DNA of 35,412 bases. It comes from a virus. The notes below the pieces were generated by a model that saw only the letters and a program-made list of their open reading frames with translations, did not search any database and was not told the DNA's origin. Below are positions 1 to 35,412 of this stretch, piece after piece. How positions within the stretch are numbered: the stretch's first letter is position 1; every line of letters begins with the position of its first letter. The translations under genes and the position numbers were made by a program. The stretch lies in the IMG/VR virus record IMGVR_UViG_3300022562_001358, positions 1 to 35,412 of that record; one strand, written 5' to 3'.

Positions 1-241
1 CCTCGCCATCGTCGTCGTGATGGGTAACGCTTTCCCACTTTGACCCCAAAACACCCCCCCCGGGGAGGGGTTTCGGCCCCACCCCCCATGGGGACCCCCC
101 GAGGGCATTTGCTTTCGCAATTTTTGAACAAAAAACACGTTCAAAACCAGCACTTTGCGAGCGTTTCGCCGCGTTAAGCGGTTGAAAGTTCGCGTTTTTC
201 GTTTCAAGATGCAGGAAATCCCACTTGCCGGAGTTCAAAGT
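1..241. other. Leader region upstream of the terminase genes
   Basis: No complete gene is visible here. Frame 2 is open from base 2 to a TGA at 41-43 and would encode a short hydrophobic tail ending NAFPL; this could be the 3' end of a gene cut by the window edge, but 13 codons cannot prove it. Bases 50-100 are runs of C and G that form the hairpin listed separately. A smaller hairpin, TTGC-TTTC-GCAA at 109-120 followed by five T residues, resembles a weak intrinsic terminator. The packaging-site region of many phages lies close to the small terminase gene, but no cos or pac motif can be recognised by eye. Confidence 0.5.
62..85. terminator. GC-only hairpin before the terminase operon
   Basis: GGGGAGGGG at 62-70 can pair with CCCCACCCC at 77-85 around a TTTCGG loop, with one A-A mismatch in the middle. 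Further C and G runs on both sides allow alternative folds. There is no T tract directly after it; the nearest is at 121-125. It could end transcription from the left or mark a packaging or DNA-structure site. Direction is unknown. Confidence 0.4.
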
Positions 242-634
242 GTGAGAGAGGCGCCGAAAAAAGAGAACCGCGGAGGGGCGAGACCCAATTCCGGGCCGAA
301 AAAGGAGACTTTGTCGGTTCGGCAGGTCAAGGAGATGCGGGACAAGGCCCGGGAGTACGCGAAAAAGTACGGCAAGACGATTGACGAGATCCTGCTGGAC
401 TTCGTTTACGGGGTGGCCGAGATCAGGATCACGGCGGAAGGGGATGGCGACACCGTCGAGGACATAATCAGCAAGAAAGTCAGCACCCGCGATCGGATCG
501 CCTGCATCAAGCTGTGGAAGGAATACACCTCGCCGAAGCTGGCCGAGGGCGGGCCGGCGGACACGGCGCTGGGTCCGGCGCTGTACCTGCCGGAGTTGGC
601 GAAGGCCGAGGTCATCCCGATCAAGCCTGAATGA
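242..634 (+). CDS. terS: Terminase small subunit (putative)
   Basis: This is the likely DNA-recognition subunit of the packaging motor. Close to the N-terminus is a GGARPNSGPKK stretch, a signature seen in many phage small terminases (GGARPGAGRPK-like), followed by a mainly helical, charged region. The frame is open from an ATG at 155 and has another ATG at 209, but neither has a ribosome-binding site. The GTG at 242 has GGAG eight bases upstream and gives a 130-residue protein starting VREAPKK, so it is preferred. The gene overlaps the large terminase by ATGA, the expected partner. The residues after the signature are not recognisable, so the call rests on the motif, the size and the neighbour. 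Confidence 0.72.
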   Translation: MREAPKKENRGGARPNSGPKKETLSVRQVKEMRDKAREYAKKYGKTIDEILLDFVYGVAEIRITAEGDGDTVEDIISKKVSTRDRIACIKLWKEYTSPKLAEGGPADTALGPALYLPELAKAEVIPIKPE

Positions 635-2088
635 GTTGGAGGCCGCATGCGGGAGCCCAGGAACGGTTCCTTGCGCGCCCGGAGTTCGAGGTCCTGTTCG
701 GGGGCGCGGCCGGCCCCGGCAAGACAGACTGCCTGGTCGCTGCGCTGGCGCGGGATATCGAGCACCCGAAGTATCACGGGCTGATCCTGCGGCGGACCTT
801 TCCGCAGTTGCAGGAGATCATCGACCGCTGCCTGCAGTTGTACCCGCTGATGGGCGGGACGTTCCGGGTCACCGACAAGCGGTGGGTGTTCCCGTCCGGG
901 GCCAGGATCGACCTTGGGCATATGCAGCACGAAAACGACAAGTACAATTACCAGGGCAAGGAGTTCCACCGCGTCGGGTTTGACGAGCTCACCCAGTTCA
1001 CCGAGACCCAGTACACCTACCTGTTCTCCCGCGTCCGCACGACCGAGTCGGAGATCATCCCTCAGATAGTCTCGACCACCAACCCGGGCGGCATCGGGCA
1101 TGTCTGGGTGAAGGAACGGTTCCAGCCCGAGAAACGTGCGCTCATTCCGTACCGCGACCCGCACACCGGCCTGACCCGGATATTCGTGCCGGCGACCATC
1201 GAGGACAATCCCAGCCTGTTCGACAACGACCCGGTCTACCTGGCCCGCCTCGAGGCCCTGCCGGAGGTCGAAAAGATGCGCCTGCGGTTCGGCGTCTGGG
1301 ACGCGTTCGAGGGCCAGGTGTTCCCGGAGCTATCGCAGCGGGTCCACGGTTGCGAGCCGTTCGAGATCCCGCCGGAGTGGGAGCGGTTCTGCGTCCTGGA
1401 CTGGGGCTTCTCGAAACCGTTCTCGGTCGGCTGGTACGCGGTCGACTTTGACGACATCCTGTACCGATACCGGGAGTGGTACGGCTGCAAGAAGGAGGTC
1501 AGCGGGGGCGAGAGCGACACGGGCCTGAAAATGCCCGCGTGGGAAGTTGCGCGCGGGATACTAGAACGCGAGCGAAATGCGGGCGATAATGTCCGCATTC
1601 GGATTGCGGACCCGTCGATATGGCACCCGCGCCCGGACAGCCGGCGATCGGAGTCGCGAGGCCCGACGATTTTCGAGGACTTCGCGAACGAGCGCGTGTA
1701 CTTCACGAAGGCCGACAATGAGCGTCTACACGGCAAGCTGCAGGTCCACAAGCGCCTCGAGACCGAGACCGAGGTCGACCCGGAAACCGGCGAGGTGATT
1801 TCCGATATGCCACGACTCCAGGTGTTCAACAATTGCCACGGATTCTGGCGCACAATGCCGCAGTTGTACGAGGACCCGAGGAACCCCGACGATGTCGATA
1901 CAGACCAGGAGGAGCACATCTACGACGAGCTCCGGTATGCCTGCATGGCCCGCCCGATCCGCCCGAAACGGGTCGAGCGCATCCCGGCCGGGTCCTTCCG
2001 CGGCGAGCGCGACAAGCTCCTCCGGGCGAAGCGTTACGCGCAACGGTTCGGTGTCTCCATTGAGGTCGCTTACAGGAAAATTCGCTAG
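631..2088 (+). CDS. terL: Terminase large subunit
   Basis: This 485-residue protein is the ATPase-nuclease that cuts concatemeric phage DNA and drives it into the prohead. The ATPase domain has a Walker A-like GGAAGPGKT at residues 24-32, with the lysine at 31, and a Walker B-like VGFDE ending in D118-E119. An STTNPGG stretch near residue 150 fits the coupling-motif region of this family. The C-terminal RNase H-like nuclease starts around FCVLDWGF, where D257 is a candidate metal ligand, and continues to an IADPSIW segment with another acidic residue. The length is normal for the family. It starts with the ATGA overlap from the small subunit and ends in TAGTG, overlapping the portal gene by one base, so the three are probably translationally coupled. 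Confidence 0.95.
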   Translation: MSWRPHAGAQERFLARPEFEVLFGGAAGPGKTDCLVAALARDIEHPKYHGLILRRTFPQLQEIIDRCLQLYPLMGGTFRVTDKRWVFPSGARIDLGHMQHENDKYNYQGKEFHRVGFDELTQFTETQYTYLFSRVRTTESEIIPQIVSTTNPGGIGHVWVKERFQPEKRALIPYRDPHTGLTRIFVPATIEDNPSLFDNDPVYLARLEALPEVEKMRLRFGVWDAFEGQVFPELSQRVHGCEPFEIPPEWERFCVLDWGFSKPFSVGWYAVDFDDILYRYREWYGCKKEVSGGESDTGLKMPAWEVARGILERERNAGDNVRIRIADPSIWHPRPDSRRSESRGPTIFEDFANERVYFTKADNERLHGKLQVHKRLETETEVDPETGEVISDMPRLQVFNNCHGFWRTMPQLYEDPRNPDDVDTDQEEHIYDELRYACMARPIRPKRVERIPAGSFRGERDKLLRAKRYAQRFGVSIEVAYRKIR

Positions 2089-3869
2089 TGGCTACTGATC
2101 TGCAGAAAGAGTGGGAGGAGCGCATAAAGGCCGCTTGTAAGTGCCAGGAGGAATGGAAGGCCAAGTTCAAGGTCGACGCCGGCATCGCGTATTTCGAGGG
2201 CCAGTACAACCCCGGTTACCCACAGGAGGAGTGGATCAATATCAACAAGATCTACTCCCATTTACAGGCACAGTTGCCGAAACTGTACTCGGTGGACCCG
2301 TACTTCTACGTCAAGGTCAAGAAATCCCGCTCCCTGGCGGTCGAGGAGATCATCGAGTTCGAGCGGCGCGGCAAGGTCCGGCAGTCGATGCTTAACTACA
2401 TGAAGGGCGAGCTCGGGCTGAAAGAGAAGGCCCGGATGGCGATCCAGGACGCGCACTTCATGTTCGGGATCATCAAGGTCCGCCGGGCGTCCGACTACAA
2501 GGACAACCCGGAGGCCGGCCAGCCGATCCGGGACGACGCTGGCACGGAACTGATGTCCGACGACGGCCAGCCGCTGATCTATCCTGACTACATCCCGGTC
2601 AACGAGCGGTACGAGATCTGCCGGGTCCACCCGAATGACTTTGTGACCGGGGAGTATGCCGGCCCGCTCGAGTACACCTGGCCGTTCCTCGCCAGCCGGG
2701 AGCAGCTAACCAAAGAGGAGGCCCTCAACGACCGCCGGTTCAAAAAGTCCCTGGTCAAAAAAACCAAGGGCAAGGCCCGGAAGCAGGACAAGGCCGGCCT
2801 GACCTCGGCATTTAGCTCCAGGTTCGTGGAGAAGGACGCGGACGAGCACAACATTATCGACGTCTGGGAGATTTACGATCTCAAGAAAAAGGAATGGCTG
2901 ATCATGGCGGAGGGGTCCGAGGACCTCTGGATGAAGCCGGAGCCGCTCCCGAAGGGCGTCGAGAAACACCCGTTTGCCATCCTGCGATTCACCCTGCGAG
3001 ACAGTTCCTTCTACCCGATCCCGCCGGTATTCAACGCGATCGACCCGCAGCGCGAGATGTCGCTGTCGCGGTCCCGGATGATGACGCACCGGAAACGGTT
3101 CAACCGGAAGTACGGGGTGGTCGTCAACAAGCTCGAGGACCCGGATATCGAGATCCAGAAGCTCGAGGCCGGCGAGGACGGCACCGTCCTGCGCTACCTG
3201 GCGAACGGCGCGGTCGAGGCGATCAGCGATGCACCGCTCGACCAGACCAGCGTCCAGGAACTGGCGATGCTGAACAACGACATCGTGGAGGCCCTCGGCA
3301 CCCCGGACATGGCGCGCGGCATCTCGAGCGCGGACTCGGCGACCGAGGCCGACATCCTGGACGCCCGGCTGGGCATCCGGGAGGGCGATCGGATGTCGAT
3401 GGTGGTCGATTTCATCCTGACCGTGGCCCGGAAGCTGGACCAGCTGATCCAGGCGCATATCACGGGCGACGAGGCAGTCAAGATCACCGGCCCGGACGGC
3501 GAGGTCTGGACCTCGATCCGGGAGGCCGACTACGAGGAGATCAACGGTGAGTTCGACTACGAGGTCAACGTCGGCGCCTCCCAGCCGCGGCTGCCGGACA
3601 TCGAGCGGGCGCAGTTGATTGCGTTCGTATCCCAGGTCCTGATCCCGTTCCCGGCCCTGATGACCAACAAGATGCTGATGAAAAAATTCGCGGAGTTGTT
3701 CCATATCGCGGACGACTCCATGATCGAGAGCCTGGTGGAACTGGGCAAGGCCGTGACATCCGGCCAGTTGCCGGCGCCTGGCGCGCAGGGCGGCGGGCCG
3801 TCCAACAACCCGATCGCGTCGATCCTGGGCGCGGCCGGCGGACCCGGTGGCGGGAGGGCAGGACAATGA
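2088..3869 (+). CDS. Portal protein
   Basis: This 593-residue protein is the likely portal: the dodecameric ring at one capsid vertex through which DNA enters and leaves. It starts at a GTG overlapping the terminase stop codon. The call rests on position directly after the large terminase, on size, and on portal-like features. The N-terminal third has conserved-looking aromatic and glycine residues around YFEGQYNPGYP and NINKIYSHLQAQLPKLY, and a central segment reads PFAILRFTLRDSSFYPIPP. A long helical region follows, including the TPDMARGISSADSATEADIL stretch. A Gly/Pro-rich C-terminal tail ends the protein. The length suits the larger portals of short-tailed phages. It overlaps the next gene by ATGA. 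Confidence 0.88.
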   Translation: MATDLQKEWEERIKAACKCQEEWKAKFKVDAGIAYFEGQYNPGYPQEEWININKIYSHLQAQLPKLYSVDPYFYVKVKKSRSLAVEEIIEFERRGKVRQSMLNYMKGELGLKEKARMAIQDAHFMFGIIKVRRASDYKDNPEAGQPIRDDAGTELMSDDGQPLIYPDYIPVNERYEICRVHPNDFVTGEYAGPLEYTWPFLASREQLTKEEALNDRRFKKSLVKKTKGKARKQDKAGLTSAFSSRFVEKDADEHNIIDVWEIYDLKKKEWLIMAEGSEDLWMKPEPLPKGVEKHPFAILRFTLRDSSFYPIPPVFNAIDPQREMSLSRSRMMTHRKRFNRKYGVVVNKLEDPDIEIQKLEAGEDGTVLRYLANGAVEAISDAPLDQTSVQELAMLNNDIVEALGTPDMARGISSADSATEADILDARLGIREGDRMSMVVDFILTVARKLDQLIQAHITGDEAVKITGPDGEVWTSIREADYEEINGEFDYEVNVGASQPRLPDIERAQLIAFVSQVLIPFPALMTNKMLMKKFAELFHIADDSMIESLVELGKAVTSGQLPAPGAQGGGPSNNPIASILGAAGGPGGGRAGQ

Positions 3870-4234
3870 ACGATCGCGTTAGGGGCATGAATTCCGGTTT
3901 CAGTCAGGCCGGCGCGGACGTTGTGCGCTACGACGAGAAGGCGCGCAGCGAGTTGATGCGCCGACTGGCAGCCATACAGTTGCAGCAGGACCAGATGAGG
4001 CGCCTGCAGTCCATGTATTCGGTAAAACGGGCCTTGCTTGGCGGCGGAAGCGAGTTTCTCGGCGCGTATCCGTTTCAGTTAGGGTCCGGCAGCATGCCGG
4101 CAGGCATGGCAGAAGTCATGGCGGAAGGCCAGTTGAGAGCCCTGATGGAGGCCTACGCGCGGTCGATGGTCCCGACCTCGGCCTCGACGCCGGGGCGGCC
4201 GAACATACCGGCCCCCATGATGCCGAGGTACTGA
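3866..4234 (+). CDS. Hypothetical small protein after the portal
   Basis: The function is not recognised. It encodes 122 residues starting at an ATG that overlaps the portal stop codon. The central part is a glutamine-, arginine- and leucine-rich helix (RRLAAIQLQQDQMRRLQSMY) that could form a coiled coil. It is followed by a glycine-rich linker and a methionine/alanine-rich helix. The C-terminus is proline-rich and ends in MMPRY. Its place between portal and scaffold suggests a head-assembly or virion role, but nothing in the sequence proves it. The next gene begins one base inside its stop codon. Confidence 0.7.
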   Translation: MNDRVRGMNSGFSQAGADVVRYDEKARSELMRRLAAIQLQQDQMRRLQSMYSVKRALLGGGSEFLGAYPFQLGSGSMPAGMAEVMAEGQLRALMEAYARSMVPTSASTPGRPNIPAPMMPRY

Positions 4235-4494
4235 TGCCGATTTACGAGTACCGCTGCCCAGGCTGCCACGAACTGACCGAGGCCTACCGGCGCGTGTCCG
4301 AGCGCAACGACGCGCCCGCCTGCCGGGCCTGCGGTGGCGCGACCAACAAGATCATATCCGCCGGCCGGGTTCACCCGGACTTCTCGCCGTATTACGACGA
4401 CAACCTGGAGGCCTGGGTAAAGTCCAAGCAGCACCGCAAGAAAATCATGCGCGAGCAGGGCGTAGTTGAGGCCTACGGTAAGGGCTGGCGATGA
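4234..4494 (+). CDS. FmdB-like zinc-ribbon protein
   Basis: This 86-residue protein opens with MPIYEYRCPGC, the classic N-terminus of the FmdB/CxxC zinc-ribbon family, and has a second pair CRACGG about 20 residues later. Together they give two CxxC knuckles able to bind one zinc ion. The C-terminal half is charged and helical (KSKQHRKKIMREQG). Family members are widespread in bacteria and phages, annotated as putative regulators, with little direct biochemistry. The location inside the head operon is notable: it may act during late expression or assembly, but this is inference. It overlaps both neighbours by a few bases. Confidence 0.82.
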   Translation: MPIYEYRCPGCHELTEAYRRVSERNDAPACRACGGATNKIISAGRVHPDFSPYYDDNLEAWVKSKQHRKKIMREQGVVEAYGKGWR

Positions 4495-4676
4495 AAATAT
4501 GCGACAAGTGCCGTGACAAGGTCCCGGCCGTGACGGCCGTGTTTATCGAGTCAGAGGGCACGGAGTACCATGTGTGCCAGCGGCACAAGGACGAATTGGA
4601 AGCGTTTTTCCTTGAGGTTGAGAAAAAACGTCGTACAATCTGGTCTAAGAACCCCGGGAATACCCCGGAGAAGTAG
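4491..4676 (+). CDS. Small zinc-finger-like protein
   Basis: This 61-residue protein starts at an ATG overlapping the previous stop codon. MKICDKC gives a CxxC near the N-terminus, and HVCQRH about 22 residues later supplies a cysteine and a histidine in CxxH spacing, so a CCCH-type zinc site is plausible. The remainder is an acidic then basic helix (ELEAFFLEVEKKRR). It is the second zinc-binding candidate in a row here. No specific family is recognised. A gap of nine bases separates it from the scaffold gene. Confidence 0.7.
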   Translation: MKICDKCRDKVPAVTAVFIESEGTEYHVCQRHKDELEAFFLEVEKKRRTIWSKNPGNTPEK

Positions 4677-4685
4677 GAAACAGAA

Positions 4686-5489
4686 ATGGCAGAACCCGCA
4701 GCAGGCGCTGATGGGCAAGCCGCACCGGCGGACCAAACGGCAACCGTCGCGGCACCCACGGCGACGCAAGGACAATCGGCCCAGAGCAGTCAGGCAACCC
4801 AGCGTGGATCTGACGGCGTAGCAGTAACGGAGGAGTCGTTTTTCGATCCCAAGTCGATCGCCGACAAACCCGAGTTAATGCAGGCTTACAAGCAGATGCA
4901 AAAAGACTACACGAAAGGCAAACAAGCCATTCGTGCAGCACAGCAAAAGATCGAAGCCTATGACCGGGCAATGCAGGACCCGCACGGAACGATTCGTGCG
5001 CTTGCACAGCAGTACGGCCTGTCCGTGATCGACGGCAAGCCGAATGTGCAGGGCGACCAGGAGTTCGCTCCGAAGTCGTGGGACGACGTCATTGCCTACG
5101 CGAAGCAGCAGGTCCTGGGCGAGATCAGTCCGCTTGTAAACGAGGTGAAGGGCTTAAAGCAGCGCAGCATCGAGTCGCACTTCGACTCTGAATACCCGGA
5201 CTGGCGACAGTACGAGGATCAGATGGTCGGGGTGCTGAAGCAACACCCGACGCTCGCGAACGACCCGGATACGCTGTACCGCATGTCGGTGCCGCAGGAA
5301 GTGGTCGAGGCCCGGGCCTACAACAAGGCTCTGCAGAAACTCAAAAACGGCAACGACGCGGCGAAAGCCGGTGGGGCGATCAGGACGACTCAGGCAACGT
5401 CGGAAAAACCGACTGGTGCGCTGACCCTCAACCAGGCCTATGAGTTTGCGCGGAATGCGCTGAAGGGCAAGGGGTTGGCGCCTCAGTAA
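4686..5489 (+). CDS. Scaffolding protein (putative)
   Basis: This 267-residue protein lies just before the major capsid gene, the usual place for a scaffold, which guides capsid assembly from inside and is then removed. The first 45 residues are low-complexity Ala/Gln/Thr/Pro. They are followed by charged helices (ELMQAYKQMQKDYTKGKQAI and AAQQKIEAYDRAMQ) likely to form coiled coils, and a basic, helical C-terminus (ALTLNQAYEFARNALKGKG), a typical place for the capsid-binding end of scaffolds. The start has TAGGAA upstream. No protease domain is visible, so capsid maturation cleavage, if any, would need another gene. Confidence comes from context and composition rather than a sharp motif. Confidence 0.78.
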   Translation: MAEPAAGADGQAAPADQTATVAAPTATQGQSAQSSQATQRGSDGVAVTEESFFDPKSIADKPELMQAYKQMQKDYTKGKQAIRAAQQKIEAYDRAMQDPHGTIRALAQQYGLSVIDGKPNVQGDQEFAPKSWDDVIAYAKQQVLGEISPLVNEVKGLKQRSIESHFDSEYPDWRQYEDQMVGVLKQHPTLANDPDTLYRMSVPQEVVEARAYNKALQKLKNGNDAAKAGGAIRTTQATSEKPTGALTLNQAYEFARNALKGKGLAPQ

Positions 5490-5512
5490 CTGACTTAATC
5501 TGAGGTGATGAA

Positions 5513-6628
5513 ATGGCTACGATTGGCGATACTGGCGCCCCCAGTACAAATACAGTCTATTACGACGCCCTATTGTCCACGACGCTCGACGCGTACGTTG
5601 GCTCGGGCTCCATGTTCGACAACATTTTCAAGGACTCTGCGTTCATGGCCGCGCTCCGCATGTTCGACGCGGTGCAGACGCAGAACGGTGGCGAGCGTAT
5701 CCGCGCGCCGCTGATGTACGAAAAGAACAGCACGGTAAAGTCCTACTCCGACTACGACACGCTGGATACGACCCCGCAGGACGGGATGACGACCGCCTTC
5801 TACGAGTGGGCGGAGGTCGGCGGAACGATCTCCATTTCCCGCAAGGAGGAACGTCAGAACTCCGGCGAGGCGGCGATCATTGGTCTGCTGAGCTCCAAAG
5901 TGAAGCAGGCCGAGATGTCGATGCGCGAGGAACTGAACCGGCAGCTGGTTGCCGGCACGGTCAGCGGCACGGCCTTCATACCGGGTAACGGCGCGAAGGA
6001 CCTGTATCCGCTCGGTTACTTCCTCCGCAAGGACAACACGGCCAACCCGTCGGCTGGCGGCAACGTCGGCAACATCGACGCGTCGACCGAGTCCTGGTGG
6101 AGGCATAAAACCGCCGTCGCGGACTCCGGCTCGGCCGACACCGGCAACTCCTTCGCCCTGTCCGTTTCGACGTACAAGGGCCTGGTGGTCGCGCTGAAGC
6201 GGATGTACAACTACTGCACCCGCGGCTCGGGTGGCGCGCCGAACCTGATCCTGTTCGACCAGACCTCGTATGAGACCTACGAGAATGCCCTGGACGACAA
6301 GGTCCGCTACTCCAACACGAAACTCGCCGACATGGGCTTCGATAACATCAAGCTCCGCGGCGCGACCTGCGTGTGGGACGAGCAGGTTCCGTCGATCGAT
6401 GACGGCCTGGCCGCTGCCTCGGCAACGGACGGAACGGCGTTTTTCCTCAACACGAACTTTTACAAGCTGATCATCGACTCGCAGACCGACGTCGTGACCA
6501 CGCCGTTCGTCGAACCGGAAAATCAAACCGCCAAAACGGCAAAAATCCTTTTTATGGGCAATAGTGCCGTTTCGAACCTGCGGAAACTCGGTGTGCTGTA
6601 CGGCATAAGCTCCAGCATCGTTGCGTAA
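5513..6628 (+). CDS. Major capsid protein
   Basis: This 371-residue protein is the likely shell subunit with an HK97-type fold. It follows the scaffold gene, has a strong ribosome-binding site (GAGGTGAT) and is flanked by short untranslated gaps, unlike the tightly overlapped genes around it, which fits very high expression. Visible family-like features include the N-terminal region, an LYEKNSTVKSYSDYDTLDTT-type segment (from the MYEKN residues onward), a helix around VKQAEMSMREELNRQLV, and a C-terminal NFYKLIIDSQTDVVTTPF segment ending with a short hydrophobic strand. No long cleavable prodomain is evident. The exact subfamily (for example whether it carries an insertion domain) cannot be settled by eye. 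Confidence 0.9.
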   Translation: MATIGDTGAPSTNTVYYDALLSTTLDAYVGSGSMFDNIFKDSAFMAALRMFDAVQTQNGGERIRAPLMYEKNSTVKSYSDYDTLDTTPQDGMTTAFYEWAEVGGTISISRKEERQNSGEAAIIGLLSSKVKQAEMSMREELNRQLVAGTVSGTAFIPGNGAKDLYPLGYFLRKDNTANPSAGGNVGNIDASTESWWRHKTAVADSGSADTGNSFALSVSTYKGLVVALKRMYNYCTRGSGGAPNLILFDQTSYETYENALDDKVRYSNTKLADMGFDNIKLRGATCVWDEQVPSIDDGLAAASATDGTAFFLNTNFYKLIIDSQTDVVTTPFVEPENQTAKTAKILFMGNSAVSNLRKLGVLYGISSSIVA

Positions 6629-6683
6629 TTCTTAACAAAACGGTCGGGTAGGGCGACGTCAGTCACTAAAAGGGAATACAGAA

Positions 6684-7115
6684 ATGCTTTTCAAGAGAAT
6701 CAGCAGGTCGACGGCCGAAACCATATTCATCGTCGTCAAGAACGTGTCCGGCAGTACGCTGACGGCCGGTTACTCCTGCGTGTTCGACGTTGGTGCCAGC
6801 GTGGACGGTGTTCGCGTGACCCAGGCATCGGCTACGGACCTGCAGGCCTATGCCGGCGTGGCGGACGCGGACATCGCCAACGGTGACTACGGCCTGGTCC
6901 AGATCTACGGCTACCGCTCGAGCGTATACGTTTACAGTTCGACGGGAACGTCGGCTGCCGGCGACGAGTTGCTGACGGTTGCGGCGGAGTGGGGCCTCAC
7001 CCCGCAAACAACGTCGGCGGACGCCAAGTCGTGGGGCTTCCTCTGCGAAGCCGTCGCAGGCTCGTCGTCCTCGCGTTACCATACGACCGCGAAGGCGTTT
7101 ATCCGGGCGCTGTAA
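6684..7115 (+). CDS. Small beta-rich head protein, likely decoration
   Basis: This 143-residue protein directly follows the capsid gene, with a GGGAA ribosome-binding site. It is rich in Ser, Thr, Ala, Gly and Val and predicted by eye to be all beta (for example IFIVVKNVSGSTLTAGYSC and LVQIYGYRSSVYVYSS). Proteins with this size, composition and position often bind the outside of the capsid as decoration or stabilising subunits, so that role is inferred. No catalytic motif is visible. It is followed by a perfect ten-base-pair hairpin, so it is probably the last gene of the head transcript. Confidence 0.72.
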   Translation: MLFKRISRSTAETIFIVVKNVSGSTLTAGYSCVFDVGASVDGVRVTQASATDLQAYAGVADADIANGDYGLVQIYGYRSSVYVYSSTGTSAAGDELLTVAAEWGLTPQTTSADAKSWGFLCEAVAGSSSSRYHTTAKAFIRAL

Positions 7116-7124
7116 TGCAGTACA

Positions 7125-7149
7125 CGGCGGGGGCCGCGCGCCCCCGCCG
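7125..7149 (+). terminator. Perfect GC hairpin after the head genes
   Basis: CGGCGGGGGC at 7125-7134 is perfectly complementary to GCCCCCGCCG at 7140-7149 around a five-base loop. It lies ten bases after the stop codon of the decoration-type gene and 19 bases before the glycosyltransferase start. No T tract follows, so it is not a textbook intrinsic terminator. It could attenuate read-through, protect the 3' end of the capsid message, or mark the left edge of the inserted cassette. Confidence 0.65.
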
Positions 7150-7167
7150 ACCCTGGTAGGGAGGGGC

Positions 7168-8187
7168 ATGCGCTATCTGTTCATCGACGCTTCCACGCGT
7201 CTGGAGACCATCCACGACCTCGAGCGTCGCGGTCGCGGCGGCATGGTCTCGTCCCTGTTCAAGGTCACCGACTTCCTGTCGGCCAGGGGCCATGACGTTA
7301 CGGTGGTCTCCGACATCAAGCACGACGGGGTCACGAAGTTCGGGACCAAGTGGCTCCACGAACCCTGGGGCGAATATGACGCCCTTGTAGCGAACCGGGG
7401 CACGGGGGCTGGTTACCCCGCGGTCAAGGCGAGAAAACGCGTCCTGTGGACGCACGATCTGCCTCACAGTGGTTTTATCCCGAATCCGAAAACCATCCGG
7501 GCGTTTGACTACACGGTGTTCATGTCCCGGTACGCGGAGCGGGTCTGGCGGGCCTTCTACAAGCATATCGGCCGGTCGGTCCTGATCCCGAACGGGGTCG
7601 ATCGCCGGCTGTTTTTCGACCGGGGCAAGGAGGCCGACCTGCTGCTGTACGCCTCGGCCCCGAACCGCGGCCTCGAGCGGCTGCCGCTGATCCACGACGC
7701 GGTCCAGACCCGGCTTGGTCGGCCGGTGACCCTGCGGGCCTTCAGCAACCTGGCGATACTGCACCCGGGCGAGGTGGACGAGGGTTTCGACTACAAGAGC
7801 GTCGCCGAGTCCGGCGTGGACCTGCTCGACCCGGTCCCGCAGCAGGACCTGGCCTACCAGCTGGGGCGCGCGGTCGGCCTGCTGATGCCGTCCGCGATGC
7901 CGGAGATCTGCTCGAACATCCTGCTGCAGGCGCTGGCCTCCGGGACGCCGGTATTCACGACGGGCGGGCTGGGTTTCGTAGATGAGTGGGTAACGCACCG
8001 CAAGAACGGCATGCTGACCAGGTTCGGGCCGTGGGACTATATGATTTACACCGTGGAAACCGTCCGAAACCTGGTCGAGTATCTGGACAACCCAAGGCTC
8101 CAGAAACGGATGCAGCGAAGGGCTGAGGAAACCGCATTGTGGAATTGGATCGACGTAGGAAAAGCATGGGAACGGCTCTTAAACTAA
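7168..8187 (+). CDS. GT4-like glycosyltransferase
   Basis: This 339-residue protein is likely a GT-B-fold retaining glycosyltransferase that moves a sugar from a nucleotide-sugar to an acceptor. The ATG at 7168 is chosen because GGGAGGGG lies just upstream; the open frame further left is antisense-like filler. The N-terminal half begins MRYLFIDAS and has a glycine-rich RGGMVSSLFKVTDFL loop. The second half holds IPNGVDRRLF, typical of the start of the C-terminal Rossmann domain in GT4 enzymes. LMPSAMPEICSNILLQALAS follows, matching the family's E-x7-E donor-binding region (PE...LQALASGTPVFTT). A phage could use it to modify its own capsid, its DNA or the host surface; the acceptor is unknown. 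It overlaps the methyltransferase gene. Confidence 0.88.
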   Translation: MRYLFIDASTRLETIHDLERRGRGGMVSSLFKVTDFLSARGHDVTVVSDIKHDGVTKFGTKWLHEPWGEYDALVANRGTGAGYPAVKARKRVLWTHDLPHSGFIPNPKTIRAFDYTVFMSRYAERVWRAFYKHIGRSVLIPNGVDRRLFFDRGKEADLLLYASAPNRGLERLPLIHDAVQTRLGRPVTLRAFSNLAILHPGEVDEGFDYKSVAESGVDLLDPVPQQDLAYQLGRAVGLLMPSAMPEICSNILLQALASGTPVFTTGGLGFVDEWVTHRKNGMLTRFGPWDYMIYTVETVRNLVEYLDNPRLQKRMQRRAEETALWNWIDVGKAWERLLN

Positions 8188-8714
8188 ACCTCGGCTGCGG
8201 ATTCAGCAAAATGCGCGGGTGGGTCAATGTCGACGCGTTCGACAATTGCGGCCCGGACGTTGTGTGGGACCTGAATATCACCCCGTACCCCTGGCCCGAC
8301 AACTCGGTGGACGAGATCGCGATGTACCATGTACTCGAGCACACCGAGGAGTGGTGGGACGTTATCTGCGAGTGCGCGCGGATACTGAAGCCGGGCGGCA
8401 CAATGGAGGTCCGGGTGCCGGACGAGTCAAGCACCTCGGCCTTGTGTTACCGGGACCATCATCACGTTTTCTCGCTGCACTCGTTCCACGGCATCATGGA
8501 TCGCAGCGGCTGGGGCACGAACGCCTGGGCGCACCTTGAGAACGAGACCGTTCCGCTCGTCCTGTACAAGTACCGCAAGGTCCCGCACAAGCAGTACTTC
8601 TGGATGACCCGGTGGGGGTTGCGGTGGTTGCTGGCCTTCTGTGCGGAGCATATGCGGAATTTCATCCACGAACAGCGTTTCTACTTCAGGAAAATCGATG
8701 TCGACCAAAAATGA
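8166..8714 (+). CDS. Class I SAM-dependent methyltransferase
   Basis: This 182-residue protein starts at the ATG at 8166, which has TAGGA upstream, rather than the in-frame ATG at 8139. KLNLGCGFSKMRGWVNVDAF is the SAM-binding motif I plus the following acidic strand. A DLNITPYPWPDNSVDEIAMY segment leads to YHVLEHTEEWW, and ARILKPGGTMEVRVPD closes the Rossmann core. This organisation is common in small methyltransferases encoded beside sugar-transfer genes. The C-terminal part is rich in Trp, His and Arg (HKQYFWMTRWGLRWLLAF). The substrate is unknown; modification of a glycan made by the adjacent glycosyltransferases is a reasonable inference. It overlaps the genes on both sides. Confidence 0.88.
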   Translation: MGTALKLNLGCGFSKMRGWVNVDAFDNCGPDVVWDLNITPYPWPDNSVDEIAMYHVLEHTEEWWDVICECARILKPGGTMEVRVPDESSTSALCYRDHHHVFSLHSFHGIMDRSGWGTNAWAHLENETVPLVLYKYRKVPHKQYFWMTRWGLRWLLAFCAEHMRNFIHEQRFYFRKIDVDQK

Positions 8715-8919
8715 GATCACCTTCTACCGGTGCGAGACCTGCGCCTCGGTAGTCTCGCCCTGGGATATCCGAAAGGCGGGCTGCTCGAGGTGCGGCGGGG
8801 TGCGCGTCCGGCCGTCCAACCTGACGCTGGTTGAAAAGATGGTCCAGGTAATAAAACACCCAAAAATCTGGGAGTGGCACAAGCATGAAATTGTACCAGC
8901 CGACCAGAAAAGACCGTAA
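8698..8919 (+). CDS. Zinc-ribbon small protein
   Basis: The preferred start is the ATG at 8698, overlapping the methyltransferase end, giving 73 residues; the frame upstream of it is antisense-like. YRCETCASVVSPWDIRKAGC followed by SRCGG supplies two CxxC pairs (C-x2-C, C-x2-C) about 15 residues apart, a zinc-ribbon arrangement. The rest is a basic helix with several Trp and His residues (KHPKIWEWHKHE). No function is known for this type; it may be a scaffold or regulator of the surrounding sugar-transfer enzymes. It overlaps the next gene when the ATG at 8885 is used. Confidence 0.72.
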   Translation: MSTKNEITFYRCETCASVVSPWDIRKAGCSRCGGVRVRPSNLTLVEKMVQVIKHPKIWEWHKHEIVPADQKRP

Positions 8920-9622
8920 AACGTACGAGAAAATGTCGGTGGTCATTGTGACCCCGTGCAAGGACTACGAGGTGCCGGTTCTGTTCGCGCGGTGCCTGGC
9001 GAACCTGGTCGCCTACTCCTGGATGCATGGGCTCAAGGTCTACCAGTTCGGCTACACCGAGCGGATGGTCGTCCACTGGGCGCGCAACCACCTGGCGGAG
9101 ATCGTCAAGGACCGCAAGAACGAGTACACCGGGGAGCCGTTCACCCATGTACTCTGGCTGGACGACGACCATGCGTTCAACCCGGACATGCTCTGCCGGC
9201 TGGCGAGCCACGACGTCGACTGCGTGTCGGCCCTGTATTTCGGGCGGGAGGAGAACCACCTCCCAGTGGTCTACGTGAAGGACAAGAACCCGGACAAGTA
9301 CAAGCACTACCCGCTGATCGTGCCCCCGGAAACGCTGGCCGAGGTCGATGCGGTCGGGTTCGGGGCCTTTCTGATGCGCCGGGACGTCCTGGACAGGTTC
9401 GATGGCCCCTGGTTCAAGTTCGAGAACTGCGGCGAGGATATCTACTTCTGCGTCAATGCCAAGGAGGCCGGGGTGCGGATTTTCCTCGACGGGGGCTACC
9501 GCATAGGGCACCTGGGGAAGTACGATATCGTCACGGAAAGCACGTACAACAAGTACATGTGCGATAATGCCGACAAGTATGCTGACCGTATCAAGGTAGG
9601 GCTGGGCGGCAGGGAACTGTGA
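8885..9622 (+). CDS. GT2-like (GT-A fold) glycosyltransferase
   Basis: This 245-residue protein is probably a GT-A-type sugar transferase. The core begins at MSVVIVTPCKDYEVP; an ATG at 8933 just before it is a possible alternative start that would remove 16 residues and the overlap with the zinc-ribbon gene. VLWLDDDHAFNPDML carries the DDD/DxD metal and nucleotide-sugar site, and VGFGAFLMRRDVLDRF followed by FENCGEDIYFC gives the GED-type catalytic-base region of GT2 enzymes. A conserved-looking HxGK end (GHLGKYDIV) follows. Phage homologues with this layout are common as auxiliary genes. Together with the GT4-like enzyme and methyltransferase it forms a four-gene cassette. Its stop codon lies inside the left arm of a long inverted repeat. 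Confidence 0.85.
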   Translation: MKLYQPTRKDRKTYEKMSVVIVTPCKDYEVPVLFARCLANLVAYSWMHGLKVYQFGYTERMVVHWARNHLAEIVKDRKNEYTGEPFTHVLWLDDDHAFNPDMLCRLASHDVDCVSALYFGREENHLPVVYVKDKNPDKYKHYPLIVPPETLAEVDAVGFGAFLMRRDVLDRFDGPWFKFENCGEDIYFCVNAKEAGVRIFLDGGYRIGHLGKYDIVTESTYNKYMCDNADKYADRIKVGLGGREL

Positions 9623-9685
9623 ACCCTGCCGGTTCTGTTTGATTAAAGGGCGAGGCCCTACCCCTCGTCCGCCGGCTGGGTTCAC
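9619..9685. other. Nested inverted repeat closing the sugar/methyl cassette
   Basis: GTGAACCCTGCCGG at 9619-9632 and CCGGCTGGGTTCAC at 9672-9685 form a 14-base inverted repeat with one mismatch. Between them a second hairpin pairs GGGCGAGG (around 9648-9655) with CCTCGTCC (around 9663-9670), with one G-T pair. The left arm includes the stop codon of the glycosyltransferase gene, and the right arm ends three bases before the start codon of the next structural gene. There is no T tract. It may act as a transcript-end or processing signal, sequester the ribosome-binding site of the downstream gene, or be a trace of cassette insertion. Confidence 0.6.
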
Positions 9686-9688
9686 TCT

Positions 9689-10348
9689 ATGCGGACAATT
9701 GAAAGGCGCGTCCTAGAGCTAATCGGCGAGGACCCGGACAACCCGGACGTTTTCCTCGATACGGCTGCCGGCATCGCGCCGGTCCGGGACTCGATCAACG
9801 ACGCGATCCAGGAGATCGTGATGGTGACCGGCGGCAACAAGCGGAAGTACCTGATCCCGCTCCGCGCCGGCCAGCAGTTCTACCGGCTCGCGCTGGATTA
9901 CGGCGAGTTCGGCTGGGTAACCGACGCCTGGCTGACGACCAAGAAGTACCGGCTCGAGCAGACCGGCCTGATCCGGTTGTCAAAGTACGACCCCCGCTGG
10001 ATGACGACGCAGGCCGACCCGCGCGCCTACTTCCAGATCGGCACCGACTCGATCGGCCTGTACCCGCGCCCGAGCGGGAGTTCGGAGGTGCTGGAACTGA
10101 CCCTGGTCGAGATCCCGCAGGCCTACACGCAGGACAACGAGAAAATCCGGCTGAAGCCTGACTACGACCAGGCTGCCGTCCACTACGCTGTTTCAGAGTA
10201 CTGGGCCAGCCGCGGCGATGCCAACGAGGCGGCGGAGCATTTCGTGCGCTACCTGAAGTTCCTCGGCATCCGGGCCGATTACACGACCTTCACCCGGTCG
10301 TCGTACATGCGGACCGGCAAGGCCCCCTGGCCGGTGGTAACGACATGA
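9689..10348 (+). CDS. Head-tail adaptor-like structural protein
   Basis: This 219-residue protein heads the tail-assembly block. Its N-terminus is a helix (RRVLELIGEDPDNPDVF) followed by a helical pair (APVRDSINDAIQEIVMV), a beta-rich middle with IGLYPRPSGSSEVLEL, and a helical end (DQAAVHYAVSEYWASRG). This helical-bundle layout with a beta insertion resembles the adaptor proteins that bind below the portal in short-tailed phages (P22 gp4 or T7 gp11 type), though sequence identity cannot be judged by eye. The gene order agrees: it comes after the capsid and before a nozzle-like pair. It overlaps the next gene by ATGA. The start codon sits just past the inverted repeat. Confidence 0.65.
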   Translation: MRTIERRVLELIGEDPDNPDVFLDTAAGIAPVRDSINDAIQEIVMVTGGNKRKYLIPLRAGQQFYRLALDYGEFGWVTDAWLTTKKYRLEQTGLIRLSKYDPRWMTTQADPRAYFQIGTDSIGLYPRPSGSSEVLELTLVEIPQAYTQDNEKIRLKPDYDQAAVHYAVSEYWASRGDANEAAEHFVRYLKFLGIRADYTTFTRSSYMRTGKAPWPVVTT

Positions 10349-11385
10349 GTTGGGCTGACGAGCTTCCAAAAATCCGGCGGTTCCTGCGCGACCCGGCCGG
10401 CAACATATGGTCCGAGGCCCTGCTCAAAAATCTGTACAACGACGTCCAGAAAGAGGTGCAGATAATGACCCGGGTCCTCGAGGACTACCGGGTCCAGCGG
10501 GTGCCGGGCCTGTATCACTACTCGTACATGCACGACTGGGAGTCCGAGCACCTGCCGACGGCCTACTCGCTGTTCTATCAGTGCCTGACCCAATATGACG
10601 GGATGGTTATCTGCAACCGCTGGGAGCCGCACGTTCGGTCGATGATCGACGCGGCCCCGGATGAGTACGGGACGCACTTCACGCAACCGTGGGAGGCCTT
10701 CATGGGCATCACGCCGGCCGACCCGGTGCGGATGAAATGGCCCCCGAACCTGCACCGGCTGAAGTTCATCGCCTATGACGAGGTCCCGATCACGGAGATG
10801 TCCAAGAAGTCGATCCAGAGCGGCGATGCGAGTTATATCACCCGCACTGGCGATCCGTTCTGTTTCTACGAGCACGACGATATCGATGACTCCTACAGCC
10901 TCTACCCGCGCCCGAGCACCGGCTGGGTAGAGGAGCTCGACGGCAACGAGGGTCCGGCCTGGTACATCTCCGGCGACACGGAGGACGTCACCTCCGGCAC
11001 CGTGGCGGTCCGGGTCGGCTCGACCGGGAACTCCAATACCGGCGTCCCGGTCGATATCGCGGACACGACCGACAACGTGTTCATCGTCTACGACGTCGAC
11101 CCGACCAACATCTCCGGCTCACTGGACGAGGGCGATTACCCGGAGTTCCTGCGGAAGTACATCAGGTACGGGGTGGTCTCGCGGGCCTACGGTGCCAACA
11201 CGGATGGCCGGATACCCAGCCTGTCGGCCTACTGGGCATTCAGGTTCGAGGAGGGGATGAAGCGAATAAAGCGGTACATCCACAACCAGGCCCAGGACCG
11301 CGATTACCAGCTGATGACCAACGGCGTCAGCCGACAGCGCCGGTTCCGGCACCCGCGGCTGCCGCCTGAGTACCCGGCGATATGA
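10345..11385 (+). CDS. Structural protein related in layout to the preceding adaptor
   Basis: This 346-residue protein is a putative virion connector. Like its neighbour it begins with a helical segment (LPKIRRFLRDPAGNIWSEAL and LLKNLYNDVQKEVQIM), has a beta-rich middle containing YSLYPRPSTGWVEELDG, and ends with helices (FLRKYIRYGVVSRAYGAN then EEGMKRIKRYIHNQAQDRD). The shared LYPRPS motif and similar order of parts suggest a common ancestor with the 9689 gene, this copy carrying a longer beta insertion that includes a Thr/Asp-rich strand region. The last residues are basic and proline-rich. It overlaps both neighbours by ATGA, so it belongs to the same transcript. No enzyme motif is seen. 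Confidence 0.68.
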   Translation: MSWADELPKIRRFLRDPAGNIWSEALLKNLYNDVQKEVQIMTRVLEDYRVQRVPGLYHYSYMHDWESEHLPTAYSLFYQCLTQYDGMVICNRWEPHVRSMIDAAPDEYGTHFTQPWEAFMGITPADPVRMKWPPNLHRLKFIAYDEVPITEMSKKSIQSGDASYITRTGDPFCFYEHDDIDDSYSLYPRPSTGWVEELDGNEGPAWYISGDTEDVTSGTVAVRVGSTGNSNTGVPVDIADTTDNVFIVYDVDPTNISGSLDEGDYPEFLRKYIRYGVVSRAYGANTDGRIPSLSAYWAFRFEEGMKRIKRYIHNQAQDRDYQLMTNGVSRQRRFRHPRLPPEYPAI

Positions 11386-12290
11386 GCTCCATTTTCAACC
11401 CGGTAGGATCGCTGAACATCGCGGTTGACCCGTCGGACCTGCCGGGATCGGCCGACGGGAACAACGAGATCGGCGTCGATATGACCCGGTGCAAAAACCT
11501 GCGCCTCGACGCGAAGGGCAAGGCAGTCACCCGCGACGGCACGACCAAGCTGAACGCGACCGCGATCAACCCGATCACCTGGATCGAGGAGATCGACGGC
11601 GTCCGGTACGCGTTTGCCGGCGACACGATCTACGAGGACGAGGCCTCCCTGGCGACCGGGCTGACCGACGCGCAGTGGGTCGGATTCCAGTACAACGCGT
11701 TCAACGACTCGACCAAGCAGATTTTTGCGCTCAACGGAACGGACCGGAAGCGGGTTATATCCGGTTCGGTCAACGAGTGGGGCATTGACGCACCGACCAC
11801 CGAACCCGTCCTGTCAGCAGCGGTCATTACGACCGGGAGCGGCCTGACCGGGGTGTACAACGCGAAATACACCTACGTTCGCAAGGTCGGAGGCGTGATC
11901 GTCGCCGAGAGTAACCCGTCACCGGCAGCCACAAATTCGCTGGAGCTCAACGACGAGGGACTCGATGTCACGGTAGCCCAGCCCACCGATCCGCAGGTAA
12001 CCCATATCCGCCTCTACCGAACGCTGGCTGGCGGGACGACGTATTACCTGGACGCGGAGATAGAGACCAGTATCACGTATACGCACGGATACACCTGGGA
12101 CTGGGAGGCTACCGGCGCGTACATCGCCGGGGACGGGTTCAAGTTCACGGTCACGGATAACACGCACGGCACCGAAAATACGCAGAGTTGGGAGGAGTCC
12201 TTCGAGACTCAGACCGCAACATCGACAAGCACCCCGACCCCTGCGGTCAACCCTGGCCGTGACCTCGAGACCCTGGGGCCGAATAAATGA
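11382..12290 (+). CDS. Tail nozzle-like structural protein, N-terminal part
   Basis: This 302-residue beta-rich protein opens with FNPVGSLNIAVDPSDLP and DMTRCKNLRLDAKGKAVTRD, a pattern like the start of phage tail hub or nozzle proteins in which the virion gene introduces a propeller. Repeated short blades (RYAFAGDTIYEDEASLATG, KQIFALNGTDRKRVIS) precede an immunoglobulin-like part (GVYNAKYTYVRKVGGVIVAE) and a Thr/Ser-rich tail. The downstream gene starts at an ATGA overlap and continues a propeller-like pattern, so the two may be one split protein. P22 gp10 and T7 gp12 are the functional models; that homology is an inference from order and composition. Confidence 0.66.
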   Translation: MSSIFNPVGSLNIAVDPSDLPGSADGNNEIGVDMTRCKNLRLDAKGKAVTRDGTTKLNATAINPITWIEEIDGVRYAFAGDTIYEDEASLATGLTDAQWVGFQYNAFNDSTKQIFALNGTDRKRVISGSVNEWGIDAPTTEPVLSAAVITTGSGLTGVYNAKYTYVRKVGGVIVAESNPSPAATNSLELNDEGLDVTVAQPTDPQVTHIRLYRTLAGGTTYYLDAEIETSITYTHGYTWDWEATGAYIAGDGFKFTVTDNTHGTENTQSWEESFETQTATSTSTPTPAVNPGRDLETLGPNK

Positions 12291-13324
12291 CGACGACAAC
12301 CTGCCCGTTCGATGACTTCCAGACGTATGCCGGCGACGGTACGCTCGGCGCGTCCGTGGAGATCGACCGCGACCGGCCTCCGCTCGGTTCGTTCACGTTC
12401 GGTCCGGCGTATGACGGGACCTGCTTCATCATAAAGGACAACCGGCTCTACTACTGCAAGCCCAAGCAACCCGAGGAATGGCCGTCGTTGTACTACATCG
12501 AGGTCGGTACGCCGTCCCTGCCGGGAAAAACCGGGCTGTTCCACAACGGCCAGGTCCACTACCTGAACGCGAACGAGATCTGGTACGTGCAAGGAACAGG
12601 AAACAACCTTTTCCAGCCGTTCCCGACGAGTGCGCGCACGGGCGCGCAGAGCATCCGCGGAGCGGTTTCGGTCGCTGGCCGAGGCATCTATCACACCGGC
12701 CCGGACGGCATCTACCTGTTCCAGTCCGGCGTCGACGTCAAGGTGACCGAGGACCAGTTCGAGCCGATATTCCGCGGCGAGGACAGGAACGGCATGCCCG
12801 GCGTCGCGGATATGAGTACGAGTTGGCTGCACTACCACCGGAACAAGCTGTACTTCGGCTACACCTCGAGCGGTGACACCTACCCTAAAAACGTCATCGT
12901 CCTGAACGTGCAGACCGACCGCGCGGCATATTACGCCTACGGGTTCGAGATCTCAGCGATTGCGTTTGACAAGTACAACAGCAGGCTGCTGACCGGGGAC
13001 CAGGACGGTTACATTCAGGTCATCGAGGGGCCGTCCTACACGGACGACGCCGGCACGGCGATCGCCTGGGAGGTGCAGTCGAAGGACTACACGTTGCCGA
13101 CCCGGCGGCATTTCCCGCGCTGGGTGAAATACGACGTAGACGCGTCGAGCGCGACCTCGGTGACCGGGGCGCTGATCCTCGACGGGTCGATACACCACAG
13201 TCATACCGTCACGGGTGACCGGGTAACAAGGCGGAGAATTGTTGATGAAGGAAACGGTAGGCGCGCGGCCGTTAGAGTCTCGGGAACAGGGCCAGCCACG
13301 ATCTACACGGTCGAGTTCGAGTAA
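12287..13324 (+). CDS. Tail nozzle-like structural protein, C-terminal part
   Basis: This 345-residue protein begins MTTTTCPFDDFQTYAGDG at the ATGA overlap. It is beta-rich with short repeated blades (GTCFIIKDNRLYYCKPKQP, GLFHNGQVHYLNANEIWYV, GRGIYHTGPDGIYLFQSG, HRNKLYFGYTSSG and SRLLTGDQDGYIQVIEG), consistent with a beta-propeller of the kind forming the distal tail nozzle. The C-terminal segment (RHFPRWVKYDVDASSATSVT and onward) looks like a separate beta-sandwich. The last 80 bases overlap the GNAT-like gene in another frame. It probably assembles next to the preceding protein; direct evidence would need homologues in which the two are fused. Confidence 0.68.
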   Translation: MTTTTCPFDDFQTYAGDGTLGASVEIDRDRPPLGSFTFGPAYDGTCFIIKDNRLYYCKPKQPEEWPSLYYIEVGTPSLPGKTGLFHNGQVHYLNANEIWYVQGTGNNLFQPFPTSARTGAQSIRGAVSVAGRGIYHTGPDGIYLFQSGVDVKVTEDQFEPIFRGEDRNGMPGVADMSTSWLHYHRNKLYFGYTSSGDTYPKNVIVLNVQTDRAAYYAYGFEISAIAFDKYNSRLLTGDQDGYIQVIEGPSYTDDAGTAIAWEVQSKDYTLPTRRHFPRWVKYDVDASSATSVTGALILDGSIHHSHTVTGDRVTRRRIVDEGNGRRAAVRVSGTGPATIYTVEFE

Positions 13325-13829
13325 CCTCGTACCGCTGGTCGAACTCGGGGGCGCCTGGACCCTGAACGACAAGGCCCTGGCGGATATCTACCACCGCTTG
13401 GTGGCCGAGAAACTGCTCGAGATCGTGTTCTGGCAGGGAGGGGTAGAGACCGCGGAGCGGTTTATCAGGGTCATGCGCCGGCCGGAGAATTTCGTGGTGG
13501 TCCCGACGCTGGACTGGGAGCCGGCCGGGGTGGCCTGGCTGAACGGGGTCTCCGGCAACTACGCGTTCGGGCACTTCGTGTTTTTCCGGGAGCACTGGGG
13601 GCGGCAGGCCGAGGACCTGGGCAGGCAGGTCGTGGACTACTGGTTTGAAATGGGCGGGAACAACCCGGTGTTTGACGTTATTATTGGCACTGTGCCCGCG
13701 TTCAACGCCCGGGCCTGCCGGTACGTGGAGCGGCTCGGGTTTCAGCGTCTGGGCGACATCCCGCGTATGATGCGATCAGACAACGGGGAGCGATATGACG
13801 CGGTAGTGCTTTACAAGGTGAGAGACTGA
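13245..13829 (+). CDS. GNAT-like acetyltransferase fold protein
   Basis: This 194-residue protein starts at the ATG at 13245, with GGAG eight bases upstream; TTG codons lie just before it. The first 30 residues are basic and Ser-rich and are encoded within the 3' end of the nozzle gene. The GNAT core begins near LVPLVELGGAWTLND and includes GVAWLNGVSGNYAFGHFVFF, then a long helix and VPAFNARACRYVERLGFQR, which matches the family's N-x3-A-x3-Y-x3-G-F C-terminal motif. GNAT-fold proteins of unknown enzymatic role sit at this spot in several short-tailed phages, where the T7 gp13 position precedes the internal virion proteins. Whether it acetylates anything is unknown. Confidence 0.78.
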   Translation: MKETVGARPLESREQGQPRSTRSSSSNLVPLVELGGAWTLNDKALADIYHRLVAEKLLEIVFWQGGVETAERFIRVMRRPENFVVVPTLDWEPAGVAWLNGVSGNYAFGHFVFFREHWGRQAEDLGRQVVDYWFEMGGNNPVFDVIIGTVPAFNARACRYVERLGFQRLGDIPRMMRSDNGERYDAVVLYKVRD

Positions 13830-14341
13830 TGGCTAAGAAGGGTGATGGTGGTTCTGGCGCCGCGGCACAAAGAGCGGCATTGGCTCAGGAAAAGCTGGCT
13901 AATAGGCTGGTAAAGCAGTCTGACCCGCTGCGAGAGTCGTTGTTCTACCAGTCTGACCGGTTCCTCCGCGGCGACCAAGACGTTACCGGGCTGCCGCAGT
14001 ACCGAGCCGCGGCCGGCATGGCCGACGCCCAGTACAAGCGCGCGCAGGACAATATAATTGGCTCGACGCCGGAGGGCGGTGGCCTGATGGCTGCCCTGGC
14101 TGGCCTCGAGCAGAACCGCGCCGACACGCTGACCGGGCTTGTCTCGGATATCGGTGGTCAGCAGATGGACCGCGCGACCCAGTTGGCGACCTGGGGTGCC
14201 GCGACCGGTTCCGGTGGATACGGTGCCGCGGGTGGCCTGCAGGCTCAACTCGCCCAGGCGAGAGCGCAGGAAAACGCTGGCAAGGCGCAAGGTATGGGTT
14301 CAGCAGCCGGCGCCGCCGCCGGCCTGAAACTGGCGAAATAG
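13829..14341 (+). CDS. Small internal-virion-type protein
   Basis: This 170-residue protein starts at an ATG overlapping the previous stop codon. It is rich in Ala, Gly and Gln, with a helical region (AQRAALAQEKLANRLVKQSD), a glycine-rich middle and a helical, Ala-rich C-terminus (GAAAGLKLAK). Composition, size and place match internal or ejection proteins of short-tailed phages (T7 gp14-like position), which pass into the host envelope ahead of the genome. No motif proves that role. A gap of 12 bases with GAGGAT separates it from the next gene. Confidence 0.62.
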   Translation: MAKKGDGGSGAAAQRAALAQEKLANRLVKQSDPLRESLFYQSDRFLRGDQDVTGLPQYRAAAGMADAQYKRAQDNIIGSTPEGGGLMAALAGLEQNRADTLTGLVSDIGGQQMDRATQLATWGAATGSGGYGAAGGLQAQLAQARAQENAGKAQGMGSAAGAAAGLKLAK

Positions 14342-14353
14342 CGAGGATCTGGC

Positions 14354-15535
14354 ATGGCTGGTGCGAATCTGGGTAATTTTGCCGGGTCTTTCGCTGACTC
14401 GTTCAGCAAGATCTACTTTGCGAAAAAGCAGCAAAAGTCACAAGAGGAACTCGCGAAGCTCCAGGGAAAGCTCGTTGAGGCCCAACTCAAAGCGCAGGCG
14501 ATGCAGCAGGAGGCGCTCGGCGAGGTCAATGACGCGATGTCCGGGACGCGCCTCGGCGAGTTCAATATCGGCCCGCGCACCCCGGTCGAGGGCATGCCGG
14601 GACTCGAGCGGCCGAATATCACCAACCCGGCGGCGGAGTCGAATGCCCGCGGACCGCAGGACCTGATGAGCATCCTGACCGACGCCTCGATGGCGGACGT
14701 CCAGGGGCTGCTGATCACCTCCGGGCTGCTGAAGCCGGCCGACATCATGCGGTTTCAAACCGAGAAGCGTCAGTTGGACCAGCAGGAGGAGTGGCAGAAA
14801 AAGTTCGGCGGACTGTTCCAGGGCGGCGAAGGTGGTGGTATGTCAGGCATGTCGCCCGGCCCCGTCACGCTCGACTCCAGGGGCAACATCCAGATGTCTA
14901 TGGTCCCGAATGCGGACATACCGACGCCGCGCGGGTTTGCGGACCAGATCACCGACGTCCAGGTGCTGATCGGCGAGGCGGAAAAGATCGCCCCGGCCAT
15001 GCAGAGGCTGGAGGGCACCCCGCTCGCGATCGGCGGCGACACGAAAGTCGCGCGCGAGATCATCGGCACGGTTTCTCAGTTTCCAGAGTGGGCGCGCGGC
15101 CCCACCATTGAGGTTCTGGCGAAGCAGTACAACATGACGCCGGAGCAGTTCATGCAGATGCTGACCGACTACGACGTCGTCAACAAGTCGTTCTCCGCGA
15201 TCGGAGCCGCGGCGATGTCGGGCGCGACCACCGACACCGCGCGGACCGCGATACAGTCCAGCCTGCCGGAGATCACCAAGACCCCGCAGGCGAATATCGA
15301 GGTCATCGTGCAACACCTGGGGACGCAGATTCAGCGGCTGCAGAACACCGGCAAGCAGGTCCCGCCGGAGCTCATAGCTGCCTACGAGGACGCGGTGCAG
15401 AAACTGCGGGCCTATGGCGGCGACCAGACCTCCTCGGGCGGGCTCATTCTGGGCTACTTTACCGAGGCCGAATGGAATGCCCTCACGCCGGAGGAGCAGG
15501 CCGAGGCCCAGAGGTTGTTAGGTGGCGGACGATAA
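14354..15535 (+). CDS. Internal or ejection-type virion protein
   Basis: This 393-residue protein starts MAGANLGNFAGSFADSFSKI, a Gly/Ser-rich stretch, and continues with a strong coiled-coil candidate (AKKQQKSQEELAKLQGKLVE) running to about residue 60. A Gly/Met-rich linker near residues 155-175 (GEGGGMSGMSPGPV) leads to a helical C-terminal domain (SAIGAAAMSGATTDTARTAI, then QHLGTQIQRLQNTGKQVPPE). This layout suits a long helical ejection protein. It sits between two other candidates of the same class. Its last codons overlap the start of the next gene, whose GTG lies inside its GGTGGCGGACGATAA end. Confidence 0.62.
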   Translation: MAGANLGNFAGSFADSFSKIYFAKKQQKSQEELAKLQGKLVEAQLKAQAMQQEALGEVNDAMSGTRLGEFNIGPRTPVEGMPGLERPNITNPAAESNARGPQDLMSILTDASMADVQGLLITSGLLKPADIMRFQTEKRQLDQQEEWQKKFGGLFQGGEGGGMSGMSPGPVTLDSRGNIQMSMVPNADIPTPRGFADQITDVQVLIGEAEKIAPAMQRLEGTPLAIGGDTKVAREIIGTVSQFPEWARGPTIEVLAKQYNMTPEQFMQMLTDYDVVNKSFSAIGAAAMSGATTDTARTAIQSSLPEITKTPQANIEVIVQHLGTQIQRLQNTGKQVPPELIAAYEDAVQKLRAYGGDQTSSGGLILGYFTEAEWNALTPEEQAEAQRLLGGGR

Positions 15536-16823
15536 TCGAGCAAAGCTTCTGAAGCTCAAAGCTGCCGCGCGGTTGCGGGCGGAGCAGGAGCAGCAGCCCA
15601 AGTACCGCGGCACCTCGCCGTTCGGCGATGCCGTGACCGAGGGGTTCGGCGACGCTGCGTTGGGCCTTGTGAGTCCACCGGTTTACGGTGACGCGCTGGC
15701 GGCGGTCGATGCCGGCCTCCAGACCGGCGTTGCGAACGTCGGCAGCTTCCTGGGGTTTGGGAACGAGCCCGCGTCCTTTGCGGACACCTACGCGGACGCG
15801 CAGCAGCGGTGGCCGGCGAGCATGCTCCGGGCCGGCCCCCGGTTCACGACCAACAAGGCCGCTGCCGGCGTGGACTTTTTGAAGGCCCTCGCGCCCGGCG
15901 GCCAGTCGCCGATGGAGGCCTACGAAGGCACCCTGACCGACTTGAACCAGCAGAGTCAGTTGCGCGAGCAGCAGTACCCGATCAGGTCCTTGATCGGGGA
16001 CGCTGTCGGGCAGGGCATTGCCCTCGGCCTCGGACGCGCCCCGGCTGGCCCCAAGATAAAGTCGATCGAGGAATGGATTGCCAGATATCCGGCAGCGTTT
16101 GCCGAGAAGGGAACCATGCTCAAGGTCGTGGAGGACTTTTTGAACGCGCCATCGTTCCGCAAGGTCCTGCGAGGTGGGTTCCGCGCCGGAGAGGCTGGGA
16201 CAGAGGCAGCGGCGCTGAGTATCCTCAACAGCAGCGACCCGTCCGAAGCGATCCCGTTTGCTGTCGGCACTCAGGTAGCTGGTAGCGGGGTGTTGTCTAT
16301 GATGCAGGGCGCCAGGAGTATGGCAGCTAATTCACCAGGCCTGGCTTTCCTGGCGACGGCACTCGGGACGGCGTCCATAGCGCAGATAGTCAAGGATTTA
16401 ATCCCGGGCGGCGCGGATGATTTTAATGCGTCTGTCGAGTTCGGTTTTGAGAAAGTGTCGATGGCCCTTGGTCTCGGCATGATCGCTGGGCTTATAGGTG
16501 CCGGTCGGGTGCGCGGGGAGGGCTCTATCGCCAAGAACGCGCAAGAGATTGCCGATGCGGTAACCTCAATGCCAAGAACGGCTGTCATTGCCGGCGCGCG
16601 CGACCTGCTCGAGGCGCCGCCGGACAAGCAGGAGATGGTCTCGCAGACCTTCGACATCATTTTCTCGGACCCGTCCGCGCTGAATGAGCAGAACCTGAAA
16701 AAACTCAACAAGGCGCTGAAGGACGGCCAGTTCATCGCCGGCTTTGACTCGCTATGGCAGGACCCGCAGTTCGTGCAGCGCCTGTTCGCGCGCCGACCGC
16801 CGGAGCTCCCCGGTGGGCAGTAG
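15522..16823 (+). CDS. Hydrophobic ejection-type virion protein
   Basis: This 433-residue protein starts at the GTG at 15522. A basic N-terminal helix (KLLKLKAAARLRAEQEQQ) is followed by a glycine-rich region and several hydrophobic segments (DAVGQGIALGLGRAP, PGLAFLATALGTASIAQIV and ALGLGMIAGLIGAGRV) that could insert in membranes. Such amphipathic and hydrophobic stretches in a large virion protein just before the fibre genes recall the ejection proteins that form a conduit across the host envelope. There is no lytic transglycosylase motif, unlike T7 gp16. The function is inferred from context. Confidence 0.62.
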   Translation: MADDNRAKLLKLKAAARLRAEQEQQPKYRGTSPFGDAVTEGFGDAALGLVSPPVYGDALAAVDAGLQTGVANVGSFLGFGNEPASFADTYADAQQRWPASMLRAGPRFTTNKAAAGVDFLKALAPGGQSPMEAYEGTLTDLNQQSQLREQQYPIRSLIGDAVGQGIALGLGRAPAGPKIKSIEEWIARYPAAFAEKGTMLKVVEDFLNAPSFRKVLRGGFRAGEAGTEAAALSILNSSDPSEAIPFAVGTQVAGSGVLSMMQGARSMAANSPGLAFLATALGTASIAQIVKDLIPGGADDFNASVEFGFEKVSMALGLGMIAGLIGAGRVRGEGSIAKNAQEIADAVTSMPRTAVIAGARDLLEAPPDKQEMVSQTFDIIFSDPSALNEQNLKKLNKALKDGQFIAGFDSLWQDPQFVQRLFARRPPELPGGQ

Positions 16824-17577
16824 GGAGCAGTACCAGGTCCAAGGAGCAAACCTGGACGATTTCAGGGTTTCGCTCAACTTTACGCTGCAGAAACTCTCCG
16901 ACCGCCTTGACTCGATCGAGGGGATACGCGGCGTCTACCGTCGCGAGTTCGAGCTCAAAGAACTGACCAGGAATGACAACCGGCCCGACGTCAGCGACGG
17001 CGACCTGTTCAAGACGTTCAACACGCAACCGACGACGATCCTGGACCTGGTCGGTGGGTTCAACGGTCACAAGATCTGGATACTGGTCAACGACGCGAAC
17101 ACGACACTCGACTTCGCGAGCGGCAATATCAGGGAGCGCACCGGGACGCTGTCATCGTGGACGGCCTCAAGAACGCACCTGGTGTCGGCCTTCTACGCGG
17201 ATTCGCTCTGGTACTGCGAGTTCTGGGATTTCGAGATTACCGACCCGGTGACCGGCGAAACGTCCGGCGGCACCTCGTCAAAGTGGGAGTTCGTAGACAT
17301 AACCGGCAACTACACGCTGACCGCGGACGATGTCGGGAAAATCATTCGCTCGAGTACCGCGTCCGCGCATACGGTGACGGTCCCGGTCTCGATAATGGCG
17401 GAGGGCGACCAGGTCGTGTTCTACCAGAAGGGCGCCGGGCAGATGACCCTGGCCGCCGGCAGTGGGTTCACGATCAACACGCCGTCGACGCTGACAGTCA
17501 ACGAGCAGTACGGAACCGTGACGCTGATTGCTGAGTCCTCGAGCGAAGGGGTCATCGCCGGCAGGATGACGCCGTGA
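16813..17577 (+). CDS. Tail fibre-like protein with shared beta module
   Basis: The GTG at 16813 has GGAG seven bases upstream and gives 254 residues; the open frame to its left lies inside the previous gene. An N-terminal coiled coil (FRVSLNFTLQKLSDRLDSIE) could be a trimeric anchor. Residues about 75-135 form a beta module with LVNDANTTLDFASGN that recurs at the C-terminus of the tailspike at 18365. The last 80 residues contain TLTADDVGKIIRSSTASAHT and an all-beta pattern typical of fibre or receptor-binding tips (QGAGQMTLAAGSG-like). It probably joins tail hub and fibre, but which end binds the virion is not shown. Confidence 0.72.
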   Translation: MGSREQYQVQGANLDDFRVSLNFTLQKLSDRLDSIEGIRGVYRREFELKELTRNDNRPDVSDGDLFKTFNTQPTTILDLVGGFNGHKIWILVNDANTTLDFASGNIRERTGTLSSWTASRTHLVSAFYADSLWYCEFWDFEITDPVTGETSGGTSSKWEFVDITGNYTLTADDVGKIIRSSTASAHTVTVPVSIMAEGDQVVFYQKGAGQMTLAAGSGFTINTPSTLTVNEQYGTVTLIAESSSEGVIAGRMTP

Positions 17578-18341
17578 TGCTGTCGCTGCCGCCATCGCTC
17601 CTGGACCCGGTATTCGGTGCTACCGGGGGCTATGTTTTCTCAAACGCCGGAACTCTGCTGTCTCTTGGCCCCGATTATACATTCGCGGAGCCGATACCAA
17701 TGGCAACACGATCCGCTGGCGATTTGTTGGTTGCCATCGCAGGTACTCACGGTGATGCAGATGAACCCCTTGGGGTGTTCTATGAGGCGTTTCCTGATAC
17801 AAATTGGAGCACCATTCTGACTTCCGCGACGTCTACATTTTCCGGCTTAGACGTTGTCATGGAGATGCGCGCCAGGATAGCAACCGGGGATTCATCAGAC
17901 ACGACGGCGTGGCTTCTCGGTACGGCGAGGCGGCGTTTTGCTCAGATGTGCTGCTTTACAGGAGCGGTCCCGGCAAGCATGACCGGGATAATAACCAACA
18001 ATTCAAACGCCGAGACAGTCTCAACAACGACCCTCCCCGGAAGCAACATTGTATCGCCCGGCTTAACGCATACGCTCGCCATTCAAGCCTCCAGCAGGAG
18101 CATGAGCCAGGCTGATGACGGGATAGTTGTTAGTGGAGCAAAGTCTGGGTTTACGATCATCGGGCAAGATCACGCTGATGCCTACGACTCGTTCAGCAAG
18201 TCTGTCCTGGCCGTATGGGGGTATGCGATACGACCAACCAGCGTCGATCTTGGCAGTGGCGGGTGGACGATGAGCGGAACCCCTGGCGCTGACAGGGCGT
18301 TTGATATGTACGCAAACCTCAAGAGCACAGATAGTGCATAA
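17574..18341 (+). CDS. Beta-rich surface protein, unknown
   Basis: This 255-residue protein starts at GTG 17574 or ATG 17577, overlapping the previous stop. It is rich in Ser, Thr, Ala and Gly with alternating strands (SAGDLLVAIAGTHGDADE, VVMEMRARIATGDSSDTTAW, RRFAQMCCFTGAVPASM), like a jelly-roll module found in tail accessory or capsid surface proteins. I do not recognise a family. Its codon choice looks less GC-biased than its neighbours (more A- and T-ending codons, by eye), which may mean recent exchange, common in receptor-binding regions. A gap of 23 bases precedes the tailspike gene. Confidence 0.65.
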   Translation: MMLSLPPSLLDPVFGATGGYVFSNAGTLLSLGPDYTFAEPIPMATRSAGDLLVAIAGTHGDADEPLGVFYEAFPDTNWSTILTSATSTFSGLDVVMEMRARIATGDSSDTTAWLLGTARRRFAQMCCFTGAVPASMTGIITNNSNAETVSTTTLPGSNIVSPGLTHTLAIQASSRSMSQADDGIVVSGAKSGFTIIGQDHADAYDSFSKSVLAVWGYAIRPTSVDLGSGGWTMSGTPGADRAFDMYANLKSTDSA

Positions 18342-18364
18342 ATTCAGTAACCGGGACTCATAAA

Positions 18365-20269
18365 ATGGCAACGATAGTACGAGGAAAAATTCTCCGCAGT
18401 GACCTGGCCGGCTACGACGGCAAGACGGTCACCGCGACGCGCGTTGATTCGACTGGCGGGACAGTCACCGGGCTTGTGCCTGACTACGAGGTTGATGCGC
18501 TGGCGCTGTACGGCTTATCTGCTAACAGGACCGTAGGCACACTCAATTCTGCGATTACGAATATAGGCTCCTCGAACGCGACGATCGTTCTCGCGCCCGG
18601 GACATGGACCATCGACTCGAACGTCACGATCCCGTCGAACATCAATATCCGTTTGCCGGCTGGCGCCCAGGTCAGCGTCGATAACGGAATCACTCTGACG
18701 ATCGCCGGCCAGGTTTTTGCGGATGTTCCGACCGATCTTTACATCGGTGCTGGCACGGTTACTGTTTCCGACGAGGGGTCGCATGCCGGCATATGGTACA
18801 AGTCGGCCGCGGAGGCCTCGGCCTCAGTAAGCCCGACCGACATGACATTCCCGGTCGGAGATGTGCGGCGATATGGCGCCGACCCGACCGGCTCTGCTAG
18901 TTCTCAGACTGCTTTCGAAACGGCACTATCCTCTGCCGGGTCGTGGAAGGTGTATGTGCCAAACGGGACGTACACGCTAACCGCGACAATAAACATAAAC
19001 AACAAGCAGGAGATTGAGGGCGAGTCCAGCGAGGGCGCAATACTATCTGCCTCCGGTCTCACGGGTGCCATGTTCAGCATCGACCCCGGTGCTGTATCGA
19101 CGCAGTTCCGTGGCATACGCATACGCAATCTTGGGTTCCAGGTTGCCAGCGGAAGCGGCACGACGCACTTCATAGACTTCGTTGGGCATGTTACGTATTA
19201 CGCCACCGACGTAGAGTTTTCGGACCTTGATTTCTCCGGGGCTGGTACGGTCACGCGGGCCTGCATCGAGATAGAGAATACCTGGGAGTCTCGGTTTGAG
19301 AAGTTGAGCTTCCGGGCGACCGCCAGCATAGCCTACATACTGGTCAATAGCACCGTCAGTGCGGGTGGGTGTAATGGCGTCCAGTTCAGTGACATCTACT
19401 CCACGGATACAGGATCGACGCCCTACGGCATCCTCGTCATGCGGAAGTCTACGGGGGTGGTTCACCAGGGCATAACCTTTACGAACTGCACCCTGCAGGG
19501 TCATACCGTGGGTCTGTGGCTTGCTGATGTTACCTCTGCCCAGGTCATAGGGTTCTGGGGCGAGGCGAACTCGACCAGCGTACAGGTTGGCGATTACAAC
19601 AAGACTTCCATAGACGGGGAAACAGCGTACCGAGCCGGTGATTACGTCAGCATTATCGGTGGGTATTTTGAAATAGACCAGAGCGGCGACATAGGCATAC
19701 GGGCCGACCTTGCCAAGCATCTTGTCATCCAGAACGCATCCCTTTACAGGCTCACGGCGGGTAATTGGATCGAGCTAGGCAGGGTTGCCAACGCCATGAT
19801 AATCGGCAGCGGCGATGTGACTGCCGGGGATCTTATTGACCAGATAGGATTCAACGCATCCTACACCTCCACCAACGAGTGCATCCTGGTGGACATGGGC
19901 ACTCAGGACAGCTCTATCGTCCAGACCACATCCCCGTCGATTCGCCTGTTTAACGACACGGGAAGCTGGCCCATTGGCCTGCATAAGTTCATCACCTTCG
20001 TGGCGAACGACGCAACCCCGTCTGTGGACGGTGGGATCAACTTCAAGACCGCGAACTCATCCCCCACGACGATTACGGATTTCGACGGCGGGAGGAATGG
20101 GCAGGTAATAACGGTTGTCATCAATGACGCGAACACGACCATAGACTTCACGGCGTCCGGGTTAAAGGGCAACGCTGGCGCTGACTGGACGCCCACGACC
20201 GGCGACCATATGACCTGCGTGTACGACGGTACGGACTGGTTTTGCAGAATATCGGACAATACAGCGTGA
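18365..20269 (+). CDS. Tailspike with pectate-lyase-like beta-helix
   Basis: This 634-residue protein is the likely receptor-binding or depolymerising tailspike. Residues 1-150 carry an N-terminal beta region possibly docking to the tail. At about 160, VRRYGADPTGSASSQTAFET followed by KVYVPNGTYTLTATI is the characteristic opening of the Pectate_lyase_3/beta-helix superfamily. The next 350 residues show repeated short strands with Gly, Asn and Ser turns (RGIRIRNLGFQV, DVEFSDLDFSG, VQFSDIYSTDTG, GITFTNCTLQGHT, VSIIGGYFEIDQ) as in a right-handed beta-helix. The final about 60 residues share a module with the fibre gene at 16813 (VINDANTTIDF). An enzymatic activity against host polysaccharide is plausible but no catalytic residues can be assigned. 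Confidence 0.88.
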   Translation: MATIVRGKILRSDLAGYDGKTVTATRVDSTGGTVTGLVPDYEVDALALYGLSANRTVGTLNSAITNIGSSNATIVLAPGTWTIDSNVTIPSNINIRLPAGAQVSVDNGITLTIAGQVFADVPTDLYIGAGTVTVSDEGSHAGIWYKSAAEASASVSPTDMTFPVGDVRRYGADPTGSASSQTAFETALSSAGSWKVYVPNGTYTLTATININNKQEIEGESSEGAILSASGLTGAMFSIDPGAVSTQFRGIRIRNLGFQVASGSGTTHFIDFVGHVTYYATDVEFSDLDFSGAGTVTRACIEIENTWESRFEKLSFRATASIAYILVNSTVSAGGCNGVQFSDIYSTDTGSTPYGILVMRKSTGVVHQGITFTNCTLQGHTVGLWLADVTSAQVIGFWGEANSTSVQVGDYNKTSIDGETAYRAGDYVSIIGGYFEIDQSGDIGIRADLAKHLVIQNASLYRLTAGNWIELGRVANAMIIGSGDVTAGDLIDQIGFNASYTSTNECILVDMGTQDSSIVQTTSPSIRLFNDTGSWPIGLHKFITFVANDATPSVDGGINFKTANSSPTTITDFDGGRNGQVITVVINDANTTIDFTASGLKGNAGADWTPTTGDHMTCVYDGTDWFCRISDNTA

Positions 20270-20742
20270 TGACGACCATACGCCTGGGCAAGAACTTCAC
20301 CCTCGAGGAGTTCCTGGTCTCGGAGACCGCCGAGCGGCACGGCATCGACATGACCCCGCCGCAGTGGGTTATCGACAACCTGGCGACCCTGGTCGAAACG
20401 TGCCTCCAGCCGCTACGAGATGACGTAGGACGGCCGATCCACGTTACCAGCGGCTACCGGCCAAGGGCGCTGAATACGCTCATAGGAGGGTCCTCTAAAT
20501 CGGCCCATATGGACGGCCGGGCGGCAGATTTTAGGGTGGATGGCATGACCCCCCTGGATGTATGCTTACGGGCTAGTGACCTCAGACTGCCGGCAGACCA
20601 GATAATCCATGAGTTCGGCCGCTGGGTTCACCTCGGGATCGCCCCGGAGCCTCGTGGCGAGCTCCTCACGGCATATCACGACGGCCGGACCAAGTATCGG
20701 TTTGGACTGTTTTCAATGGACGAGGTGAGAAATGTTGGGTGA
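20269..20742 (+). CDS. M15 peptidase endolysin
   Basis: This 157-residue protein is likely the peptidoglycan endopeptidase for lysis. The ATG at 20269 overlaps the tailspike stop codon (TGATG); an in-frame TTG at 20242 is less likely. VTSGYRPRALN at 59-69 and SKSAHMDGRAADFRV at 76-90 supply the M15 zinc ligands H80 and D87. IIHEFGRWVHLGI at 112-124 supplies the catalytic acid candidate E115 and the third ligand H121. All expected residues are present. The family cleaves L-Ala-D-Glu or D-Ala-type bonds in peptide stems; which one is not readable. No signal peptide is visible, so release needs the holin encoded next. Confidence 0.92.
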   Translation: MTTIRLGKNFTLEEFLVSETAERHGIDMTPPQWVIDNLATLVETCLQPLRDDVGRPIHVTSGYRPRALNTLIGGSSKSAHMDGRAADFRVDGMTPLDVCLRASDLRLPADQIIHEFGRWVHLGIAPEPRGELLTAYHDGRTKYRFGLFSMDEVRNVG

Positions 20743-21151
20743 TCTAGTCAAGGGCTTAATTAGCCCAATCATTGGCCCGCTGATTGACCGAATCCCGGAC
20801 CCGAACGAGCGGGCCAGGGCCAAAGAGGCTGCCGAGGTCCAGATGATTGCCGCGATGACCGGCCTGGTCGAGGGGCAGCTGGAGATCAACAAGGCCGAGG
20901 CGCAGCATGGAAGTATTTTTGTGGCTGGGTGGCGACCCGGGATCGGATGGATTTGTGGTGGTGCCCTCGCGTGGAATTTTATTGTACAGCCGATTGTCTC
21001 TTGGGGCGCCTTCATCGTCGGAATCGATCTGGCTGGAATGCCTGCGCTTGACACGAATGAACTCACGACTATTTTGCTCGGAATGCTTGGGCTGGGTGGA
21101 CTTCGCACCTACGAGAAAAGCGTCGGGGTTGCCCGAGGCAAGCTGAAATGA
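20732..21151 (+). CDS. Three-helix holin (3TM type)
   Basis: This 139-residue protein has GAGGTGAG upstream and overlaps the endolysin end by 11 bases. An amphipathic N-terminal helix (VKGLISPIIGPLIDRIPD) and an acidic linker precede RPGIGWICGGALAWNFIV and QPIVSWGAFIVGIDLAG, two membrane segments, and TTILLGMLGLGGLRTYEKSV, a third one ending in a motif typical of 3TM holins. Such proteins form membrane lesions that let the endolysin out at a set time. Position beside the M15 peptidase supports the role. It overlaps the next gene by ATGA. Confidence 0.9.
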   Translation: MLGDLVKGLISPIIGPLIDRIPDPNERARAKEAAEVQMIAAMTGLVEGQLEINKAEAQHGSIFVAGWRPGIGWICGGALAWNFIVQPIVSWGAFIVGIDLAGMPALDTNELTTILLGMLGLGGLRTYEKSVGVARGKLK

Positions 21152-21438
21152 CCATCAACAAGGAGGCGCTGAATCTTGGCCTGATCTGGACCGCAATCAC
21201 GACGACCGTGACTGCCGTCCTTTTTGCGTTCAATACGTTTGCGACGGCCGAGGAGGTCGAGCGCGAAGTCGGCGAATTGAAGCTTGATATCTGGTATGGA
21301 CAATACTACGACCGCCTGGACGATTACGACGAGGCGCTAGCCGAGGGTAACGAGGAACTGGCTCGGGAGTACGAACGCAGGCTCGAGCAGCTTGCCGCGA
21401 AAATTTGCAAGGCCGATCCTGAGTGGGAACGGTGTTAG
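21148..21438 (+). CDS. Small membrane protein with coiled coil, lysis cluster
   Basis: This 96-residue protein has one N-terminal membrane segment (LGLIWTAITTTVTAVLFAF) then a strongly charged helix (EEVEREVGELKLDIWYGQYY followed by EELAREYERRLEQLAAKI) likely to be a coiled coil. Its C-terminus has two cysteines. An N-in membrane anchor with a periplasmic coiled coil is the plan of inner-membrane spanins, and the position after the holin fits, but no outer-membrane lipoprotein partner is visible nearby. An antiholin is the alternative. It overlaps the following gene by 16 bases if that starts at 21423. Confidence 0.68.
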   Translation: MTINKEALNLGLIWTAITTTVTAVLFAFNTFATAEEVEREVGELKLDIWYGQYYDRLDDYDEALAEGNEELAREYERRLEQLAAKICKADPEWERC

Positions 21439-21737
21439 ACATGACCCCGGTCAAGCAAAAAGAAACCTGGCACTTGGATAAAAGAGTCCCGCTCGTCCTC
21501 ATATTCACAATTGTCGCCCAGACGTTTTATATAACGTGGGTGGCATCGCAGGCTGCCGAAAAGATCGAGCAGACCATCAGCCGGGTAACGATCATCGAGG
21601 CGACGCTTGATGCGGAGCGGCGAGAGCGTATTGCCAACACAACGGCGATAGCGGTCATTGCGGAGAACCTTCGCCACATGTCGCTAACGATGGGCAGGAT
21701 CGAGGAAGCGGTGAAATCGCAGAACGGCGGCGATTAG
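21423..21737 (+). CDS. Small membrane protein, second in lysis cluster
   Basis: This protein is 104 residues from GTG 21423, or 98 from ATG 21441; no ribosome-binding site settles the choice. After a short polar N-terminus comes a membrane segment (RVPLVLIFTIVAQTFYITWV), then a helical, Glu/Ile-rich region (AAEKIEQTISRVTIIEATLD and beyond) that can form a coiled coil with a basic/acidic pattern. This shape resembles the previous gene, so both may act in host envelope disruption. Its stop is 14 bases from the end of the convergent minus-strand gene, with no clear terminator between. Confidence 0.65.
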   Translation: MGTVLDMTPVKQKETWHLDKRVPLVLIFTIVAQTFYITWVASQAAEKIEQTISRVTIIEATLDAERRERIANTTAIAVIAENLRHMSLTMGRIEEAVKSQNGGD

Positions 21738-21751
21738 TCACGCCTGTTCAT

Positions 21752-22183
21752 TTACGGATATTCGCCGTCCTGGGTGATAAGCACCCAGCCGCGCGCCTCC
21801 AACTCCTGCTCGGCAAAATCCATGATCCCGGCGCTACAGGTCGGGCAGAAAGCCACCGGCAGGATGCCGATATCCCCTGCGCGCCCGCCCTCCGCCTCGA
21901 TGTCGAACGGCCGGTCACAGACCGTACAGATCAAAATGGTGGTATCCGTCACACATCCTCCCCGTTCAATAGGCACTCCCCGCAGCCGCTCTATCTCTGC
22001 ATCTTTGGCGTTGCTGATCTCTTTCAGGGTCGCAAGCTGCTGATCCCTATGCCGACAACAAGCCGCCAGCCGCTCTATCTCTGCCTGCTGCTCGCGGAGG
22101 GCTATGATTGCCTCGCCTCGCGCATAGATATTTTCACGATCCCGAAGCCGCTCGATCAGTTCCTCGATCTGCTGTGCGTTCAT
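21752..22183 (-). CDS. Coiled-coil protein with zinc-binding end
   Basis: This 143-residue protein has a textbook GGAGGTGA ribosome-binding site. The first 70 residues form a long Glu/Arg/Leu coiled-coil candidate (IEELIERLRDRENIYARGEA and QQAEIERLAACCRHRDQQLA). The C-terminal half has CTVC and, 28 residues on, CPTC, two CxxC pairs suited to one zinc ion. It is the last gene of the leftward recombination operon and overlaps the gene before it by ATGA. No family is recognised; coiled-coil plus zinc suggests DNA- or protein-binding, but this is only an inference. Confidence 0.72.
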   Translation of the reverse strand: MNAQQIEELIERLRDRENIYARGEAIIALREQQAEIERLAACCRHRDQQLATLKEISNAKDAEIERLRGVPIERGGCVTDTTILICTVCDRPFDIEAEGGRAGDIGILPVAFCPTCSAGIMDFAEQELEARGWVLITQDGEYP

Positions 22184-22425
22184 TCGATCACCTCCAGTGC
22201 GGCGCGGGCGTAGTCGCCTATCTTGTAATCGACGCTTTTTCCGTCCATGACGTTATAAATGACGCCGCAGTATTTCCCGCGATGATTACGCATCCACTCC
22301 AACACCGCATAATCGTCGTTCGCGTCGGTGAAGGGGTCGAATGGCTTCCCGTCCTCTGTCCTGACCGGGTATATATTCATCGCCTCCGCGAGGACGATTA
22401 TGCGGTATTTGAGTGCTCCATTCAT
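22180..22425 (-). CDS. Small hypothetical protein
   Basis: This 81-residue protein starts at the ATG with its first base at 22425, preceded by GGGGGA; a GTG six bases earlier is in frame but badly placed. It is a mixed alpha/beta sequence with several Asp and Tyr residues (KYRIIVLAEAMNIYPVRTED, FDPFTDANDDYAVLEWMRNH). No motif or family is recognised. It overlaps both neighbours by a few bases, so it is co-translated in the leftward operon. Confidence 0.6.
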   Translation of the reverse strand: MNGALKYRIIVLAEAMNIYPVRTEDGKPFDPFTDANDDYAVLEWMRNHRGKYCGVIYNVMDGKSVDYKIGDYARAALEVIE

Positions 22426-22619
22426 TCGCACTCCCCCTTGCCGCAGGCGTCCGCGTACCAGTGTGATGCCGGCGGGCGAAGCTCGGTCAGTGACTTCACC
22501 GGCTGCCGCACCCGGGCCTGGGGCTCGCCGATCACCAGCGGGCCGAGCATCAGTATCGATAGCGCGATCAGCGCGGCGATGGCGACCTCCAGCGGGTCTC
22601 GACGCTTGTGCCTGGTCAT
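22422..22619 (-). CDS. Small single-pass membrane protein
   Basis: This 65-residue protein starts at the ATG with its first base at 22619, with AGGTGA upstream. A basic N-terminus (TRHKRRDP) precedes one hydrophobic helix (LEVAIAALIALSILMLGPLV) and a polar tail with two cysteines near the end. This orientation places the N-terminus in the cytoplasm. No family is recognised. In a recombination operon such a membrane protein might act in superinfection exclusion or nuclease control, which is speculation. Confidence 0.62.
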   Translation of the reverse strand: MTRHKRRDPLEVAIAALIALSILMLGPLVIGEPQARVRQPVKSLTELRPPASHWYADACGKGECE

Positions 22620-22765
22620 TTCTTGTTCACCTGTCGGGTATGCGGGCTCTTGGTCGGCGGGATGTGGAATCGCCAGTCCTTCATGTACTGCTCGATGCGC
22701 CGTTCCGACCAGCCCCGGTTTCGGAGTTGGCGCCGTTTCCAGTCCTCGATTGACGGGCTAGTCAT
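22616..22765 (-). CDS. RGWS-motif small protein A
   Basis: This is a 49-residue gene whose ATG overlaps the exonuclease stop codon by ATGA and has AGGA seven bases upstream. A longer open frame continuing into the exonuclease gene is only its shadow. Its basic helical core LRNRGWSERRIEQYMKDW has nearly the same motif as the 52-residue protein at 24027 (ARGWSDAKIKAYMRGW): R-G-W-S-x3-I-x2-Y-M-[KR]-x-W. The helix-turn-helix-like rhythm and net positive charge hint at DNA or RNA binding. No known family is recognised. The gene was inferred from overlap, ribosome-binding site and motif conservation within the window. Confidence 0.62.
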   Translation of the reverse strand: MTSPSIEDWKRRQLRNRGWSERRIEQYMKDWRFHIPPTKSPHTRQVNKK

Positions 22766-23352
22766 GCCAGTATCCTGGATTTGGTCTCCTCGTACCGCTG
22801 CACGAACTCCGCGAGCGCGGCACCGACCTTTTCCGTGTAATCGTCGCGCAGCACCCGGATCAGGAACGGATTGAAGGCCGGGTGGTAGGACACGAAGTCC
22901 ATCCACTCCCGCTCGCCGACCCAGAGTCCCATGTGGCATTGAGGCCGGTACTCGTCGGGCAGTTCGCCGGCCATGAGGTATTTTACGTGCGTCGACCCCT
23001 TCGGGCACTTGAACTCGACCGCCCCGTCGTCGCCGACCAGTCCATCCGGGCTCCAGCCGGCGCCGTGGTTCAGCACCAGGCCGACCTGCCGGACCTCCTG
23101 CCCAGTTCGGAACTCGTACCAGTCGCGGGCCTCGGACTCGTACAGGATGCCGCGCTCCATCCAGTACGACCGGGTCTGCTCGTCGCCGGCCTCGACGGTC
23201 TCCGCGATCAGTTCTGCAATGTACGCGTCGACCTGCGAGGACAGCTTGCCGGTTTTCGGCGTGATTATTTTCGACGCTGCCGAGGCGGTCGGGATGCCAA
23301 GACGGGCCTGGAACCACTCGGGTTCGCCCTGCGGGATTTCAAGAATTTCCAC
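22762..23352 (-). CDS. YqaJ/lambda-type exonuclease
   Basis: This 196-residue protein is the likely 5'-3' double-strand exonuclease of a two-component recombination system. The start is the GTG whose first base is 23352, with GGAG seven bases upstream; the frame extends further but with no better site. Family features: GEPEWFQARLGIPTASAASK opens the protein (arginine 17 and serine 24 are the conserved pattern). GILYESEARDWYEFRTG follows with acidic residues 72-74, and WSPDGLVGDDGAVEFKCPKG carries PD at 102-103 and E113-x-K115. These are the PD-(D/E)xK metal residues. It overlaps the ERF gene and partners with it functionally: it chews ends so that the annealing protein can pair the exposed strands. 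Confidence 0.92.
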   Translation of the reverse strand: MEILEIPQGEPEWFQARLGIPTASAASKIITPKTGKLSSQVDAYIAELIAETVEAGDEQTRSYWMERGILYESEARDWYEFRTGQEVRQVGLVLNHGAGWSPDGLVGDDGAVEFKCPKGSTHVKYLMAGELPDEYRPQCHMGLWVGEREWMDFVSYHPAFNPFLIRVLRDDYTEKVGAALAEFVQRYEETKSRILA

Positions 23353-24055
23353 GGCGCTTCTCCAGTTCCTTGACGCACCGCGAATACTTCGCCGCCGCAA
23401 TGTTCTCGACGCTGTCCGACTTCGCCCATTTCAGGAAGGCTTTCCTGTCGGCCCCGACTTCCTCAAGCAGCGCCCAGATATTCACGACCTGATCGTCGCT
23501 CAGAGTCTCGTACAGGTTCTCGGCGTCGGTATCGTCCTCGATGAACGCGAGGTTGAGTGCGTTCGACAGCGCGTACCGCTTGGCGTAGGAGTTGGCGCTG
23601 CCCATTTTCTGCGACGAGTTCGCCGCCATCTTGTCGTCCACCGGAATCATAATTTCCGAGGACTCGGAGTGTCCGGCGATATGCGACACCGTGCAGACGG
23701 CCTTTATAAGCCCGGACGCCTCCATGCTGGTCGAGAACCGGACCGACAGCCCGTTCGCGCTCAGGTGCGGCTGGATGGTCGCCATGATTTCGTCTAAAGG
23801 CGCGTATTTAATGTTGTGGTTGCCGGCGCGGGTCTTGGCGATCCGCGGGCAGGCGCCCTGAAAGGCAGCCAGGGCCTCGTTGAACGAGTGGACGGCCTGC
23901 CGGGCCTCCCAGCGTTCCTGCAGGTCCATGAGCTTTTCCAGCTTGTTGACATCGAGATCAGGCGCGCTCGCGACCTGCTGAATGATCTGCATGGGGTTCA
24001 TCGCGGCCGGCTCGGCCACGACAACGTCAGTCTTTGCTTCTGAGTCTGTAGTCAT
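23339..24055 (-). CDS. erf: ERF-family single-strand annealing protein
   Basis: This 238-residue protein is a recombinase mediating strand annealing. The ATG with first base 24055 has GGAG nine bases upstream; earlier in-frame ATGs lie inside the RGWS gene. After a polar N-terminus comes a helical part (ERWEARQAVHSFNEALAAFQ) and KYAPLDEIMATIQPHLSANG at about 83-102, which is the ERF-family signature. QKMGSANSYAKRYALSNALN follows near 150-170. The acidic helix-rich C-terminus is typical of the family's protein-interaction region. Together with the YqaJ-type exonuclease it forms a Red-like pair, probably for repair of phage DNA and for making or circularising genomes. Confidence 0.9.
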   Translation of the reverse strand: MTTDSEAKTDVVVAEPAAMNPMQIIQQVASAPDLDVNKLEKLMDLQERWEARQAVHSFNEALAAFQGACPRIAKTRAGNHNIKYAPLDEIMATIQPHLSANGLSVRFSTSMEASGLIKAVCTVSHIAGHSESSEIMIPVDDKMAANSSQKMGSANSYAKRYALSNALNLAFIEDDTDAENLYETLSDDQVVNIWALLEEVGADRKAFLKWAKSDSVENIAAAKYSRCVKELEKRRGNS

Positions 24056-24185
24056 TGAACTTTGCTCCGTTTTGTCGTGCTTGTATTCGCGCATCGGCCG
24101 CATCCCAGCCGCGCATGTAGGCTTTAATCTTGGCATCGCTCCACCCGCGCGCGATCAGTTCGCGGATTTTCTGTTTCCGGTTCAA
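24027..24185 (-). CDS. RGWS-motif small protein B
   Basis: This is a 52-residue gene with a TTG start at 24185, overlapping the previous stop codon (ATTGA), and GGAGG eight bases upstream. The frame further upstream reads through the antisense of its neighbour, so it is not used. The basic core IRELIARGWSDAKIKAYMRG matches RGWS protein A at 22616. An adjacent WDAADARIQARQNG stretch is helical. It overlaps the ERF gene by 29 bases. The ERF and exonuclease genes are thus flanked by two related tiny proteins. Function unknown. Confidence 0.66.
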   Translation of the reverse strand: MNRKQKIRELIARGWSDAKIKAYMRGWDAADARIQARQNGAKFNDYRLRSKD

Positions 24186-24484
24186 TCTGCCTGCCTCCGC
24201 AGCGGAAGGAATATACCTCGCCGAAGCGCGATGTCGCGCAGGGTTTCGTTCAGCGCGTCGGAGCGGCCCTCGGGGGTGCGGAAGGTCGGCTCGCCCTTGA
24301 CCGTCAGCCACGGCCCCTTGGTGCCGCGCTCGGCGGGAAAGCAGGCGACCTCAAGGACAACGTCGTCGCCGTTTTTGAAGTGAACCAGACGCCAGGTGGT
24401 CCCGTTTGCGCCGTCCACTTCCTGGACCTCGATATCCGTAACATTGTGAACGTGCAGCTTCAGTCCAAACGATTGTATGTTCAT
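24182..24484 (-). CDS. Hypothetical protein, first gene of leftward operon
   Basis: This 100-residue protein has GGAG six bases before its ATG (first base 24484). It is beta-rich at first (FGLKLHVHNVTDIEVQEVDG, TTWRLVHFKNGDDVVLEVAC) and ends in a helix and basic tail. No family is recognised. As the first gene after the divergent control region it is expressed early with the recombination genes. It overlaps the next gene by four bases. Confidence 0.65.
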   Translation of the reverse strand: MNIQSFGLKLHVHNVTDIEVQEVDGANGTTWRLVHFKNGDDVVLEVACFPAERGTKGPWLTVKGEPTFRTPEGRSDALNETLRDIALRRGIFLPLRRQAD

Positions 24485-24562
24485 GGATTGCTCCGGTGGT
24501 GGGTTGACTTCACGCGAAAGTTACAGCACCTTTACAGCTGTCGTCAATACTGGATGCCACTA
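24485..24562. promoter_or_regulatory. Divergent control region with repeat operator candidate
   Basis: This is the only stretch between oppositely directed operons. On the minus strand TTGACG (24547-24542) is followed 17 bases later by GTAACT (24524-24519), a weak -10 candidate whose start point would lie about 28 bases from the leftward ATG. On the plus strand a TTGACT at 24504-24509 could be a -35 box, but I see no good -10. TTACAGC occurs at 24521-24527 and 24532-24538, eleven bases apart (about one helical turn), and the second copy is part of the palindrome ACAGCTGT at 24534-24541. These are plausible operator half-sites for the HTH protein encoded next door. Confidence 0.5.
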
Positions 24563-24748
24563 ATGAGTGAACAAACATTTACCGAGATGATCGAGAAACT
24601 GCGCGAAAATGGTTACACGGACAGTCACTTGGCAAAGCTCTGCGGTTGCTCCAGGCAGGCGATCTGGCAGATCAGAAAAGGCCGGGTTGTGACTCCGCAT
24701 TACCATACCGCGCGCAAGCTGATCGCGCTAACGGAGGCCTTGCATTGA
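24563..24748 (+). CDS. Cro/CI-like HTH regulator
   Basis: This 61-residue protein starts at ATG 24563; an in-frame ATG at 24554 would add three residues. The frame left of it is antisense of the leftward gene. NGYTDSHLAKLCGCSRQAIW followed by QIRKGR is a helix-turn-helix of the Cro/C1 type at about residues 17-41, with the recognition helix CSRQAIWQI. Its size fits a Cro-like protein or a small repressor, and it sits next to the divergent repeats. There is no clear ribosome-binding site at either ATG, so leaderless or weak initiation is possible. A temperate switch is possible but no CI-like partner is in the window. Confidence 0.78.
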   Translation: MSEQTFTEMIEKLRENGYTDSHLAKLCGCSRQAIWQIRKGRVVTPHYHTARKLIALTEALH

Positions 24749-25299
24749 GTGACTACACCCCCGAGTACCAGGCCTTCTGGGAAGCCTACCCGAAACGGGA
24801 CGGGAGAAAACAGGGCAAGAAACCCGGCTTCGCGCAGTGGCAAAAGCTCAGCGTCGCCGAGAGGCGCGCCGCGCAGGTCGATGTCGATAAGCGCAACCGG
24901 CAGGGCGGTTGGGGAAAATACATCCGCGACGCCGAGCGGTACATCCGGCATCGGGGCTGGGAGGACGAGTGGTCGCCCGAGCGGTCGCCGGCTGCCGTCC
25001 GCCGCTCAGAGCCCCCGGAGCCAGAGTATGACTGTGATAAATGGACCGCACTCGCCAATCGCCTCCTGATTCGTTACGTACGCCACGCCAGAGGACTTTC
25101 GGAGTCCGAGCTTGCCTTGGCCCTCGAGGTGCGCGATCAGGTCGTAGCGAAGCTCTCAGGGCCGCTTGACGAGGAGATAGCCGAAACCGGGAAGTCGCAC
25201 GACTCGGTTATGACGTTCTCGAAGCAGTTTTTGTCGGACCTGGACCATTCTTTGGGCCGCAAAATTCGCGGCCGGATCATCAAGGGAGCGGGGATGTGA
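24745..25299 (+). CDS. DnaT-like/replication-initiation type protein
   Basis: This 184-residue protein starts at the TTG at 24745, with GGAGG seven bases upstream, overlapping the HTH stop codon; the open frame further upstream is a shadow. FWEAYPKRDGRKQGKK and AQWQKLSVAERRAAQVDVDK, then GKYIRDAERYIRHRGWEDEW, match the FW-x-Y-P-K-R domain found in phage replication proteins and helicase loaders. The C-terminal half is helical (LSESELALALEVRDQVVAKL). It probably helps start phage DNA replication by recruiting the host helicase, an inference from that domain and from being the first gene after the regulator. No helicase or polymerase is seen in the window. Confidence 0.7.
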   Translation: MSDYTPEYQAFWEAYPKRDGRKQGKKPGFAQWQKLSVAERRAAQVDVDKRNRQGGWGKYIRDAERYIRHRGWEDEWSPERSPAAVRRSEPPEPEYDCDKWTALANRLLIRYVRHARGLSESELALALEVRDQVVAKLSGPLDEEIAETGKSHDSVMTFSKQFLSDLDHSLGRKIRGRIIKGAGM

Positions 25300-25658
25300 G
25301 GGCCGTCGTAACAAACAAACCACAGCTAAGGATGTTTTTCGACCAGATCGCCGAGAAACTGACCGGCAAGCCGCTGCAGATCACGGTGAAGCCGTTCAAA
25401 CGCGACCGGACGCTGCCGCAGTCGGCGAAGGCTCACGCGATGATTCGCGACCTGGCGCTGCATACCGGGTACACCGAATCGCAGATGAAAGAGGTCGCAA
25501 AGGCTTTGTTTGCGCCCATGAAAACGGTGACGATCGCCGGCCGGGATACGACCGTCCCGGTCGGAACCTCGGAAATGACGGTCGAGGAAATGGCGAACTT
25601 CATCGAGAATCTTTACCAACTCGGAGCAGAATTAGGAGTGCAGTTCTATCATGACTGA
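25296..25658 (+). CDS. ninB: NinB-like recombination protein
   Basis: This 120-residue protein starts at a GTG overlapping the previous stop codon. KPLQITVKPFKRDRTLPQSA followed by KAHAMIRDLALHTGYTESQM and EMTVEEMANFIENLYQLGAE resembles lambda NinB, which binds single-stranded DNA and influences recombination pathways. The central insertion (MKTVTIAGRDTTVPVGTS) is variable in this family. Position before a DUF1364-like gene matches the nin region of lambdoid phages. The match is by eye, so NinB homology is probable, not certain. Confidence 0.72.
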   Translation: MRAVVTNKPQLRMFFDQIAEKLTGKPLQITVKPFKRDRTLPQSAKAHAMIRDLALHTGYTESQMKEVAKALFAPMKTVTIAGRDTTVPVGTSEMTVEEMANFIENLYQLGAELGVQFYHD

Positions 25659-25944
25659 CCTGCGAAAAGAGGCGCGCGGGAAGCCCTGCATGGTGAGGTT
25701 GCCTGGATGCGACGGTGGTCGGCAGACAACGGTATTGTGCCACTACCGGCTCGCCGGCTACGCTGGCACCGGGCAGAAACCGCCGGACATCATGGCCGCT
25801 TGGTCCTGCGCGCACTGCCACGACCTGATTGACTTCCGCAAGCCGGCGCCGTTCGGCCGCGAAATTATCCGGCTCGCGCATGCCGAGGGGTGCCTACGGA
25901 CCTCTGCAGAGCTCTGGAAATCGGGTAAAATCGGGCCACTGTGA
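25651..25944 (+). CDS. DUF1364-like nuclease-domain protein
   Basis: This 97-residue protein opens DLRKEARGKPCMVRLPGCDG, has TTVLCHYRLAGYAGTGQKPP and then MAAWSCAHCHDLIDFRK. This is the pattern of the DUF1364 (nuclease-domain) family of phage proteins, with Cys and His residues arranged like an HNH zinc site. An enzyme role on Holliday junctions or DNA ends has been suggested for such nin-region proteins but I cannot show it. It starts inside the NinB-like gene's end by overlap and precedes a VRR-NUC-like gene. Confidence 0.82.
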   Translation: MTDLRKEARGKPCMVRLPGCDGGRQTTVLCHYRLAGYAGTGQKPPDIMAAWSCAHCHDLIDFRKPAPFGREIIRLAHAEGCLRTSAELWKSGKIGPL

Positions 25945-26222
25945 GAAGGGCCGCGCGTGTCGACGAGAATCAAAGGAACATTGTCGCTGCCCTCCGGCAA
26001 GCGGGGTTCGAGGTCCATATCATCAGGCAGCCGGTTGACCTGCTTGTCTGCTGCCGAGGACGCTGGATACCTGTCGAGGTTAAAGAGCCTCATAAACGAG
26101 GCCGAGCCGACGAGTTCACGCCAGCACAGAGGCGGTTTTTTACGGCTACACGCGGCCCGGCCTGCGTTGCATATGATGCAGAAGGAGCAATCGAGGCTGT
26201 TCAGCGATTGGCAAGCATATGA
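25941..26222 (+). CDS. VRR-NUC-like nuclease
   Basis: This 93-residue protein starts at a GTG overlapping the previous stop codon. RVDENQRNIVAALRQAGFEV is the N-terminal helix, QPVDLLVCCRGRWIPVEVKE supplies D33 and E46-x-K48 of a PD-(D/E)xK site, and FTPAQRRFF followed by GPACVAYDAEGA completes a small VRR-NUC-like fold. Such stand-alone nucleases may cleave Holliday junctions or branched DNA. It ends the rightward replication/recombination set. The next gene lies 26 bases away with an AGGAG ribosome-binding site. Confidence 0.82.
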   Translation: MRRAARVDENQRNIVAALRQAGFEVHIIRQPVDLLVCCRGRWIPVEVKEPHKRGRADEFTPAQRRFFTATRGPACVAYDAEGAIEAVQRLASI

Positions 26223-26248
26223 TTAGGTAATAACATTGCGAGGAGCTT

Positions 26249-26422
26249 ATGAAAGTCGGAAACGTCAAGGCATCAGGTACGGTTCGGATACTGGACAAGG
26301 ACGGTAACGTCAAAAGTGAATTTCAGGTAGAGTCCATCGAGATAGGCGATGGGATCGCAGACTCGCTGCCGGAACCCCTGGTCGATGGCGCGAATATTGA
26401 GGAAAAAGACGATGCAGCTTAG
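26249..26422 (+). CDS. Small acidic hypothetical protein
   Basis: This 57-residue gene has AGGAG just upstream. It is acidic and beta-rich (KASGTVRILDKDGNVKSEFQ, then VESIEIGDGIADSLPEP). No family is recognised. Its stop codon overlaps the next gene's ATG region at 26412, implying coupled translation. It begins the second structural block. Confidence 0.6.
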   Translation: MKVGNVKASGTVRILDKDGNVKSEFQVESIEIGDGIADSLPEPLVDGANIEEKDDAA

Positions 26423-26813
26423 CACTTCACTCAGAAATACGCTCGCAAACGCCATCGACACGGCGGTCGGGGCAACCGGCCAGGTGCGCTGGTACACGAC
26501 CGGCCTGGGGACCAAGCTGGCCTCCGCCACGCTGTCCAACCCCGCGTTTGGCACCGCCGCGACCGGGACGATAACGCTGGACGTTACGCCAGCCGTGCAG
26601 GATACGAGCCCGGCCGCTGCCGGAACGTGCGTACGCCTGGGTTTCTACGCCTCCACTGCGGCGACGGCCAATGCGTTTGTCCTGATGCTGGGCGTGGCGA
26701 CGAGCGGTGCGCCGGATATTACGATGGCGAATAATGTAATCGCCACGACCGACACGGTGCAGCTGACGTCGTTGACGATCACAGTACCAGCCGGTACACC
26801 AGATGTGACCTGA
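26412..26813 (+). CDS. Beta-rich virion-type protein
   Basis: This 133-residue protein starts at ATG 26412; the frame upstream is a shadow of the previous gene. MQLSTSLRNTLANAIDTAVG is a polar helix, followed by Thr/Ala-rich strands (GTITLDVTPAVQDTSP, VRLGFYASTAATANAFVLML). The pattern matches small phage surface or tail proteins of unknown function. It overlaps the sulfotransferase start by one base. Role inferred only from composition and context. Confidence 0.66.
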   Translation: MQLSTSLRNTLANAIDTAVGATGQVRWYTTGLGTKLASATLSNPAFGTAATGTITLDVTPAVQDTSPAAAGTCVRLGFYASTAATANAFVLMLGVATSGAPDITMANNVIATTDTVQLTSLTITVPAGTPDVT

Positions 26814-27691
26814 TGACCGACGAGCGGCAGGGCGTTACATGGCTCGCGTCGTATCCGAAATCGGGAAATACCTGGCTCCGTTTGCTGCTCGAGGCATACC
26901 GTCGCGACGGCCTCCTGGACATCAATGACGTCCAGGTAGGCACCAGCGACGGCGGGGCAACCATTACCCAGGGTGTGTCGCCGCTGCCGCTGGCCTCGAT
27001 TGATTGGCGAACGGAGTTGCTACTGCGGCCAGCGGCCCTGTTAAACCTGTTTTCCAGGCTCAACGCGCCGATATTTTGCAAAACGCATAGTTGCAACCTG
27101 CAGCTGGACGGGCTGCCCCCCATGATCCCGGCGCCGTTTACCAAGCGAGCCGTGTACGTCGTGCGAGACCCGCGGGCCGTTCTGCCGTCGTTCTCGAGGT
27201 TCTACCGGTTCCCGCTGTCAACCGCCTGCGATGCGATGTCGTCCAAGGAATTTGTCATTGGCGGCAACGAGCACTTTGCCAGGGTGCTGCTGTCCAGCTG
27301 GTCGAACCATGTTGCCTCCTGGACCTCGGAGAGCCAATTCCCTGTCCATGTCGTAAAATACGAGGACCTGCTGGCTGACGCGGCGGGGCAACTGGTAGAT
27401 ATACTGGGCTTTCTCGAGATCCCGGTGGACCGGGACCGGGTGGCCCGGGCCGTCAGTGCAACCGATATTGCCAAGCTCAAGAAGGCCGAGGCAGAAAACG
27501 GGTTCCGGGAGCAGGTTGGAGGGGGCGCGTTTTTCGGTGGCAGTGACTCCTGGCGCGAGGAGCTCGGCGAAAAATGGGTTCGGCGAATCGAAACAGATCA
27601 CGGCACCGTTATGGAGGCGCTAGGATATGAAAAAGTTTTTCCTGCTGATGTTGCCGGTAGCAGCGTTAGCCCAATCCGAATTTCCGCGTGA
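26813..27691 (+). CDS. PAPS-dependent sulfotransferase
   Basis: This 292-residue protein is likely a soluble sulfotransferase, which moves a sulfuryl group from PAPS to a hydroxyl or amine. SYPKSGNTWLRLLLEAYR holds the 5'-phosphosulfate loop at residues 13-23 (K16, S17, G18, T20, W21). FCKTHS supplies the conserved Lys-Thr-His. VYVVRDPRAVLPSFSRFYRF carries the 3'-phosphate-binding Arg and Ser near residues 119-127, and KYEDLLADAAGQLVDIL is a typical later element. FFGGSDSWREELGEKW resembles the C-terminal G-x2-G/W-K PAPS-binding end. All core elements are present. It sits between beta-rich virion proteins, so sulfation of phage or host surface glycans is an inference. Its last 65 bases overlap the next gene in another frame. 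Confidence 0.9.
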   Translation: MTDERQGVTWLASYPKSGNTWLRLLLEAYRRDGLLDINDVQVGTSDGGATITQGVSPLPLASIDWRTELLLRPAALLNLFSRLNAPIFCKTHSCNLQLDGLPPMIPAPFTKRAVYVVRDPRAVLPSFSRFYRFPLSTACDAMSSKEFVIGGNEHFARVLLSSWSNHVASWTSESQFPVHVVKYEDLLADAAGQLVDILGFLEIPVDRDRVARAVSATDIAKLKKAEAENGFREQVGGGAFFGGSDSWREELGEKWVRRIETDHGTVMEALGYEKVFPADVAGSSVSPIRISA

Positions 27692-28001
27692 CGTCACTTA
27701 CTGCTGGATTAACCCGGCAGAGTACCTGGACGGCTCGCCGATCCTGGTAGGTGATCTTGATTACATCAGACTGCTGGTAACGCGCAACTCGGGCGAGGTG
27801 GTACTCGATTTCGCGGTCCCCGTCGGGGCCAACCTGCCGGGCGCGCAGCAATGCCACAATTTTGTGGGCGCTATCCCCCAGCCGGGCACGTATACGGCCG
27901 TCGCCTACGCGGTGACTAACGAAGGGGCCAGTTCGGACGCGTCCAATACGAGCGAGAAGCGGTTCACCGGCAAGCCGTTGCCGCCGGCTGGGTTGCAGTA
28001 A
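27627..28001 (+). CDS. Exported beta-sandwich (FnIII-like) protein
   Basis: This 124-residue protein has a Sec-type signal peptide: basic MKK, hydrophobic FFLLMLPVAAL, and an Ala-Leu-Ala cleavage site before Q16. The mature part is a small beta-sandwich (GDLDYIRLLVTRNSGEVVLD, NLPGAQQCHNFVG, GTYTAVAYAVTNEG), which resembles a fibronectin III domain, with two cysteines that could form a disulphide bond in the periplasm. An exported protein in a phage island is unusual; it may modify the host surface or be part of virion-associated export. It starts within the sulfotransferase gene. Confidence 0.72.
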   Translation: MKKFFLLMLPVAALAQSEFPRDVTYCWINPAEYLDGSPILVGDLDYIRLLVTRNSGEVVLDFAVPVGANLPGAQQCHNFVGAIPQPGTYTAVAYAVTNEGASSDASNTSEKRFTGKPLPPAGLQ

Positions 28002-28405
28002 TGGCCGACGTACTGAATCGAACCGAGGGGCTGACGTTCCCGTATCGAAAGAAGTTCCTGCGCTCGGTCAGCGAGGGGCGCTTTCCGCAGACCGACTGGA
28101 TCTGGTCGCCCGACCTGTCGGCCGTGCAGGGCTTCGACTCGATTTACTGGGATATTGCCGGCGACAGCGTTGTCCTGGTCGATCAGGCAACCCGCGATGC
28201 GCGGGACGCGGAGATCGCCGCGGCGGCACTGACGGCCAGGCGCGAGAAACTGAAGCTTCGTTACGACGCTGAGGACTTGCTGAAGGCATTCGCGGAGGTG
28301 CTGATTGACGAGATCAACATCCTGCGAAGCCAGCATGCGCTGCCGGATCGGACACCCGCGCAACTTCGCACGGCCTTGCAGAACAAACTGGATCAGGTGA
28401 CCTGA
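28001..28405 (+). CDS. Hypothetical protein with helical C-terminus
   Basis: This 134-residue protein starts one base inside the previous stop codon. The N-terminal half has aromatic residues (GLTFPYRKKFLRSV and QTDWIWSPDLSAVQGFDSIY). The C-terminal half is helical and charged (RREKLKLRYDAEDLLKAFAE, then ILRSQHALPDRTPAQLRTAL), as in small proteins encoded next to phage fibres. A fibre-assembly or attachment role is possible; no family is assigned. It overlaps the next gene by one base. Confidence 0.65.
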   Translation: MADVLNRTEGLTFPYRKKFLRSVSEGRFPQTDWIWSPDLSAVQGFDSIYWDIAGDSVVLVDQATRDARDAEIAAAALTARREKLKLRYDAEDLLKAFAEVLIDEINILRSQHALPDRTPAQLRTALQNKLDQVT

Positions 28406-28893
28406 TGGCGACCGGTACGATCATCCTCCCGATTCCGCCTCACGGGGCGGACCCGACCAATCCGCCGGGAATGCTTTACGAGAATTTCCAGTGGGTGCTG
28501 ACGTTCGACAGCGCGACCGACGAGATCGTGTACTGGACGTTCAGGCTGCCCGCGAATTACAGCAGTAGCCCGGTGGCAAAACTTCGCTACAAGATGGACA
28601 CGGCGACTTCCGGCAACATCGTCATGCAGATGGCGATACGCGCAACGGCCGACGGGGAGGACCCGGCATCGAGCGGGTTCGATACAGAGAACGGGTCGGG
28701 GCAGGTTGCGGTTCCCGGTACGGCAGAGTTGGAGGACGAGGTAAGCATCACCCTGACCAACAACGACTCGATGGCGGCGGGCGAGAGCATCACGGTGCGC
28801 CTGCGGCGTGACGCGGACAGCACCAGCGCGACCGACGACGCGACCGGCGACCTGAAATTGATCGCTGCCTCGATTGAGTACACGACGGCGTAA
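28405..28893 (+). CDS. Beta-rich surface protein
   Basis: This 162-residue protein is mostly beta: a Pro-rich N-terminus (IILPIPPHGADPTNPPGM), then strands with Ser/Thr/Asp (TDEIVYWTFRLPANYSSSP, ATSGNIVMQMAIRATADG, SITVRLRRDADSTSATDD). It looks like a jelly-roll virion module, but I recognise no named family. It lies between the helical 28001 protein and the LamG-like protein and is probably part of the same surface assembly. The next ATG is three bases after its stop. Confidence 0.66.
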   Translation: MATGTIILPIPPHGADPTNPPGMLYENFQWVLTFDSATDEIVYWTFRLPANYSSSPVAKLRYKMDTATSGNIVMQMAIRATADGEDPASSGFDTENGSGQVAVPGTAELEDEVSITLTNNDSMAAGESITVRLRRDADSTSATDDATGDLKLIAASIEYTTA

Positions 28894-28895
28894 TC

Positions 28896-29711
28896 ATGGC
28901 GATCCTGTTTGACGACGCCAACAGCCAGCGGTTCGATCAGGTTTCGACCGCCGTAACGGTTGAGCCGCTGACGATGGCACAGTGGATCAATCGCGATTCG
29001 GATACCGTAAACGATTACAACTTTCAGCAATTATCGGACATCAACGGGACGCCGGATGACCAGCAGCACTGGCGACTTTGTTCGGCGGATGCGTCTACCG
29101 GCGGCACTAATTTTGCGGTCGCGGCGATCATCGGGCCGGGCACGGCAACCACGGACACGGCGAATACCTCGGGCACGACATCGCTGAATACGTGGCACCA
29201 TGTCGGCGGCAAGCATACGACCAACTCGTCGCGTCACGCGTATCTCGACGGCACGGAAAGCACGGAAAACACCGAGATAGTCTCCACGCCAGCCGGTGTC
29301 GATGAATGGTCCGTTGGCTGGGAAAATGACAGTACGCCCGGTGATGGTATGTCGGGCAGCATTTTCTGGCCCGCGCTCTGGTCGGTTGCTCTTGCAGCGG
29401 CAGACCTGACCGCGCTGTCGGACGGTGCGCCCCCGTGGAGCATTCGCCCGGCCGCGCTCGCGCACTTCGCGGAATATGCCGCCGTCGGCACGGGCAACAC
29501 GCAGACCGACATGGTGCGGCAAGAAGCAATGGTGTATGGCGGCACGGGATCGCCGTCGACGGTCGAGGGGCCGTGCGTCTGTGCCGGTGGTTCGGTCATC
29601 ATCGTCGTGCATGCCGAACTGAGCGGGCCGGTGATTACGGATGTCGACACGGACGAGGCGTGGAACGACGGCGATACGGGCCTGGTCATTACCGGGACGG
29701 GGTTCGTATGA
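28896..29711 (+). CDS. LamG/concanavalin-like lectin protein
   Basis: This 271-residue protein has a LamG-like fold: AILFDDANSQRFDQVSTAVT at the start, TWHHVGGKHTTNSSRHAYLD in the middle and SGSIFWPALWSVALAAADL near 150-170, matching the strand pattern of laminin-G lectins. Such domains bind carbohydrate. The last 30 residues (SGPVITDVDTDEAWNDGDTG and GLVITGTGF) are the opening of an IPT/TIG-like domain that then stops, as though the rest were lost. It may be a receptor-binding or glycan-binding virion part. It overlaps the next gene by ATGA. Confidence 0.76.
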   Translation: MAILFDDANSQRFDQVSTAVTVEPLTMAQWINRDSDTVNDYNFQQLSDINGTPDDQQHWRLCSADASTGGTNFAVAAIIGPGTATTDTANTSGTTSLNTWHHVGGKHTTNSSRHAYLDGTESTENTEIVSTPAGVDEWSVGWENDSTPGDGMSGSIFWPALWSVALAAADLTALSDGAPPWSIRPAALAHFAEYAAVGTGNTQTDMVRQEAMVYGGTGSPSTVEGPCVCAGGSVIIVVHAELSGPVITDVDTDEAWNDGDTGLVITGTGFV

Positions 29712-30058
29712 TCAAGGAGTGGGTGGTTTTCTACGATACGGGCGAGGTGTTCGATTCCGATTCGGACATACGCGACATCCCGCGTTGCGGTGCAGAGGTG
29801 ATCTGCCAGCGCAATGAGAAAACCGGTTACGACCTGTTCCGCACGGACGGCGATTATTTCGTGTACGACGAGGCGCGTGGCGGATGGCGAATTACCGACC
29901 AGTTCGGCGTCTACGATCATTTGAATACCTGCCGGTTTCCGCTCGTCCTGTTCGGCCGCAACATGTCGGACGACGCGTTCCGCGATTTGCTGGACCAGGT
30001 AGCCGCTGTCTGCGGCCCGAAGTCCGCCTGGTTGCGCCGTGAGCGACGACCGCTATAA
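29708..30058 (+). CDS. Hypothetical phage protein
   Basis: This 116-residue protein starts at the ATG overlapping the LamG gene's stop codon; the longer open frame to the left is a shadow. WVVFYDTGEVFDSDSDIRDI, GYDLFRTDGDYFVYDEARGG and QFGVYDHLNTCRFPLVLFGR form a mixed alpha/beta domain seen in phage proteins of unknown function, followed by a helical end with an RRERRPL tail. No catalytic motif is visible. It overlaps the large phosphatase gene by 20 bases. Confidence 0.68.
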   Translation: MIKEWVVFYDTGEVFDSDSDIRDIPRCGAEVICQRNEKTGYDLFRTDGDYFVYDEARGGWRITDQFGVYDHLNTCRFPLVLFGRNMSDDAFRDLLDQVAAVCGPKSAWLRRERRPL

Positions 30059-33000
30059 GCGCCGCGGTCGCCGCGGCTTCGTCACAACCCGCGGTGAATA
30101 CCAGTGGAATGACGAGCAGCAACGCTACGTACTCGTAAAGCGCGAGGGATACGAGTACGACGGCCCGTGGGCGCTGGCGCACACCAACGCCGTTTTTGAG
30201 CAGCCAAACTGGCGCTTCCGGTACGACGACGGCACGTTATCGACCGCCACGTTCGCGGCTGCCCAGAACACCAATGCGAACAGCGGGCAATTCAGTCCGG
30301 GCAACAAGTTTCGCATCCGGTTCAATCTCGGCGACACGGCCAACGGTGACTCAAACAACACCGGTACGCCGACCATTCAGTACCGCGTCAACACCGGGGG
30401 CGGATTCGGTTCGTGGACCTCGCTGACCACGGCGTATCAGAACGGCATCCGGCTGACGAGTTCGGATAACTCGATCACGGACGGTGCGAACGACACGACG
30501 CAACGCCTGTCCACGATTACAGGATCGGTGTACCAGTCGGCGTGGAACGAGTACGACGACAATCAATCGTTGACCAGTCGCACGTACACCGACGATTACT
30601 GCGAATTTGAGTTCTGCCTGCAAGTCAACACGGGGACCGAGGGCAACGTCTACGAACTGCGCCTGCTCGATCCCACGGGGAACGTCCCCGACGTTCCGCC
30701 GTCGTCGGACGCGCAGTTCACGGTTAAAGCACCGCTGACCTGTTCTGGCACCCCGTCGATTGCATCGCCGACCGCAAGCGGCACCAGCACGATCACGCAC
30801 AAGATCACCGCTGCTGTCACGATGACGGCCGTTACGGCAGCGGGCGTGGCGATGCTCGCGCCGAAGGTCTGGTTGAACTCGACCGCGACACTTTCGGGTG
30901 CCACGCAGATGACGGTAACGGCATGGAATACTGCCGGTACGTCGATAACCTTCACCGACCCGTCGGGCGCACCGACCGGCTCCCTGCAGCTGGGCGTCGA
31001 GGCGCGTAACCAGGGCGGGGGCGAGGCGAATACCGGCTGGATAGCCGTAACGGTATCCGCGCCATCCGCGAAAACCGGGTCCGGTACACCGTCCATAGAC
31101 TCGCCAACCGCGAGCGGCACGGCAACGTATATCCATACGGACACGGGCGCCCCGTCGATAGATTCACCGACCGCCTCCGGCGTGTCCGCGTTTCTGCACG
31201 ACGCGACCGGGACGCCGTCGATAGAGTCGCCGACCGCCTCCGGCGCGGTCACCTACATCCATACGGACTCGGCCAGTCCGAGCATAGAGTCGCCGACCGC
31301 CTCCGGCGTGTCCGCGCTCGGCAGCATCCTGGAGGCCTCCGGCACCGTCCAGGCAGACTCGCCGACCGCCTCGGGCAGCGTTACATACGTTCATACCGAT
31401 AGCGCGACGCCGTCGATCGACGCGGTCACGGCGTCCGGCGTGTCGGCCTTCCTGCACGACGGGACCGGGACGCCCAGCATCGATGCGGTTACTGCATCAG
31501 GAACGTCGGTTCGGTTCCTTGCAGCCTCCGGCAGCCCGTCCATCGCCTCGCCGACGGCGTCAGGCGTTAGTGCCGAGGACCCAACCGTAACGCATTACAT
31601 GCTCGGCGCGGTCACAACCTCGTCGGCGCGGTTTGCCATCCGCTCGACCAGCGCGCCGCCGGCACTGCTGGTATCGACCAATTCGAACCTGTCCGCCCCG
31701 ACCACAACAGCCACCGGGACGCTGACAGCGGACTCGATGTACAAGTACGAAGCGACCGGCCTGTCGGCGAACACGACGTACTATTACGGTCACATTTTCA
31801 ACGAGAACCTGGGCTCGTTCACGACCGCACCGACCGGCCAGGCGAATTTCAGTATCGTGTTTGCGTCCTGTTCGCAGGACTCGTCCAATGCCGACACGTA
31901 TGCCCGCATGGCCGACCGCTCGCCCGCGTTTTTCATGCAGATGGGCGACTGGGGCTACCCGGATATAACGACCGACAACGATTCGCTTTACTACACGAAC
32001 TACAAAGCGAACCTGGGCCAGTCGAACCAACAGAACTTAATGAAAAACGTCCCGCTCGTTTACATGTGGGACGATCACGATTACTCGAACAACGACAGCG
32101 AGGCATCGTCGGCGGCGAAACCGGCCGCTTTAACGACCTATCGGAATTACGTCCCGCACTACGACCTGGTCTACGACACGACGCCCGACGCCGACCCAAT
32201 CACGCATACGTTTGTCTGGGGCGGAGTGCGCTTTGTCATGCTCGACCAGCGTTCTGCGCGGGTCTCGAGCGGAACCGCCGGCCTGGGTAAGCGCCTGGGA
32301 GACACGCAACGCGACTGGCTGATCGACCTTATCGACAATTTCACCGAGGAAGCGATGGTGATTTGTGTCGGTACTCCGTGGATCAACACCAGCGGAACGC
32401 AGGACGACTGGGGCGAAACGGGCGCGGCCAACGGTGAACGCGAGTTAATCGCGAACGCTATCGAGCGCAGGCGTGGGCGCGTTCTGATCGTTCACGGCGA
32501 TGCCCATATGATCGCGGCGGATGACGGGACCAACTCGTACTACTCGTCGTACACGCGATCGACCACCGGCCCGACCGTACTTTGCGCGGCTCCAATCGAT
32601 AACACGAACAGCACGAAGGGCGGGCCGTATAGCGAAGGAACGAGCGCGGCCGATACGAACCAGTACGGCGTCCTGGCGTTTACCTGGTCTGGCGGCAAGG
32701 TAACGGCGGCATTCACCGGCTACGACGTCGACGGCGCGTCCGAAACATCGGTGATGACGCTCAATACTCTGCTGGACGGCGAGATCCTCGCGGTAGGCAC
32801 ACCGTCTATACCGACGATCACGGCGTCCGGGGTCTCCGTGCTTGCCGGCAACCTTACGGCCAGTGGCACCCCGTCCATCGAATCGCCGACGGCGAGTGGC
32901 ACGGTAACGTACGTCCACACAGATACCGGCACCCCCAGCCTGGACGCGGTCACGGCGACGGGTCAGTCAGGTTTCCTCCAGGATGCTACCGGCACCCCAA

Positions 33001-33698
33001 GCACTGACGCGATCACGGCCAGCGGCAGCGTTACCTACACGCACAAGGACAGCGGCACCCCGGCGATCGACTCGCCGACGGCCACGGGCCAGTCCGGGTT
33101 CTTGCGGGGCGCCTCCGGCACCCCGAGCTCCGATGCAATCACGGCGTCCGGTTCGGTCACTTACATCCACACCGACGGCGGCACCCCAAGCATCGATGCG
33201 GTCACGGCGAACGGCGTATCGTCCCTGGCCGGTGAGGCGCTGTCGGCTTCCGGCACCCCGGCAATTGACTCGCCGACGGCCAGCGGTGCGGTAACGTATG
33301 TTCACACGGACAGCGGCACCCCCAGCGTCGATGCGATCACGGCGGCGGGCCAGTCGGGATTCTTGCAAGACGCGTCAGGCACTCCCAGTGTCGACGCGAT
33401 CACGGCAACCGGCGCGGTCACCTACGTTCACACCGACGGCGGTTCGCCGGCAATCGATGCCGTTACCGCGGCCGGTGTATCCGCGTTCCTGCACGACCTG
33501 TCAGGAACCCCGCTGATCGACACGATCACGGCAACCGGCACCGCAACGGTGACCGGGCTTAGAACCGCTTCAGGAACCCCGGAAATCCCGCAAATCGTGG
33601 CATCCGGCACCTCTATCGGGCCGCAAGTGCCAGGTGGGTCTGGCGGCGGATCGACCCTTCTCTACGCCCTCAATTGGTACGTTTTCCTGCGCCACTAA
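30039..33698 (+). CDS. Repeat-flanked PhoD-like metallophosphatase virion protein
   Basis: This 1219-residue protein starts at a GTG within the previous gene's end. Residues 1-235 are an N-terminal beta region (possible attachment). Residue 236 opens a single SGTPSIASPTASG repeat, followed by an Ig/IPT-like stretch to about 345. Repeat array 1 spans about 348-515. Residues about 518-915 are an FnIII-like lead plus a PhoD-type phosphatase/phosphodiesterase domain with MGDWGYPD (G636, D637), MWDDHDYSNND (D678-D681, N684-N685) and HGDAHM (H819, D821, H823), the metal and catalytic motifs of that family. Array 2 spans about 919-1196, and a hydrophobic tail LLYALNWYVFLRH ends the protein. The active site looks intact. 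A role in hydrolysing phosphoesters at the cell surface is inferred; substrate unknown. Confidence 0.84.
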   Translation: MSDDRYKRRGRRGFVTTRGEYQWNDEQQRYVLVKREGYEYDGPWALAHTNAVFEQPNWRFRYDDGTLSTATFAAAQNTNANSGQFSPGNKFRIRFNLGDTANGDSNNTGTPTIQYRVNTGGGFGSWTSLTTAYQNGIRLTSSDNSITDGANDTTQRLSTITGSVYQSAWNEYDDNQSLTSRTYTDDYCEFEFCLQVNTGTEGNVYELRLLDPTGNVPDVPPSSDAQFTVKAPLTCSGTPSIASPTASGTSTITHKITAAVTMTAVTAAGVAMLAPKVWLNSTATLSGATQMTVTAWNTAGTSITFTDPSGAPTGSLQLGVEARNQGGGEANTGWIAVTVSAPSAKTGSGTPSIDSPTASGTATYIHTDTGAPSIDSPTASGVSAFLHDATGTPSIESPTASGAVTYIHTDSASPSIESPTASGVSALGSILEASGTVQADSPTASGSVTYVHTDSATPSIDAVTASGVSAFLHDGTGTPSIDAVTASGTSVRFLAASGSPSIASPTASGVSAEDPTVTHYMLGAVTTSSARFAIRSTSAPPALLVSTNSNLSAPTTTATGTLTADSMYKYEATGLSANTTYYYGHIFNENLGSFTTAPTGQANFSIVFASCSQDSSNADTYARMADRSPAFFMQMGDWGYPDITTDNDSLYYTNYKANLGQSNQQNLMKNVPLVYMWDDHDYSNNDSEASSAAKPAALTTYRNYVPHYDLVYDTTPDADPITHTFVWGGVRFVMLDQRSARVSSGTAGLGKRLGDTQRDWLIDLIDNFTEEAMVICVGTPWINTSGTQDDWGETGAANGERELIANAIERRRGRVLIVHGDAHMIAADDGTNSYYSSYTRSTTGPTVLCAAPIDNTNSTKGGPYSEGTSAADTNQYGVLAFTWSGGKVTAAFTGYDVDGASETSVMTLNTLLDGEILAVGTPSIPTITASGVSVLAGNLTASGTPSIESPTASGTVTYVHTDTGTPSLDAVTATGQSGFLQDATGTPSTDAITASGSVTYTHKDSGTPAIDSPTATGQSGFLRGASGTPSSDAITASGSVTYIHTDGGTPSIDAVTANGVSSLAGEALSASGTPAIDSPTASGAVTYVHTDSGTPSVDAITAAGQSGFLQDASGTPSVDAITATGAVTYVHTDGGSPAIDAVTAAGVSAFLHDLSGTPLIDTITATGTATVTGLRTASGTPEIPQIVASGTSIGPQVPGGSGGGSTLLYALNWYVFLRH
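31080..31583 (+). repeat. Repeat array 1 before the phosphatase domain
   Basis: Eight imperfect copies of a unit of about 20 residues (about 60 bases), core SGTPSIDSPTASG, lie in tandem with a ninth isolated copy at 30744-30782. Tails alternate between a TYIHTD type and a hydrophobic SAFLHD type, making a rough 120-base double unit. Copies differ at many silent sites, so they are not a recent perfect expansion. Confidence 0.88.
32793..33630 (+). repeat. Repeat array 2 after the phosphatase domain
   Basis: Thirteen copies of the same unit follow the phosphatase. Variants alternate GTPSIDAVTATG and SGTPAIDSPTASG cores with TYVHTD and GFLQDA tails, again giving double units. The motif at the DNA level (ggcaccccgtc/agcatcgac) recurs, so recombination between copies is possible. 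The array ends just before the C-terminal hydrophobic segment. Confidence 0.88.
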
Positions 33699-33711
33699 GC
33701 CGTCCGGCTTA
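33696..33711 (+). terminator. Small hairpin at the end of the surface-protein island
   Basis: TAAGCC at 33696-33701 pairs with GGCTTA at 33706-33711 around GTCC, and includes the stop codon of the phosphatase gene. The following bases are A-rich (TAACAAATAG) but lack a T run. It is a weak terminator candidate in the correct place. Confidence 0.4.
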
Positions 33712-33724
33712 TAACAAATAGTTC

Positions 33725-33756
33725 TTGACACGGTAACGCTACGATGGGAGTATATG
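33725..33756 (+). promoter_or_regulatory. Putative sigma-70-type promoter
   Basis: TTGACA at 33725-33730 is a consensus -35 box. A -10 candidate lies within GAGTATATG at 33748-33756: GAGTAT at a 17-base spacing or TATATG at 20. The spacing is not decided by eye. It lies upstream of the short genes at 33794 onward, in the only sizeable gap after the island. Confidence 0.5.
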
Positions 33757-33793
33757 TCCACGGACACACCCAACGGAGCAAAAGGAGACTGAC

Positions 33794-34024
33794 ATGGGGT
33801 TCAGGCGCACAGTGGTCCGACATCGCACCGAGGGCGGCACGATAGTCCGCAAGGTCGTTCGTCACGGGCGCGACATTACGTCCGCCGACTTGCTCGACTC
33901 CCCGGTGATCGTGTTCGAGAACCAGGAGACCGGCGACATCGAATTGATATCCAGGTCGCTCGTCGTCGAGATATTCGTGGAGGAGGAAAATCCCCGATAC
34001 CAGACCTTTAGGAGACTGACATGA
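33794..34024 (+). CDS. Small hypothetical protein
   Basis: This 76-residue protein has a strong AAAGGAG ribosome-binding site. It is basic at the start (GFRRTVVRHRTEGGTIVRKV) and beta-rich later (SPVIVFENQETGDIELISRS) with a charged tail. No family is recognised. It is the first gene after the promoter at 33725 and overlaps the next gene by ATGA. Its start region shares fourteen identical bases with the start of that gene. Confidence 0.65.
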   Translation: MGFRRTVVRHRTEGGTIVRKVVRHGRDITSADLLDSPVIVFENQETGDIELISRSLVVEIFVEEENPRYQTFRRLT

Positions 34025-34182
34025 CTAACCCCGCCGCCGCCCTCAACGCCCTTCGCCGCCGGGTAGACCACATCTGCCCGGTGTGCGAGAAGGGATTCAA
34101 GGCTATCAAAAAGGCGGTCTACTGTTCTGAAGCATGCAAGCAGAAGGCTAAGTACAAGAGGAGCAAACAAAATGAGACCTGA
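34021..34182 (+). CDS. Tiny zinc-finger-like protein
   Basis: This 53-residue gene begins at the ATG overlapping the previous stop, with AGGAGACTGAC upstream. HICPVCEKGFKAIKKAVYCS followed by EACKQK gives C-x2-C and C-x3-C pairs about 12 residues apart, a zinc-finger pattern. The C-terminus is very basic (KQKAKYKRSKQ), consistent with nucleic-acid binding. No family is named. Confidence 0.68.
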   Translation: MTNPAAALNALRRRVDHICPVCEKGFKAIKKAVYCSEACKQKAKYKRSKQNET

Positions 34183-34447
34183 CATGAGATGCGGGTGCGA
34201 GGAGGGGCGCGACTGTACGAAAACGACGGTTTGCGCGCTGCAGGCAGCAGTTGAGGACGCAAGGGCGGAGGCCCTGGATAACGGGCCGTGGAAGCTGTGG
34301 TTTCGGGACGGGGTTCTGGTTGGGGTTCTCAGTGATGATTCGACCCACGACGTAGGGCTGCGGGTCGACGGCGACTTTGCGGATTACGACCAGAAGCTCG
34401 CCTACTGCGAGTGGCTGCGCGACCGCCTGAACGGGGAGGATGTGTGA
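34172..34447 (+). CDS. Hypothetical protein next to the methyltransferase
   Basis: This 91-residue protein starts at an ATG with GAGGAG upstream, overlapping the previous gene. Its first half has several cysteines (MRCGCEEGRDCTKTTVCALQ); the second half is acidic and helical (EDARAEALDNGPWKLWFRDG, QKLAYCEWLRDRLNG). No family is recognised. It overlaps the methyltransferase start by four bases. Confidence 0.63.
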   Translation: MRPDMRCGCEEGRDCTKTTVCALQAAVEDARAEALDNGPWKLWFRDGVLVGVLSDDSTHDVGLRVDGDFADYDQKLAYCEWLRDRLNGEDV

Positions 34448-35412
34448 GATACCTGTCCGTTTGTTCCGGCATCGAGGCCGCGACGGTTGCCTGGCCCGGA
34501 TGGGAGCCGGTGGCCTTCAGCGAAATCGAGAAATTCCCGTGCAGCCTGCTGGCGCACCACTATCCGAACGTACCGAATTGGGGAGACATGAATGAGTTCA
34601 GACAATGGCCCGACGCAGATATCGATGTTCTCGTCGGAGGAACACCGTGCCAGTCATTCTCAGTCGCGGGACTCCGGGCTGGGCTTGCTGACCCTCGGGG
34701 AAACCTTGCGCTCGTCTATCTTGCAATCGCTGAACGATACCGGCCCGCATGGCTGGTATGGGAGAACGTCCCCGGTGTCCTGTCAAGCGACGGAGGACGG
34801 GACTTTGGTGCCATTATCGGGGGGATGGTCGAACTCGGGTATTGCCCGTCCTGGCGAGTGCTTGACGCTCAGTACTTCGGAGTGGCCCAGCGACGCCGTC
34901 GTGTGTTCGTTGTCGCAAGTTTTGGAGACTGGCGACCTGCCGCGGAAGTACTTTTTGAGCCCGAAAGCCTGCGAGGGCATCCTCCGCCGAGCCGAGAAAC
35001 GGGGGAAGGAACTGCCCCCAGCCCTGAAAATGGCGCTGGCATCGGTCGTGAACTCGTCCCCGAAACCGTCGGCGCGCTGACCGACGGCGCGCACTGTGGC
35101 GGCGGCCTCAATGGGCAAGACGCCTACTCCGGGCGGATATTCCCGGTTGCCTTCAACTGGCAAAACGGTGGCGGCTACGGCAACGCCCACGAAGGACTCG
35201 GGATCAGCGAGGACCACGCCGGGCCGATGTCCAGGTCGCAGGTTCAGGCGGTCGCCTTCAAGCCGTCCCACTACACCCGAGGCACGACGGGCGGCGCACC
35301 CAGCGAGGTCATACCGACGCTGTTGGCTGGCGCGAAAAAGGGCGACCAGGAGCCGGTGATTGCCTACGGGCTGCGGGCCGAGGCCGCCGAACCCGGCGCG
35401 AAGCAGCAGACG
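34444..35412 (+). CDS. C5-cytosine DNA methyltransferase (3' end outside window)
   Basis: The frame is open from GTG 34444 (overlapping the previous stop codon) to the window edge, 323 codons with no stop, so the gene is partial. LSVCSGIEAATVAW at 4-17 is motif I (SAM binding). GGTPCQSFSVAG supplies the catalytic P68-C69-Q70, and WLVWENVPGVLSS carries E107-N108-V109. QRRRRVFVVAS, starting at residue 149, is motif VIII. A long Gly/His/Ala-rich segment from about residue 180 onward (GRIFPVAFNWQNGGGYGNA, SEVIPTLLAGAKKGD) precedes where the target-recognition part and motifs IX-X would be. Phage enzymes of this type protect phage DNA from host restriction; the sequence specificity cannot be read. 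Confidence 0.93.
   Translation, partial: MRYLSVCSGIEAATVAWPGWEPVAFSEIEKFPCSLLAHHYPNVPNWGDMNEFRQWPDADIDVLVGGTPCQSFSVAGLRAGLADPRGNLALVYLAIAERYRPAWLVWENVPGVLSSDGGRDFGAIIGGMVELGYCPSWRVLDAQYFGVAQRRRRVFVVASFGDWRPAAEVLFEPESLRGHPPPSRETGEGTAPSPENGAGIGRELVPETVGALTDGAHCGGGLNGQDAYSGRIFPVAFNWQNGGGYGNAHEGLGISEDHAGPMSRSQVQAVAFKPSHYTRGTTGGAPSEVIPTLLAGAKKGDQEPVIAYGLRAEAAEPGAKQQT

Follow-up and report, generated by a model that had tools for sequence, protein, structure and literature searches.

A sulfotransferase gene embedded in a recurring, fibre-linked gene cassette of uncultured phages

The window analysed here is one entire IMG/VR virus record (IMGVR_UViG_3300022562_001358; 35,412 bp) with PHROG matches to terminase, portal, major head, tailspike and endolysin. 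It carries a predicted PAPS-dependent sulfotransferase gene (ST) as the third member of a translationally coupled cassette (Table 1). The first cassette gene overlaps the second, UP, by 11 nt, and the UP stop and ST start codons share 1 nt (TGATG); a 1-nt overlap of the two genes also occurs at three other viral loci (L003, L019 and L045). Promoter and terminator scanning of the window performed at chance level as a whole, with one promoter-like site falling just before the cassette (26208–26236). The terminase, portal, capsid and lysis genes of the record led us to reject a prophage or a cellular source for the region; the occurrence of UP near ST in none of the 80 best bacterial loci was likewise counted against a cellular origin.

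Table 1. Features of the window, with positions on the 35,412-bp record
Feature	Position	Strand	Remarks
~57-aa protein	26249..26422	+	first cassette gene; motif GTVRILDKDGNVKS (DKDGNVKS)
133-aa beta-rich fibre-type protein (UP)	26412..26813	+	second cassette gene
PAPS-dependent sulfotransferase (ST)	26813..27691	+	292 aa, ATG to stop; exact ORF bounds
124-aa protein	27627..28001	+	overlaps the ST end by 65 nt; no Pfam match
134-aa protein	28001..28405	+	same fibre-region gene row; no Pfam match
162-aa beta-rich protein	28405..28893	+	no Pfam match
Concanavalin-A-like lectin domain protein	28896..29711	+	PF13385 (Laminin_G_3), 3.4e-7
1219-aa Ser/Thr-rich repeat protein	30039..33698	+	internal PhoD-like phosphatase domain, PF09423, 8.4e-13
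Glycosyltransferase-like gene	ORF from 6979		behind cement-like protein
Methyltransferase	8139-8714		behind cement-like protein
Second glycosyltransferase-like gene	8885-9622		behind cement-like protein

Of the surroundings described in the initial annotation, a phage surface-protein region with beta-rich, lectin-like and phosphatase neighbours, the lectin-like and phosphatase domains are recovered in domain searches, and the ST gene proved to belong to a fibre cassette that recurs among viruses. The 124-aa protein encoded immediately downstream has an N-terminus that appears signal-peptide-like by eye (MKKFFLLMLPVAALA). The 1219-aa protein is the counterpart of large repeat proteins found downstream of the cassette at several other loci; its PhoD-like domain is embedded in a fibre-like context of GTPSIxxPTASG repeats. 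Elsewhere in the window (6684–9622), a weakly matched cement-like protein (Phage_cement_2) is followed by glycosyltransferase-like and methyltransferase genes, possibly a set for modifying virion or host glycans.

The assignment of ST to the sulfotransferases, also made in the initial annotation, is upheld by sequence and by fold. Pfam Sulfotransfer_1 matches it at 7.7e-20 (71.8 bits against a cut-off of 22, covering profile positions 4–246 of 255), and phmmer against the PDB returned Teg12 (4.8e-17), StaL (5e-12) and SULTs. An AlphaFold2 model built on 57 relatives reached a pLDDT of 93.1, and Foldseek ranked the Teg12–PAP complex best (E 6e-13), with StaL and SULTs at a probability of 1.00. 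Each motif named beforehand was located in the reading frame: the 5′ loop YPKSGNTW (residues 14–21), KTH (90–92), the 3′ loop VRDPRAVLPSFSRFY (117–131) and the C-terminal SW (246–247). H92, R118, S126, E184, E226, F240 and F241 are invariant in 57/57 viral members, including both residues of the 3′-phosphate site (R118 and, eight residues on, S126), and K16 and K90 are each retained in 56. The PKSGNTW stretch doubled as a retrieval pattern for viral STs, so its invariance is biased and proves little. The C-terminal RKGxxGDWK motif of SULTs is absent from the window ST and is replaced by FFxxGxxxW (F240, F241, G243 and W247), which places the protein in the wider superfamily, not among animal or plant SULTs. 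In the closest pair, dN/dS was 0.07 for ST and 0.10 for UP; together with conservation, this rules out an ORF artefact. Family, fold, conserved catalytic residues and purifying selection, all read from sequence, thus describe an apparently functional PAPS-dependent sulfotransferase in a fibre and surface-protein region, presumably active as a catalyst and expressed late.

The bacterial glycopeptide sulfotransferases Teg12, Teg14 and StaL, also of the Sulfotransfer_1 family, are the closest solved structures by both sequence and fold, sharing the fold and the 5′ PSB/3′ PB motifs with the window ST at about 23% identity. They act on teicoplanin-type aglycones and lie in antibiotic gene clusters, whereas the window ST lies in a phage fibre cassette.

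Viral relatives were collected by short conserved patterns plus tblastn from metagenomic contigs, most of them fragments. A single-sequence query found three close relatives, and a four-sequence profile at least 80 viral loci. The view that such enzymes are uncommon in phages therefore holds for isolates and fails for uncultured viral contigs: three different ST members used as queries matched none of 50,697 INPHARED phage records at the cut-offs used (a terminase control found 1,551 records), and none of the 57 members matched any of 38,880 PHROGs. Identity to the 80 best-matching bacterial loci is 28–40%. A tree of 113 proteins, obtained by a quick search with no bootstrap and with cellular sequences limited to the closest matches within the bacterial family, splits into one side with 54 viral and 2 cellular members and another with 54 cellular and 3 viral ones; the window ST groups with other UP-linked phage proteins in a nine-member clade (SH-aLRT 99). 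By this sequence comparison, the viral relatives appear to form a largely phage-specific clade apart from their cellular homologues. One cellular member of the phage clade, from a Geminicoccus MAG (L143, 573–4582), follows a gene for a 1053-aa probable secreted protein with no Pfam match.

UP is the gene directly upstream of ST in every close relative. Iterated profiles placed UP next to ST at 16 distinct viral loci (the window, L002–L006, L008, L010, L012, L019, L025, L033, L041, L045, L083 and L084), directly upstream in 15 of them and downstream in L025. A separate UP-profile search returned six loci, all with ST adjacent, of which three (L005, L083 and L084) lay outside the profile-building set; the UP of L012 used as a single query matched only itself. 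The remaining cassette gene encodes 51–65 aa with the motif GxxxIxDKDGNxKS. It immediately precedes UP in 10/10 core loci, two of which (L006 and L084) are outside the 57-aa profile, and has no homologue elsewhere among 19,464 reading frames. Pairwise distances of UP and ST are correlated (Mantel r 0.86, 0/5000 permutations). In the window, L003, L019 and L083, ST has UP on one side and large repeat proteins on the other. Two STs occur in single phage loci in L016 (7207–8852, a tandem pair) and L008 (6875–10274), the latter with a longer protein that carries a fused UP domain ahead of its second ST.

UP is probably a virion or fibre component, as judged from its PHROG label, fold and neighbours. 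It matches phrog_3758 (virion structural protein) weakly in the window copy (5.4e-4) and at best at 2.2e-15 in relatives, and 9 of 61 genes upstream of viral STs match the same family. Foldseek of the UP model (pLDDT 90.5) gave a single significant PDB match, the 139-residue chain 9rkv_A (3.9e-4), from a tail-fibre entry of Agrobacterium phage 7-7-1. The paper on this phage (PMC12796354) describes two fibres, one long (gp015) and one short (gp008), together with small gp014 proteins that form a garland, and we infer that the matched chain is the garland protein. The fold may also be related to that of GP4 fiber I (podophage gp80, PF23140), which ranked sixth without significance in the same Foldseek search (8jou_a, E 0.55). 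The UP profile matched a Gp80-type protein of phage MEP401 at 1e-3; profile–profile comparison of UP with Gp80 by hhalign was not significant, and the window UP has no Pfam Gp80 match. Sequence searching of UP against the PDB gave implausible matches only, which were rejected.

UP modules also exist without ST. In Vibrio phage K354 and Sphingopyxis phage VSN-002, a small gene and UP precede a repeat protein of 669 and 488 aa, respectively, in the same gene order as the cassette but with no ST in between. The VSN-002 module lies between a P22-type tail accessory factor and a DNA stabilization protein; the deposited annotation omits the gene for its 488-aa repeat protein, which is located between UP and the DNA stabilization gene (L167, 4413–5879; MZ127829.1). 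Across the K354 branch, no ST follows UP in 19/19 viral contigs, several of which are near-copies and a few of which stop shortly beyond UP; the gene that comes next in many of them encodes what by eye looks like a typical tail-fibre protein. Because UP without ST precedes fibre genes in this branch, we read ST as an optional accessory inserted into a fibre module.

Elsewhere, the genes before viral STs encode P22-type coat proteins (6), Gp80 fiber I proteins (PF23140; 6 Pfam matches) or a 172–177-aa beta family, and SU10-adaptor-like genes (phrog_2941) follow in 12 cases. The 172–177-aa family (L014, 901–1431; L038, L039, L040 and L046) combines a signal-peptide-like N-terminus with conserved cysteines, which is unusual in a structural operon. 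A distant member, L065, lies between paralogous beta proteins of 195, 210 and 195 aa in a tail-fibre region; the upstream genes of L060, L065 and L035 gave no PDB match. In L034 (7625–7999), a 125-aa APS kinase with a P-loop (GNTGAGKTT) and LDGDEVR directly precedes ST with an 8-nt overlap inside a head-gene cluster. APS kinase is the PAPS-making enzyme, and its position therefore ties the ST family to PAPS. This kinase is compact, with part of the usual C-terminal region missing. In L027 (383–745), a membrane fragment resembling Wzy_C (O-antigen polymerase/ligase), placed in this locus by its sequence, lies directly upstream of ST and is the sole ST neighbour that points to host polysaccharide.

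Since ST belongs to a gene set that recurs across many unrelated viruses, these phages probably sulfate either the fibres they carry or the host sugars in contact with those fibres. Genetic linkage favours a target in the phage fibre or in the receptor of that fibre, and linkage together with coupling to a fibre-type gene fits either substrate. Between them we lean, at a little below even confidence, towards ST as an accessory of a mobile fibre module that sulfates the phage's own fibre proteins or a glycan on them, with the virion presumably the acceptor. The module would comprise the 57-aa protein, the UP fibre subunit, ST and a large repeat or fibre protein. A cytosolic, PAPS-dependent O-sulfotransferase, co-produced with UP through translational coupling, would transfer sulfate from host PAPS to the fibre proteins or their glycan before assembly, and the added negative charge could alter adsorption or stability. 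The glycosyltransferase-like genes at 6.7–9.6 kb fit with a fibre-borne glycan as target. More tentatively, we put forward a broader version, in which an enzyme dedicated to O-sulfating the attachment fibres is present in transferable form in many uncultured phages, some with an APS kinase to supply the donor. We know of no phage in which O-sulfation of its own fibres serves as a virion protein modification.

The main rival acceptor, which we consider somewhat less probable, is the receptor of the linked fibre, a glycan on the host surface (LPS, capsule or exopolysaccharide). Sulfation of that glycan would spare progeny from loss on debris and shut out superinfecting phages that share the fibre type, and a receptor-modifying enzyme that travels with fibre genes explains their co-mobility as well as virion sulfation does. 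Rhizobia sulfate LPS precursors in the cytosol, a precedent for such a reaction, and the Wzy_C-like fragment in L027 and the lectin-like protein encoded in the window region point the same way. However, ST in the cassette is found coupled with a fibre gene and not in the company of early or lysogeny genes, and polysaccharide genes are no recurrent neighbour of viral STs.

Two further readings leave the fibre or the catalysis aside. ST could be an auxiliary metabolic gene whose substrate is a small molecule or lipid of the host and which has no particular connection with the virion, but we regard this as unlikely. Its best solved relatives (Teg12, Teg14 and StaL) do sulfate glycopeptide antibiotics, and viral STs are catalogued as auxiliary metabolic genes in virome studies (PMC8290583 and PMC10829341), but ST is linked in a fixed way with UP and the 57-aa gene, and viral STs of many phage types often adjoin head or fibre genes. 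Position behind a fibre-type gene could also suit a protein that has turned into a non-catalytic assembly helper. Tfa and gp38 are helpers of fibre assembly encoded in this way. Such a conversion is very improbable, given that the 57 members keep their PAPS-binding and catalytic residues intact and that an APS kinase adjoins one of them. PADLOC found no match, and an anti-phage defence reading was dropped.

Sulfotransferase-domain genes have likewise been found in phages in OM43 phage viromes, Synechococcus phage S-SRM01 and glacier ice viromes. As far as the accessible text of these reports goes, the OM43 and S-SRM01 genes belong to Sulfotransfer_3 (PF13469), whereas Sulfotransfer_1 is the better match for the window ST; viral STs appear as auxiliary metabolic genes with no fibre cassette described, whereas the window ST sits in one. 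One study states that the function of such phage genes is unclear (PMC10580990), and papers in the open PMC subset that mention phage sulfotransferases assign them no function. What is new here is the context of ST as the coupled third gene of a fibre-linked set. This fixed place in a fibre module turns the function of ST into a testable question: is the substrate in these phages the adhesin itself or the sugar to which that adhesin binds? Either answer would bring a sulfation step into adsorption and phage competition, and the cassette provides a rule for locating such a step in uncultured phages.
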